64,000 nt of DNA from Roridomyces roridus (taxonomy: Eukaryota > Basidiomycota > Agaricomycetes > Agaricales > Mycenaceae): contig JARKIF010000043.1 in assembly GCA_029378245.1 (NCBI GenBank), positions 310,001 to 374,000 of the forward strand. Direction: 5' to 3'. Positions within the stretch are counted from its first letter, which is position 1, and each line of letters begins with the position of its first letter. The notes below the pieces were generated by a model, which was not told the origin of the DNA, searched no databases, and saw nothing but the letters and a program-made list of their open reading frames with translations. Made by a program: the position numbers and the translations under genes. Positions 1 to 64,000 of the stretch are shown in pieces.

Positions 1-49
1 AACAGTCGTGGATATTCTGGCAGCGTAAGGTGCTGGTGCTGAAGTCAGT

Positions 50-200
50 ACTTGGTGGATCGTGCGGAGAAACGGGATATGTACCTTTCCACTCGCGGAA
101 TTCTCCTCGGTGGCGGCGACCAAGTCAGTCATTCGCGTCGGGAAGGATGGCGAGGACCGAGGTTCTGGAACCTCACGTTCGGTGTCGGGAATAAAGCTAT
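50..200 (-). pseudogene. Relic of first exon of a short I66-like inhibitor gene
   Basis: Read on the minus strand, this stretch aligns by eye with the first exon and donor site of the intact short genes at 4,233-4,806 and 10,476-11,049. The start codon is changed to ATA at 198-200. The exon is about 116 nt instead of 132, so the frame is lost. The donor 'gtac' at 81-84 is still visible. The second exon cannot be found before the window edge. It faces the plus-strand gene at 786, as its two intact relatives face theirs, so I read it as the decayed member of a third divergent pair. Confidence 0.6.
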
Positions 201-785
201 GGCGCACTAGAGAGCAGGTGAGTCCGGAACTCATTCGACCTACGACCTGACATTCATACCAGGAAAACAAGAATCATTCAGTCGGAAAAACCACCTGGCT
301 ATTCTGGGGTACTCCGCCTGTACACACTGGTATTCGGACAGTCATGGAATCCACCGTCGGCGGGCCAGTGCGTGCCAAACGAGTGTACCCTCAAACAAGC
401 TTTCTGACTTGCACGTCCATATTTAGGCCACTGGATTTCTCCGCGCGCGCACTGAATGCATGCTATTTCGCAGGTCAGACAAGCTCAGCAGAAGTGGCGC
501 GTGCCATGACAGGGGCTCATCGATCGACCCTTCTAGACCAAGTTGACGTTGTGCCAAAGAAAACCGCGTGCAGGGTCCAACCGGAGATAAAATCTTTCCG
601 AGTGTCAGCAGAGATCGAGGTGGCCTCGAGGCTGTTTGCCAAGGACGGGGGAATGGCGCTCTTCCCGTCGGACTCGCACGCAGGGCGCGTGGTGACTGTG
701 TTTTCAGTCTTTGCCTCCTCTCGACTCTCCCCCTTCACTGTGCGACCCGGCACTCAACAACACACACACACCTCCCAAGGACAAC

Positions 786-2633
786 ATGGCGCTGGAAAAC
801 GGCACATACAGGATCGTCAATGTCAAATACAAGAACTCGGTCCTCGCGCATAACGTTCCCGGATGTGACCTTGTTTTGTCGGCAGATCCGCGTGGGGAGA
901 CACCGCCCCAGGATAAGAGGGTACGCTTACTGTTACCCTCCGTTGCTGCTCTTTTCCGATCCATTCTTCTAATTAGTGGCAGCTCAAGATATTCGAGAAC
1001 GGAAATTTCACGATCAAGAATGCTGGCTACACCCATACTGCGTCCTGCGACTTTCCTCCCGAGGCCAACAAGCCAATCGTAGGCGGCTTGCTTGGTCGGA
1101 GCGAGCAGCAATGGATCATCAAAGAGAGGAAAATTCGCGGTCAATTCACGTAAGTAGTCTCGAACTCAAGTGTTCTGTGGGAGGTGTTCACCGGACGCTA
1201 GAATTTCACCTACAGATGACTCATGGCTGTTCTGGAACATGCCGAACAACGATTTGGACTCACCCGTGAGTGCTCGCAGGTCAATCGAGGGTTGTTCTGA
1301 TCTGGTTCCACCAAAAAGATTACACTGCAAGACAAGTATGGTGATCCTCGCAGCCACTGGATGTTCGTACCGTGTTCAGTGCAGCCGGATGATGCTGGCA
1401 ACACTTGCACTACTTCTCCACTCGCCAAATCCGATTCCACGCCCAAATTCGAACACGAGGACACGCCTGCCCAGTGTAGGCCCGCCCCCGAGGGTCAGCT
1501 CCAGCCCGGAGCTGCACCAGCATCCGCGCCGACTGTTTTAAACCCTTCGCACGCCTCGTACCGCAAGGCGATACTCAAACCTGAGGTCCCAGTGCCGCCA
1601 GTTTCGGGCGTTGCATCCCCGACGGCGGCGACATCAAAAGCGGCACCTGGCCAGGACCCTGTGGGCGGCACCCAACCGTCTTCCGTGGCGCAACGCCCTC
1701 CGTACTGCGCGGCCGTTAAATCCCATCCCATCCCATCCTATCCCATCCCATCCTATCCTGCCGCACCCATTCCACAGATTCGCGCCCGCCCGTCGCTCAA
1801 GAGCGGCACATACACCATCGTGAATGTCAGATACAAGACCTCGGTCCTTGGAGACACTGTTTCCGGGAGTGACCTTGCCTCGACGCTAGGTCGGCCTCGG
1901 TGTAAACCTGTCGAGGATGAGAGGGTACGCTCACTGGTGCTCTCGATTGCTGTGTACTTACCCCGAACGTTCAGTGGACAGTCCGCCAATTTCAGAACGG
2001 ACATTACACGATCAAGAATGTTGGCTGTGCCCATTATGCGTCGTGTGCGCTTCGTGCGAAGCCCAATGACCCGATCGTAAACGGCGGCATCCGTCGCCAA
2101 ACCCCACAGCAGTGGGTCGTCAAAGAGACGGACGTTCCCGGTCATTTCACGTAAGTCGTATTGAATTTGAGGTCGAGGCTCTGGCTCTGCGGGAGGTCAC
2201 GATATTTACTCCGTCGCTAGAATTTCACCTACCCACTGGGCTCATCCCAAAGCGCTCTTTTGGAACGTGTCGAGCCATGCCTTGTTTGCATCAGTGAGTG
2301 CTTGCAACCTGGGTATCAGGGTTGCGGCATTGTCTCACCATAATACAGATCACACTACGAGAGGGTACCAGTGATTCTGGCAGTCACTGGATCTTCGAGG
2401 AAATCAAGACTCCTCCACCCCACGCCCAGGCCACACCCGGAGAGTCCGCGCCCAAATCCGGGCCAGACCCCGATGCTGCTTCGGGCCAACTCCGGCCCGT
2501 CCGAGTCGAGGCCGCACCAGAAGACTTGGAAGACGACGAATCGGTTGACGGAGAAATGTTTTCCTATAGCTACTGGCGTGCTGGCGTTGTCAGAGAGAAT
2601 GAGCTCCGGGAAGCCGAAAGTCGACGGAATTAA
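786..2633 (+). CDS. Two-domain I66-like beta-trefoil (protease inhibitor-like) protein
   Basis: Seven exons join in frame to 503 aa: 786-920, 977-1149, 1202-1265, 1319-1924, 1975-2150, 2221-2293, 2349-2633. Residues ~1-145 and ~286-427 each show the same pattern: GTY-I-NV near the start, F/YTIKN in the middle, QQW-(I/V)KE, then ISPT and FWN, ending in ITL and SHW. This resembles the I66 (cospin/mycospin) trefoil inhibitors of mushrooms; that assignment is from family memory, not a search. The two domains are joined by an uninterrupted Pro/Ala-rich exon, so this is one protein. No signal peptide is visible, so it is probably cytosolic. Unlike the related genes at 6,184 and 12,089 it ends in a Pro/acidic tail and has no ZZ fingers. 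Each domain has introns at the same three places (phase 0, 2, 0). Confidence 0.75.
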
Positions 2634-3149
2634 AATGCTACTTATCTCATTCGCATGATGCGTCTATATATTTGTTTACATGAAAAAAAAGCCTTGAAGG
2701 CATCGATTGAATGGGTGTAAGTGTAACAGAACCCAACAGGGATGTGCGCCGCTCCGAATACGGGAGTAAGATGAGCACCGCGGAGGAGAGTGTCGAGGTG
2801 TAAGATGGTTGTGAGACGGGTTCGCCCTTTCATGTCTGGTTCGACGATCCAGCCTGTTGCTGGCCCGGGTTCAACCCAATCATATGTTCTGGCGAAAGCC
2901 CTGCCAGGGATGAAACTCAACAAAAACTTAGTCTCACGTAGCCAGACTCTAGTTTGATTGACGAACAAGTAAGTAATCAAATACTCAATGTAACTCTCGG
3001 ATGTGACACTGTGACAATGTTGAAATTGAACGTACCCTGCACCCCCAGAGAACACTGGGTTCACGAACCACGTCAATTAAGCAGCAGCATGCTGATTCAA
3101 ACGAACGGCGACCAGAGTTTGACCAGTGTGTGTGGAGGTTAACATAAAT
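2634..3149. other. Intergenic stretch, start of duplicated block
   Basis: I see no convincing gene. The part from about 3,015 to 3,140 is closely similar to 9,985-10,110, and marks the left edge of a segment duplicated around 10 kb. Confidence 0.4.
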
Positions 3150-3861
3150 TGAACCATAGATCACGTGGATTGATGTTGGAACTGCCGATTGTTTGGACAC
3201 TGTTTGTTCCGCCTCTTGTTTCTTCCCGTCATGTTTGCAAAACCAGATTTTTTCCCTCTTTGGATCATGCTTGGCCCCTGGCTTCAAGTTTGCTCTGAGA
3301 CGAAGATTTACCGTACTTCGTCCAAATGTCTCCTCTTGGTCTTTCTCCAAACAACGCGGTCGCTTCTCTACTTGACAACCGCTACACTGGCAGTGTTCAC
3401 CTGGATCTCGATGCTCGAGTTCAGTACTTGATTGACCACTCTTTATTTGGTGTAGGATTTTTATCTATATCCGGAGTTACCGAGAAAGCTTAATTGCCAA
3501 CAGGCCTATGCAAATGATTGCGCTTCTGAATTCGTCATCCCAGTGTCGAACACTCTTTGACTTCCACGCTTTTGAAGTTGTCACCAGACTCTTGAGTCTT
3601 GTTCAACCTTGTTTCCATGTCTTTTCGTGCATCTCTTCTCCCCCAGCTGTCTCGACTCTCGAACGACTGGAATACATGTCGTGCAACTAACCATTCCGAC
3701 AACAGGCATGAAAATTCACGGGGCATCTCCTTGGTCGAAACCAATTCAGTCTGCTACGCCCTATGCTGCCCCAGTGTCGTACACGGAGACGAAATACAAC
3801 GGTTGCGGCACTGCACTTATGGACGAGGGTATGCCGGGGAATTCAAGTGTCGTGCGCCTTG
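3150..3861 (+). pseudogene. PLAC8-family gene relic
   Basis: The upstream element with CACGTG, the C/T-rich leader, the N-terminal 'caggcatgaaaatt' stretch near 3,703-3,718 and a degraded Cys-rich exon (YALCCPSVVHG, about 3,755-3,790) match the better-preserved PLAC8 gene at 17,028-17,677 in the same order. The MDEG motif is frame-shifted and the exon encoding the C-terminal half is missing, cut by the MITE that begins at 3,862. A dead copy. Confidence 0.55.
3162..3167 (+). promoter_or_regulatory. CACGTG core of repeated upstream element, copy 1
   Basis: It lies within the 20-base consensus ATTGAACCATAGATCACGTG that recurs five times in the first 20 kb, here upstream of a PLAC8 relic. CACGTG is the bHLH/E-box palindrome; binding is inference. 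Confidence 0.5.
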
Positions 3862-4116
3862 CAGCGGTTTTCAAAACAGTATACGGGTTTGGAGCCTCGC
3901 TCCACGTACATTTTTGCTGACCTTTGTTTGACGGAGAGTCGAGCTTCCGCTCCACTCCACTCCACAAATAAATTCAAGAGCTATGCCGTGGCTGGACGGC
4001 ATTTCCCTTTCCGGGCAGGCGAGTGGAGTCGAAGCAGACTCACCGGCATACAGAGGTCAACACAAACGAAGGTGGAGCACTGGATCAAAACCCGTATACT
4101 GTTTTGAAAACCGCTG
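3862..4116. mobile_element. MITE with perfect 29-bp terminal inverted repeats
   Basis: The left end begins CAGCGGTTTTCAAAACAGTA and its exact 29-base reverse complement ends the element at 4,116. The right flank is TA and the left flank is TG. The corresponding unoccupied site near 10,365-10,375 reads cccttactgac, which suggests insertion at a TA with one side since mutated (Tc1/mariner-like). It is 255 bp with no coding capacity. It interrupts a PLAC8 relic. Confidence 0.65.
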
Positions 4117-4232
4117 TACTAACAGAAATTCAGATTCTGCCGTTCACACAATTTCTCAAGACGTTCACGGGGCATATGTGGTACAAACACAACTATTTAC
4201 ATCAAAAATCGCACCCATTCGAACTCTCTACC

Positions 4233-4806
4233 TCACGCAGTGGCCTTGGTGAAGGTCCACTGGTTCTTGGTGTCTGTCGGCACTGAAGCTAAAGTGATCT
4301 ACAAGGAGAATGAAAAGCAACCAAAGAACAAGTGTTTCGCAAACTCACGGGAGTGCTTGCCTCTCCATCAGTCAAGCCCCAGCAGAGCTCCGCATCTGTT
4401 GGGGAGATCCTGGATGGCACGTAAGCACTGCTGTCGCTTGAACATATTCACCACTCACGTGAACTGGCCTTTGACGCGCCCTTCCTTGATAATCCACTGC
4501 TGCTGGCGGGCGCGCCCAGCGACGGCGGCACCGGCACCGGGACGGGCTTCGCAGGCGGCGAAGTTGCTGAAGCCGTGGTTCTTGATGGTATATTTCTTGT
4601 TGTTGAGCAAGGTGACATTCCACTGACCAACAAGCCAATATTCAGTGGATCGTGCGCAGGAGTGGGATGCATACCTTTTCACTCGCGGAATTCTCCTCAG
4701 TGGCGGCGACGACGTCGGACTCGTCATTTGCGTCGGGAAGGATGGCGAGGTTCTGGAACCTCACGTTGGTGATGATGTATCTGCCGGTGTCGGGGATTGA
4801 AGCCAT
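4233..4806 (-). CDS. Short I66-like beta-trefoil inhibitor-like protein
   Basis: Four exons on the minus strand (4675-4806, 4459-4622, 4349-4409, 4233-4298) join in frame to 140 aa, close to the usual length of one-domain I66 inhibitors. It begins MASIPDTGRYIITNV and shows KYTIKN, QQQWIIK, QFTISPTD, CWGLTDGE and NQWTF, the standard order for the family. No signal peptide. Intron positions equal those of the larger plus-strand relatives. The copy at 10,476-11,049 has the same exon lengths to the base, so the two arose by segmental duplication. If it acts as its family does, it blocks serine proteases through an exposed loop; the reactive residue cannot be chosen from sequence alone. Confidence 0.8.
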
Positions 4807-5389
4807 GGTGCAGTAGAGAGCAGCTGAGTCTGGGACTTGTTCGACGCACGGCCTGACATTTATCCTTCCAGGAAAAACAGGGATTATTTTGTCGTCACAG
4901 CTTTCGGAGAAACCACCTCGCTATTCTGAGGTACTCCGCCTGTACACATGACATTCGGATAGCCAGAGAATTCACCTCGCCCAGTCCGCGCCAAAAGGCC
5001 GTCCCCTCGAACAAGGTTTCGGGCTTGCACGTCTCCTGTTTAGGCCACTGAATCCTTCTTTGAGGGTTGGTCTTTCTCTGCGGTAAGAGGTTAATTGATC
5101 GAGCGTTGCTGGAGAATGGCGCCAAAATTTCTCCGCGCGGGGACTGAATGCATGCGAATTCCCAGCTTAGACAAGTTCAGCAGAAGTTACGGATGTTTCC
5201 GTTTGAGAACGGGGTGCTGATCAATTGCGCAATTTGAACACCGCTAATGTTCTGATTGGCATTGGCTGGTCGATTATTGGCTCAGATTGCACATGGGGAA
5301 CACGCGGCTCCAGGAAATAGCTCGACACCTTGCATGATTAGTCGATCAATGCCGAATCTGGGACCCAGAGAAGTAGAACTGCAATTGGG

Positions 5390-5620
5390 TCCTGATTCAG
5401 ATTTGTGCACCCACATGATTCGTTGATACATACAGCCGTTTTTTCTGCTCCGACTCCTCCACTCGCCTGCCCGGAAACGGAGAAGCTGTCTAGCCAGTGC
5501 CACAATGGAATGTGGAGTCGAGTGGAGCGGACACTGGAACGAACAGACTGGCCGTCACAAAGGTCCGCAAAAATGTCCGTACTGGAGCGAGGCACCAAAA
5601 TGTACGTGCCTTTCTTAGTC
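5390..5620. repeat. Inverted, diverged copy of MITE interior
   Basis: Read on the minus strand this matches the interior of the MITE at 3,862-4,116 (shared blocks around 'tttccgggcaggcgagtgg' and the GCCTCGCTCCA stretch). The terminal repeats are not recognisable, so it is an older or truncated copy. The two copies bracket the short inhibitor gene in opposite orientation. Confidence 0.5.
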
Positions 5621-6183
5621 TTCTAACACTCGGCGCCGTCGCTTAAGCCTTCATTAACAAGCCACCAAGCTGGTTCGGCCTCGACTGTGCCCTAAGGCTC
5701 CAAGTATGTGCTCTGTGACTTCATGCATGAACACAACATGCTTATGGCAGATCTCTTAGGAAGTGGGGCCGCACACATGTGCATACGGGGTATCGAATAC
5801 TCATGTATATATTTCCCCCGCAGCTATACATAACGACTCGCCAGTTGATAGGTTGAACATCCACTGGTGCCCTTGAAGTCCCGACTTTCAACGAGAGACA
5901 TTGGTCACCTTGGGATCGGAAAGGCGTGGACCGTGGTTTTCAACGGGCCGGAAACCGTGTACAGGGTCCTACCGGAGATGAAATCTTTCCGAATTTTAGC
6001 CAAATCTCAGCACTCAGAGTTCAAGAAATTGGGGTGGCCTCGAGGCAGTTTCCTGAGGACGGGAAACTGGCTCTCTTCCCGGCACAGGGCGATACAAACC
6101 GCATGATAAATGGTGTTTATTGTGCTGAGGTTCAGTCCTCTACCGCCTAAACGCCCGTCCATTGTGCGACTCCGTACCCCACC

Positions 6184-7880
6184 ATGTCCAGCGAAAATAT
6201 GTCGCCCCCATCAAACACCCATGCCCACAAAATACTCCAAAAAGGCACATACATCATCGTGAATGCCAGATACAACAATTCGGTCCTTGCGCACAGTGGT
6301 TCCGGGAGCGACCTTGTCTCGGCGGCAGATCTGGATGAGGAGTCACCGTCCGATGACAAGAGGGTACGCTTACTGTTTCTCTCGGTTGCTGCGTAAGTAC
6401 TTACCCCGAACTTTCAGTGGAAGGTCGACCGATTTCGGAATGGACATTACACAATCAAGAATGTTCGCTATGCCCATCCTGCGTCGTGCACACTTCGTCC
6501 ACAGCCCAATGACCCTATCGTAAACGGCGGCGTCCGTGGCCAAACCCCGCAGCAGTGGATCGTCAAAGAAATGCGCACAACCGGTCATTTCATGTGAGTA
6601 GCGTTCGAGCTCGAGGCTCTGCCGGAGGTCGCGGTATTCACTCCGTCGCTAGAATTTCACCGACAGATAACAAAGACCTCTTTTGGAACATGTCGAGTGA
6701 TGAGTTGGATGCATCGGTGAGTGCTCGCAAATTGGCAATCTTCCATGGTTTTCTTATTACGATGCAGATCACACTGCGAGACCGCGTCGGTGATCTTGGC
6801 AGTCACTGGATCTTCGAGAAAAGCGAAATACCTGCACCCGACGCCACACCCGGCGAGTCCGCGCCCAAATCTGGGCCGGACCCTGGGTTCGCCGAGCCGG
6901 CAGCCTCCCCAGTTTCGGTAGCGGCATCACCAGCGGCACCTGCCCAGGAACTTGTGGTGGCCGACCCCCCGCCGGCCTCCGAGTCTGTAGCGCAACCCCC
7001 TCCGTACTCTGCCGTGCCCACAGTTGCTGTCGAGGTGGAGGCTGTCGAAGCGGTCGAACCCATATGGGAGGCTGTCGAGGTGCTGGAAACCTCATGCGAG
7101 GCTGTCGAGGCGGTCGAACCCCGATGGGAGGCTGTCGAGGTGGTGGAACCCCCATGCGAGGCTGTCGAGGTGCTGGCTGAAGTAGTGTCTGTCGAAATGG
7201 TATGCCAATTATGTGCATCATCTCCACGATGGTCTCACCCGGCGCCTTTCCCCAGTATCATGTTCGACGGCCGGGCGAAACTTCATCGAGTGAAGATGAC
7301 GACTCGGATGTCTCGGATGACGACAAACCCAATTCCAAGGTGATGTTGATAATGTGTTCGTCTACGAGAGACTAATTCCCTGCAGTGGTCGTGTGATTCC
7401 TGCGAATCTGACATTCCCGACACCGATCCACGCGTGAGATGTAGAGGTTGCAATCCGTCTTACAACGACTTGTGCGCAGACTGCGCTCTCGCCCAGCGAT
7501 TTTCCAAACATCACCGATCGCGGCATGAAATCGTCATCTACTCCAAAAGCAATACCCGCGTGGTATCCCAAGCGACCATTTCATACGGCTCGCAGTCCAC
7601 CGAGAAGTCATTTGATGGGCCAAGTCGCCTCTTTTCATGCAGCTCTTGCAAGTCACAGATTGATGCCGACGAAACGATGCTTGTCTGCCGAGATTGCCGT
7701 TACAAGACTCATCAATACCGCCTCTGTGCGCCCTGTGCTCTTGGTGGGGGGCTTCGGGGCTTCCCATGGGGGCATAGCAGTGAGCATTCGACGCGTTTCT
7801 TCATCGAGGCTGGAGGGCCAGGGCACCGCTCTGTCACGCAAGCGACTCAGATTCATTACCAAAGAAGACGACGAGGATGA
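6184..7880 (+). CDS. I66-like trefoil fused to two ZZ-type zinc fingers
   Basis: Six exons (6184-6363, 6418-6593, 6653-6716, 6768-7199, 7256-7339, 7386-7880) give 476 aa in frame. Residues ~18-158 form one I66-like trefoil (GTYIIVN, HYTIKN, QQWIVKE, ISPTDN, ITLRD, SHWIFE). A Pro/Ala linker follows, then a 10-residue repeat at ~231-276, an acidic Ser/Asp stretch (SSSEDDDSDVSDDD), and from W313 a ZZ-type finger (WSCDSC, C-x2-C, SYNDLCADCAL, H-x4-H) followed by a second one (SCSSCKSQI, C-x2-C, LCAPCAL, H-x3-H). ZZ fingers bind peptides, often N-terminal residues or histone tails. A trefoil inhibitor joined to ZZ fingers is not an architecture I know. The protein has no signal peptide and is probably intracellular. 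It is the partner of the short gene ending at 4,806. Confidence 0.75.
7038..7175 (+). repeat. Coding 30-bp tandem repeat, 4.6 copies
   Basis: Units begin at 7038, 7068, 7098, 7128 and 7158 and start GAGGCTGTCGA. Odd and even units are more alike (ending in ATGG or ATGC), so the array grew as 60-bp pairs. It encodes EAVEAVEPIW / EAVEVLETSC-type decapeptides inside the linker of the trefoil-ZZ protein. Confidence 0.85.
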
Positions 7881-8289
7881 TACGATGACGATGACTGATG
7901 TTGACTTGGTCGGTGTGGTCGCGTAAACTCTCGTACATTTGTAACTCATCCTTGGTTGCAATTATAATATGCCTCTACATCATGCTGATTAGAGCTCCAA
8001 CCTTCGGGCGAGTTGAACATCCTCTCACGCTCGCCACATCAAGTAAGCCTAAGTAATGTTGGATTTCAAGTCCGAGGGGACAATTTAATAGCAGGGAACC
8101 CGTCGCAAACGCGCGAGGGTCATGAATTCGAGCCGAGCCTTATATACTGTACAAAAGGGCTTACGTAACTAACTACGGAGCCTGCGCCGCAGCCTTCAAG
8201 AGAAATCTATGGAGAAACCACGGAGAAACACGGTCACTTAAATATTATCTAGATCAACTGCGGCGCTCGCAGCTTGTACCTCCAACAAG

Positions 8290-9065
8290 TAAGCATGTCA
8301 ATTCAAACGAGAAATTGAACCATAGATCACGTGCATCAAGGTTGATGCGGATTGTGACTGTTTGCTCGCTGTTTGTTCCGCCCCTTGCTTCCTCCCACCA
8401 TGTTCCAAATGTTGGTCCTTCTTTCTCTGAGCCCCGTTCGAACTTCAGACAACTACGGCGTCTCTCATCAGAATGCTTTCCTCTTGGTCTTGACTCCATC
8501 TACGGTGAAACTTGATCGAAACAAGAATAAGTACAACTTCCAGTGTACTCTACGTCCGAAGTTTCTCTCTGTACTTGTCAACTGCTCAACTGGATCTCGG
8601 CGTCGGTACCCGCTTGAACCGCTCACGATCCACGTTGGCCGTTGATTGATCCGCTCTCTACCGAGCTCCGACTCCGCTTCAGAAATTCTCATTCGCCAGT
8701 CTCAACTGCTTCTTTTTCCCTTGCTCCCCTTCAAATTCACCACCACCTTCTTCTGTCAACTATAGTCTATACATCCATGTCTTCCTTGCGTTTCTTCTAC
8801 CCCGACCAGAACGACTGAACACTCACACTTCCAGCCTTACGTCGCGCAACAACCAATGCCCACTACGTATACGGCCATGATATATAAAAGTAAAGGCGGA
8901 AACCGCAACACCTTGAACAAACCTATCATCGGCCCACTGGTCGCGGTTCTTGTGATCGGAGCAGCAACATGGCGAATAATTCAACTCCAGGCCCGAGAGA
9001 CCATACAGTCAGCTGCAAATCGGCATAAAAATCACTTGCGAGGGAAACCCTCTCATTATTCCGCT
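8290..9065 (+). pseudogene. PLAC8-family gene relic joined to unrelated sequence
   Basis: The region has the CACGTG element, the leader, the mini-exon ATG at 8,777-8,779 followed by TCTTCC, and the second-exon start (PYVAQQP, GGNRN) seen in the PLAC8 gene at 17,028. The first donor is destroyed ('ttgcgt' for 'gtgcgt'). After NKP at about 8,925 the similarity stops and a hydrophobic, non-PLAC8 stretch follows. Downstream to about 9,420 there are short coding-like pieces (GTWLPRLDEQI) that I cannot identify. Confidence 0.5.
8328..8333 (+). promoter_or_regulatory. CACGTG core of repeated upstream element, copy 2
   Basis: Same 20-base context as the other copies, upstream of the second PLAC8 relic. 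Confidence 0.5.
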
Positions 9066-9920
9066 TGATCCGCGCATCTGATGGAAATTCTAGTGGACAT
9101 TCAAGCAGGAGAGTGTGGACCTGAACAAGGGTCAGCCGGGATCAGCCGCGTCTCCCCCAGAGAGGACTCTGGATGTAATATCAATTGTCGTCCGGTAAGC
9201 CAGCTTGCATCCTCGGCAAGCTGATTTATGAATATTCATTTTCGGCGCCTGACATCGGCTACGCTCAGCTGGGGACATGGCTACCGCGGCTTGACGAACA
9301 AATCACTCAGCCGAAACGCATGGTTTTTCGCGAAGCGAGTTACGACAATTGATGATATTACAACGGCTGTATTGCAGTGGGACCTAGTGGGACGCATCCT
9401 TGAAGTGTTGCAAAGGTAAGCCTCCAGGTCACCCGCATGCAAATCTGAAATAAAGATAACAGGATGTATGAATTTACATGACGGTGTGCGCCGACTGACG
9501 CAGGGGCGCGAAGGAACAAATAGTATCAGAGGCAGCCATCGAGCACACCGCGCATGCCCGCTATATATCCAATACTTCTGCTTTCCACAACGTGCACCTC
9601 CTTCACCGAATTCTCCGCTCCTTCGTCCCATGCTTGCTTTTGCGAACGAAGACAAAAGAACAGCAGCCCATGTCCGGTATGGTACCGAATTGCGCGGCAA
9701 TACCTGTAGGAAGTGAAAAGAGCGTGAGAATAAGTCTGAGCAGAAGGCGAAGGAGGCAGAAGTTTCGAGGCAGAAGCTTGGCCGAGGAGGTGGACAAAGT
9801 TGCCGCAAGCCGCTGCAAGGGAGGGGCAAATGTTGTGGAGGCACGGGCCCAACCAATTCCTCAAACCGAATAATGAGGCCAGGGATGAAATTTCGATAGG
9901 AACTCGACGTAACTCGAGGT
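9066..9920. other. Gene-poor stretch
   Basis: A 191-codon minus-strand open frame (9,281-9,856) and overlapping plus-strand frames exist, but none shows a domain, splice consistency or homologous copy in the window. I see no supportable gene. Confidence 0.3.
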
Positions 9921-9957
9921 CATCAGACTTTTAACCTCTGCCAAATTGCGACAACCG
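9921..9957. repeat. Fragment of the CATCAG TIR-element family
   Basis: CATCAGACTTTTAAC followed by CTCTGCCAAA-TGCGACAACCG matches the left end of the element at 31,228-31,580, with the palindromic segment between the two parts deleted. It is a second, internally deleted member of that family. Confidence 0.5.
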
Positions 9958-9984
9958 AACGAACTTCGGCAACCACGGTGACTG

Positions 9985-10375
9985 TTGCGTTAAAATTCAA
10001 CGTACCCTGCACCCCCAGAGAACACTTGTTTTGCTAACCACCTCAATTATGCAGCAGCATGCTGATTCAGATGGATGATGACCAGAGTTTGACCAGCCAG
10101 AGCGCGTACACCGGACTCCTCTTCAGCCTTTTACAATAACCCTTCCGACAACAGGCATGAAAATCACCGGGGAGACCGCGACGCCTAAACTTGAAGCAAC
10201 TACCTCTACTCGTGTGTGTCTTATCTCTCCTTTCATTTTCTCATCATCATCTCACTAGTTGAAACCAATTCAGTCTGCTACGCCCCATGCTGCCCCGGCG
10301 TCGTACATGGACAACATACAATGGTTGCGGTATGAGGGTATGCCTGGGAATTCAAATGTCGAGTGCCCTTACTGA
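9985..10375 (+). pseudogene. Third PLAC8 relic, in duplicated block
   Basis: It matches the relic at 3.0-3.9 kb in pieces: 9,985-10,110 equals 3,015-3,140, the 'ttccgacaacaggcatgaaaatcac' start lies near 10,144-10,170, and a Cys-rich exon remnant (VCYAPCCPGVVHG) lies near 10,276-10,315. About 500 bp of leader present in the first copy is missing. No open frame remains. Confidence 0.5.
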
Positions 10376-10475
10376 CAAAAATCCAGATTCTGTCCTTCAC
10401 ACAATTTCTCAAGATGTTCACGGAGCACACGTGGCACAATCGCAACTATTTAATCAAGAATCGCACTAGCCAACC

Positions 10476-11049
10476 TCACGCCGTAGCCTTGGTGAAGGTC
10501 CACTGGTTCTTGGTGTCGGTCGGCACTGAAGCCAGAGTGATCTACATGGAGAGTGAGAAGCGACCCAAGAACGAGTGTTTCGGAAACTCACGGGAGTGCT
10601 TGCTTCTCCATCCGCCAAGCCCCAGCAGAGCTCCGCATCGGTCGGGGAGATCCTCGATGGCAGGTAAGCATTCCTATCGCTTGAACATGATCACCACTCA
10701 CGTGAATTGGCCTTTGACGCGCCCTTGTTTGATAATCCACTGCTGCTGGCGGGCACGCCCAGCGACGGCGACACCGGCACCAGGACGGGCCTCGCAGGCG
10801 GCGAAGTTGCTGAAGCCGTGGTTCTTGATGGTATATTTCTTGTTGTTGAGCAAGGTGACATTCCACTGACCGACGAGTCAATATTTGGTGGATCGTGCGG
10901 AGGGGCGGGATGCGTACCTTTTCACTCGCGGAATTCTCCTCAGTGGCAGCGACGACGTCGGACTCGTCATTGGCGTCGGGAAGGATGGCGAGGTTCTGGT
11001 ACCTCACGTTGGTGATGATGTATCTGCCGGTGTCGGGGAATGAAGCCAT
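10476..11049 (-). CDS. Short I66-like beta-trefoil inhibitor-like protein, second copy
   Basis: Exons 10918-11049, 10702-10865, 10592-10652 and 10476-10541 have exactly the lengths of the 4,233-4,806 gene (132, 164, 61, 66 nt) and join to 140 aa. The protein begins MASFPDTGRYIITNV and differs from its twin at few positions. Upstream similarity continues to about 11,250, so the promoter was copied too. It stands head to head with the trefoil-ZZ gene at 12,089. Both copies are free of stops and frame breaks. Confidence 0.8.
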
Positions 11050-12088
11050 GGCGCAGTAGAGAGTAGCTGAGTCTGGGACTCGGTCGACGCACGGCCTGGC
11101 ATTTATCCTTTCAGGAAAACAGGGATTATTCAGTCGTCACAAATTTCGGAGAAACCAGCTTGCTATTCTGAGATAACGGCGCCATTCTCCAGCAACTTTC
11201 GACCGAACAACCTCATGCCGCAGGCAAGGACACACCCTGAAAGTGAGCTAGTTCAATACTGAAACTTTGTTCGAGGGCACGCTCTTTTGGCGCGCACTGA
11301 GCCGACGGTGGATTCCCTGATTGTCTGGCGACTGCCGGTGCCATGTGGCTAGGCAGAAACCTCCGTCAGGCAGCCATGCCAATTTACAAGGTATTCAAGC
11401 TCTGCAGATGTTTCTGTTGGAAACATAATTTGAACACCGCTACTTAGCACAATCCTTTGACGATCCTCCCAGACCGAGTTGTGGAAAAGAAATCGTAAGG
11501 TTCCTACTTCATCGATCACCGCGGGCACTCCGTGACGCACCAAATGTTTCGGTGCCTTAAAGTTAATACGGTTGCACCAAGTTTAGGCTGATGGTAACAC
11601 GTGTAAACAAACCTCCCTTTTCGGAAGAGCGCCCATTACGACAGAATGTGCACGGAACAGCAACGCCGATGCAGCGAAGACGACGACATCAGCGCTGAGC
11701 AACGGTCGTGGATGCGAGTGGATGCTGACTGACCGCAAAAGGCACGCGCTCTCATGCGATATCACGATGCATCGCGATGCCAACGAGAGCGACTCGGAAC
11801 GATCCATTGCGATAAACTCTTCAATTTTAGAGTCCGCGACACATTTCGGAGACATCCACGGATTCGCAAAGGCTCCGTACCCTCGCCCCGCAAACTGCGC
11901 GCAGGGGCTGACAGGAGACATAATCTTTCCGAGTCCCGAGAGATCGAGGTGGCCTCGAGGCTGCTTGCCGGAAAACTGGCGCTATTCCCGGCACTGGGCG
12001 AACAGGAACCGTAGGGTAAATGACATTAAGTATTGTGCTGCTTTGCGGTTTTCATCTTCAATCTTGTCTCGAGTCTCGACGCCCCTCC

Positions 12089-14769
12089 ATGGACCGACAG
12101 CAGTGTGCGACTTGCTACAAGGCCAACGACGACACGGCTCTTCTCAGCACCCATGTCACGCTCCTCAAACACGGCACTTACACCATCGTGAATCTCAGAC
12201 ACAAGAACTCGGTCCTTGCGCGCAATGGTTCTGGGAGTGACCTTGTCTCGGCGGCAGATCTAGTTGGCCAGTTACCTTCCGAGAATAAAAAGGTACGCTC
12301 ACTGTAGCTCTCAATTGCTGCGTACTCAGGCTCATCCCGAACTTTCAGTGGAGAGTCGAGAAATTCCAGAATGGAAATTACACGATCAAGAATGCTGGCG
12401 ATGCCGCCCATCCAGCGTCGTGCGCGCTTCGTCCGAAGCCCCTTGACCCAATCGTAAACGGTGGCGTCCGTGGCCGCAGCGCGCAGCAGTGGATCATCAA
12501 GGACACGCGTGTTTCTGGTCATTTCTTGTAAGTAATATTGAATTCGATTTTGAGGTCACCGTGCTCACCCGGACGCTAGAATTTCACCTACAGATGCCAA
12601 AGACCTTTTTTGGAACATGCCGAGCGACGAGTTGGGTACATCGGTGAGTGCTCGCAACTTGGCAATCCAGGTTCGTCCTAATCTGGTTCCAGATCACACT
12701 GGGAGAGAGCTCCGGTGATACTGGGAGTCACTGGCTCTTTATTTCACAGCCGGATGATGATGTTGGCGTCGGCGACTCGGAGACTAAACGTCAACCCCCC
12801 GCCAAACCCGATTCCACGCGACGCCAGCCTGACACGCCCGATTCCACATCCGAACCTGCTTCCAATCCCGAGTGTGAACCGGCCTCCGAAAAAGCCCAGC
12901 TCGAAGCCGCACCAACATCCGCGCCCTCAAGTTTCGTTTCAACCTCGGCGACACCTGCTCAGGAACCTGTGGCCGACTCCCAGCAGTCTTCCGTGGCGCA
13001 ACCTCCTCCGTACTCTACCACACCCGCAGTCAGCGATCAATCCCAGGACCAGCCGATGCCACAGGACGCCCATCTATTGTTCACTCTGGTACCATGCTAT
13101 GGAAAACCACCCACGTCGCTCAACACCGGTACATACACCATCAGCAACGTCAAATACGGGAAATTGGTCCGCCTTCCGTCCGGCGACTCCGAGTGTGAAT
13201 TGGTCTCGGGCCTCTCGGCAGCGGATTTATCTGGGAGCGCTCCGGGCGACGACGAGAAGGTGACCGTTCCCTCTAGGTTGCTTGGTCCTTGTTTAAATTT
13301 CATTAGTGGAATTTTACACGGCTTACTAAAAACAAATTCACCATCAAGAACCTCCACCACGGGCGTTCGGCGTCGTGCGAGCAGGGTCCAGAGGCCGATG
13401 ACAATATTGTGGGAGGCTTCCCGGGCCGGGACGACCAGGAGTGGTTCATCCGAGACACTCGCGTCGGAAATCAGTTCACGTAAGTCGCTTGCCTTCAGCG
13501 TTATGCAGGAGGTGCTCATCTCGACGTCAGAATTTCCCCGACGGAGGCAAAAGGCCTTTTTTGGAACCTGCCCGACGACAACGTGGACACGTCGGTGAGT
13601 GCTCCCAGATCAAACCCGCGTTCCGCTTACAAATCCTGTTTTTTTTCGTACAGATTACGCTGCAAGCGAACCGCACCGACTCTGCAAGTCACTGGACCTT
13701 CCTATCATGTGCAGTTGACCCCGAGTCGGACCCCGAACCTGCCTCCGATCCCCCGTCTGTCGCACCCGCATTCGGACATCAATCGCCAAACCACGTCGAC
13801 AACCGCCCTCAATCACAACCAGGAGGGCAGTGGAGTACGCCCGTGACCTCGGCGAAGTCGACACTGTCACGGTGGACTTCAAGTGAATCAGATTCACAAG
13901 AACCACCAACACTCACGGCCGCTCCCCAGTCGCCGCAGCTCGGACCTTTTGGCAAACGCAGGCAGCAACTTCAACAGTGCCGGGAGCGCGAGGTGCAGGC
14001 ACCACGGGGGACTCTGGCGCGCTTGATGGGTTCTCTTGCAGTCGACAATCGCCCCCAATCGGCTCCCCCGGGGCCTCAGGCCACATGGCTCCAATATTCA
14101 TCGGATTGCTTGTCTTCGACGGATTTTCTCACCGGCTCCGCTTTTTCCCGGTCCCGTGCTCAACAGCCAGGCGCAACTTCTTTCGACGAAGATGATGATG
14201 ACTCGGGAGCCAACTTCATGGTAAGTAATTGATGATGTGTTTGTCTACCAGAGATTAATTCTCCGCAGTGGTCGTGTAACTCCTGCGGAGTCAAAATTCC
14301 CGACGCTGATCCACGCGTCCAATGTCAAGTATGTTCTGGGCGGCCCACAGGCACCAGTTACGACCTGTGCGCCTACTGCGCTCTCGGCCAACAGTTTTCC
14401 GGAGGTCACGCGTTGTGGCATGAGATCGTCATCTACTCCAAAAGTGGTTCCTCTGTGGTGTCCGGGGCCTTGTCTCGGGCGGCCATCTCATACAGCCCGC
14501 GGTCCCGCAGCAAGTTGGTGTCCCCCCCGGATAGCTCCTGGCACTGCGATTCTTGCGGGACCATGATACGCCCCAGGCAACCAATGGTTGCCTGCGGAAC
14601 TTGTTGGGCTCCGAACATGTGCGGCATCTGTGCGGCGTGCGCTCTTGATGGTGGCCTTCCTCGGGGGCATGACAATAATACGCATTTCACGTGGTTCATG
14701 CTCGCCTTTGGAGGTGCCGGAGTTCAGGCTATCGAGAACGGGACTCGGATCTATCGCAACGATCAGTAG
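12089..14769 (+). CDS. Two I66-like trefoils fused to two ZZ-type zinc fingers
   Basis: Eight exons (12089-12292, 12349-12527, 12580-12643, 12693-13259, 13307-13479, 13531-13594, 13654-14220, 14269-14769) join to 772 aa without a break. Trefoil 1 spans ~27-165 (GTYTIVN, NYTIKN, QQWIIKD, ISPTDAK, SHWLF), a Pro/Ser/Thr linker follows, trefoil 2 spans ~294-435 (GTYTISNV, KFTIKN, QEWFIRD, ISPTEA, SHWTF), then a long disordered linker ending in an acidic run (DEDDDDSG) and two ZZ-type fingers from W607 (WSCNSC, SYDLCAYCALGQQF, HALWHE; then WHCDSCGTMI, C-x2-C, MCGICAACAL, HDNNTH). I started at ATG 12,089 because the trefoil begins shortly after; an in-frame ATG at 12,020 would add 23 residues. The finger exon is preceded by an intron at the same place as in the 6,184 gene. 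Confidence 0.75.
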
Positions 14770-16070
14770 TACACTGAAGAGTAGGGTCGAATTTGGTTAG
14801 GTTCGAATATTCACATGCGTCTCTTGTAACCTCACTCGTAACTTTGTTGATTTGGACGGGTTGGAGGGGTCAGCACAACCTGCCTTTAAGGGCCATTGCT
14901 TCGCATGGCAATCCGAGTCTGGGCGGTTTAGCTGGCACTCGGGAAGGTAGGGGAAGGTTGCCGACAACCATTGATGATGGGGAGGGTGGGGGGATGTAAG
15001 GGGAGAACTTTGATCAGGGGAGCACTGAAAAAATATTTAATAGCAGTGACGGTGGAAGTGTACAATTTGTGGTCAGAGCTGGCAACAGGGGGACAGAACA
15101 ATGTTGGAACTTGGCCAATGGCAACAAGGCCCATGAGCCAGGGAGATGTGCAAGGCTGCACACGAGTACTTGGTAGACCGTAGAATCCAGATGGTGCCAA
15201 GTGCCGTGAAAATGGTAAAGAGCCGAGGGATTCATGAAGTGAACCAGAGTCCTGTACTGGAGAAGGACAAATTTGTTGTGCATAGAGTAGCGGAGATTTG
15301 AAATGGCCGTCACGGTCGAGCACTGAGCACTCTGCATAGTGTTGGCATGGTGGTGGTAAGCAAGAGACGTGGCGAGCTGCCAACGGACCTGTCATCGGCA
15401 GCCAAACATGGTCCGGTCGGACCGATGCCGTTCTGCTTCCGTTGACTTTGGGCGGCGGAGATGGTGACACGCAGACCCAACGCAGACCGGCGGGTTCAAG
15501 GCGTAAGAGGGAATGACTGAGGAGTATCCAAAAGAGCCAAAATGATCGGAAAATTACCTTAAATGGAAGTGATCCCACCACCGACACTGACGTCATCGAA
15601 AAAAAATGCGACCCCACTCTGGCGGGAAAACGGCCGATAAGACCGAGCTTAAAATAAATTTTAAGACTCGGAATGAGCTACACAATATTTATCCCGAATC
15701 TGCGTGAGCGCAACAGGAAGCCGAGAAGTAAGAGAATTCGATGAGAGGGATCGACGATCGCGATTGTCAATTATAGGACTTCCGTGCCGGTTCAGGCACC
15801 GGATCCGAGAGCCGCGGCAGTCGGGATGTGCTCCCAAGTGCCACGTTCTGAGGCTGGTGGCCAGTCGAAATGCGATTTCCCTGCTTCCCTACGTATACGT
15901 ACGCGTTGCGACGTCTCTCGAGCTTCGGCGGCGTACCATTTCTTTGCTTTCACGCTCCACGGAGCCTCCACCCAACATCGAGCTGAAGTTGAGCGCTGAC
16001 TATGGACTCACAAAGGTTTTCGAATTGTGGCATGAACGGCCACAGCACTGAGCAAGGAACAAGCATGCCA
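14770..16070. other. Gene-poor stretch
   Basis: I see no supportable gene. A 229-codon minus-strand frame at 14,928-15,617 has biased composition and no recognisable domain. An AT-rich imperfect palindrome (arms CTTAAAAT/ATTTTAAG) lies near 15,650-15,667. Confidence 0.35.
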
Positions 16071-16100
16071 AATTGAAGCGAAAGAAATTGAACGATAGAT

Positions 16101-16106
16101 CATGTG
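16101..16106 (+). promoter_or_regulatory. Variant (CATGTG) of the repeated upstream element, copy 3
   Basis: The surrounding 'TTGAACGATAGATCATGTGCATC' sequence is the same element with one change in the core. It belongs to the upstream region of the PLAC8 gene at 17,028, from which it is now separated by the MITE at 16,308. Confidence 0.4.
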
Positions 16107-16307
16107 CATCAATGTTGAAACTCCCGATTATTTGCACATTGTTTGTTCTGCCCCTTGTTCCCTCCCTTCATGTTGGATTTTCGTCCTCTCCGACACGGAT
16201 GATTCCGGGCTCTGGCTTCTTCAAACGTCCAAGGCTTGACGTCTCTATTGTCCAAGCGGTTTCTTCACGGTCCTTGACTCTTTCCGAGTCTGCGTCAAAA
16301 CCTGATT

Positions 16308-16760
16308 TAAGGCTCCAACCTTTTCCGTTTGGAAACTGTTTCCCCCGAAAAAACAGTGTTTATTTCCGTTTTGTTTGCCGGGTTGGGGAAACAGCTTCAC
16401 AAACGGTTTGGAAACGGTTTGTGTCGGCACTCCTGTGGAGACTCAGAACCAAATTCAAGCCACTCACAAACTATGGAATCGAACCCAGAGCTCTCGGCAG
16501 CTGCCTCGCCGGATTGATGTTAACCGACCAATTGCCAAGTCAGGCTCGTCTGGGCGTCAGACCGGCCTCGATGCCTCCCAGACTGGTGCCCTCTACACAC
16601 CTACGCTCCATGAGCATCTTGGAGCCACTCTCGACGCTGTGAAAAGGTGGTCAAAAATTAACCGTTCGCAAACCGTTTCAAACGGTTTGGAAACGGTTTC
16701 TTTCCGTTCCCGTTTTGTTTTCCGAAAATCACAAACGGAAACAGAACGGTTGGAGCCTTA
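16308..16760. mobile_element. hAT-like MITE with 8-bp target duplication
   Basis: The ends are TAAGGCTCCAACC and GGTTGGAGCCTTA, flanked by the 8-base direct repeat ACCTGATT at 16,300-16,307 and 16,761-16,768. The interior is rich in AAACGG/CCGTTT motifs, as hAT subterminal regions often are. The 453-bp element has no transposase. It lies inside the upstream region of the PLAC8 gene; the copy near 8,500 shows the unoccupied arrangement. Near 16,485-16,495 a minus-strand GGTTCGATTCC (a perfect pol III B-box) suggests a nested tRNA-derived piece. Confidence 0.75.
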
Positions 16761-17027
16761 ACCTGATTGAAACAAGACACGCATCCGCTTCTCGCTGTAT
16801 TTGACAACTGCTATTCTCGTGATCATTTGGACGTGGATCTCGGTGTCGGTACCTGTTTGAACCACTCACAATTCTCGATGGCCGTTCATTGATCCGCTCT
16901 TTACTCGGGGCTCCTCATCAAGCCTATACATATACGAGCTCCGACTCCGCTTTACAAATCCTCATTCACCTTTTCTTTCTTTGCTCCCTTCAAATTCACC
17001 ACCACACTCTTCTTCAACTCTACTTCC

Positions 17028-17677
17028 ATGTCTTCCGTGCGTGTCTTCTAACACGGCTATCTCGAACGATTGAACGACCGCTCTTGCAGCCCTACATCGT
17101 GCAACAGCCCACGCCCACCGCAGGCATGAGGATAAGCGGCGGAAACCGCAACGCCTTGGACAAACCTTTCGACAACAACGATCAACGTGCCTGGAGCCAC
17201 GACCTATGTTCATGTTTCGGGGACTGCGGCTCTTGTACGTTCTATCCTTTTGTTTCTTCCTCGAGGGCCTAAAAACGAAAAACAGTTTGCTACGCCCTAT
17301 GGTGCCCCAGCGTCGTACACGGAAAGAATAGACAACGGCTGCGTCATTTGATGGATGAGGGTACGCCGGCGCAGGAGGATGAGATCAAGGGCTGCAGTGG
17401 GGCTTGTTGGAGCCACTGGGCGTTGAATCTTGTTGGGATGGGTTGTATACTTGCGGTTCGTTTGCGTCCCCTCCTGTTAATTCCTTCTTTGGCGTGCTGA
17501 GATTCTGACCAGTGCATGAACCGCGGGTAGGCGCGTGCGCGCTATGGGATCAGGGGTAGTGCCTTGGGGGATTGTACTGCGGCGTTGTGTTGCCATTCGT
17601 TGGATCTGAATCAGGTGTCGAGAGAGATTGAGCTTGAGGAGAGGAGTTTTGGAAAGCCGAGGTTGGATGAATATTAA
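17028..17677 (+). pseudogene. PLAC8-family Cys-rich protein, intact but for one in-frame TAG
   Basis: Exons 17028-17036 (MSS), 17090-17234 and 17286-17455 join in frame and give QQPTPTAGM, GGNRN, the SHDLCSCFGDCGS block, YALWCPSVVHGKN, and GACWSHW, the typical order of the PLAC8 family of small cysteine-rich membrane-associated proteins. The last exon reads CMNRG, then TAG at 17,528-17,530, then ARARYGIRGSALGDC and SREIELEERS to the stop at 17,675. The family normally has a glutamine where the TAG stands. Either this is a nonsense mutation (CAG to TAG) or splicing uses that TAG as acceptor, giving a 156-residue protein without CMNRG. A MITE sits in its upstream region. Confidence 0.6.
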
Positions 17678-17756
17678 ATTATACTGTGGCCAAGGTGTAT
17701 AGAGGACCCAGTCATCTGTTCGTGCGGAGAAAGTGAGCTCAAATTGAACCACAGAT

Positions 17757-17762
17757 CACGTG
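17757..17762 (+). promoter_or_regulatory. CACGTG core of repeated upstream element, copy 4
   Basis: Same context (TTGAACCACAGATCACGTGG). It starts another copy of the PLAC8-type upstream region, but the sequence after about 17,860 does not continue into a PLAC8 gene. Confidence 0.45.
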
Positions 17763-17869
17763 GATGAATGTTGAAGCTCGCGATTGTTTGTACATTGTTT
17801 GTTCCGCTCTTGTTTCCTCCCGCCATGTGTCGAGACCGAATTCTGATAAGGCTTGTCTCTGGCTTGGAC

Positions 17870-19682
17870 ACTATTCTTTTGAGATGAACCCGAGCTCCCT
17901 GGTCTTTCTGGGTGGTTTCAACATTCCTGGACCCTGGAGCCAGTTAGCCTATAGTCCCTAGACAACTCGACATATGACCCGGAGGCTGCTCCTCGCGATG
18001 GATCGTTTATCAACGCATCCTGGTCGGCTTTCGGCATATTTGCACGCCACATCTTTTCTGCGTTTCTGATCAAGACTCGTCTGCCGCAACTTGGGCGCAT
18101 CTAATCCCACGTTAACGTGGAGTACTAGTACGGCTCGGGGTGACCGAAGCAACAGAGCCCAAGCCCGTCGCCACTTGTTCGGGTGAATATGTCCCGTTGA
18201 CTACTCTGCTTGGGCTGTACGACCCGCGTAGATGCAACCTTGTTCAGATTTGGTCCACCAGGGTTTCAAGATGATTTCACAAGGTAAGGCAGCTGACCGG
18301 GCTGGTTCTCATCAGGTGTGTCTCCAAGTCTACGGTGATGTTCGTCCCATTCATCATGATGCAGATCTTCTGGAATCCAAAATAATCCGTGGGATCGTGG
18401 CTATATACCGTATCGCACCTTTCGTTCCTTCGCCCTCATTGAAGATTCGCCACATACTTCAGAACTGTATGCGTGCAAGCGATACTGTGGCTTAGATAGC
18501 GACCAGAAGGAGCTGCTCTTGTGGCATCGATTTCGGGGAAGTAATGGGATAGAAGGTAGCATGGGTAATTCCCGTTTGATGCTTGCGATCGCGGATTCCA
18601 CTTTTTTTTGGCTCGTATCTCACGACCATATGTAGCCCTATCTCAGGTGTCTTCCCGAACAAGTTGCCCCCCACCCTCCATCCCTGACTCTACCTTGTCG
18701 CCCCAATTTCGCAAATTGACTTGTAGGTTCTACCGATGCCTACGTTCGTGGTGTGGTTCCATATGAATGCACGGAAATTGACAATTCTTATGCAGGATTA
18801 CGGTCCAGGATGATGGCAATGCAACATTGACATTGACTTTTGCGTACTCGGCAGTCCCGACTACGGTCCTCACCGAACCCCAGTGAGCGTCTTGTTGTAT
18901 GATCATCTATAAATATCTGAGGAAACTAGACCGTCCGCAGCTATTGGACTCGGAGCATCATCCCCAAGTGTGCCGCCTGTTAGTTCGACTCAACAGTCAG
19001 TATTGCCCAAAAGTCTTGTCTGGTTCAATCTTTTAATTTGTCGCAGAGAGTCCAAGACAATCGACTTTGGCGTCATTTTTGGACCGCCCATCGCCGCAGC
19101 TGTATTGATCCAGTGATATATCTGCTCATACGCCGCCATGTCCGCCGAGCATCTACGCTGGCAGCCCGGACTCCTCATGGGTTCGTGGCTCCTGGGCCCG
19201 AGCCTGCGGACAGCGCACCATCACAACCCGAAACTAACAATCGCGCTTCGTGGGAATTACATGTCGAGCTCGCACACAAGATAGCTCAGTATCGCCGGGG
19301 CAACGGAGGCCTTATTAAACCCAGCCTGATAACTTCTTCATCGATTACCACGACAAGACAGCTCTACATATCTAACCAAGTAAACAGGGCCCAGGAAAGA
19401 GTGAAGCAGCTGGAGGAGCTGTCTGTCCTGCTCCAGTCAGCGTCCCAAAGCTTGTGCCACAGAGCCGGCACGGTTTCGGATACACTTTTGGAGGATCAAC
19501 AGCCGATTCCTCAAGATATCCGCATTTTGGGCTTTGGAGCTCTGGAGACTAGACTGCAGCATGCTTTGCAGGAAATTCGGGAGTTGAAAACGCCGATACA
19601 GGAGATGGAGCGGCAGCGACAATCGGATTGGGCGCTTGGATTATCGGACGAGTTCCCACCGGCGTATGCTGAGATCGAGTAG
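17870..19682 (+). pseudogene. Decayed single-pass membrane protein gene
   Basis: Pieces in order suggest a fungal surface protein with an extracellular beta-rich part, a transmembrane helix and a cytosolic coiled tail: TYDPEAAPRDGSFINASW near 17,970; RITVQDDGNATLTLTFAYS near 18,800-18,860; a helix GVIFGPPIAAAVLI near 19,070-19,110; RRHVRRAS; then a tail to WALGLSDEFPPAY ending at 19,682. The helix and the basic stretch after it lie in different frames, so a 1-nt shift occurred near 19,110. Other parts are interrupted by stops. I cannot name the family. Confidence 0.4.
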
Positions 19683-19950
19683 TTCTACATAGTAATTGGG
19701 AGTGTTTCAACCAAGCAACTTGACTTCCCCATGATGGAACCATGCTTCAGCTACTCGAATTCAAACGAAGGTTGGCTTTGGGTTGGCTCGTTGACCGTTG
19801 AGGCTCCAATTCTCAGAGACATCAATTCTCTCAAAACTCATGTGTCCCAGTCCATATGACAGCACAAAGTCTCTCGAATTGTTTGATGAGAAACTGCCAG
19901 TCAAGAAGCATGTGACTCAGAAATTGAAACGAAAAAATTGAACCATAGAT

Positions 19951-19956
19951 CACGTG
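19951..19956 (+). promoter_or_regulatory. CACGTG core of repeated upstream element, copy 5, before the helicase gene
   Basis: The 20-base element ATTGAACCATAGATCACGTG is perfectly kept here, about 90 bp upstream of the ATG at 20,042, in the position expected of a promoter element. The four other copies precede PLAC8-type sequences. Confidence 0.5.
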
Positions 19957-20041
19957 CATTACGTTCGATTGATGTGGCTGTTCCGGGCATCAAGTGTCAC
20001 TGATCTCTTCTTTGTCTCTTGCCTTGTGCCACACCACTACG

Positions 20042-23000
20042 ATGGATCTCGATAACTTTGACGACGACTTTGACGGCCCGCAGCTTTCCGATGGAGAGGC
20101 AGCTGGGGATATAGACTTCCTTCCGCCTGCAAAGACTCTCCAAGCATTGGACGGACATTGGTTTACACCGGCGACTCGTAGGGCGCGCTGGATGGACTTG
20201 TTAGGGGACTATGCCGGGACAGAGTTGTTCATCATCTCAGGTATGATGACTCTTGAATCATATGGGCTGGGCTGAAGGGTTACAGGGGAATCTCTACTGG
20301 AACGTGTCTTGGATGAGCCACTGCTCGCCATCGGACGTAGTGCGGGTGAGTACTTCCTAGATGGGAAGATTGAAGCTCTGAAAAAATTTCAAGATCTGAG
20401 CTTTCAGCTCCTCCACGCATACTACGTGCTCGAGCAAACTCTACTGGAGTTCATAAACCGGCGGGCCAACTTTGAGATCGCATTTTGGCAGAGTACGTCG
20501 CGCATCACTTTGGTACCTCTTTGTTCTGAGTCGCAGCAGGCAGCTACCACTCGACTATCCACACCGGCTCTTCGCCACATTTCATAGTCTCATCCAGACA
20601 TCTCGCGCGCTCGCTTCTTTTCCAACATCTGCTGACTTTGGACGTCCCCGTCCACGTGTTCAAGGATTTTGACGATCTGGCGTGGCTTCAATTCCAGAAC
20701 GCCCGCCGCCCGATGTTCGTCATGATCAACGACGGAGGGGCCTGCGACTCGGGTCAGCGCAAAGACCACTTCCGTCCGCATCGAGCCCTTCTCCAACGAG
20801 CCTCGTTGCTCAAACTCATCAACACCGGCGTTGCGATCGCGCTGCTCAATGGCGCGGAATTTATCAACTCCAAAGTAAGTCGAATTCAAGCACCGAGTAC
20901 CCTTTCTTACGGAAATTAAGATTATGTCCTTCGTATACCACGAAGCTCATCGGCGCCACCAAATTGTCCTCCCACAAATCATCACACGTTCGATGGAACA
21001 AGCCGGTGCCGCGTTGGACGGCGCTATAGCTCAGTTCAGCCCAGTACCCCTTCAACGCCTTCGTGCAGTGCTTGCCGCGGATGCCCTTCAAACTCGTTTG
21101 AAGCAGTTTGCCCAGCGAATCCAGCTGTCGGCCGAATTCTCCTCCGACCTCCTCCTCATCTTCATCCTCCATGCGGTGATTCTCCCGCACCTGTCGTTGA
21201 TAGAACGAGCGCAGCCCATCCAGCCTCTCGACCCCGCGTTAACCACGCTCCTCCAAAAACAATTCCTCCCGAACGCATTCCTCACAGCCTCGGCCTTCCC
21301 ATTCAACATTGACGGGCGCGTCTTCGTGTCGTTGATCTCGACATTGCTCAGTAACCCGGAGGTCCCGCTTGTGGATGTTGTCGGTGATGCAGCTCTGGCA
21401 GAGGCTGCGGCTGTTTGGACTGCGCTGGGTGCCCTGCCACTTCCCGATCTGGGCAAGTTTAGAGCGCGATACGCAGGCTCAACTAAACCCCTTGTCCCCG
21501 TTGCGGCAGCCTCGGCTTCAGAGTCCGCATATAAACTCCTCCCGTTCAATCACCCGACGGTCAGCTCCCTTCTTTGGCCCGACATCGCCGTCGAAGATGA
21601 AGACGAAAGAAGCCCAGACTCCCGGCTGTCTTTCAGCGTACCCTTCTCCGACACGCGACATTGGCACAACAGCCGCTCCATCCTCCCAAACATCTCGGTG
21701 GTGACGAGCGCCAGCAGAAGGCCAAAGACGACTGGGCGCGGATGCGCTTGAATCGGAGTAATCAGAGGTTTATGAACGTGTTGCAGAAGAACGCGGCTAC
21801 GTTGACGGGTGCGCTGGGTGCTAGTTTGCAGCAGATTGTTATTGTTGCGGGGGCCCAGCAGAGTCAGATTCAAGCTAAGGTAGCAAGCGTTCTATTCTGT
21901 TTTGGGCAGCAGTTCTAACGCTCCGTATCGTAGAAACCGCATCAGACTGTGGGCAAGAAGAAGGATAAGCCTGTCCAACTCACCTCGGTCCAAAAAGCGC
22001 GCGAGAAGATCAAGCAGGAGAAGACGGCCCTCCGGGACGACCGTTCGTCGAAATGGTGGCAAGACGAGCTTGATTCCATGAAATCCCTCTCTCCCTCCGC
22101 GCAAACCGAGCACCTCAAAGCGTTGTTCCGAAACAAACGCTCCGAGGAAGGGATGATTGGCCTTGAGATGCGGTTGTATTCACTGCATCTCCTTTTTGTG
22201 CAGTGGATTGGGATGGCTAGTCCGGAGAGGGAGGAGGGTGGAACTAGGGATCGGTTCGTTTTAGCGATGATGAAGGACGTCAAGGCGATTTGCGAGCGGG
22301 GAGGGATCACTTCATCTGCGTTCAAGATCCTCGAAAGTATCCTGGTGTCCCTTGGTTTCGCAGCCTATAGCTGCGTCCTTACTCCCACCCGACTCCATCA
22401 CGCTGCCGGATAAGCCCACTTCCTTCGAGTTCAAAAAGTTGTTGAAGAACAAGCAACCCCGGTACGACTTTATGGCGATCCAAGAAGATCCGGTTGTGTG
22501 GCAGCTGCGCCTGTTCGGAGAGTTCATGGACAGAAGCATGGACAGCGCCCCGGATTCGAGGGTGTCGTTCAAGCCGGATGCGTGGCAGCGCGAGGTCCTT
22601 GATTGTATCGACCAAAAGTTCTCGGTGCTTGCGATAGGTTCGTTCGTTCGTTCCTGTTGGATTCTCGATACTCACTTGGCTTTTCTTGATAGCGCCTACG
22701 AGTGCGGGAAAACCTTCATTCTCTACTATTCGATGGAGAAGATCCTGAGAGAGTCTGACGACGGGATTCTCGTATACATCGCTCCGACGAAAGCCCTCGT
22801 CACGCAAATCGCCACCGAAGTCTACGCCCGGTTCAAAAAGAATCTAACCAACAGTAAGCTTTTGTTTCGTTTCCTTTGGCCATATGTTGATTGTTGCACA
22901 GAGTCTCTTTGGGCGGTTCACACACGCGACTATCGTATCAACGATCCGCAGAAGTGTCAAATTCTGGTCACCGTCCCCGAAATTCTGGCGGTGTGTTCAA

Positions 23001-26000
23001 TATCTACCCTTTTGATTTATGCTGATGCGTTGAATTGAAGACGCTTCTGCTTTCTCCTCCGCTTGCCCGGGTTTGGACTCCGAGGTTGAAATCGTGAGTG
23101 TTCTCATTTGAAATGTCCGAATTTTATTGAATGTTCTTGAAGCATCATCATGGACTGAAATTCACTACTATCGGTCAACAGGATGGAGGATCTGTATGGG
23201 AAGAAATCATTCTCATGGCACCGTGTCCCATAATGTAAGTTTCGCACTCAATCTCTCAATATGGCCAACTCACCATCATCTAGCGGTCTTTCCGCGACCA
23301 TCGGCTCCCCAGAGGATTTCAGCGACTGGCTGGGCTCCGTCCAACGCGCACACGGGTTCGAATACCGCGCTATCATCCACCCACACCGCTACTCGCACCT
23401 CCGCAAGTTCTATTACGACTTGAACGACGACAACGTCCCGGCATTTCGAGGCCTACATCTGCACGAAGATTCGCAGCGCAGTCGATTCTTGCATCCTATA
23501 TCCCTACTTTCGTTTGGAAGTCGTTCGTTCCCGGAGGACCTGTCGTTGGAAGCGGCGGATACGCTTTCGTTGTATCGCGCTATGGCCAAACACGCCGCTA
23601 ATTCCGATTCCGCTGATTTAGAACCACAAACCTTCTTCGGTTCACAGCCCAAACCCGAATTACTCGTCCAGCGCGACGTGATCCACTACGAGACGGCGTT
23701 AAAGGCCAAACTTTCTGCATTGCTGGCTGTGGAAGGCACGGTGGGGGCGGGGGCGGGGGCGGCATCCAGTATCATCGAGGACCTCCAAGACGCCAAGCTC
23801 AAAGCCCGCAAGGGGCTCGACAACCAGGAGTCTCCTGAACGATTCCTGAAGAACCTTATCTTCATGTTGGCCGACTTGCAATCTAAAAACGGATTGGTCA
23901 GTTTATTTCAACCGCAGTTGGTATTGTATTGAAGCCCCGCCTGCAGCCAGCCATCCTCTTCCAACTCGACCGCACAGGCTGTGAAGTCATGGCCAAGAAG
24001 ATTCTCTCGACACTCCAATCAGCCGAAGCCGGGTGGAAAAAAAAGAGTCCTGCGTGGCAGCGAAAGGTCAAGCAATGGGAGGAATGGCAACGACGACAAA
24101 AGGCTCGGGAACGCGCTGCGGCGACTGCAGCAAAAAACCGTAAGCGGGAGGAAGGGGAGGCGGGAGAAGGGCAATCGGGTGCGGCGGAGGGGAATCAGTC
24201 TTGGGAGAGCTCGTTCAGCCCTGACGAGCCTTGTGGCGAGTTTTCGTTTGCTGGGACTGCGATGTATTCGAAAGCAGAGTTGGCGGAGGATAAAAGAGCG
24301 CTGCGGTGGTCGAATACGCCTGAATGGGTGTTGGATGCACTTGAGCGCGGCGTGGGGATTCATCACGCGGGGATGAACAAGAAGTATCGCAGTCTTGTTG
24401 AGAGGTTAGATTTTTGTGGGCATTCGAGACTCGTTACTCACCAATTTCAGCTTGTTCCGACGGGGATTTATTCGTGTTATGATTGCAACTGGTTCGTCCT
24501 TGTGTTTCTTTGAGTTTCATGTTTTGAACAGACCCAGGCACCTTGGCGCTCGGCATCAACGCTCCTGCAAAGACGGCGGTATTCTGTGGAGATTCACCCT
24601 TCCTCACCGCCCTGATGGTACGTCATCAGTTTCTTCCTTTTATCTTGCTAACAAGAATGCAGTACCGCCAATGCGCCGGTCGTGCTGGACGTCGTGGATT
24701 CGACTTGCTCGGCAACGTCATCTTCTACGGACTGCCCATGGAACGAGTGCAGCGCCTGGTGTTATCCAAGCTCCCGCCGCTCGGAGGCAACTTCCCTCTG
24801 ACTTCCAGCCTCTCCTTGCGCCTGATGAATCTCCTGAACGGGTCGAACGACGCTCCTGTAGCAGTGGAAGCGGTTCAGAGCCTCCTCCGCTTGCCTCGGA
24901 TTAGCTTTACCTCGGATGTCGGTCGGGATCAAGTTCTGCACCATATGAGGTTCAGCATCGAGTACCTCCGGCGGTCGGGTCTTCTACTTGCAGACGGGAG
25001 ACCACTGGATTTATTCAGTTTAGCTGCGCATCTTTACGTGGGTCGCTTACATTTGTTGTTTGCCGCAACTGACCCTTCTGCAGTACCAAGAGCCAAACAA
25101 CTTTACTCTTGTCGCGCTCTTGAAGAGTGGTGTCCTGCACAAGATCTGCGACAGCCCAGACGCGGTTTCCGCGAGGAAAGACTTGATGTTGGTCCTAGCG
25201 CATCTCTTTGGACGACAATATCTCTCGCGGGTGTATGGGAACGACGAGCACATCCGCGCGCTGGCCAAGAACTCTCCATCCATGATCATGCTTCCCCCTT
25301 TGCCCAAAGCTGTCCGCCAAGTTCTCGAGGACCACGATAAGCGGATTTTGGGTATTTTCACGGGATACGCCAGGGCTTGCGCTGCGCAAATTGATGCAGA
25401 TGCTGATAGCCGTCTTCCATTGAGCAATCTTTCCTTCCCCGAGCCTACGGAATCCACTCTGTTCCGCACCGACCTGCAAAGCACCGCCATCCACGTCATC
25501 GCCCGCTCGCCGTTCGTAGCGAATTCCGGACATACGGACACCTCGTTCTCCAGTGTCGACGAGTTGGCTCGATCAGCGCGGAATGGGCTGCATGTCAACG
25601 GCAACTCGATCCCGTCGATGAAGCACCTGGCTTCCCCTCATGGCGCGCATATGCTGAACGCCTATATCCTTGATTTCTATATTCATGGACAGGTGGCGAC
25701 GCTAGCGAGGGCGAATGGGATAAGGAGGGGTGATGTCTGGTATCTGTTGCAGGATTTTTCGTTGACGCTGGCTGTGATTGAGCTTTCGCTCAGGCAGTTG
25801 CTGACGGCTGCTGGGGATGACGTTGATGATGCAGTGGGTGATGATCCAGCGGAGGTGGAAGACGACGAGGAGGATGAGGAGGGTAGTTCGGGCAAGGACC
25901 CGATGAAGCGGCCTCCTGGTGTCAAGGAAAGCGACTGGAGATTATACAGCGTGGTGAGGGATGTCAAGGAGGAGTTTGACGTCAAGTTCAAGGCGATGTG

Positions 26001-26007
26001 GGCTTGA
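20042..26007 (+). CDS. DDX60-like Ski2-family DExD/H-box RNA helicase, frame-broken in its first half
   Basis: The order of motifs fits the long DDX60 family: an N-terminal DYAGTELFIISGESLL block, LDVPVHVF, RSMDSAPDSRVSFKPDAWQ, the Walker A region APTSAG/KTF, YIAPTKALV, TRDYR, VTVPEIL, IIMDE/IH, IIGLSATIGSPEDF, the LFQLDRTGCE and GVGIHHAGMN blocks, RVMIATGTLALGIN, and YRQCAGRAGRRGFD, followed by a C-terminal helical part to the stop at 26,007. Introns are 45-60 nt. The half after 23,240 is intact. Before that, five one-base frame breaks are needed: after 21,687, about 22,365-22,380, after 22,708 (inside Walker A), and extra bases at 23,156 and 23,166 around the DEIH motif. Either the gene is dead or this stretch contains sequence errors. 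In animals the family is linked to antiviral RNA sensing; the fungal role is unknown. Confidence 0.7.
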
Positions 26008-26169
26008 GAGGATTTAGAGGATTTAGTTTCGATCTATGGTGTCATTTCTTGGTCTATAACTTGTCTGTAACAGTGCGAACTCGTTGAGCGATGAGGAGAT
26101 GACTGGAAAGTGATTTGAGCAAAAAAGGAAATCGAGTCAAATCTAATTTGCTCTCCACTTCCACTCGAC

Positions 26170-27984
26170 ATGCACCACCCAGAGCTCCATGCTCTATACG
26201 ACCGACTCGTACAAGTATTTGACGCGCTCCTCAACTTCAAGCCCCTCGCCGCAAGCCCTCCAATCCTCGATGCCTCACAAGACTCTGATCCACACGATGA
26301 CGGGCAATGGCTCCGGCACGAGAACATCCCAGGCATAAAAAAGCTGCGCGAGTCCATCAAGTACGATATCGACATCCTGCGCAAGGCTAGTCCTTCTTCC
26401 TTTACCTTGAAAACGCGTCTCATCCTCGCGCGCAGTAGTTTCTTTCTGATCCCGCCTCGGAGCACGAACAGCCCGTGTCCACCCACGCACCGTACCTGCT
26501 TGCAGTGTACAACGAAATTCTTTGTGCACCGCCGGCCATCGTGTCGGTATTCAAGTTTTGGTCGTTGGAGCCTACCGACGGCTCTGATCGACGCGAGCGA
26601 AAGGGGCAGAGGGCACCGTCTACCAAGGTGGACGTGGTGGCAGAGAATGGGAGACGTTGGATCAGGATAAATACGTGCGTCTGCGCGTAGCAACCTCTGG
26701 ATGTCGCTAATTCTCTCCTCCAGAATCAAGAACGCGGGCATTCTCGCAGAATTGCGCGAAATCGACTCGTATCTCACGGACTCTGACTCCGATTCAGACG
26801 ATCCAGATTGCGGCCCCTCTCTGGCTCAGAAGGAATTCGATAATTCTATTCTACAAATGGGTCGCTCTCTCATCGATACTGCCAAAGCACATCCCATAGA
26901 CGGCTCCACCCCCAACGTGACCATGCGACTCACCCGGCTCGATGTAGCTCCGTTTCGCGAGAACGGCGAGCCGAGCGACCCGCGCATAGCCCACACCGTG
27001 CAGCTGCTCCGTGACATGGGCATCCACGTCGAGTTGGGTGAACGCCCCGAGAGCGAAATCCCCGTATACAAGCCGACAACCGCTGCTGCCCCTCCTCCAC
27101 CTCCCCTCCAGCCCACGCGTCAGATCAACATCGATCTCTCAGCTCTTGTGGCCCTCTGCTCTGACCTCACGCATGCACCTCTCCCGACTTCCATCGAGGA
27201 AGCTCAGACTCGCTTCCTCCCCCAAAATCAAAAGTATCGAGAGTGGAAACCGCAGAAGGCCGATGCACCAGCCGAGCCCCTTGACGACACCGCTGCCGCC
27301 CAGGACGTGGCCAAGCATAGTCGGCATCTGACGGAGCACCTGCTGCAGGAGATGCGCAAGGGCCTGCTGCAAGAACTCCAGGAGCGGCTGTTTCTCGACC
27401 CCAACGCGCCGCCTGTCGAGTTTTGGACGAGCGACGAGGCGCGTGAACGGTGTATGCGGATCGTGTCAAGGATTGGAGGGGACCGCGAAGTGCGCCGCGC
27501 AGAGGCGATATTCCCTGACATACCAATTCCACTTGAAGAGGCGGAGAGGCTGTATTGGCAAGATTCGCGATATCCAGCCAACTTTATCCCTCTCCTCCCG
27601 ATCAGGATATATCCTGCGCCGCCGCAGATTCCACCAGTCGTGCGACACCCGCAGTTCTTTCGGTCCATGACCAAGGTCTGCCAGAGCCTCCTACAGGAGG
27701 GCTCTCTGGCGGGTACCAAACGAGATCGAGATGAAGGGGAGGGCGGTGCGAAGATCAATTCGCGGCTCTCGCCGCATGCGGTTAAGAGCGTGCTGCGGGG
27801 TGCTGAACGGGGGTGGACTACGCTGACGACGACCAAGTCGAGTGTCAAGGCGCTGTTGAGGGAGATCAAGGCTGCGCGGTTGGCTGGGAAGCTCGTGGAG
27901 GAGCCAGAGGAGGAGGACGTGGAGGCGGGTAGGACTGCTGTCTTGTGGATCGTCGATCCGAGGAACTTGCAATGCTTTGCTTGA
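26170..27984 (+). CDS. DUF1308/UPF0415-like protein (C7orf25 relative)
   Basis: The first exon begins MHHPELHALYDRLVQVFDAL. A region STHAPYLLAVYNEIL...VDVVAENGRRWIRINT precedes an intron at 26,659-26,723 (gtgcgt...ctccag), after which IKNAGILAELREIDSYL runs to the stop at 27,984 without a break. The NG-RWI-(I/V) block and the later DLSALVALCSDLTHAPLP resemble the DUF1308 family, whose function is not established. Between the first part and STHAPY a one-base frame change is needed after 26,438. It converges with the SelW-like gene, their stops being 25 bp apart. Confidence 0.6.
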
Positions 27985-28009
27985 ATTTTGTACACATACA
28001 CGGACTATC

Positions 28010-28560
28010 TTACAATTTCTTGTCCGAATGGCCCAAGCTCTTTCCGGGTTGTATGATGTCTCGTATCCTTTGTTTCTGCTCGTCTTTAGTGGAAGGCTCA
28101 GAAATACGAGTAAGGGCACGCACCAGGACTTTGAGCTCGGGGAACCCAGCCTCGATTTTACGATCCCATGCCAGCTTCGGTTGCTTCGCTTCCTCTTCAC
28201 CTTCAAGCTCCTCAGCACCAGCACCCATCTGCACCCAAACCCGAAACCTTCCGGCCGTTTCCTCAGAATTGCGTGGGACGAGTGTGATTGAGGTGATAAC
28301 GGGCGGTGGGAATGTGAGGAGGAGTTCGGTTTGGACCCAGGAGGCACGGTGGAGCCAGCGGCACTATTAGTGGTGCGTTTTGAGTTCACTTCGGGCCGGG
28401 GGAGGGGAGGGAAGCAAAGAGTAAGGGTATGGCGCACTCTATCGCAGAATTCTATCGTGATGGACGAGGTGCCTGGGCCGGAGGTGAGAGATGGAGGGAT
28501 GAACGTTTGGGGGTTTAGGATGTCGGGGAGAGTTGAGTTGGGTGCCTCGGAGGAGGACAT
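28010..28560 (-). CDS. SelW-like (Rdx family) thioredoxin-fold protein with CxxC
   Basis: Exons 28438-28560 and 28010-28363 join in frame to 158 aa. The sequence ITIEFCDRCRW, split by the intron exactly inside CDRC, is the conserved redox motif of the Rdx/selenoprotein W family; then RASWVQTELLLTF, RFRVWV and WDRKIEAGFPE-KVLVR and the closing PGKSLGHSD follow the usual order. Cysteine replaces selenocysteine, as is normal in fungi. It has a long N-terminal Ser/Pro-rich stretch. The start lies only about 30 bp from the edge of the inverted 3-kb duplication. Confidence 0.85.
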
Positions 28561-29040
28561 GGGAATGTCGGGAGGAAGGAGCCGACTGATTAGTCATTGA
28601 TGCGCCATCATCGGCATTCACACTTGGACTTGACACCCATGATCCTCTTGGAATAAAATCGACCCTTGACGACGCTGGTGGCATTTGAAAGGCTCAATGG
28701 CACCTGGAGAATTTATTACGGACTGGCCTCAAGATGTGCGAGACTAGGTGAGGGTACATGGGAGGTTTGGAGTCTGGACTGGGCCACCCTTCCCCACACA
28801 CGTGGACATGAAGGCTCTAGCTCTCCCCCTGCGCGCTTCTGGCAGCGTTTTCCATCATCCATACTCAAGCGACCAGTGCGATCGATGTCGAAAGCAGGGA
28901 AAGTCTATGCGTTGTGCATTTGAAATTCATTTCTGGTCCACGTCGAGCCGCCCATACTTTTGAGTATCGACGCTTTGGGTCATTTGACGGGTTCAGCTCA
29001 CAAACGGATTCCATCGGAAGGTTTGATCAGCAGTTAGAAA

Positions 29041-29280
29041 GATCATGAGTGTTGTGTGATCACGATGGACGACCACTCGAAGAGTGGAAATGCTTGACCA
29101 AAAATGCTGGAAAAAAGCAGGAAAGGTCCAGACCGTCCATTCAGCAAAACATAAGCCGCGCGCAGTATTATCCAGAGGAGTAGTATTGGCTTCCTCCCCA
29201 GCGAATCGAACCCCAGCCCTGAGGCTGTGAGTTCGATCTCAGGGAAACGATGTTGACCACTGAGCCAGGGAGTCGGTGAT
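29041..29280 (-). mobile_element. tRNA-derived SINE, copy 1
   Basis: On the minus strand an A-box-like TGGCTCAGTGGTC (around 29,254-29,267) and a B-box GGTTCGATTC (29,203-29,212) lie at tRNA-like spacing, followed by a body shared with the copies at 38,735 and 49,738. There is no full cloverleaf, so it is a SINE head rather than a tRNA. Confidence 0.65.
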
Positions 29281-29449
29281 CTAAAGCAACGATTATAGGC
29301 TTTATGCAGCTGTTCTGAGACGCAGTTCTCGTGTATCTCGAACCTCGATGCGATTTCGCACCCTCGAGTGGTAAAAAAGCTCGCATACGGCGGTATTGCC
29401 ATTTTGGGCTTGCGATTGTTGATTGAATGCTAGCCGACTCGGCCATTAC

Positions 29450-30110
29450 GTATCATCACCTCTTGTCTTTCACCATCGCGTGCGATAAGTACCCCACTGC
29501 ACCAACCATGTGTGTGATGGCGCCCGCTTGACGGCTTGAGAGACTTCAAGTAACGGATTCTCGAATACGTCTCCGATCCTCGCATTGGGCAATGGGAGTA
29601 CGCCTTCCTCGGCCATTCAAGAACGACGAGAAGGGGACTACGGCGCAGTCATACCTGGTGCGAACTGGAAATGGTTTCGAGTACTCCGGTGCCTCTCTCG
29701 GCGCTCGCTATCTTTCTCCAAGCTTCTGCTGACCTTGTCACTTGTGGAAGGGCGACCAAAGCGCGGTTTTGCGCGACAATGCGTTGGCGCACGCACGTCG
29801 CGACTCGCACGTCGCACGCGATGGTGATAATTCGGAACCCTCTGGACTTCCTCTGGCGCACCTCCCGCTCGTGTTTCTCCCTGAAGTTCTCCAAAAACGT
29901 ACTCACTTGCTGAACGCCGTATTGGGCAAATCCGCTACGATATCGAGATTCCTTAGGATGCCTTTCAGCTTTCTGGGGATGTGCTGGATGCGAATGACAC
30001 CAACTTTCTTTGTCACTTGTGCCCCACCGCGGCGTCCGACTGAGCTTCAATGTCATATTTGCCTCCATTCTTTCTTTCTGGTACACGGAACGTTGAAGCA
30101 TTCTGCACGT
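29450..30110. other. Degraded unknown coding-like segment, repeated in all three blocks
   Basis: Minus-strand pieces such as AQYGVQQVSTFLENF and IITIACDV recur in block 2 (38.0-38.5 kb) and block 3 (50.2-50.7 kb) with different frame breaks. They lie divergent from the myristoylated orphan gene. No copy keeps one open frame, and I do not recognise the protein. Confidence 0.4.
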
Positions 30111-30278
30111 CTTACAATATTGATCAATAAATTTCCCATTAATCGTCTCGCTATAGGTACGTGGCTGCTTTCAGAAATGTCGATATGCCAGCACGATGGC
30201 ATTGACTCTGCCCTGGCCTGGCCTGAACCTGACACGGCGCTCTTATTTCTCCGCGTTTTGGTCGTAGCCTAGGATGGG

Positions 30279-30285
30279 TATAAAA
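30279..30285 (+). promoter_or_regulatory. TATA box of orphan gene, copy 1
   Basis: TATAAAA lies about 50 bp before the ATG at 30,331. The same box at the same distance precedes the other two copies (37,740-37,746 minus; 50,941-50,947). Confidence 0.6.
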
Positions 30286-30330
30286 GAAGTACGACTCTTT
30301 CTTGTTCAAACACCGACCCACCTCGGAAAC

Positions 30331-31183
30331 ATGGGCTCAAGCATCAGCGCGCTTGTCAAGGAGCAGAACGACAGCCTCAAAGCCCAGGCGCAAGACCAGC
30401 TTACCGCACTGCTCACGATGGCGGAGCTCAAATACGAGAATTTTATGGGGCACGTGAAGAGCACGGCGGACAAGACCCTCATCCCAGTCAACAAGATTCT
30501 GCTCAGCAATCATGTCGTCCACGCCAAGGTGACGTCGACGGGGGAGGGTGTGCAGAACGCCGTGAAAGACACAGTGACTGCGTTTGCCAAGGGTGATATC
30601 CTCACTGGTGCGTAGATTTCACCTAAGTTTCGTCGAATGCCAGAATTAAAAGCTACTTAGGTGTCACCTCCATCGTTGACTTTGGCGTGAAGGCTGTCCT
30701 GGCCGACGTCGCAGCCAACCAATCCCAACACCGCACCTACGCTATAACCTGCGGTGAGCTCGGCGGCATCATGCGTATCGACATCGACATATTCTGCTAC
30801 ACGTTCACCTCGGCGGCCCTCACCGCGGTGACCAACAATGTTGTCAGCACGGCGTATGTCGTCAGCTCTGTCGACGCGTCTAAACTCGACACGACTACGC
30901 TAAGGGATATCGTACAGGTTTGTTACGGTGGCGTTGTGGACAAGGTGGGTCTTTCGTTTCCACTATCATGTACTTGGATTCTTAAATGCTGACGGGAATC
31001 GGAATTCAGGACCAGTTGATGAAGATCTACGAGTTGATTCTCTCGGCGTACGAAGCGGATACTACTCGTGCTCGTGGTATTCTCCCAGCGGTGCCGGATC
31101 CAAACCCCACGGTGCCGGATCCGAAACCCAAGGTGCCGGATCCAAAACTGCCGGATCCGAAACCCAAGGATCCTGTTGCTTAG
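30331..31183 (+). CDS. Predicted N-myristoylated orphan protein, copy 1
   Basis: Exons 30331-30607, 30661-30944 and 31010-31183 join to 244 aa. It begins MGSSIS, a textbook N-myristoylation signal (Gly2, Ser6), followed by a helix with KEQ...QAQDQLTALL. The middle has AITCGELGGIMRIDIDI and a hydrophobic TAVTNNVVSTAYVVSSVD stretch. The C-terminus carries VPDP/LPDP-x-P repeats not found in the shortest copy. I do not recognise the family; three copies occur in this window and all stay in frame, which argues they are real genes. Membrane attachment through the lipid is inference. Confidence 0.7.
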
Positions 31184-31227
31184 TTTAGCATGTGTTGCGG
31201 AGTTCATATGTTCAATGTCCAACTAGA

Positions 31228-31580
31228 CATCAGACTTTTAACAGTTTGATTGTCAGGTCGTACGACCTGACAACCTCTGCCAAAATGCGACAACCGGCAG
31301 AATTCCGACAACCTGACAACCTCATGTCCGAAAGGCCACAACCTCCCCTGTTCGATCCTTCATCAATGCATTTTATTTTTTTCCAACATTGCTCTAGAGT
31401 TTTGACCCATTGAATAAAATGCAGGTACATGACTTTAAAGCTATTCTGAGCTCCTCCAGGGATTCTGGTTGCATTTTCTAGCAAGGAAAACCCGGGTCTC
31501 GGTTTGGTCTCGGTGGTTGTGAGGTTGTCACAACCTGACAACGGCAAATACCTGGCAATCAAAATGTTAAAACACTGATG
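31228..31580. mobile_element. CATCAG-type TIR element with central palindrome
   Basis: The left end CATCAGACTTTTAACAGTTT and the reverse complement of the right end (CATCAGTGTTTTAACATTTT) match over about 33 bp. The unoccupied site is seen in block 2 near 36,260 (reads aactagactgcg on the minus strand), so the insertion point is exact and the flanks share a GA dinucleotide. A 24-bp perfect palindrome lies at 31,250-31,273 (arm TTGTCAGGTCGT). No coding capacity. Confidence 0.65.
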
Positions 31581-31859
31581 GACTGTGCTCTACAAGTTAG
31601 AATATCCCACTGACAACTATGGATTCTTGTGGGGTTTGCCTGGGAAGCTTCTGAGTCACTGCTCCTTACTTGGGACCGTATGAACTCGGAGGTCCTTCTT
31701 ATTTGGAGGGGGTACCACCTTGTAACTGAGCGCAATCTGAGCGAAGGAAGCGTGGAAGCCGGGGAAGCATAACCTATCACTGCCGCACGTCGTTCTCGTG
31801 CTCGCTCCGCCTCTATCGTCCAAAAATCTGAGGCTATCCAGAGGCCATCAACTCTTTTG

Positions 31860-32649
31860 CAGTTGACACGGCAGATAAATCCCTGTCATTTGGCCGATGA
31901 AAAGTCCTGTCATTTGCCCACCTACCGGGGCTGTCATTTGGCTCCCCACTTAGCCGAGCTCTTTGTTCCACTGTTTGAGTATCTGCTGGGCCAAAGCTCA
32001 AGTGCCTCAAGGCAGCCTCGTGGCTTGCAAAGACATGAATTTCTGAAAGAATAGCTCCGGTACCAGACGGCTTTTAATGTGCCGGACTCCGGTCTATCAT
32101 ATATGCTAGTTCTGCCGGTACACGGCCCATGCTTGCCGGGTAAATCAACCCATGTCAGAGCCCTGGGTCACACAAAGGGCCCTGATCCGACGCCATAGCT
32201 CTTTCAGTTCGAGTCGTATTCGTTGATTTTTTGCTGATTTGAACCTCGGCAAGGCATCGGCAGCACAATTCAACCATAATGTTCACCGCCACCACTGCCG
32301 CCGACTGCCGCACTTCACGCAGGCAATGCCCGTTCAGTTATCTGTCCTTGGTATGATGGCCAACATACAGGTATTCAAACAGAACAAGCGAATACTTTGG
32401 TTGATTCAACATGTCCTACATCCCGGCTGCCCGCGGCTCGATGAGCTCAAATACTTGTGTAACCGGACTTCAAAGGAAAAAGAATGATGTTAAGGCCACG
32501 AGGCAGCCTCGTGGCATCCGTTGGAGGCCCAAGCAAAGGGTTTGCCGAGAGGACAAAGGAGACTCAGCCAAATGACAGACCCATGACAAACCAAATGTCA
32601 ACCGAGTGACTTTGGCAGATGACAAGCTTTTATCCGCCGTGTGAAATTG
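31860..32649. mobile_element. 790-bp TIR element
   Basis: The left CAGTTGACACGGCAGATAAA and the inverted right end (CAATTTCACACGGCGGATAA) match over about 40 bp, and TGTCAT-TG motifs recur near both ends. Inside, CCACGAGGC-A-GCCTCGTGG near 32,493-32,511 is a 19-bp palindrome whose half also occurs near 32,013. No transposase frame is visible, and no clear target duplication. Confidence 0.5.
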
Positions 32650-32809
32650 GGTTCGCTTCGCTTAGATTATGTAATTGGCGTCGCTTAGCTGTGATGTCTG
32701 GGATCGACGACCAGCGGGGCGTATGAGAGCGTATGGAGAAGGGAGGAGAGTGTCTTCTTGAATCCTTCTCTGTTTGTTTTTGTCCAGTCCTTGTAGTCAA
32801 AGATCGTTC

Positions 32810-32935
32810 AGCACAGTATTATCCGAAGAGTAATATTGGGTTAATTCGAAGTTTCGAACCCCAGTGGGCCGTGATTGCTGGTTCGGTCTCAGGGTGATGA
32901 CGCTGTTGACCACTGAGCCAGGGACGCGGCGAAGA
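32810..32935 (-). mobile_element. tRNA-derived SINE, diverged fragment (copy 2)
   Basis: It carries the 'cagtattatcc' body start, a damaged B-box (tttcgaacccc) and the A-box segment gaccactgagcca, in the same order as the other copies, but with more changes. Confidence 0.5.
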
Positions 32936-33114
32936 TGTATGTACGGAGCCACACTTTATGCAACTGCTCTGGCCCATATTTCAACGGTATATAGTAGAAC
33001 AGCGGCATTACCGTTTTGGGCTTGCGATTGTTGGTTCCTTAGTCATTACATACGTCATCACTCTTCCCTTCCCACCTCCATCTTCCTCCGCGCGCGACAC
33101 CTTACTCGCCCGCC

Positions 33115-35166
33115 ATCTCTGCAATTAGCAAGGAGATTAGTTCTCAGATCGTCAAATACACCAACGGCCCCGACTTCGCCCTTCCACTTGAGCCATTCGA
33201 AGACCAGGAGACGTGGACTTCTGCCCAGTCGTCTGTATTGCGCATGAGAGACGCGTTAGAATATGCGGGTATGTATGTCGCCCTGTTTTCCTCGTCGTGA
33301 CTGACCTATGGCTGGTCAGGATTCGGTGCTCTTACCTTTGCGCTCACACGTACCGTGGTGAACGCGTATGGCGGACTAGAGGAGGGAGTCGATGGCGGAA
33401 TCTGTGCAGTAAGCTTCTCCATTCTCTTTTCACGCTTTCTGCTCATGTCTATCCTCAAAGACGCTCCACACCATCATCGTCAAGGAAGATGATGTGCTGG
33501 CGGCCGTCGTTGGCAAAATTCACCACGCAGGCGTTAAGATAGCCATTCCCGAAGGCTCCAGTGGAAAGAGGGGTTTCCTTCAGCTTGTTGGGGCGCTGTG
33601 GGCCGATGCCAAGAGCACCGATCGGCTCACTCCGTGGCTCACCGAGCTTTTGACACCACTCGTGGCGGTCGCAATGAGGGCGAAAGCCGAATACTACGAG
33701 TCTGCCACATTCGAGTGAGTTATTCGTCTCGTCTTCATGTGCGTATGCTCAACTGGCGTTTCAGTCATGAAGCCAAGCGCGCGCACAAGAAAGAGATATA
33801 TATCGAGCAGGGTTTGTCCACACTCGGCTTTATCCATCCCCACCCTCTCAATGCCACCATTTCACAGATATCAAGTTCTTCAACTCGCTGCAAGATATGT
33901 TTCACCAAGGCCGATCTGCGCCAGCCCAGAACGTCACCGCCGTTGTCCCCGTACCCGCCAAAATCGACGACGGCGTTTCCATGAAAAGTCTTGAGGAGGC
34001 TCTCGACGCAGACGGTGGCTTACTCGCTGATTACATGTCTGAAACCGACTCGGACGTGCGTTTCCCCATCCGATACTCTCCGATGCCAACGACTGACGCA
34101 TGTACACAGATGGAGGACGTTTCGGTCTCGGGGCTCGATGTATGTCGTCTTTTCGCTCACGACTTCGATGCTCATCTGGTCTCTGTAGGCGGACGAGACT
34201 AGCTCTGTGGCTTCGACGGTGCAGACAGCGTACACGCTACCTTTGTCGGCGTTGGATGTATGTCTTCTCTCCGCCCGCGCGTTTCATACTCACCTCGTCT
34301 TTTCAGGCTGCATGCGACACCGCCTCCGTATCCTCGCCCACTGTAGAGGACTTTCTCGAAAGCTGCCGACCCACCACCGTTACCCCCGCTGGCGAGCGGC
34401 AAGTCAAGAAGATGAGAGAAGCGGAGGACGATGGTTGTCTTGCGGACGTATCCAATGCCGAGGTGGGCCCACTTTCTTCATCTTTAATCCCTAATCCCGA
34501 GACCTGAACGAGCCACAGACCGACGACGACGACGATGCCACTTCCACCGCCACCGCCACCCCTACCCGCCCTCGGTCTAAAGCAGTACGTTCCCAATAGT
34601 TGCCCACGTTCTCACTTTCACCTCTTTCAAGGTTTGCCCCTCCACCGCTGCTGCAACTTACTCTCCCTTGCGTGCTCCTTTGATCGCGCGCAACCTCTAT
34701 CTTCTAGGTGCGGTCATTTGAATAGCCGCTCCTGCATGGCACTCACTCCGTCTCCAGAGGAGGAACCCCTTCTTAGTCGGGACCGCGCCCCCAGTGTCAT
34801 CTCGGACTCGTTCCTCGCGTCACTTGGGCCCTTTGAAGAAGGTTTCACGGTTTTCACGGAGGAGGAGGCGTATGGTGTGCGTCCCTTCTTGCGGCTATGT
34901 TATGTGCACGTGACTCAGACGTTTTCAGCTGGCCAGCAAGTCCGCCGCAGCTCCCGGTACGACTTCTTCCTGTCCTTCCGTCCGATGCACGCACTCACTC
35001 TTGGGCAGGTCTGGCGCCGGCAGCGACAATTTCGGAGAATGTTCCGGCACCGTCGCCACCCCCTCCCACCAAAAAGCGCCGAATCTCGCCCAACGAGTCC
35101 CAGTCTCCCTACGGGCGCGCATCCTCGATCTCCTATCAGGGCACGCCGCCGCGTCTGAGATGGTGA
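33115..35166 (+). CDS. Multi-exon orphan protein with acidic, Ser-rich C-terminal half
   Basis: Consecutive exons join in frame: (33115)-33268, 33320-33408, 33461-33714, 33765-33811, 33868-34055, 34110-34139, 34189-34257, 34307-34462, 34519-34584 and further pieces to about 35,166. The N-terminal part (ISKEISSQIVKYTNGPDFALP, FGALTFALTRTVVNAYGGLEE, IHHAGVKIAIPEG, RLTPWLTELLTPLVAVAMRAKAEYY) looks like a helical globular domain; the rest is acidic and disordered, ending perhaps in TKKRRISPNES. No ATG opens the first exon: the Kozak-like position at 33,115 reads GCC ATC TCT. Either ATG was lost or an upstream start exon was missed. The frame of the last two exons is uncertain. Family not recognised. 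Confidence 0.45.
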
Positions 35167-35721
35167 TTTCTCTTCACCTTTGGCCTTCATTCTCTCCATC
35201 AATCCTCCCCTGCACCATGGCGACCTCTCCGATACGACCTGTTCTCCCTTTTTATTACTATACCACCACCACGGAATGATACCACCACATAGACATACGC
35301 ATTTGTACGACCCGTCCCATTTCTCGATACACAGCATTGTAGATTACGTTTAGATCATGTACCCAACCAAACAGAATGTAGCGCGTTTCTCTCTTTCTTT
35401 CCCTTCCGATAAGCGCCTTGCTTTTGACTTTCATCTTCAAATCGTTCTTCAAGAGGCCTTTTCTCGTCTTGGACGTTGCTTGGGCGTCGTTTCGAATTCA
35501 ATCCTAGCCGATCTAACTGGTACCCCAACTTCAAGCCCACTTCTGAAATCTGAAATCCGCCGCCTGCAAAAACCGTGCTGGTTGCCCTCCACATCTTTCT
35601 CAGACGATTTTGCCACTGAAGACGGGGTGCACAGGTGGAAGAAGTCAAGGTAGGAGATTCTAGACTTGACCTCGTCACGACGGCGACGCTTAACTAGCCC
35701 TGACTTTAGCACGATAACTAG

Positions 35722-36129
35722 GCACAAACCTGGCCGGTAAGCTACCACCACGGAATTCACCTCCTCGAACTCGGAAGCATGGTAAACCCAGGTCGACCCA
35801 ATCGTCAAATCAACGAACTAACCTCGTCAGCGGCGCTGTCGTTGAAGAACATTTCGGTGGTGCCGGTCACGTCGTCCATGGACGCCCCATTTTCCGCGAC
35901 GGGGAAATTCTGCTGGGAGACGAGTGGACGCCGTAGGCGAGGCTTTGGCCTGTGGGTCAGTTTAACGGTTAACCAACATCGATCCAACGACACGCCATCC
36001 CAGCTCTGGACGTCATCCATTCCGTCGCTTCCTCCTCCCCTCTACCAGTCAACGTGGATCTCTTCGTACCTCTGGATATCAAATTCTACCAAGCACACTC
36101 TTCGCTTTCTCTTTGTCTTTCCAGTAGAC
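35722..36129 (+). pseudogene. Coding-like frame with two stops, unidentified
   Basis: One frame gives GTNLAGKLPPRNSPPR, LVSGAVVEEHFGGAGHVVHG, RPIFRDGEILLGDEWTP, then TAG, ARLWPVGQFNG, TAA, and PTSIQRHAIPALDVIHSVAS...NVDLFVPLDIKFY. The persistence of protein-like sequence across both stops suggests a dead gene, although an intron from 'GCC|gtaggc' is possible. Upstream pieces at 35,450-35,650 may belong to it. Confidence 0.35.
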
Positions 36130-36303
36130 TTTGACGGGGAGTGGTATCTTTCCACGGTTTGTTTCATCGAAGCGATTGGTTATGGTGTCGTTCAGTGTGT
36201 CATTCCCTTTCTTCCCTCTTTCTAGTTATCAGTAGGATACTCTAGCTTGTAGAGCGCAGTCTAGTTGGACATTGAACATATGAACTCCGTAACACATGCT
36301 AAA

Positions 36304-37691
36304 CTAAGCAACAGGATCCTTCGGTTTTGGACCCGGCAGTTTTGGATCCGGCACCGTTGGGTGACTCGGAATAAATTCCGTCCCGTTAGTATCCGCTTCG
36401 TACGCCGAGAGAATCAACTTGTAGATCCGCGTCAACTCGTCCTGAATTCCGATTAGTGTTCACCACGGGTTTGGCGACCCGGTCCGGGTCGTGGGTACGG
36501 GCCGCCCGGGTACGGGTTCGGGTTGAGATTCAACAACCCGGTCCAACCCGGTGACCCGTTTTCAACCCGTGGGCCGGAAAAATGGTTCTATAGGCTGTTG
36601 GGTCCCCTGCTTCAAGGGTCTAGAATGCAGCGGCACAATTCTTCTAATTATCCAGAGCACGCCCCAAGCACGCCCAGAGCCAATTGTCAGCACCATCAGC
36701 GGCAATCACTGCGGCGGGATCCTCGTCACAAGCTCGGTTACTTACCTGAGGTTACCTTTGAGTCGAAGGCAATGATTGGGACAAGCTCGACATTGACATT
36801 GGTCAAGGACGAGTTGCGGGACGTCTTCGAGATGTACAAGGCCGCGTACGACGACTGATGGTCGTGATGAGTCAACGGGTCCACGGGTCACCCGAGACCC
36901 GCCGTCACCCGCGGGTGAAATGGCGGGTAACCCGTACCCGGGGCGCAGGTCGGGGCGATTCGCGGGTACGGGTCCGGGTCGTCGTTGGACTACCCGCGGG
37001 TGACCCGTGGTGATCACTAATTCCGATTCTCGTCAGCATTCAAGAAAGTACATAACAGTTGAAACGAAAGACCCACATTACTCACAACGCCCCCATAGCA
37101 AGCCTGCACGATATCACTTATCGTATCCTTGTCGAGCTTAGACGTGTCGACAGAGCTGATGACATAGGCCGTGCTGATTACATTGCTGGTAACAGCCGCG
37201 AGCGCCGTCGAGGTAAATGTGTAGCAGACTATGTCGATGTCGATACGCATGATGCCGCCAAGCTCACCGCAGGTTATAGCGTAGGCGCGGTGTTCGGATT
37301 GGTTGGCTGCCACGGCGCCCAGGACGGTTTCCATGCCAGCGTTGACGATGGCAAAGACCCCTGCATGGACAAGTTCAATTACGGGATTCAATTCAAGTGA
37401 ACTGCACGCACCATCGAGGATATCACCCTTGGCGAACGCAGTTACCGTACTACTGCTCACGGCGTTCTTCACATTCTCCCCCGTCTGCGTCACCTTGGCG
37501 TGGACGACATGATCGCTGGACAGAATCTTGTTGATTGGGAATGGGGTGTTGTCCGCCGTGCTCTTCACCTGCCCGATAAAGTTGTCGTACTTGAGCTCCG
37601 CCACGGTGAGGAGCGCGGTGAGCTGGTCTTGCGCCTGGGCTTTGAAGCCGTCGCCCTGCTCCTTGACGAGCGAACTGATGCTTGAGCCCAT
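36304..37691 (-). CDS. Predicted N-myristoylated orphan protein, copy 2, with a transposon in an intron
   Basis: Minus-strand exons 37412-37691, 37077-37360 and 36304-36441 join to 233 aa. It starts MGSSISSLVKEQGD and keeps the same order of motifs as copies 1 and 3 (AITCGELGGIMRIDIDI; CYGGVVSN; LILSAYEAD). The second intron is 635 nt rather than 65 because a 566-bp hAT-like element lies a few bases upstream of its acceptor. The coding sequence itself is undamaged. Intron 1 is 51 nt, a multiple of three without a stop, so reading through it would add 17 residues. Confidence 0.7.
36454..37019. mobile_element. Non-autonomous hAT-like element with 8-bp target duplication
   Basis: Terminal repeats TAGTGTTCACCACGGGT / inverted TAGTGATCACCACGGGT differ at one base. 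The 8-base duplication ATTCCGAT stands at 36,446-36,453 and 37,020-37,027, and fits the hAT preference nTnnnnAn. Blocks 1 and 3 show the empty site. Subterminal regions are packed with ACCCG/CGGGT motifs. An internal plus-strand frame ending LVKDELRDVFEMYKAAYDD (to 36,858) may be a transposase remnant. Confidence 0.85.
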
Positions 37692-37739
37692 GGTTCCGAG
37701 GTAGGTCAGTGTTTGAACAAGAAAGAGTCGTATTTCTTT

Positions 37740-37746
37740 TTATACT
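37740..37746 (-). promoter_or_regulatory. TATA box of orphan gene, copy 2
   Basis: TATAAAA on the minus strand, about 50 bp before the ATG at 37,691, conserved in all three copies. Confidence 0.6.
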
Positions 37747-38734
37747 CTGGGCCACGACCAAAACGCGGAGAAATAAGAACGCCGTGTCAGGTTCAGGCCA
37801 GGCCAGGGCAGAGTCAATGCCATGGTGCTACTTCATAATGAATGGCGCTCTCGGGAGCCTTATTTGGCCGGTGGCATATCGACATTTCTGATAGCAGCCA
37901 CGTACCTATAGCGAGAAGATTAATGGGAGATTCATTGATCAATATTATAAGACGTGCAGAATGCTTCAACATTCCGTGTACCAGAAAGAAAGAATGGAGG
38001 CAAATATGTCATTGAAGCCCAGTCGGGAGCCGCGGTGGGGCACAAGTGACAAAGAACGTCGGTGTCATTCGCATCAAGCACATCCCCAAAAAGCTGAAAG
38101 AGGCCTGTCTTGACCTCCCGTTGGTCCTAAGGAATCTCGATATCGTAGCGGATTTGGCCCAATACGGCGTTCAGCAAGTGAGTACGTTTTTGGAGAACTT
38201 CAGAAAGTGACAGGAACGGGAGGTGCGCCAGGGGAAGTCCAGAGGGTTCCCGTTACAATCGCCTGCGACGTGCGTGGGGCCGTGGGCCACGTAAAACCGC
38301 CTTTCGCAAGTCAGCAGAAGCTTTGAGAAAGATGGCGAGAGACGCACCGGAGTACTCCAAACCGTTTCTAATTCGCACTAGGCATGACTGCGCCGTTGTC
38401 CCCTTCTCGTCGGTCTTGATTGGCCGAGGAAGGCGTACTTACTCCATCGGGGACGTGTTCGAGAATCTGTTACTTGAAGGTCTCTCGATTCATCAAGCGG
38501 GCGTCATCGCAGCGAGCAGTGGGTACCGCACGCGATGGTGGTGAAAAGACAAGAGTGATTGATACGTAATTGCCGAGTCGGCTGGCATCCAATCAACAAT
38601 CGCAAGCCCAAAATGGGAATACCGCCGTATGCGAGCTTTCTGAGTCCTGACCGTGCAAAATCGGATCGAAATACTATGCGGCAGCTGCGTCTCAGAGTAG
38701 CTGCATAAAGCCTATAATCGTTGAGTTATGTCAC

Positions 38735-38985
38735 CGACTCCCTGGCTCAGTGGTAAACAATGTTTCCCTGAGATCGAACTCGCAGTCTTAGGGCTGGGGT
38801 TCGATTCGCTGGGGAGGAAGCCAATACTACTCCTCTGGATAATACTGCGCGCGGCTTATGTTTTGCTGAATGGACGGTCTGGACCTTTCCTGCTTTTTTT
38901 CCAGCATTTTTTGTCAAGCATTTCGACTCTTCGAGTGGTCGTCTATCGTGATCACACAACACTCATGATCATTTCTAACTGCTGA
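38735..38985 (+). mobile_element. tRNA-derived SINE, copy 3
   Basis: Plus-strand copy with TGGCTCAGTGGTAAACA as A-box region and GGGGTTCGATTCG as B-box region, followed by the same body to the 'cgtgatcacacaacactcatgatc' end. Confidence 0.65.
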
Positions 38986-39463
38986 TCAAACCTTCCGATG
39001 GAATCCGTTCCTGAGCTGAACCCGTCAAATAGTTCAAGCTGTCAATACTCAAAAGTATGGGCGACTCCACGAAATGAATTTCAAATGCACAACGCATACT
39101 TTCACTGCTTTCGACATCGATCGCAATGGTCGTTTGAGTATGGGTGATGGAAAACGCTGCCAGAAGCGCGCAGGGGGGAGAGCCTTCATGTCCAAGCGTT
39201 TGGGGAAGGGTGACCCAATCTGAACCTTCGAATTCTATGTACCCTCACCTAGTCTCGCACGTCTTGAGGCCAGTCCGTAGTAACTTCTCTAGGTGCCATT
39301 GAGCCTTTCAAACGCCACCAGCGTCGTCAAGCGTCGATTTTATTCCAAGAGGATCATGGGTGTCGAGTCCAAGTGTGAATGCCGATGATGGCGCATCAAT
39401 GACCAGTAATGAATTCCGAATGCACAACGGATAGAGTTTCCTTACTCTCGCGAGTGATCGTAT

Positions 39464-39557
39464 TCCCTCTCAGCTCAGTTGGTAGAGCGCGTCACTAGTA
39501 TAGCTGCCGCGCAACTGTGTTATGACGAGGTCAGTCGTTCAAATCGGCTAGCGGGAA
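39464..39557 (+). tRNA. tRNA-Thr (anticodon AGT) with intron
   Basis: The cloverleaf can be drawn: acceptor TCCCTCT/AGCGGGA, D-arm GCTC-AGTTGGTA-GAGC, anticodon stem CGTCA/TGACG with loop CTAGTA+A and anticodon AGT, a 21-nt intron after position 37 (39,501-39,521), T-arm AGTCG-TTCAAAT-CGGCT, discriminator A. The acceptor stem has one T-C mismatch and position 8 is C instead of T, so it may be a weakened or dead copy of the gene at 49,462. Confidence 0.65.
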
Positions 39558-40001
39558 CTCTGCTGTTGTAGACTTTTTTCACCTCTGCACAACAACCAAC
39601 TTCTACAATCCACTTGGTTCGCCAGAGGGTTCCGTGGGCCGGGATCTCATCTCGGAGGACTTGACGCTATTCCGCGCAACGCTAGTACTACTTCGAATAT
39701 GTCCGAGACGACGACGGATGCGCTGGAATATTGCATTTTACATCACGAGTGCAAGAACAACGAACCCTGGATGCACCGAAGCAGAGATGAATCCCAAGGA
39801 ACCTGACGGACACGATCCACAGAAAGGTGGGAACCCCAACCTTCCACCGATGCGTCAACTATTTACTGTTCGGCTTTTCCTCTCCCTTGGCGCACATCAC
39901 CAATTCCTGGATAAACGGTCCAGCGCAATGTGAATTCAAATGCAATATCAGACAGTAACGTATGCACCACGAAATAAAACTAGATACCTCAATAACTTAA
40001 T
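39558..40001. other. Intergenic stretch without recognised feature
   Basis: A 99-codon open frame (39,634-39,933) has no domain or splice support. Nothing else is apparent. Confidence 0.3.
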
Positions 40002-41341
40002 TTAATCTTCCTCTTCAAGCCGCTTCACCGCGTCAAACGCACTGTTCATCCGGGCAAAATCAATAGCAGCCCAGTTTTTATCGCTCTTGATATGCTTGTC
40101 TGCACCAAGTCTGTATGTATTTATCTGCCAGTCAGAAAACAAGAAACAACGGAGTAGAATTGGAATCCGCAGGACCTAAGCAAGAGATCTATAGCTTGAA
40201 CATCGTTCTTCAGAGCGCTCAGATGAAGCGGCGTGAAACCGCCTTCCGGAGATCGATAATTGACGTCGATTTTACCGGGGCCGGTGAGGAGTTCGTGTTC
40301 GACAATGTGGAATTGTCGGCCGGCGAGCATGTCCATTAAGATTTGCTGCTTGGCGATTCGGATGGTGTCGAAGAGCTTCTCGACGTCGTCGGTCATGTCT
40401 GTGAGGCCCTGGAGTGGCGATTAGAGCTACGAGGTGTTCAGAGAACTGAAGACGAACCTCATGGCCGGCAGTTGTGGTCGCCAATACACTGTACTGTCCC
40501 TCGTTTAAAACTGTAAACGGAGATTAGACGGCGACAAGGTGAAAGTTGCATCCCTACTGTTTGATCGACATGACGGACAGCAAGGGCGCAGATTAAAAGG
40601 GGCGCGTATAAGAAATCTCATGTAACAAAAATAATGAAAGTCGTGGTGGCAGCTTGTCTTGAGACAGTGGATGGGTTGGTTTTGGTCTGCCGCGAATGTT
40701 GCGCATCCAAGAGGCAGCGGACATAGACCGCAAGAGGCAGTGAGGTGGGCCGGGACTACAACAGCAGGCTGTGCCACGGGAAGCGGGAGCCGTGGAACTG
40801 CTGCAGAGTCGCTGATTGGTGTACTCGGGTGTCGCAATGGAAGGGGAACGCATGGTTTCCGAGCATTTGAGGAGGAGGAGGAGTCGCTATCGTCGCCGTC
40901 TTCGGAAGGTCTCTGACAATTTGCCCAAATCAGCCTACATATACAGATGGCGCTTTCGAGCACGCACCTTCCTCTTGGGATTGGGAGGAGGTTTTCCACC
41001 AGTGGACTTCCGAGCGACCTGACTCTTCTTTCTACTTGAGCCAGGGCTGCTGCTTCGTGACTTGGGAACTGAATACACGAAATTCGGGAAAAAAAGACGA
41101 GCTTACTGGAGTGCTTTCGTCAGGCCGCCGAGGAGGCTTGCCACCGGTGGATTTACGCGCTACCTGACTTTGACGTCGATGTTTTTCCGTGGGCGGAGAG
41201 CGGGGAGGTGGAGGTGGTGGCACCGTCTGGAAAACCTCGTCCAAAAACTGGAGACCATGTCATTTTGACATTCGTGCATTCGGGCGAGACACGTACTGTC
41301 CGCGGGTCGATGACGGGTGCTTTGCTGCGATGTGGAGGCAT
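40002..41341 (-). CDS. RING-H2/ankyrin protein with two histone H3 tail-like motifs
   Basis: Seven minus-strand exons (41297-41341, 41107-41247, 40968-41060, 40558-40912, 40458-40510, 40176-40408, 40002-40110) join exactly to 342 aa. The N-terminal ~80 residues are basic and disordered and contain SQVARKSTGGKPP twice (codons at 41,137-41,160 and 40,992-41,015 for ARKSTGGK). ARKSTGGK is residues 7-14 of histone H3. A PKRKRPSEDGDDSD segment looks like a nuclear signal with CK2-type sites. A RING-H2 finger follows (CGLC...C-H-H-D-F-H-Y-F-C...CPSC; spacing C-x2-C, C-x-H-x2-H-x2-C, C-x2-C), so a ubiquitin E3 role is likely. The C-terminal part has an ankyrin repeat (GGFTPLHLSALKNDVQAIDLLL, LGADKH) and ends DAVKRLEEED. 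It is divergent from the carboxylase gene with 146 bp between the starts. Confidence 0.8.
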
Positions 41342-41487
41342 GGAAGACAGTGAAAAGATATCACATAGGGCTCTTGGCCAGGATCGAGATGGGAGACGAG
41401 AGAAGAAGCGCGGTGTTTGTACCGATTTTGTTCTGACGTTACCCGAAGCTCCGTTCCGACCACCATCTACCCTGCACTACTCTCAGT

Positions 41488-44364
41488 ATGATTCCAACGA
41501 AACGGGCAGCCCTCTCCGCCCCCAGGCTCCCCGCAGTGGTGGCCACCAGCCTACGCGCGCAGCATACGATACCAACGCGTCAAGTGCCCGTGTCAGGCGG
41601 ACTCGGGTCCATTGCTCCTGTCGGTCGGAACCCCGGCCTTGCTTCCCCAGTTTTCCATAATCCACGTCGGTTCTATGCTTCAGAGACCAGTGAGTCGACT
41701 TTGCAATACGTGGCCGCATATCAACGGTCATAGAATCCGGTCGTTTTCCCCACTTTGACAAGATCCTCGTCGCCAACAGGTATGTCCAATTGACAGTCCG
41801 AATGACAAGTCACTGACTTGCCATTCCAGAGGGGAGATTGCATGTCGCGTCATCCGCACCGCCCGGAAGCTTGGTATCAAGACCGTCGCCGTGTACAGTG
41901 AGGTAGACAAAGACTCGATGCATGTCAAAATGGTGCGACTACTGCTTATTCAATTCACGGCGGCCAACTCACTGTCCTAAAGGCAGACGAGGCTTACTGT
42001 ATTGGACCAGCACCGTCTGCGGAAAGCTATGTAGGTGCCTCGACTTGCAGACTCTTCAGCTCATCGAGGCTTGCCAGCTTCGTATGGACAAGATCATTGA
42101 CGTATGTCGTCGGAGCGGGGCGCAGGTGAGCTATCCTTCTCGGATTCTGGCTTTCTCTTCAACTTCATCTCAGGCCGTTCACCCGGGGTATTCTCAACCA
42201 ACCCATCGGTCTTCGTTGCAAAACTGACGCGACCCAGATACGGATTCCTGAGTGAAAATGCTGTATTTTCCGAGACGTTGGCAAAGGAGGGAATCACGTT
42301 CATCGGTCCGCCTGCCCAAGCCATTGTCAGCATGGGGTCTAAAAGCGAGTCGAAGAATATCATGTCCGGTACGCGTCTGTTCAGTTCCACGGAACTCCAC
42401 TAAAGTATTCGCAGCTGCGGGCGTTCCCTGCGTTCCGGGCTATCATGGTGACACTCAAACGCCCGAGTTTCTGTTTCAAGAATCGTCGCGGATTGGATTC
42501 CCCGTCTTAATCAAGGCTGTCCATGGTGGAGGCGGCAAGGGCATGCGTATTGTCACCGAACCCACGCTCGAGGCGTTCCAAGAAGCACTGTCTTCTGCCC
42601 AACGGGAGTCCCTCAAGGCGTTCGGCAACGATACTGTGTTGGTTGAAAAGTACATTGAACGCCCGCGGCACGTCGAGGTACAAGTATTTGCGGATACGTT
42701 GGGAAATGTTGTGAGTTTGTGGGAGCGGGATTGTTCGGTCCAGCGTCGGAACCAGAAGATTATCGAGGAGGTGTGTCTGCAGTGCTGCTTTTGTTTTGGT
42801 TCGATATATTTTATAGGCTCCTGCGCCGGGGTTATCTCCCGAGCTGCGTGCGGATTTGAGCGCCAAGGCTATTGCTGCTGCGAAAGCTGTGGACTATGTC
42901 GGCGCGGGGACGGTTGAATTCATCTTCGACAATGATACGGAGAAGTTTTATTTCATGGAGATGTGGGTGCTCTCAATTTCTCAACAGAAATGAGACGTTG
43001 AAGATAATGCAGGAATACACGGTTGCAGGTTGAGCATCCTGTTACAGAGATGGTAACTGGATTAGATCTTGTCGAGTGGCAGCTCGAGGTCGCCGCAGGC
43101 AACCCGCTGCCTCTGGCCCAATCAGCCATTCCCCTCGTCGGCCACGCCTTTGAAGCGCGTATCTACGCCGAGAACCCGCGCAACAACTTTTTACCCGACT
43201 CGGGACCGCTCCTCCACCTATCCACTCCAACTCCCACCCACACATTCGCGACACCGTTCCCTACAGTTGCAACCTCGGCGGGTTCTGAACTGACACCCTC
43301 CCTCTCGCACGAAGGGATCACTATTACGCCGGCTGTGAGACTCGAACAAGGGTTCGGCCAGGGCTCGCAGATCGGTGTGTTTTATGACCCGATGATAGCC
43401 AAGCTCGTCGTTCATGGACGGGATCGCACCGAGGCGTTGCGGTTGTTACGCAAAGCACTGGACGAGTACCACGTCGTTGGGGTGTCGACTAATGTCGAGT
43501 TTCTGAGAATGTTGGCGGGGAATGAGGCGTTTATCAAGGAGGAGGTCGAGACTGGTTTCATTCCGGTGGGTTGAATTCGTTCTTTTCTCTCCAAATGATT
43601 GAACCTGAATTCTTCGGCAGAAACACTTTGACGAATTGTTCCCGCCGCTTGCAGCTCCTGCTCCGGAACTTTTGGTTCAAGCGGCATTGTTTGTGGCACT
43701 CCGGGACCAACCAATCGCCTCGCCGACGTTGCAGTCACCCTGGACGTCCCTAAGCTCCCGTAGATTTGCGGGAGATGTCTACGAGCGCACTATCCTCTTG
43801 CAAGAAGAAGGCGCTTCGCACGATTCGACGCCTACGTCTATCCACATCAAGTCCATCGACACTGCCCATTTTGCAATCACAGTCAACACTGCCGACGGCG
43901 AGACGCACGTCTTTCCCTCCGTCGCTGCACAGCTCATCTCACCGACGACGCTCTCATCTACGATCAACGACGAATACGCGCGGGTGACGATCGTGGGTCA
44001 GGCCCCATCCGTGGCCAGTGCGAATACCGCAGAGCGGATTCACGTCTTTAGAGGTGGTGCCAAGACGACGTTGGTCGTTCCCTCGCCTCGGTGGCTCGTT
44101 GCGTTGAGCGAGGATATTATGAACGCAGCGGCAGCCAAAGGGGCTTTGAGGGCGCCAATGCCGAGTCTCGTGGTGGAGGTCAAGGTCAAGGTTGGGGACC
44201 GCGTGGAGAAGGGGCAGACTGTTGTTGTATTGGAGAGTATGAAGACGGAGACGGTGTTGAGGGCTGAGGGGGCTGGGGTTGTCAAGGCTGTTGGGTGTCG
44301 GAATGGGGAGATGGTGGAGGAGGGGAGGGAGTTGGTTGAGATTGAGATTGAGGAAAGTGTGTAA
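41488..44364 (+). CDS. MCCA: Methylcrotonoyl-CoA carboxylase subunit alpha, mitochondrial
   Basis: A biotin-dependent carboxylase of the leucine breakdown pathway. It opens with an Arg/Ser-rich mitochondrial presequence ([14 protein letters not shown]). Then come [49 protein letters not shown], the glycine-rich [17 protein letters not shown] loop, [42 protein letters not shown], and a C-terminal biotinyl domain with ESMKTE holding the biotin lysine. Exons all join in frame, for example donor at 42,955 ('AT|gtggg') to acceptor before AATACACGG. Stop at 44,364. The arrangement (carboxylase and biotinyl domain, without carboxyltransferase) excludes pyruvate carboxylase; propionyl-CoA carboxylase alpha is a less likely alternative in fungi. 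Confidence 0.85.
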
Positions 44365-44481
44365 CGTGTAATCTTATTTCGATACAAGCGCTGGCTATCA
44401 CGAGAGGTGAGTAGTATGTATTTGTTTCTTATTGAACTGCGAATTACCCTGCCATTCCAGGTTTTAAGTACATGTTCAAAT

Positions 44482-46530
44482 TTAAATGGCAAGACATCCT
44501 TCGAAATACGCCTGCAGCCCGTCAAAATCCTCCAACGTCCCTACCCACCCAACATACTGGTCCGGACGCACCGCAACAACACACCCCTTCTCCTTATCAA
44601 CCCCGTAATTCTTGTACGCATCGCCAAACCCTTCATGGTAGCTCACATCATCCACAAACACCTTGTTATAATCCCACCCCGTGCGCGTGTTGAACGGGTG
44701 GAGGATCGCGGGAAAGTCGCGCAACAGCTCCGTATCGACGCGTTTCGCAGAATGTATGGTGAGAATATCGATGACGCTGTCGATGGGCGCGTCGTCTCGA
44801 GTCGCCCGGCGGAGGAAGCTGCGTGGTTGGTCGAGGGCAGCGCAAAAAGCGTCGACACGCGTTTTCTGCGAGGGGTCGAGGATGTTGCCTGCAAAGAGGA
44901 CGATTCGGAATCGTCCGTCTGCTTTGAGGCGTTCTTGGAAGTGCCATGGGCGCGCGTCGGATTGGTTGAGGACTTTGAAGCTGTTGAAACGCATGCCGAG
45001 GGGGAGACCCGTGGCCAGGGTTTGGGCCGAAGATTTCGCTACGAGGTTGCTGGGACCGTAGTCGACGGATAGGCCGGATGCGAACATGTTGCCCTTGAGG
45101 AACGCGTCCTTGAAGACCTCCATGCTGACTCCCTCGGCGTCCATGACATCTTTGGCTGGACGTCCCGAGAACAGGCGGCTGAAGCGGTGGTCGAAATCGA
45201 TGAGCGCCTGCGCAATCTCCCGCCGCTCGCTCTGGTAGGTGCTGAGAATGCTGCGCTTGGCGATACCCTTGGCGACCAAGGCGACCTTCCAGCCGAGGTT
45301 GAAACAATCCTGCATTGAGACGTTCATCCCTTGGCCTGCTTTGGGCGAGTGCGTGTGAACAGCGTCGCCAGCGAGGAAAACGCGATTGTGGGCGTCAAAG
45401 TTGGTCCCGACACGCTGACCAATTTGATAGGCCGTCCACCAGTCGCAGTACTCGTAGTCGATCTTGTACGGGCTGAGAATCTTTTGTGCCGCGCTGAAGA
45501 TGTTTTCAGGTGTAATCTTGGACCTGTCGGCGCGCCCACTGGCGTCGGGCGTGACCTCCTTGAGCTGGATGTACAGTCTCGTGAGCCCATTCTCGCGAGG
45601 GATGTTCATGAGACTGCCGTTCTCGGCAGAGTGAATCGCACAGCGCATGCGGATATCTGGAAAGTCAGTAATCGGGATGATGTCCATGACGCCCCAGATA
45701 AAATCGGTTGCCTCGCCCTGCAGCTCGAACCCGAGCGTGCGCCGCGTCCAACTCCGCGCGCCATCACATCCGATGACGTACTTGGCATGCACGATTTCCT
45801 CATCACCTGACCGCGCCTTGCTTTGTGCGATCAAGTCCTCCTCGTCGTCCTCCTGGTTGAGGCTGCTCCGGAACAACCCATCTGACGCTCCCTTGCTTGC
45901 CGTCTCCTGCTGCTTCGGCGCTGCCTCCTCGTCGCTCAGCTGCCGAAGCTTGACCGTCACCGGGTACGCGTCATCATCGTCCACTTTGGTCTCGTCAATC
46001 TCGAGCGACTCGGGGAGCACCCCGCGCTCGATCCTAATCCCATCATTCGAATACTTCTTGATATTGTCCAGGAAGAACCGCTCGATGCGCCCCTGATGAA
46101 GGACGATCTGCTGGAATCGCGACTGCCCGACAATCGTATCGGGTAAGCGGTCAGAACGATGAATGATACCGTCTGGACCCGGATTCCACATGCAGATCTC
46201 AATCATGTGGTTTGCTTCTTTCCACGCACGGTCCGCGAACCCTAGGCTGTCGAATATCTCGAGACTCCGGCATTGAAGACCGTCGGCTTGCCCGCAGAAG
46301 ATTTTGCTGTTGCGTTTGTCGACGATGCGGGCGTGGATGCCGCAGTGGGCCATCCAGGCTGCGGCCATTAGGCTGGATGACCGCCCGTTGATACAGATTC
46401 TTCGAAGACGGCGTCGCACTTACCCCGCTGGCCCTGCTCCGATGATGAGTCTAGTCATGGCGTTAGCGGATCGTTCAGCTGGCTCATGGGAAACCTACAC
46501 ATCCACGTTGGATTCAGCTGGAGGAGCCAT
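44482..46530 (-). CDS. Phenol 2-monooxygenase-like FAD hydroxylase
   Basis: Exons 46499-46530, 46424-46450 and 44482-46372 join to 649 aa. The N-terminus gives LIIGAGPAGLMAA (dinucleotide-binding GxGxxG), then RIVDKR, CDGARSWTRR (the DG motif), the FAD-contacting RVFLAGDAVHTHSPKAGQGMN, and a C-terminal thioredoxin-like part typical of phenol hydroxylases, closing with RPDQYVGWVGTLED. It would hydroxylate phenolic compounds with NADPH and O2. The two tiny 5' exons split the FAD loop. No signal peptide, so cytosolic. Convergent with the carboxylase, stops about 120 bp apart. Confidence 0.85.
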
Positions 46531-47222
46531 GGTTGGTAGAAGAGGAGGGCGAGAGAGCGATTCAAGACTGACAGAGATCGGACTGATGTGGAGTGGATAT
46601 GCTTTGACTGGCTGTTCGACGCGCTGAGTCGTCTACCAGTCAACCCTTGACGTGTCGGAGTGTGAGTCTTTCAGTCTACTTCCAGAGGAGCTCAGTCACT
46701 CAATCAGCAGTAGACTCGGACTTGAAAATGGGTACCGTGTCTTCTCCTGGGAATACAGTCCGTGGGTGACATCCGAAATCGAAGCCCAGGCCGGGGCTAT
46801 TCCTATTTCGTGTTCTGCGCTCACAGAGGCTCGGGTAAGGAGGTTCGGCCTCCGTTGAGTATCAGGATGCATTGAACGCCACGATCTCAGGTGATCCGTC
46901 TACCTTCAAATTGAACATTTCGAAGCAAGGTCATTCCAGGGTGTTGCTCATCCTCGGCGGTGATCGTTCTTGAACCTTGATGGAATGTTCACAAATTGGG
47001 TTACTTCAAGCCCTAGCTAATGGTGATCTTCTAGATCTGGCATTCAAACGAAAGAAATTCCATTCCAGGTCGTCAAACGCATCCCGTCGCCGAGCGCTCC
47101 TTGTTTCTTCATTCCTCCGGGGCCATAAGTTATGGCAGAATACCAATCCCAAGATGGCATAGCAAGCATTCCAAAAGTATAAGATCCTCCGAATCCTCTT
47201 CCCTGCCCTCACCATACCTCCC
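46531..47222. other. Intergenic stretch between monooxygenase and P450
   Basis: The two genes point away from each other, so this is a shared upstream region. Short open frames are present but none is supported. Confidence 0.35.
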
Positions 47223-49329
47223 ATGGACCACATCAGATATCTAGGCGCTGCGACACTCATTGGGGTCGTTTTCGTGTCACTTGCCAAAATGCGCAGGTCC
47301 AAGGTGCTTTATTTACTGAAAGAACCGAGTTCCTGCAGCTGACTTGCGCCGATAGCTTCCAGACAATCATCCGCCGATTATCCACATTCCTGTTTGTTGG
47401 ACCTTTCTTCTTTTCCGTTCAGCGTTGAGCCTGTACAGGAGTCGGAGATATACAACAACCCACGCGAGGGTGCGTGGTCCCGTTCAACTTGAACTTGGAC
47501 TAACGGCACTGATCAAGCAGCCTACGAAAATGCCCTCTTGGAACATGGTCCGATTATTGCTGTGCGGCGGAAAGGGATCGTATGTATTTCTCGACAAGAG
47601 CGCGTTCAACTCATGACTTTACATAAGCTCGAATTCATTGTCCGAGAACATCTAATTCAAGAAATATTCACGGCGGATCAGACGTTCAGCTTTGAGCATG
47701 CACAAGCCAAGGTCCGTTGCGTTCCTTCCTCCACCCGCAATTGTACGTCTGAATCATGCTGTACTTGTGTGTGTAGATCCTCAATCTCCGGCCCTACGTC
47801 TCGGCATTCTGGTCCTTCTTCAAAGAAATCGACGATCTCGTGCAGAGTGGGATTAATCCGCGGTTGGGAGAGATCTTTGAAAAAAGTAGTAAGCTGTTCA
47901 TTGTAGTCTCTAAATTTGTGCGCTCACGAGTGGATGAATGCAGTTTGTCCTGTGTTCGTCCGGACCGCCGAAACCGCCGTTCAAAACAAGAAGATCGATA
48001 TGTTCGAGCACGCTCATACGAGTATCGCTGAGGCGATGGTGGTTCTTATTCTTGGAGAGGTGTGCGATTTCCCTTTTCTCTAACTTTCGTTTGACGAACG
48101 GGCGTGTAGGACTTTGTGAACGAAAGAAATATTCAAGTCGTTGCCGACGTTGCGACGGATATTGCTGCATTGACAGGAAGTGAGCATTCCTTCAAATTCC
48201 ACGTACTTGGCCTGACGACAATAGTATACTCAAACAGCTCCACCCTCGCGCGTCACTTCCCCAAACTGTGGTCCGTGTTCATCTGGATTAAAGTCACCTC
48301 TACGACCGTACTCTCGTTCTTCCGGATTATTGGACCGCAGATCTGGAGGCTCTTGCGCTCGCGGCGATGGAACAAGGGAGAGGAGAATCCCAACACTGTA
48401 TTGGAATACCTAGCATATCGACATGCTTCAAAGGCCGATGGGAAGTTGGCATTCCCTGCTTTCCTGTGGATCATGTCCCTTCTTCTCGGGATTATATTCG
48501 CTTCGGTGCACCAAACGTTCGTATCCTTTGCCCCTTCGTTCACTTGACTAGAATTCGAACCAAAGCGCATCCGTCGTCGTCTGGGTCATATTCGAACTCG
48601 CATTACGTCCAGAATACCTTCAAGTCCTACGAGAGGAAATCCCAGCCGACCCTCTGACGCACCAACTCGACGCATCGAATATCGGGGACGCCATCCAAAG
48701 AGCTGTTTGGCTGGACTCGTTCATCCGGGAGGTGATGCGCACCAAGGGGGACACGCTGAGCACGTGTCGGTTGACGACGACGGATGCAAAAGTGGCGGGG
48801 TATGTCATTCCCAAAGGGTGAGCTTCTTCTTCTGGACTTGTGTGCGGAGACGGAGATTTAACGAGGACTTGGAAAGGCACCTTGTTTTCCCGCTGGCGAC
48901 GCTCGTACATATGAACCCAATCCACCACCCCGAACCTACCGTCTTCAGACCAGAGAGGTGGCATGGAGAGAATGCGAGGCCGGCTGTTATGAGTAGTGCG
49001 TCGTATATTCCGTTTGGGATTGGGAGGTGGGCGTGTCCTGGTGCGTGGCAGTTTCAGTTTTCAACATAATATTCGATTGAACCACTGTTCTGTTCACAGG
49101 TAGGGTTTTGGCGGTTTCTGGTGCGTGCTTTTCACTTCGTTCTTCGAAGCGGTTCCCTTAACTTCGAACAACGACAACAGAAATCAAAATGATAGTATGG
49201 TCCCTCATCGTGAAGTCAACGCCCCGGCTGGAAGGGAACAAGTACAGAGTCGTCGACCCGCTGAATATCACCGCCGTACCACCGGAAGGGGATTTGGTCT
49301 TGGAGCCGTATGGCACGCTGTCGCTGTGA
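47223..49329 (+). CDS. Cytochrome P450
   Basis: The ATG at 47,223 opens a hydrophobic anchor (YLGAATLIGVVFVSLA) followed by MRRSK. From SVEPVQESEIYNNPRE (about 47,420) onward exons join in frame: AYENALLEHGPIIAVRRKG, FTADQTFSFEH, SGINPRLGEIFEKS, MFEHAHTSIAEAMVV, the I-helix region FASVHQTASVVVW, ExxR as REVMRTKG, FRPERW, and the heme loop FGIGRWACPGR with its cysteine ligand; the end is EPYGTLSL. The join between the anchor and SVEP is unclear: the piece LTCADSFQTIIRR lies in another frame, so there is either an unusual splice or a one-base change near 47,400. The oxygen-activating threonine is present (HQT), though the preceding acidic residue is not. Confidence 0.75.
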
Positions 49330-49461
49330 GGGGTGACTCGGAGGCCGCGAGGGAGTTGGACAGTGCATTTGAACCAATGTATTTGAATATCCCGTCTGGC
49401 AGTCTGCCTCCCTGGCCTACTGAATGTTGAACCGGGCGCAGGAAAAAAAGTCAAAACAGTA

Positions 49462-49556
49462 TTCCCGCTAGCCGATTTGAACGACTGACCTCGTCATGAG
49501 GAAATAGATCTCTGCCCTATACTAGTGACGCGCTCTACCAACTGAGCTAAGAGGGA
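49462..49556 (-). tRNA. tRNA-Thr (anticodon AGT) with intron
   Basis: Minus strand: acceptor TCCCTCT/AGCGGGA, T8 A9, D-arm GCTC-AGTTGGTA-GAGC, anticodon stem CGTCA/TGACG with AGT anticodon, a 22-nt intron, T-arm AGTCG-TTCAAAT-CGGCT, discriminator A. It has the same single T-C acceptor mismatch as the 39,464 copy but keeps the standard T8. The introns of the two copies differ in sequence. Confidence 0.7.
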
Positions 49557-49737
49557 TACAGTGGACAGTGAGAGTAAGCAAGTTCTATGGGTTATGCATT
49601 TTAATTTTACTGATCCATGTGCACGTCGGGCCGCCCATCTTTTGCGTGTCAAGTATCAAGCTTTGAATCATTTGACGGGTTCAGCTCAGGAACGGATTCC
49701 ATCGGAACGTTTGATCAGCAGCTCGAAATGATCGTGA

Positions 49738-49965
49738 GTATCTGATCACGACAAACGACCACTCGAAGAGTCGAAATGCTTGACAAAAAATGCTGGAAAG
49801 ATCAGCAAAGGTCCAGGCCCTCCATTCAGCAAAACATAAGCCGCGCGCAACATTATCCAGAGGAGTAACATTGGCTTCCTCCCCAGCGAATCGAACCCCA
49901 GCCCTAAGACTGCGAGTTCGATCTCAGGGAAACGATGTTGACCACTGAGCCAGGGAGTCGGCAAT
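49738..49965 (-). mobile_element. tRNA-derived SINE, copy 4
   Basis: Minus-strand copy with A-box TGGCTCAGTGGTC and B-box GGTTCGATTC and the shared body; close to copies 1 and 3 in sequence. Confidence 0.65.
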
Positions 49966-50940
49966 ATGACTCAAAGACTATAGACTTTAAGCAGCTGCCC
50001 TGAGACGTAGTTGCCCTATATCTCGACCCGATTGCTACCCTCGAGTGGTAAAAAAGCTCGCAGATGGCGGTATTGCCATTTTGGGCTTGCGATTGTTGAT
50101 TGAATGCCAGCCGACTCGGCAATTACGTATCAATCACTCTTGTCTTTCCACCACCATCGCCCACTGCTCGCTAGCCATGTCTACGATTGACGACTCGAAA
50201 GACCTTCAAGTAACGGAATGTCGAATACGTCTCCGATCCCCGCATTGGACGTACGCCTTCCTCGGCCCTTCAAGAACGACGAGAAGGGTACTACGGCGCA
50301 GTCATGCCTAGTGCGCATTGGACACAGTTTCGAGTACTCCGATGCCTCTCTCGCTATCTTTCTCCAAGGTTCTACTGACTTTGGGAAAGGCTGTTTTGCG
50401 TTGGCCCAAACACGTCGCAGGCGATTGTGACGATTTGGAACCCGGCAGATTTACCCTGGCGCACCTCCATCTCCTGTTTCTTGCTGAAGTTCCCCAGAAA
50501 CGTCTTGATTTGCTGGACGCCGTACTGTGCAAAATCCACTGAGATATCGAGATTCCTCAGGACCGATGGGAGGTCAAGACAAGTGCCTTTCAGCTTTTTG
50601 GGGTTGTGTGCTGGATGCGAATGGCACAAACGTCCTTTGTCGCTCGTACCACACCGCGGCTCCCGACTGAGCTTCAATGACATATTTGCCTCCATTCTTT
50701 CTTTCTGGTACACGGAATGTTGAAGCATTCTGCACGTCTTATAATATCGATCAATGAATCTCCCATTAATCTTCTCGCTATAGGTACGTGGCTGCTATCA
50801 GAAATGTCGATATGCCACCGGCCAAATAAGGCTCCCGAGAGCGCCATTCATTATGAAGTAGCACCATGGCATTGACTCTGCCCTGGCCTGGCCTGAACCT
50901 GACACGGCGCTCTTATTTCCCCGCGTTTCGGTCGTGGCCT

Positions 50941-50947
50941 TATAAAA
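50941..50947 (+). promoter_or_regulatory. TATA box of orphan gene, copy 3
   Basis: TATAAAA 53 bp before the ATG at 50,994; conserved in all three copies. Confidence 0.6.
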
Positions 50948-50993
50948 AGAAGTACGACTCTCTGCTGTCCAAACACTGACCCACCTCGGAAAC

Positions 50994-51799
50994 ATGGGCT
51001 CAAGCATCAGTTCGGTGGTCAAGGAGCAAGGCAACGGCCTCAAACTTGATGCCCAGGCGCAAGAAGAGCTCAACGCACTCCTCACCAAGGTAGGGCTCAA
51101 ATACGACGACTTTGTGAAGCAGATGAAGAGCACGGCGGACAACACCCTCATCCCAATCAGCAAGATTCTGTCCAGCGGTCATGTCGTCCACGCCAAGGTG
51201 ACGCAGACGGGGGAGAATGTGAAGAACGCCGTGAGCAGTAGTAAGGTAACTGCGTTCGCCAAGGGTGATATCCTCGATGGTGCGTGCAGTTCACTTGAAC
51301 TGAATCCCGTAATTGAACTTGTCTATGCAGGCGTCTTTGCCATCGTCAACGCTGGCGTGGAATCCGTCCTGGGCGACGTGGCAGCCGACCAATCCGAACA
51401 CCGCACCTACGCTATAACCTGCGGTGAGTTTGGCGGCATCATGCGTATCGACATCGACATAGTCTGCTACACATTTACCTCGACGGCGCTCGCGGCTGTT
51501 ACCAACAATGTAATCAGCGCGGCCTATGTCGTCAGCTCTGTCGACATGTCTCAACTCGACAAGGATACGATACGGGATATCGTGCAGGTTTGCTACGGGG
51601 GCGTTGTGAGTAATGTGGGTCTTTCGTTTCAACTATTATGTACTTGGATTCTTGAAAGCTGACGGGAATCGGAATTCAGGACGAGTTGACGCGGATCTAC
51701 AAGTTGATTCTCTCGGCGTACGAAGCGGATACTCACGGGGCGGACTTTATTATTCCATCAACGGTCCTGGGTTCAAAACCCAAGGATCCTGTTGTATAG
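50994..51799 (+). CDS. Predicted N-myristoylated orphan protein, copy 3
   Basis: Exons 50994-51279, 51331-51614 and 51680-51799 join to 229 aa. MGSSISSVVKEQGNGL opens the protein (Gly2/Ser6 for myristoylation), with the family blocks KSTADNTLIPISKIL, AITCGEFGGIMRIDIDI and AYVVSSVDMSQLD. The C-terminus lacks the PDP repeats of copy 1. Intron 1 (51 nt) is stop-free and in frame, so two protein forms are possible. Function unknown. Confidence 0.7.
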
Positions 51800-51840
51800 C
51801 ATGGTATGCTTTCCAAGGTTCATATGTTCAATGTTAAAAA

Positions 51841-52859
51841 ATAGACTGCGTGGGAAACAAGTTCAATAATCCCCTCTGATCACGAAAATCCGCATGTACA
51901 TCTGCGTCCTTTCCCCTCGCCCTCCTCTCCCCTGGCAAATGTTTCAAAAAATCGCCAATACCAAGCTTGAACCAACGCGCAACCAGCTCACGGACATTCC
52001 TCCATGGTTGAATGATTGATTTCCGAGGAAGGACTCAGAAGGATTGACTCGGAACTACACAAAATTCGTTTCACACAACGGCGAGAATTCGTACCACATA
52101 CTCAGCTTGAAAATTGAAACATCCGCTGCGCAGAAATTCAACACGGGCTGTACAGGTTTCTTCCCACGGTTGAATCACCACCAGGCATGTTTTTTTTCAA
52201 TGTTAAATTTGTGCGCTTGAATCACCATGCAGTATATACATGGACTGTGATGGATCCATGATAATAGTAATTAAGGCCTTGGGTCCCGCGCGGGCACATT
52301 TTGAGGGAGTTGAACAATTGAACCAATGTATTCGAGTATTTGTCACATCATCACGATGATGGCCATCAACCTCTTCTTGTTCTGCACCATCATCTCCTCA
52401 AATAAGTATCTCCTCAGCTTCTCCAGGTATACTTAGCACACGGAGATACTGACCTTAAACCTCGGCTGCCGGACCTTGTGGACGCCCATTCGTGACGTAG
52501 GACGCTCCGTCTTCTCCGTATTTTCACCGCCGCAAAGGTGGATGCTTGATTTGTATCAGTGGGTTTGCAACGCGTTGGGGGCTTCTGGGACACCTTCTCT
52601 CCGCAACGACGCCACCGATAACCGTCCTCGTGCAAGCTCTTCGTCGCCGCCCGAGATCTAGAATTACTTACTAGAGACGTCGACGCAGAACCGAGACCCC
52701 CCAAAAACGGTGCGTGCGTGCCAGTACTTACTTAGAACCCGAGTTTAATCCTCCTCAGAACCCTCGTGATCGTGCGGTCTAAAGCTTAAGGAACTCCTAC
52801 GCATGCGGGGAGGCATAAATACGACTCCAAGAAACGAGCTCGAGCACGCGTATAGCAGC
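51841..52859. other. Gene-poor stretch
   Basis: I see no supportable gene or repeat in this kilobase. Confidence 0.35.
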
Positions 52860-54140
52860 ATGCTCCTCGTCTCACTCTTCGCGTCGTCCGCGCTCCTCTT
52901 CGCCTCTGCCTCAGTTCTCCGTGCACCTCGCACGAGTGGAGTGCATCTAGCTGTGAGCCCTCAATGCGGGACACTCGCAAGTGGGGTGCCCGCCGACGTC
53001 AATGTGGGGTTGAAGCCATTGAAGGAGTACAAGAATATAGTCGCTTTTGGTGGTACGTCCGGCAATACACAACATTCTGCCGAATTTAAGTATATCTCTG
53101 GACCGCGCAGATTCGTACACCGGTGGATCGACGAATGGACCTACGTGGGTTCAGAACCTGGCGACTTCTGCTGGTGCCACGCTGATCAACTACGCGGTGA
53201 GTTATTCCTACACTAGTGGAATCGGATCGGAATCAGATGGACTCACTAACCCAACCCAAGGCAACTGGCGCTGTCGTCGATGTGGACCAATGGCCCGAGG
53301 TACCTGCCGTCCAAGCACACACTTCGGTCGATTTTATCAATCAAGGTGCGCTTCTATCGAGCCCAGTTTGTATTTTGAATCTTGATTGAGATTCAACGAA
53401 ATATAGCCAACGGGCTCATGTACGGCTCGCAGCAAAAGTTGGATCCATCTACGACGTTGTATGTCATCTTCCTGGGCATCGGGTGAGTCTTCTTCTTCCT
53501 TTAAGTGGGCATGGAACTCAACTGTGGATAGGGATTATGCGGAAGCTGTCGGTCAGGAATTGGTTTGCTTGCAAAACAACAGTCAGACTCACCCACTTTA
53601 TAGCAACCAACAGCACAACTTCAAGTCTGAACCAAATCGCCGGCGTCCTCCTCTATGTATCTCGAACAATCAACTGTAATCACCCAACACTAATCTGTCT
53701 CCCTAGACGCTACTGGGACTAGTCTCCTCCCCAGTCAGTTTCGCCAACGACATCCTCCTCATCGACAACTACGGACTGGGCCTCACCTCTCCCCTCGGCG
53801 ACACATTCAAAACCTACCTCTTCGAAGCACTCGGCACAGGGCGGCGCTCCTACGGATGGAACGTCGGTTTTGCTTCCCTCAATTCTATATGGGAGGGCGT
53901 GCTGTATGATGGGGCGACGGGGTATGAGGCGTTTGGGTATACGAGTCCTGGGGTTTGTGATGAGAGTTGTGCGGAGCCGGGGAGTACGTTTTATTGGACG
54001 GCTGGGTGTGTGCTTTTTCTTCTTCTTATTTTGGTGAGGAGAGAGATGATCTTTGATTCAGGAACCCGTCGGCGGCTACGCATGCTATTATGGCCGAGTA
54101 TGTCGAGGAGGTGCTCACGCAGTGCCAGTCGTCGACATGA
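52860..54140 (+). CDS. Secreted GDSL/SGNH-type esterase (CE16-like), with altered catalytic positions
   Basis: ATG 52,860 opens a signal peptide (MLLVSLFASSALLFASAS). Spliced exons give FGDSYTGGSTNG (block I, with the serine), VDVDQWPEVP, YVIFLGIGDYAEAV (block III), DILLIDNYGLGLTSPLGDTF and, after an intron ending at 54,060, GNPSAATHAIMAEYVEEVL to the stop. The usual GxND of block III reads GIGD and the usual HP of block V reads NP, so two positions of the catalytic set look changed. The stretch 53,540-53,700 does not give a clean family match and may hold an extra intron or a frame change. Could be an inactive or binding-only relative. Confidence 0.6.
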
Positions 54141-54716
54141 TCCAATGTTTCTTTTTTGTACTAGGCAATGTATTCTTAGTCCAAATTCCGAATGTATGTT
54201 GATTATTGAGGCGTCGAGAGGTCCCTCTCCTGTTGAACCTTGAACGTTTGAACCTTGAACGCATAAATGTGGCGTTGTTTAGTATACATGGTACAAGCGC
54301 AACCGAACCGATGGCAGTTGTTGGCAAACCTCCGAAACTGATCCATCAAGTCAACGCATATGCACTGGCAGGATCCGCGTCGCTTCCTTCCGTTAGATCT
54401 TTCATCGTCTCAAGTCGCGATTCTGGGGTCGAATGCAATACCCTCCTTGGTCAGAGGCCGCTAGAAATTTTGAAAGTTCGACCTCCAATGACCTCGTAGC
54501 TCGGAACGCGCCCCAACGCGCCCCGGAGCTGCGATTGCTGTCAACACCGCCCAAATCCGTTCATCTAAACTGAATGATTTAAATCCGCGACATGAGAGAG
54601 TCTCACGATCCACAGAACAGCGCCGATATGCACGCTTAAATTGGCGGTGCATCTCCAGGGGGTAGCCATATATCAGCGCTCACCGCCGGCGGTCGCGGCA
54701 GCCACCCCACCCTCCC

Positions 54717-56067
54717 ATGTCCATGCCCAACTCTGATCCCCCTCCACTCCCTCCGTCCATCGAGGTATGTATCGTCGGCGCCGGACCAAGTGGCTTGGCT
54801 TGTGCGCTGGGGCTGGCGGCGCGCCAAGTCCCGTTCGTCATTGTCGATGGCTTGGCTGAGGGACAGACCACCTCGCGCGCTATAGTCGTATTCCCGGGGA
54901 CGCTCGAGGTGAGTTGCATTTCCCTCCCCATTGGCTTGACAGTAACACCCCCCATAGGCCGTCGGTGCGCTTCACCCGCAGGTTGCAGAGGATATCATGG
55001 CGACTGGCGTCTGCGGCAACTCGCTCCGTGCCTTTGACCGGCACGGTCAACCAGTATTCCACATCCCACTCACAAATCTCAAGACCAACTACCCCTTTGG
55101 AATGTTCATGGGACAGCACACGGTAGAGGAAGCCATGCGTGCGGGCGTCTACCGCAGCGGGTCCACTATCCACTTTGGCAAACGCATGGAAGCGATCAAG
55201 GAGGTGGACGGCGGCGCGCAGTACGAGCTGCTGTTCGAGTCTGGGGAGAAGCTGCGCGCGCGATACGTCGTGGCCGCAGACGGAGCAAAGTCCTTCCTTC
55301 GTTCATTCGCCGGTATCACCTTCCGCGACCCTTACACGAAAAAGGAGGCAGTGCCGGGCCCGGGTGACTCCAATTTTGTCGTCGCAGACATTGTGTACGA
55401 GAAACCGACGGACAACGTGACGCGGGATGGGCTGCAGCTGAATATCGGAGACGACGGATTCGTGCTTACGGGCCCGATGAAGGACGCGGTAGATCCGGAG
55501 CGCCATCTCTTCAGATTGTACGTCGGCATGACGGGCACACCGCCACGGAACCCCGACCTAGCCTTCCTGCAGGGCATCCTGGACAAACGGGGCCCCGGCT
55601 CGCAGATGACACCACCCAACGTGCCGAGGATCGCAAAAGTGCTGCATGCGGCACGATTCCGCACACGGCCGGCGTTGGCGGATTCGTACCTGCACAAGAC
55701 CAAGGGAGGGGCTTACATACTCCTTGCGGGTGATGCTGCCCACACGCACGGGCCAGCGGGCGGGCAGGGTATGAATCTCGGCATTTGCGACGGGAGTGCC
55801 CTGGCCCTCGCTATCGACAGGCACCGGACAGCCAGTCTGATGAAGGAAGATGCTGGGCACATTCTGGAATCGTACGCCAAGACAAGGAGGGAGGTCGGCT
55901 TTGGGGTGATTGATATGGTACAGTTTATGAGCAAGCTGGAGGCTGGGGGGCTGAGTTGGGCGCAGTGGTTCCGCGTCGTTGCTCTGCGCATATTTTCGCC
56001 GGTACCGTTTGTGAGCAATTTGCTGGCGTGGAGCGTTAGTGGGCTTGGGACTGCTACCAAGGCTTGA
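54717..56067 (+). CDS. FAD-dependent aromatic-ring monooxygenase
   Basis: Exons 54717-54908 and 54958-56067 join to 433 aa. VCIVGAGPSGLACALGLA is the FAD-binding GxGxxG at the N-terminus, YVVAADGAKSFLR the DG motif, and ILLAGDAAHTHGPAGGQGMN the second FAD motif. It is shorter than phenol hydroxylase because the thioredoxin-like C-terminal domain is absent. The C-terminal stretch WFRVVALRIFSPVPFVSNLLAW is hydrophobic and may touch a membrane. Substrate not predictable. Confidence 0.85.
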
Positions 56068-56705
56068 CGTGTTGTAGTATATATTCATGGTAGTTTCGAC
56101 TGGAAGGTCGTGGTCAAAGTCAAGCCATGATTTGATCCGGCTTGTTGAGCCTTGCTCTCTGCCACAAATCTTTCTGGACGACATGTAACTGGTGCAGCTG
56201 ATTCTCGAGATAATGCACGGACGCAAATCGGATGTCAATGAATCATGTCTGGAAATCAACGTACCAAAAAAAATTCCTTCGTCTGCGGTCTGCGGTCTTG
56301 ACATACCCCCACCTGTGTTTGTCTGCTTGAACCTGCCCAATTTCGCTAGGGCGGACACATGGTTCCTCGACGACCACCAGAAAAAACTCAAACTCGTCGG
56401 CGAAAAAAGGGCGAAAAAATCCTTCTGGCCTTGGAAGAAAAGGACTACCAAGATCACTCTGGATCTGGGAATACGAATACTACGACCGCAAGTACCGCAT
56501 GCTCGGGAAGGAGTACTTTCCCGTTTCTGTGCCAGTCCGAGTCGTCCCCGCCGTCGTCAACATCTACCATTCAATTTCCGTCTCAAACAATGCTGAAAAT
56601 TAATAGCTTGTGTGCGTCTTGCGCCTGAAGTCTGTATACTCAGCCCGCGATTCATCACTTTCTAGCCAACCTGTTCCTCAATCATCAAGACTCGACGTAA
56701 ATGCT
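56068..56705. other. Intergenic stretch
   Basis: Overlapping open frames at 56,190-56,630 (one Ser/Thr-rich: TNTTTASTACSGRSTF) show no recognisable domain. Possibly untranslated regions of the two convergent genes. Confidence 0.3.
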
Positions 56706-57518
56706 CTACACTTTGCACAAAATCTCGCCATGGAGCATAGTGAACCAAGCATCGGCCTGGGCCCCCCAATCCCTCCATCCCTGCGACATGCTATACAGAC
56801 CCTCCTGCGTCACGAACCCACGCTCGAGTGCGCTCTCGGCAAAGGAAGACGAAACAACACGCTCAGCCCACGACTCGCTGAACCAAGCAAGCTCCTCCGG
56901 CGTGGTATAACACCAAGTACTCGCCGTCGCAGTGACCTGCTCACGCTTCAAACCAGCTTGCAGCGCCCAGGACAACAATCGACGTCCCGCATTCGGCTCG
57001 CCGCCATTGGATCGCCCGACCTTGTCGTGCGTCGTATGCCAGAGCTTGACGCCGTCGTTGGCCGGGAACCAAGTCATAGCGTCCAAATCCGTCTCGCGCA
57101 CAGCGACGAAGCCTCCTTGTTTGGTGACACGGATCATCTCGCGCAGCGCCTTGATGGGCTCGGCGACGTGTTGGAGGACTTGGTGGGCGTGCACGACGTC
57201 GAAGGACGCGTCGGGGAAGTGCAGGGCGTGGGCGTCTGCGAGGGCATATGTGATGTTGTTGACGCCAGCCTGGACTGCGTCGTCACGGGCTTTTTGAAGC
57301 GTGTCTTCAGAAGAGGGTTCGACGCCGGTAGCGTGACCTTGTGGTACCAATTTCGCGAGATCGAGGGTAATGGTGCCAGGGCCGCAACCAATGTCTAGCA
57401 CGTGCATATCAGGTTTGAGCGAGGGCAGTAGATAGGCGCATGAATTCTGTGCCGTGCGCGACGAGTGCGAGCGCAAGACGGATTGGTGGTGACCGTGGGT
57501 GTATTGCTCGTTAGCCAT
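56706..57518 (-). CDS. SAM-dependent methyltransferase, class I
   Basis: A single uninterrupted exon of 270 aa. HVLDIGCGPGTITLDLAK is motif I of the Rossmann-like methyltransferases, ATGVEPS carries the acidic residue that contacts the ribose, DAHALHFPDASFDVVHAHQVLQ is motif II/III, and a VTKQGGFVAVRE strand follows. It resembles the UbiE/arsenite-methyltransferase-like group common in fungi. The acceptor cannot be told. Its 5' side is 85 bp from the end of the glutathione transferase gene on the same strand. Confidence 0.85.
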   Translation of the reverse strand: MANEQYTHGHHQSVLRSHSSRTAQNSCAYLLPSLKPDMHVLDIGCGPGTITLDLAKLVPQGHATGVEPSSEDTLQKARDDAVQAGVNNITYALADAHALHFPDASFDVVHAHQVLQHVAEPIKALREMIRVTKQGGFVAVRETDLDAMTWFPANDGVKLWHTTHDKVGRSNGGEPNAGRRLLSWALQAGLKREQVTATASTWCYTTPEELAWFSESWAERVVSSSFAESALERGFVTQEGLYSMSQGWRDWGAQADAWFTMLHGEILCKV

Positions 57519-57603
57519 GGTGGATATCGAAGAGAGGGGGTTTCCTTATATAGAACGGCCGGAGTTCCTCCATGCCGGAATTCCGGCCGTTTGCACAGAA
57601 TCT

Positions 57604-58457
57604 CTACACAATCACCTTATCATACTTCTCAAACGCCTTCCTGAGCCTACCCCATCTTCCACCGTGCCACCCCGCGATATCCTCCCACAGATCCTTCCCC
57701 AAAACAGTATTGGCCCAGCGCAAATACCCGACGACCGTGATATCAGCATAAGATATCGTATCCTCGCCCATAAAGTACTCGCCCTTGCCCCCATTCTCAT
57801 TCTTGCGGTACCACGCATCAATCTTCCCAAACCCAGCCTCAAACTCCTTCCACATTTCCACATGCGCCTCCCCAGTGGGAACGACGTCCTCCAAGCGCTT
57901 CCCGCCAAAAAGCGCCTCCCGAGTGCGCCGGAAGTACGCCTGGCTCACGGGGTTGACGATGCTAAGCGTCGCCGGGAGGGCGTACGTGTAGAGCGGGAGC
58001 AGCACAGCAGCGTGGGCGTCTATGAATGCATAGTGCAGCGCCGTCGTGCCTTTGGGGATGAGCACTGGGAGGGAGGAGGGGTACGTCACGTCTAGGTAGC
58101 GAGCGATTTCGATCGAGTCGGAGATGGCCGTGTCTGGATATTACATGAGGGCAGTATGGATGGATTAAAAGGCTGCTTACTGGTAGCGGGGTCGTAGAGC
58201 ACCGGGAGCGAATACCCAGTAGCGGAATCGCCGGTGGGCTTGGCACCAATTTTCTTGCACGTCGGCTCGATCTCGTGGTACTCGAGGAAAACCGTGCGGT
58301 GGGGGATACCCTTGACGTTCAGGGCATACCTAGATTTGTTCGTCAACGAAAGCAACAACAGGAAACCATGGACATACCTCGCTTTAGCGGTATTGGGAGA
58401 GAAAGTCTGCTCGGGGAGGCTGGAGGCGATGTCGTAGAGAATGAGAGAGCTCGACAT
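57604..58457 (-). CDS. Glutathione S-transferase-like protein
   Basis: Exons 58378-58457, 58181-58329 and 57604-58133 join to 252 aa. The N-terminal thioredoxin fold shows LILYDIASSLPEQTFSPNTAK, YALNVKGIPHRTVFLEYHEIEP, and SLPVLYDP (cis-proline), followed by DSIEIARYLD. The helical C-terminal domain includes GEDTISYADITVVGYLRW (N-capping Asp) and ends KYDKVIV. This is the fungal GST type often called FuA or Ure2p-like; conjugation of glutathione to oxidised compounds is the family role. I chose ATG 58,457 over an upstream in-frame alternative because the fold begins there. Confidence 0.85.
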
Positions 58458-58855
58458 GGTTTGCAAATTCAAGTGGAATGAGGAAGAGCATCCATAGCTT
58501 GCCTTTTATACGATACTCGACCTACCCGTCCGTGACTACAGGAGCTTGAGTGAGTTGGTCAAGAGGCTTGGTCAAAACACCGCCCGAGTCAGGTGACGGA
58601 TTTCAGAGCAAGGTCGCGAAGAGAAGAAGCACGACCGATTCTGATTGGTCCAGCGGCCGCGGATGCCCGAACACGTGAGGCGCAGTGAAAAGGTTTGTAA
58701 GTCGGGAAGGTCGTAGTCTCACGCACAGCGGGCAGGAGCGCGCGGACTGGAAGAACGGCTAGCAGGAATCGGACGTTACGGTCAGAAGTGGAAGCAAATT
58801 AACCGGGTCCAAATGGCATTATAAATTAGATATCGTCCGCAAACAAACGCGTGAA

Positions 58856-60723
58856 TCACCACCACTAGACACAATACGCATGAGTAGCTGGAACGAAAAT
58901 CTCAAGTTCACACATACCGGATGACACTCTCCCCCATCCCAGTTCCACACCTTCTTCCGATCCCCAACAACCATCTTGGCAAACTGCATGCCACTCCCCC
59001 TCTCCCAATTCTTTATCCACCAATCCACCATCCAGTGCCTCGTAACATACTTGTACCACCAATAGTGCTTCCACTCGTAGCTGTTGATCACGCGCGGATT
59101 CACGTAGATGCGCTGCATGTCAAATTGCCTCCGAAGGTCGTATGGGAAGAGGAACGACTCGGAGGAGAAGCACTCCTTCTCTTCCGAGACGCGGAACTTG
59201 ATCGGGGGCGTCTGCGCGGGCGTGAGGGAGGCATTTTGCGGGTACGTCGGGTGCGTTTCAGGAAGAGGACGGGAGAGTGGAGAAGTAGAGAGGCGGCCTG
59301 GTGTTCGGAGTGAAACGGGGAGTATGGGGTCTGCACGGAATGCAACGATGCCGTTCCAACAGGTGAAGACAGGCGCGGGTTCTTCTTCCATAACGGCGTC
59401 CATGCCCGCGTCTTCTAGGAAGTAGGGCCAAAGGGAGGAAACCAGGCGGCCTAAGCGGTCCCGTAGGACCCAAGCATCGTACATCCTGGTTTCCCTTAGA
59501 ATTGGAGCAGTGAAAAGAAGGAGATTACTCACCCCCATCGCCCGAGGTCTAGTCCACAGACCATATCCCACTCCCCTTCCTTCGTTTTCAGCAGCTCTAC
59601 AACAGATTCCGCCTCTATGAATATATCATTGCTGAACAATACAGTGTCGTAGCCGCCCTGCTCTACGAGCGGTGCAAGGGCGAGATTCCGGGTATCAGAG
59701 AGGAAACGGATGCGAGGCGTTGCAGTGGACATGTCTAATTTATCTGTGAGACCGAAAGGCAGCAATGCACGAGTATAGACGTACCATCTGGCCGCACAAT
59801 CGTCGAGTCACGCGTGCGGATGAGATTTTTTACGCCCATTTTATCCAGAGTGATCTTCCACTCGTCGAGCATTTCGGGGGTACCGTCCCCGCTGTTGGAT
59901 TCCACAACGGAGATAAAGACATTGTCCGTGCCCAAGTATTGGATGACTTTATTGAACTCCCGTATCCAACGCGGTAGAACCCCCATACTGTTATTGAGGA
60001 TGACGGCAATGAAGACCTTGGCTACAAACTAGTGAGAACAATTTCAAGGATTAGTAGAAAACACACACATCCGTCGTGGTAGCCGCTTGGTTTAGGCACG
60101 CGTAGGGCCGTCTCGATGTCGGGTCTATACCGATAGTCTCCCGGCAATTCGTAGGTTTTGTACAGATACAGCCCGAACAGCGCCATGGACGCGAAGATGC
60201 AGAACGCGACGGTTCGCAGGTAGTAGCGACCGAAAAGAATCTGGCGTAGACTGTGCGACCGGTGGCCTCGTTGGGTCGAGGCATTCGGGAGGTCGTCCAT
60301 GGGAATCGACATTTCATAGTCAGCCCCACCACGTCTTCTCCGCGCAATACGCGGTAGAAGAAAGTCGCCAAATGCCCATAGCACGACACCTGCGGCCATA
60401 CACAAGCCCCATGTCGGTATGGTGGCCATTAGTATGACCAGTCGCGTCCGGGCAACGGGCCAAGCTGGCTCGAAGATGCCGTCGGCATAATCCCTCGTCC
60501 AGTCGGCAGCGAATTTTTTGTAGATGTTCCAGAAGAGCAGGGCCGGGAGTGTTATGAAGGCCGTCCTCCAGAGGAAGGAAAACGCGAAAGCCAGCAGCCA
60601 GACGATTGCTGCCAAAATGCGGTTGAAGGGTGGTCGTTTGCTGACAGAAACTAACCAGCCCAGGTATTGGTCTGCGCTTGGCCGTACGCTAGCATAGTTC
60701 ATCTGCCGCCAGCCATTCTGCAT
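58856..60723 (-). CDS. CAP59/CMT1-type (alpha-1,3-mannosyltransferase-like) glycosyltransferase
   Basis: The first exon (60,723 down to about 60,070) encodes several membrane segments (ILAAIVWLLAFAFSFLW, VILMATIPTWGLCMAAGVVLW, TVAFCIFASMALFGLYLY). Later exons give KVFIAVILNNSMGVLPRWI, NVFISVVESNSGDGTPEML, TVLFSNDIFIEAESVVELL, MYDAWVLRDRLGRLVSSLWPYF, CWNGIVAFRA, FSSESFLFPYDLRR and YVNPRVINSYEW, the signature order of this fungal family, whose members build capsule and cell-wall glycans. The end WDGGECHPWW* is made by a short last exon (acceptor near 58,865). Golgi location is expected. Confidence 0.8.
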
Positions 60724-60771
60724 GGGTGGATGGAGAGGAGGAGAATGAATTCATCGACAAAATGATCGGGC

Positions 60772-61920
60772 ATGATCACCCGCTCCCGCAGTAGCTTGGC
60801 AGCAGCCATGTTGATCTCGGCTGGTTCCAACGCGCATGGCCAGCTTTCCAATGGGTCCCTCGACGATTCCCACTCTTTCTCTCCGTCCTCCTTCCATGGT
60901 TTTGAACCTGGCGTAATCCCAGGAAAACTGCTCGATCTCGTCTGTGGTGCAAATCATACAATTACCCTGCTCGAAATCAACGACCACCCAGAGTTGTGGG
61001 GATGCGGAGACGGCAGCTCTGGGCAGCTGGGACCGTCTTACACACGCGAGGACTCGACCATCTTCAAGCCTCTCGACCTGCTTCTCGAAAAGAACGGGTT
61101 CGCGGGCTACTTTCCGCGCTTGGTCTGTGCTTCATGGGAGACGACGTACATCGTGCTTTCGTCCCCAGACATGCCAGACACACTCATCTCAATGGGCGCA
61201 AACGATTTCGGAGACCTCGGTATCGGTGCACAGAAAGTACCCGCAAAAGACTTTCACGTCGTGCATCCCACAGACCGTCCCTTTATCGTCGAGTCGCTCC
61301 TTGCAGGCCAACACCATGTCATCGCAAAGCTAACTACACCCTCTGAAACCCTCGTTGTCGGCTGGGGCACCTCACGCCATGGCCAACTCGGAAACAACCT
61401 CGCCACCAAACCCTTCCTTTCCTCCCCCGAAATCATCATCCTACCAACACCCATATCATCCGCAGCCCTGGGCCACCAACACACCGTCCTTCTCCACTCT
61501 TCCGGCACCCTCTCCGGTCTGGGCTCGAATCGAAAACACCAGCTCCAAGGCATCGGCGAATGTGCAGACATCAAGGGCGTAGCATGCACCTGGAACGGGA
61601 CATTCCTCCTCACTCACGACCAACACATCCTCTCCGCAGGCCAACTCGGCCGCGAAACAACCACCGCTCTCGCTCACGTCAAGTTCCCCTTCACCAACGC
61701 GACGCATAGATTGACGAGAATCGCATGTGGGAGCGAGCACGTCCTCGCGTGCTTTGTCTTGCGCGATTCTTCCGAAGTATGGGGTTGGGGCTGGAACGAG
61801 CACGGCAACCTGGGTATTGGGACGACAGAAGACGTGTGCGTCCCTGTGCGATTATGGTCGGGTCCGGGAGATGTAGGTATTTGGGCGGGTTCTGGAACAA
61901 GTTGGATAGCTGTACAATAG
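60772..61920 (+). CDS. RCC1-repeat protein (Ats1-like)
   Basis: A single exon. Repeats of the RCC1 beta-propeller type are visible: MLISAGSNAHGQL, LWGCGDGSSGQLG, LISMGANDFGDLGIG, VVGWGTSRHGQLG, LSGLGSNRKHQLQG, VWGWGWNEHGNLGIG. At about 370-382 aa it could form one propeller. It resembles yeast Ats1 and other cytosolic RCC1-like proteins. The first repeat suggests the start may be ATG 60,808 rather than 60,772. The start is 48-84 bp from that of the divergent glycosyltransferase gene. Confidence 0.8.
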   Translation: MITRSRSSLAAAMLISAGSNAHGQLSNGSLDDSHSFSPSSFHGFEPGVIPGKLLDLVCGANHTITLLEINDHPELWGCGDGSSGQLGPSYTREDSTIFKPLDLLLEKNGFAGYFPRLVCASWETTYIVLSSPDMPDTLISMGANDFGDLGIGAQKVPAKDFHVVHPTDRPFIVESLLAGQHHVIAKLTTPSETLVVGWGTSRHGQLGNNLATKPFLSSPEIIILPTPISSAALGHQHTVLLHSSGTLSGLGSNRKHQLQGIGECADIKGVACTWNGTFLLTHDQHILSAGQLGRETTTALAHVKFPFTNATHRLTRIACGSEHVLACFVLRDSSEVWGWGWNEHGNLGIGTTEDVCVPVRLWSGPGDVGIWAGSGTSWIAVQ

Positions 61921-62074
61921 GTGAGGAAGAACGCATGTATATGTTACAGAGTCTATACAAGAAATTATAGAGATTTAGATAACCGCGCTGTTAGATATTA
62001 CGGGAAAGTTGCATCCAATCAAACGCACTGAAAAAAACCTTGAGCGGTTGGTCGACAAAAAGAACAAAAAAAAA

Positions 62075-64000
62075 CTAACCATTCCCATCCGGCTCTCCTA
62101 CACCATACAACATTTCCGTCGGATGGAACGCCAAAGAACTCAATCGAGGAATGAACGGCGACAAACCGCGGGACGGCTGTGCCGTCAAGCCAGTCGAGAC
62201 ATTGAAATTAGAAACCTCCTGGTCGGTTCGCAAAGCCCGCACAGTGACGCGTTGCGTTTTCCAGCTCCTTGATGATATAGCGGAAGTGCTGTGGACACTG
62301 TCAATACTGAACGAAGCGAAAAAGTGGCTATGACTCACGCTGCAAATACACCTGCTGTAGGATGGCAGTCAAACGCCGAAAGTCCATGGGGTAGAACGTC
62401 CCAGGTCTTGCAAGCACTATTTTGACCCCGTAAATCCCACAGCTTGACCTTGCCGTCCAGACTGAAAGGAAAAATGAGATCAAATATGATGGCATTACGA
62501 GCATGGCGTACCTGGCTGAAAGGAATTGCTGGGTCGTCGTTGGATCATAACGGACACTCTGCACCCAGGACTCGTGCTCAGTATAGGTCCGTACCACAGC
62601 CCTGTCCTCCTCAAGTCGCCGATCGAATATCTTGACTTCACCATTCGCAAAGCTGGCGGCAAAGAACTGAGAATATCCCATATCCCCAACGATCGAAGTG
62701 ACGGGGCTCTCCGAGTAGGTCTCCAGATCCTATGACAACGAATTAGAGGGATCATTCAGAGATCAGACCAAACTCACGAGTATAGGCGTTTCCGTCTGAG
62801 CGTCCCATACTTTGATGATCCGCGAATCTCCACCGACAAGAAGAATCCCCATAGACTGCTTCCAATCCATGACGACCCCAGCACCTTGTGGACAGGGCAG
62901 AATCTCCGTCAGTCCACGGAACGCGCTGACCATTTGAACAGGTCCTTGGTCCACAGCGGGATCGTAGTTCCGATAAAGACGAACAATGCCGTCGGAAGAC
63001 GCAGTCAAGATGATACCCCCGACGTCTTGGTTTATGATTTGCAGCGATGTAACAGCCGTGCCCGACGGGTTTCCATTGTGGAACATACTCAGTCGTCGAC
63101 GATGGTACCAATCCCAGACGCTGCAAGAAAGTTAGCTTTTAGAAAACCGCGCCAGAAAAAAGGTACCCACCTAATAACATCAAACTCATTGGCGACAAAC
63201 AGATGTTGGTCGTATGAATGGAATGCCATGGTCAAAGGATGGCCCGAGACGTGTAGCGTCCCCACCGACCTGTCCCAAGGCCGTTTTTCTGGTACAGCGT
63301 CAATGAAATGTCCAAGACACGAAAAAAGTCCACACACCAGCCACATCAATCTGCTTCTGCGTCTCGTTAATAACCTCATCGTTCCGGTTCTGCCGCCAGA
63401 GCTGGTAATTGAACTGGATACTCCCCGGCTCGTCCGCCTCCGCTTGCTAACCCTCTAATCAGCACTTGCCAAAAAAACAGCGAACAAAAGAACTCACCCT
63501 CATCTGCGGCTCAGTGAAATATTCACTGCACCAATCAAAGAAGGTGCTCTTGAGCGGCAACACATCAGCCATCCCAATACCCGTCCCAAGCCCCAAGATG
63601 ACGCTGTTATTCGAGTCCATCGAAGACATACTGCTGCTCGGACTCGCACCAGGCCCACCATGATGGTGCCCATGCCCTCTCCGCATCCCAGGCCGTCTTC
63701 GTGCCCGCAGGCGCTCCATATCCTCCTCCACAAGCGCTTCGATAACGTTCCACGCCATAAAGTCTGCACTGGGCGGCGGCGGGGCAGCGTCAAGGAAAGA
63801 AGCTGCTCGAGGAGATGGTGGCGCGCTACCAACTCGTGACTGATATCCACTAGGCTGCACCAGCGTCGTGGATGAATCCATATAAGGCGATGCGTAACGC
63901 GCCAAATTGAGATTCGGAGACGGAGGGCGCGAACAACCAGCGGCGTCTGTCCTTAACGACTGCGTGTCAGCAGCAACGGGCGTCGCATGGTGCGTTTCCT
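62075..64000 (-). CDS. KOG1: Raptor/Kog1, TORC1 subunit, C-terminal part (5' end beyond the window)
   Basis: From the right edge leftwards the minus strand gives a Ser/Pro-rich linker, STFFDWCSEYFTEPQMR, EADEPGSIQFNYQLWR-NRNDEVI, then WD40 repeats: HPLTMAFHSYDQHLFVAN, VTSLQIINQDVGGIILTAS, GLLVGGDSRIIKVWDAQ-type, SFANGEVKIFDRR, WVQSVRYDPTTTQQFLSA, KVKLWDLRGQ, and a last STGLTAQPSRGLSPFIPRLS with LAFHPTEMLYGVGEPDGNG to the stop at 62,075. This is the C-terminal half of Raptor, the substrate-recruiting subunit of TORC1. Introns of about 50-70 nt interrupt it. The N-terminal caspase-like domain and HEAT repeats would lie past 64,000. Confidence 0.85.

Follow-up and report, generated by a model that had tools for sequence, protein, structure and literature searches.

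A RING/ankyrin gene carrying two H3 tail-like copies

The window analysed here is a 64,000-nucleotide stretch of the genome of Roridomyces roridus, a member of the Mycenaceae. It contains, on the minus strand from 41341 to 40002, a gene of seven exons whose spliced translation of 342 amino acids is identical to the deposited NCBI/UniRef protein P0001 ('hypothetical protein FB45DRAFT_945880 [Roridomyces roridus]'), in line with the exon count and length proposed in a preliminary description of this DNA. When exons 1–4 are held fixed, 52 splice models are open for exons 5–7, and the one adopted here was picked because it is identical to P0001. The six introns measure 49, 46, 55, 47, 49 and 65 bp, and the features of the gene are arranged as follows:

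41297..41341, minus strand: exon 1, residues 1–15, start codon at 41341; translation matches P0001
41107..41247, minus strand: exon 2, predicted disordered; carries H3 tail-like copy 1
41131..41169, minus strand: H3 tail-like copy 1, SQVARKSTGGKPP, residues 42–54; ARKSTGGK at 41137–41160, residues 45–52
40968..41060, minus strand: exon 3, predicted disordered; carries H3 tail-like copy 2
40986..41024, minus strand: H3 tail-like copy 2, SQVARKSTGGKPP, residues 75–87; ARKSTGGK at 40992–41015, residues 78–85
40883..40979, minus strand: nuclear-signal-like stretch PKRKRPSEDGDDSD, residues 90–103, interrupted by the intron 40967–40913
40558..40912, minus strand: exon 4, RING and a serine/proline-rich stretch
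40562..40732, minus strand: RING-H2 finger, first to last ligand cysteine, residues 154–210
40458..40510, minus strand: exon 5
40176..40408, minus strand: exon 6, linker helix, after which the ankyrin part begins
40017..40291, minus strand: ankyrin repeats, residues 269–338, interrupted by the intron 40175–40111
40002..40110, minus strand: exon 7, last section of the ankyrin part, with the stop codon

The model uses an AAG acceptor for exon 3. An alternative CAG acceptor 8 bases upstream would yield a product of 147 amino acids with copy 1 only and without the RING; given this loss of copy 2 and of the RING, and the match between model and deposited protein, we rejected a splice error. The window belongs to contig C368 of a 90.8-Mb assembly that holds a second allele on contig C169. 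Over 2,301 aligned bases the two alleles show four differences; exon 4 accounts for three (V144A, A168T and D169E), and the H3-like copies are unaffected. At an E value of 0.01, an assembly-wide search for paralogues returned nothing besides these two alleles and generic ankyrin matches. On the plus strand, an ATG at 41488 opens a neighbouring gene, a later frame of which matches the Pfam family CPSase_L_D2 (biotin-carboxylase-like); the two genes lie head to head, 146 bp apart, a spacing at which they may have a promoter region in common.

The two SQVARKSTGGKPP copies sit on separate exons. In both of them ARKSTGGK is identical to residues 7–14 of histone H3 as read off the H3 genes of the same assembly (MARTKQTARKSTGGKAPRK), which confirms the match recorded in the preliminary description, and copy 1 additionally agrees with H3 at Q5, P16 and R17. 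Comparison of the copies revealed differences at seven of the 13 codons of SQVARKSTGGKPP, every one of them silent, the figure within ARKSTGGK being the six of eight codons noted before. Among 200,000 random draws of seven substitutions in copy 1, made uniformly and with neither codon bias nor transition bias in the model, 4 were silent throughout, and a recent duplication is not favoured, given the seven silent differences.

To place the motif in its genomic context, the whole assembly was scanned at the DNA level for ARK[S/T]TGG, which gave 24 sites (4 for the reversed control pattern). By translation, 12 of these are histone H3 genes, one is a cenH3-like gene and three (L010, L022 and L029) look like chance or simple repeats, while four lie in the gene described here and four in one other gene, in each case two copies on two alleles. 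One locus (L032, position 1501, minus strand; contig C442:1579149) is, by eye, likely to be a centromeric variant of H3 in which ARKSTGGRPAR survives within an otherwise divergent tail.

The region that carries the copies is disordered in the AlphaFold model, with pLDDT block means of 35–46 up to residue 150. It also includes the nuclear-signal-like PKRKRPSEDGDDSD, present in the sequence as previously reported; basic clusters of this kind can act as nuclear signals. Further along, the model shows a RING-like beta-beta-alpha part and ankyrin helices, with pLDDT block means reaching 96.

Conservation of the H3-like copies and of the RING

Two protein searches defined a RING/ankyrin family of eight members, comprising R. 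roridus, Mycena maculata, M. crocata, M. filopes, M. rosella, M. vulgaris and the records P0017 and P0018. The remaining matches of both searches were ankyrin proteins, joined in the second by some H3-domain proteins. Since the search words in both cases included the motif, family members without it may be missed, and the collection is biased towards carriers. Scoring as a good copy any stretch with at least 7 of 15 identities to H3 residues 4–18, we found 18 good copies in total (2, 2, 3, 1, 3, 3, 3 and 1 per member), so that every one of the eight proteins has at least one. Excluded by this threshold were four degenerate copies (M. maculata copy 3, M. filopes copy 1, SARKSRG of M. vulgaris and SFRKSPL of P0017), a choice that biases the tally of 18 towards conserved copies.

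The real copies have 8 to 13 of 15 residues identical to H3 4–18, and the best match in shuffled proteins was at most 6 of 15 in 15,934 of 16,000 shuffles; together with the assembly-wide scan, this led us to reject a chance match to H3. The sequence around lysine 9 thus recurs, beyond chance, in a non-histone protein, and it is kept in all eight family members, as retrieved by searches that favour carriers.

Conservation across the 18 copies is markedly uneven. R8, K9, T11 and G12 are present in every copy, and position 10 is always serine or threonine (S in 16, T in two). A7 is kept in 17, Q5 and P16 in 16 each, and G13 in 15, with R in the other three. R17 occurs in 10 copies and K in four, which brings a basic residue (R or K) to this position in 14 of 18. 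T6 is found in seven copies, the others having V, C or S; K14 in six; K18 likewise in six, with R in three; and K4 in one. M. crocata copy 1 is identical to H3 at 13 of the 14 residues from Q5 to K18.

Measured over aligned residues against P0001 as the reference, the seven other members are 79% identical in copy 1 (58/73, with 11 gapped positions, all of them in P0004 and P0018) and 80% in copy 2 (67/84). The corresponding values are 33% for the rest of the N-terminus (217/659), 48% for the RING (178/374) and 54% for the ankyrin part (246/455), and the longest invariant run of the whole protein is ARKSTG of copy 2 (A78–G83). The view that selection holds the protein sequence of the motif, put forward earlier from the silent differences, is supported by these differences and by the presence of the motif in all eight members. 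In a separate observation, the first ~25 residues of the Mycena homologues contain a short kept stretch like ERIRLEDILLPVASTS, weaker in R. roridus, which is possibly another linear motif.

Both the RING and the ankyrin repeats named in the preliminary description are borne out, with differing kinds of evidence. The eight zinc ligands of a RING-H2 finger (Cx2C...CxHx2Hx2C...Cx2C) are present as a whole pattern in seven of the eight members; in P0005 (M. rosella) the first five are kept and a gap lies over the last three. The missing segment of the RING in the deposited P0005 model may reflect an annotation gap. Pfam RING-type matches were weak and all below the cut-off, both in P0001 (E 0.33) and in six homologues (P0004, E 0.084), and P0005 gave no RING match when scanned at E 0.01.

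With the full model as the query, Foldseek returned ankyrin proteins, and because this search saw just the ankyrin part, the RING was searched through the short homologue P0018. In that case RINGs came out on top (TRAF5/6, the APC/C chain APC11 and RNF165, at probabilities of 0.97–0.99), and among the 50 matches listed nearly all are RING or U-box domains or complexes containing one (0.99–0.41); no RING match had an E value below 0.001, the best being 0.018. The RING fold is thus found on the predicted model, with Pfam matches below the cut-off. The ankyrin model, for its part, scores above the Pfam cut-off in P0001–P0005, P0016 and P0017 but not in P0018.

The preliminary description had asked whether the motif is always paired with both domains. 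For the RING this holds, as RING sequence accompanies the H3-like copies in all eight members (the P0005 model being without the last three ligands), whereas ankyrin repeats do so in seven, the exception being P0018, a short record of 184 amino acids.

A second fungal family with H3-tail sequences

The same assembly encodes a further protein, FB45DRAFT_940676 (479 aa; contigs C94 and C246, loci L016 and L023), which is unrelated to the RING/ankyrin gene and carries at least four H3-tail-like stretches, KSRPKQTARKTTGG, KSRPKQTARKTTKG, KARTKQTARKTTGGGAPK and APRTKQSAKRGG. A protein search with it, whose words also included the motif, returned 51 proteins, of which 50 contain KQ[TSIM][AT][RK] and 41 the exact RTKQTAR of H3 residues 2–8; shuffling gave none in 25,500. 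Most of the extra RTKQTAR-type sites in the assembly (23 sites, against 9 for the control pattern) look like chance or simple repeats and were set aside.

Members of this second family come from 18 named species of Mycenaceae, Favolaschia being included among these, and, beyond them, from Cyclocybe, Rhizoctonia, Fusarium, Trichoderma, Escovopsis, Peltigera and others, so that the family spans both Basidiomycota and Ascomycota (Dikarya). Set against these 18 species, the RING/ankyrin family, with six named ones, looks patchy. The two families share the use of H3-tail sequence, often several times per protein, and differ in the part that is kept: R8–G12 in the RING/ankyrin family, R2–R8 in the other. 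Among 130 copies of the second family, R2 is found in 108 and T3 in 95 (the pattern itself fixes K4 and Q5 and limits positions 6–8), and at position 9 K occurs 72 times and R 47 times. Because R is so frequent there, the second family seems to copy H3 residues 2–8 and not K9. Scans of P0053, P0078, P0088 and P0101 gave no match to any Pfam family, and these members are accordingly without RING or ankyrin repeats.

Readings of the H3-like copies and relation to known mimics

Judged by the sequence comparisons above, the repeated near-copies of the H3 tail around lysine 9 are probably an imitation of histone H3, and the preliminary interpretation, H3 mimicry under selection, is right in kind and partly supported; the observation beneath it is correct and has proved stronger than was apparent at first reading. 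For the enzymes that might act on such a mimic, DIM-5 of Neurospora offers a guide. According to the abstract of the study, R8–G12 alone are required in vitro (PMC3248561), and passages of its text describe K4L, A7M, K14R, A15M and P16A as having no significant effect and G13M a slight one. The paper is inconsistent here, in that A7M counts as an activity loss in its Table 2 and G13 joins the residues that its discussion calls required (PMC3248561). Phosphorylation of H3S10 is stated in the same source to inhibit DIM-5, and K14 substitutions to abolish DNA methylation in vivo (PMC3248561).

Set beside these DIM-5 results, the mimic keeps the complete R8–G12 footprint (S or T at position 10) and lets K4 and K14 go: K14, needed in vivo for DNA methylation, is present in 6 of 18 copies, and G13, listed as required in the discussion, is R in three. 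The earlier suggestion of a substrate for H3K9 or K14 enzymes can thus be divided, its K9 half agreeing with the invariant residues and its K14 half finding no support. Two further papers add that SUV39H enzymes recognise RKST (PMC8303541) and that HP1 binds the methylated ARKS of H1K26 and the methylated ARKT of G9a K165, while a methylated ARKS peptide of ADNP failed to bind it (PMC3022755).

In the R. roridus assembly, we found one Pre-SET match with a SET-like sequence downstream by eye, and this gene is a candidate writer of mimic methylation. The HP1 chromodomain grips an H3 stretch that includes Q5 and A7. No HP1 was identified through Chromo_shadow, which gave no match in the assembly and likewise none in the control genomes of the same search. 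Chromodomain matches number at least 150, many of them in long open frames; of eight places that were opened, five (L063, L065, L069, L070 and L074) are by eye Ty3/gypsy integrase ends, L073 is by eye an ABC-type protein, and L075 and L076 are ambiguous.

We propose that the mimic lysines are substrates of a KMT1-type enzyme and, once methylated, ligands of chromodomains, which would thereby be brought together with a putative ubiquitin ligase, and we give this reading, the simplest one, about an even chance. The RING-H2/ankyrin protein, probably nuclear, would display its H3 lysine-9 mimics on the disordered N-terminus, where a KMT1/Clr4-type H3K9 methyltransferase would methylate them, a step proposed because the R8-K9-S/T10-T11-G12 footprint is kept. 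An HP1-like protein, or the reader module of the methyltransferase itself, could then bind the methylated copies through its chromodomain, the presence of several copies lending avidity, and the RING would recruit an E2 for ubiquitylation of the bound heterochromatin factor or of chromatin nearby. The ankyrin part may offer an additional binding surface. All three steps are inferred.

The same residues can be read in other ways. The mimics might act unmethylated, filling the catalytic groove of an H3K9 methyltransferase (or demethylase) so as to inhibit or recruit the enzyme, which the RING would then mark for ubiquitylation; the kept residues fit the DIM-5 footprint, which cannot separate a substrate from an inhibitor, but a pure decoy would not strictly need the acceptor lysine that is retained in all 18 copies, and we regard this as unlikely. 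A phosphorylation switch, in which an Aurora- or PKA-type kinase would modify S10/T11 of the mimic and 14-3-3 proteins would read the mark or readers be released, draws on the S or T at position 10 and the R8 of every copy. As H3S10ph inhibits DIM-5 (PMC3248561), the site could superimpose a switch on methylation. On its own, however, the familiar consensus of a basophilic kinase site leaves the invariant K9 and G12 unexplained, and the switch strikes us as distinctly unlikely.

Recognition of the array by a karyopherin or a histone chaperone, for nuclear import or H3 hand-over, would agree with P16 in 16 of 18 copies, with R or K at position 17 in 14, and with the RTKQTAR kept by the unrelated second family. 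The lysines of the H3 tail are considered important for import, however, and K14 and K18 are each retained in just six copies, which leaves this explanation with a slim chance. Slimmer still is that of a lure for genome defence, in which methylated mimics would attract the integrase chromodomains of chromovirus-type retrotransposons and the RING would mark the integrase for ubiquitylation. This bolder reading rests on the abundance of chromodomain matches and on the Ty3/gypsy integrase ends at five of the eight opened places, and it would fit a protein that looks patchy and changes fast apart from its frozen mimic. Finally, a fragment of an H3 gene might have entered a disordered linker and persist there without function, and the near-identity across Q5–K18 would fit a capture; but the copies differ silently only, they are better conserved than the RING and ankyrin parts, and six of the eight members have two or three good ones (the other two have one), so an inert relic is very improbable indeed. 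Methylation and reading of the mimic, joined to the RING, remains the explanation we prefer.

Most of the histone mimics known are short motifs of the ARK[S/T] type, from chromatin proteins of animals and from pathogens. The H3K9-type examples, G9a K165, LIG1, WIZ and others, likewise consist of an ARK[S/T]-like peptide in a non-histone protein (PMC10611923, PMC3022755), and a four-residue core motif has been described for them (PMC10611923). In contrast, the match in the R. roridus family covers Q5–K18 in one to three good copies, shares its protein with a RING and ankyrin repeats, and occurs in mushrooms.

A parallel in domain content is G9a/GLP (EHMT1/2), which also combines a histone mimic and ankyrin repeats in one protein, and the EHMT1 ankyrin domain (6by9) is among the PDB sequence matches of the R. 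roridus protein. The latter differs in having a RING, and a Pfam scan of it found no SET domain. Methyl-lysine reading of the GLP type uses a tryptophan cage in the ankyrin repeats; no ankyrin tryptophan column is common to all eight rows of the family alignment (position 332 is W in four of the eight), and a GLP-like reader is, without a shared tryptophan, not supported.

With RING-H2 ligases, represented by the folds of TRAF6, APC11 and RNF165, the protein has the ligand pattern and the predicted fold in common. We know of no ligase that combines this RING/ankyrin domain order with H3 mimics, and none appeared in our searches of the open-licence literature. A search of the same literature with few terms, with most subscription papers outside its range, found no description of the RING/ankyrin protein or of either fungal family. 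While histone mimicry as such is known, a mimic of the H3K9 type that is long, repeated and retained throughout a family of mushroom RING/ankyrin proteins is, as far as these searches reach, new.

In this fungal RING/ankyrin protein, a repeated H3 tail is one of the parts that change least. The 18 copies in the family amount to a natural experiment on H3 residues, in which R8 to G12 stay and K14 does not, and they make it testable whether a dedicated protein of the ubiquitin-ligase type steers the writers and readers of H3K9. Together with the RTKQTAR family found across Dikarya, they suggest that fungi have turned repeatedly to H3-tail imitation, a device that may have been overlooked.
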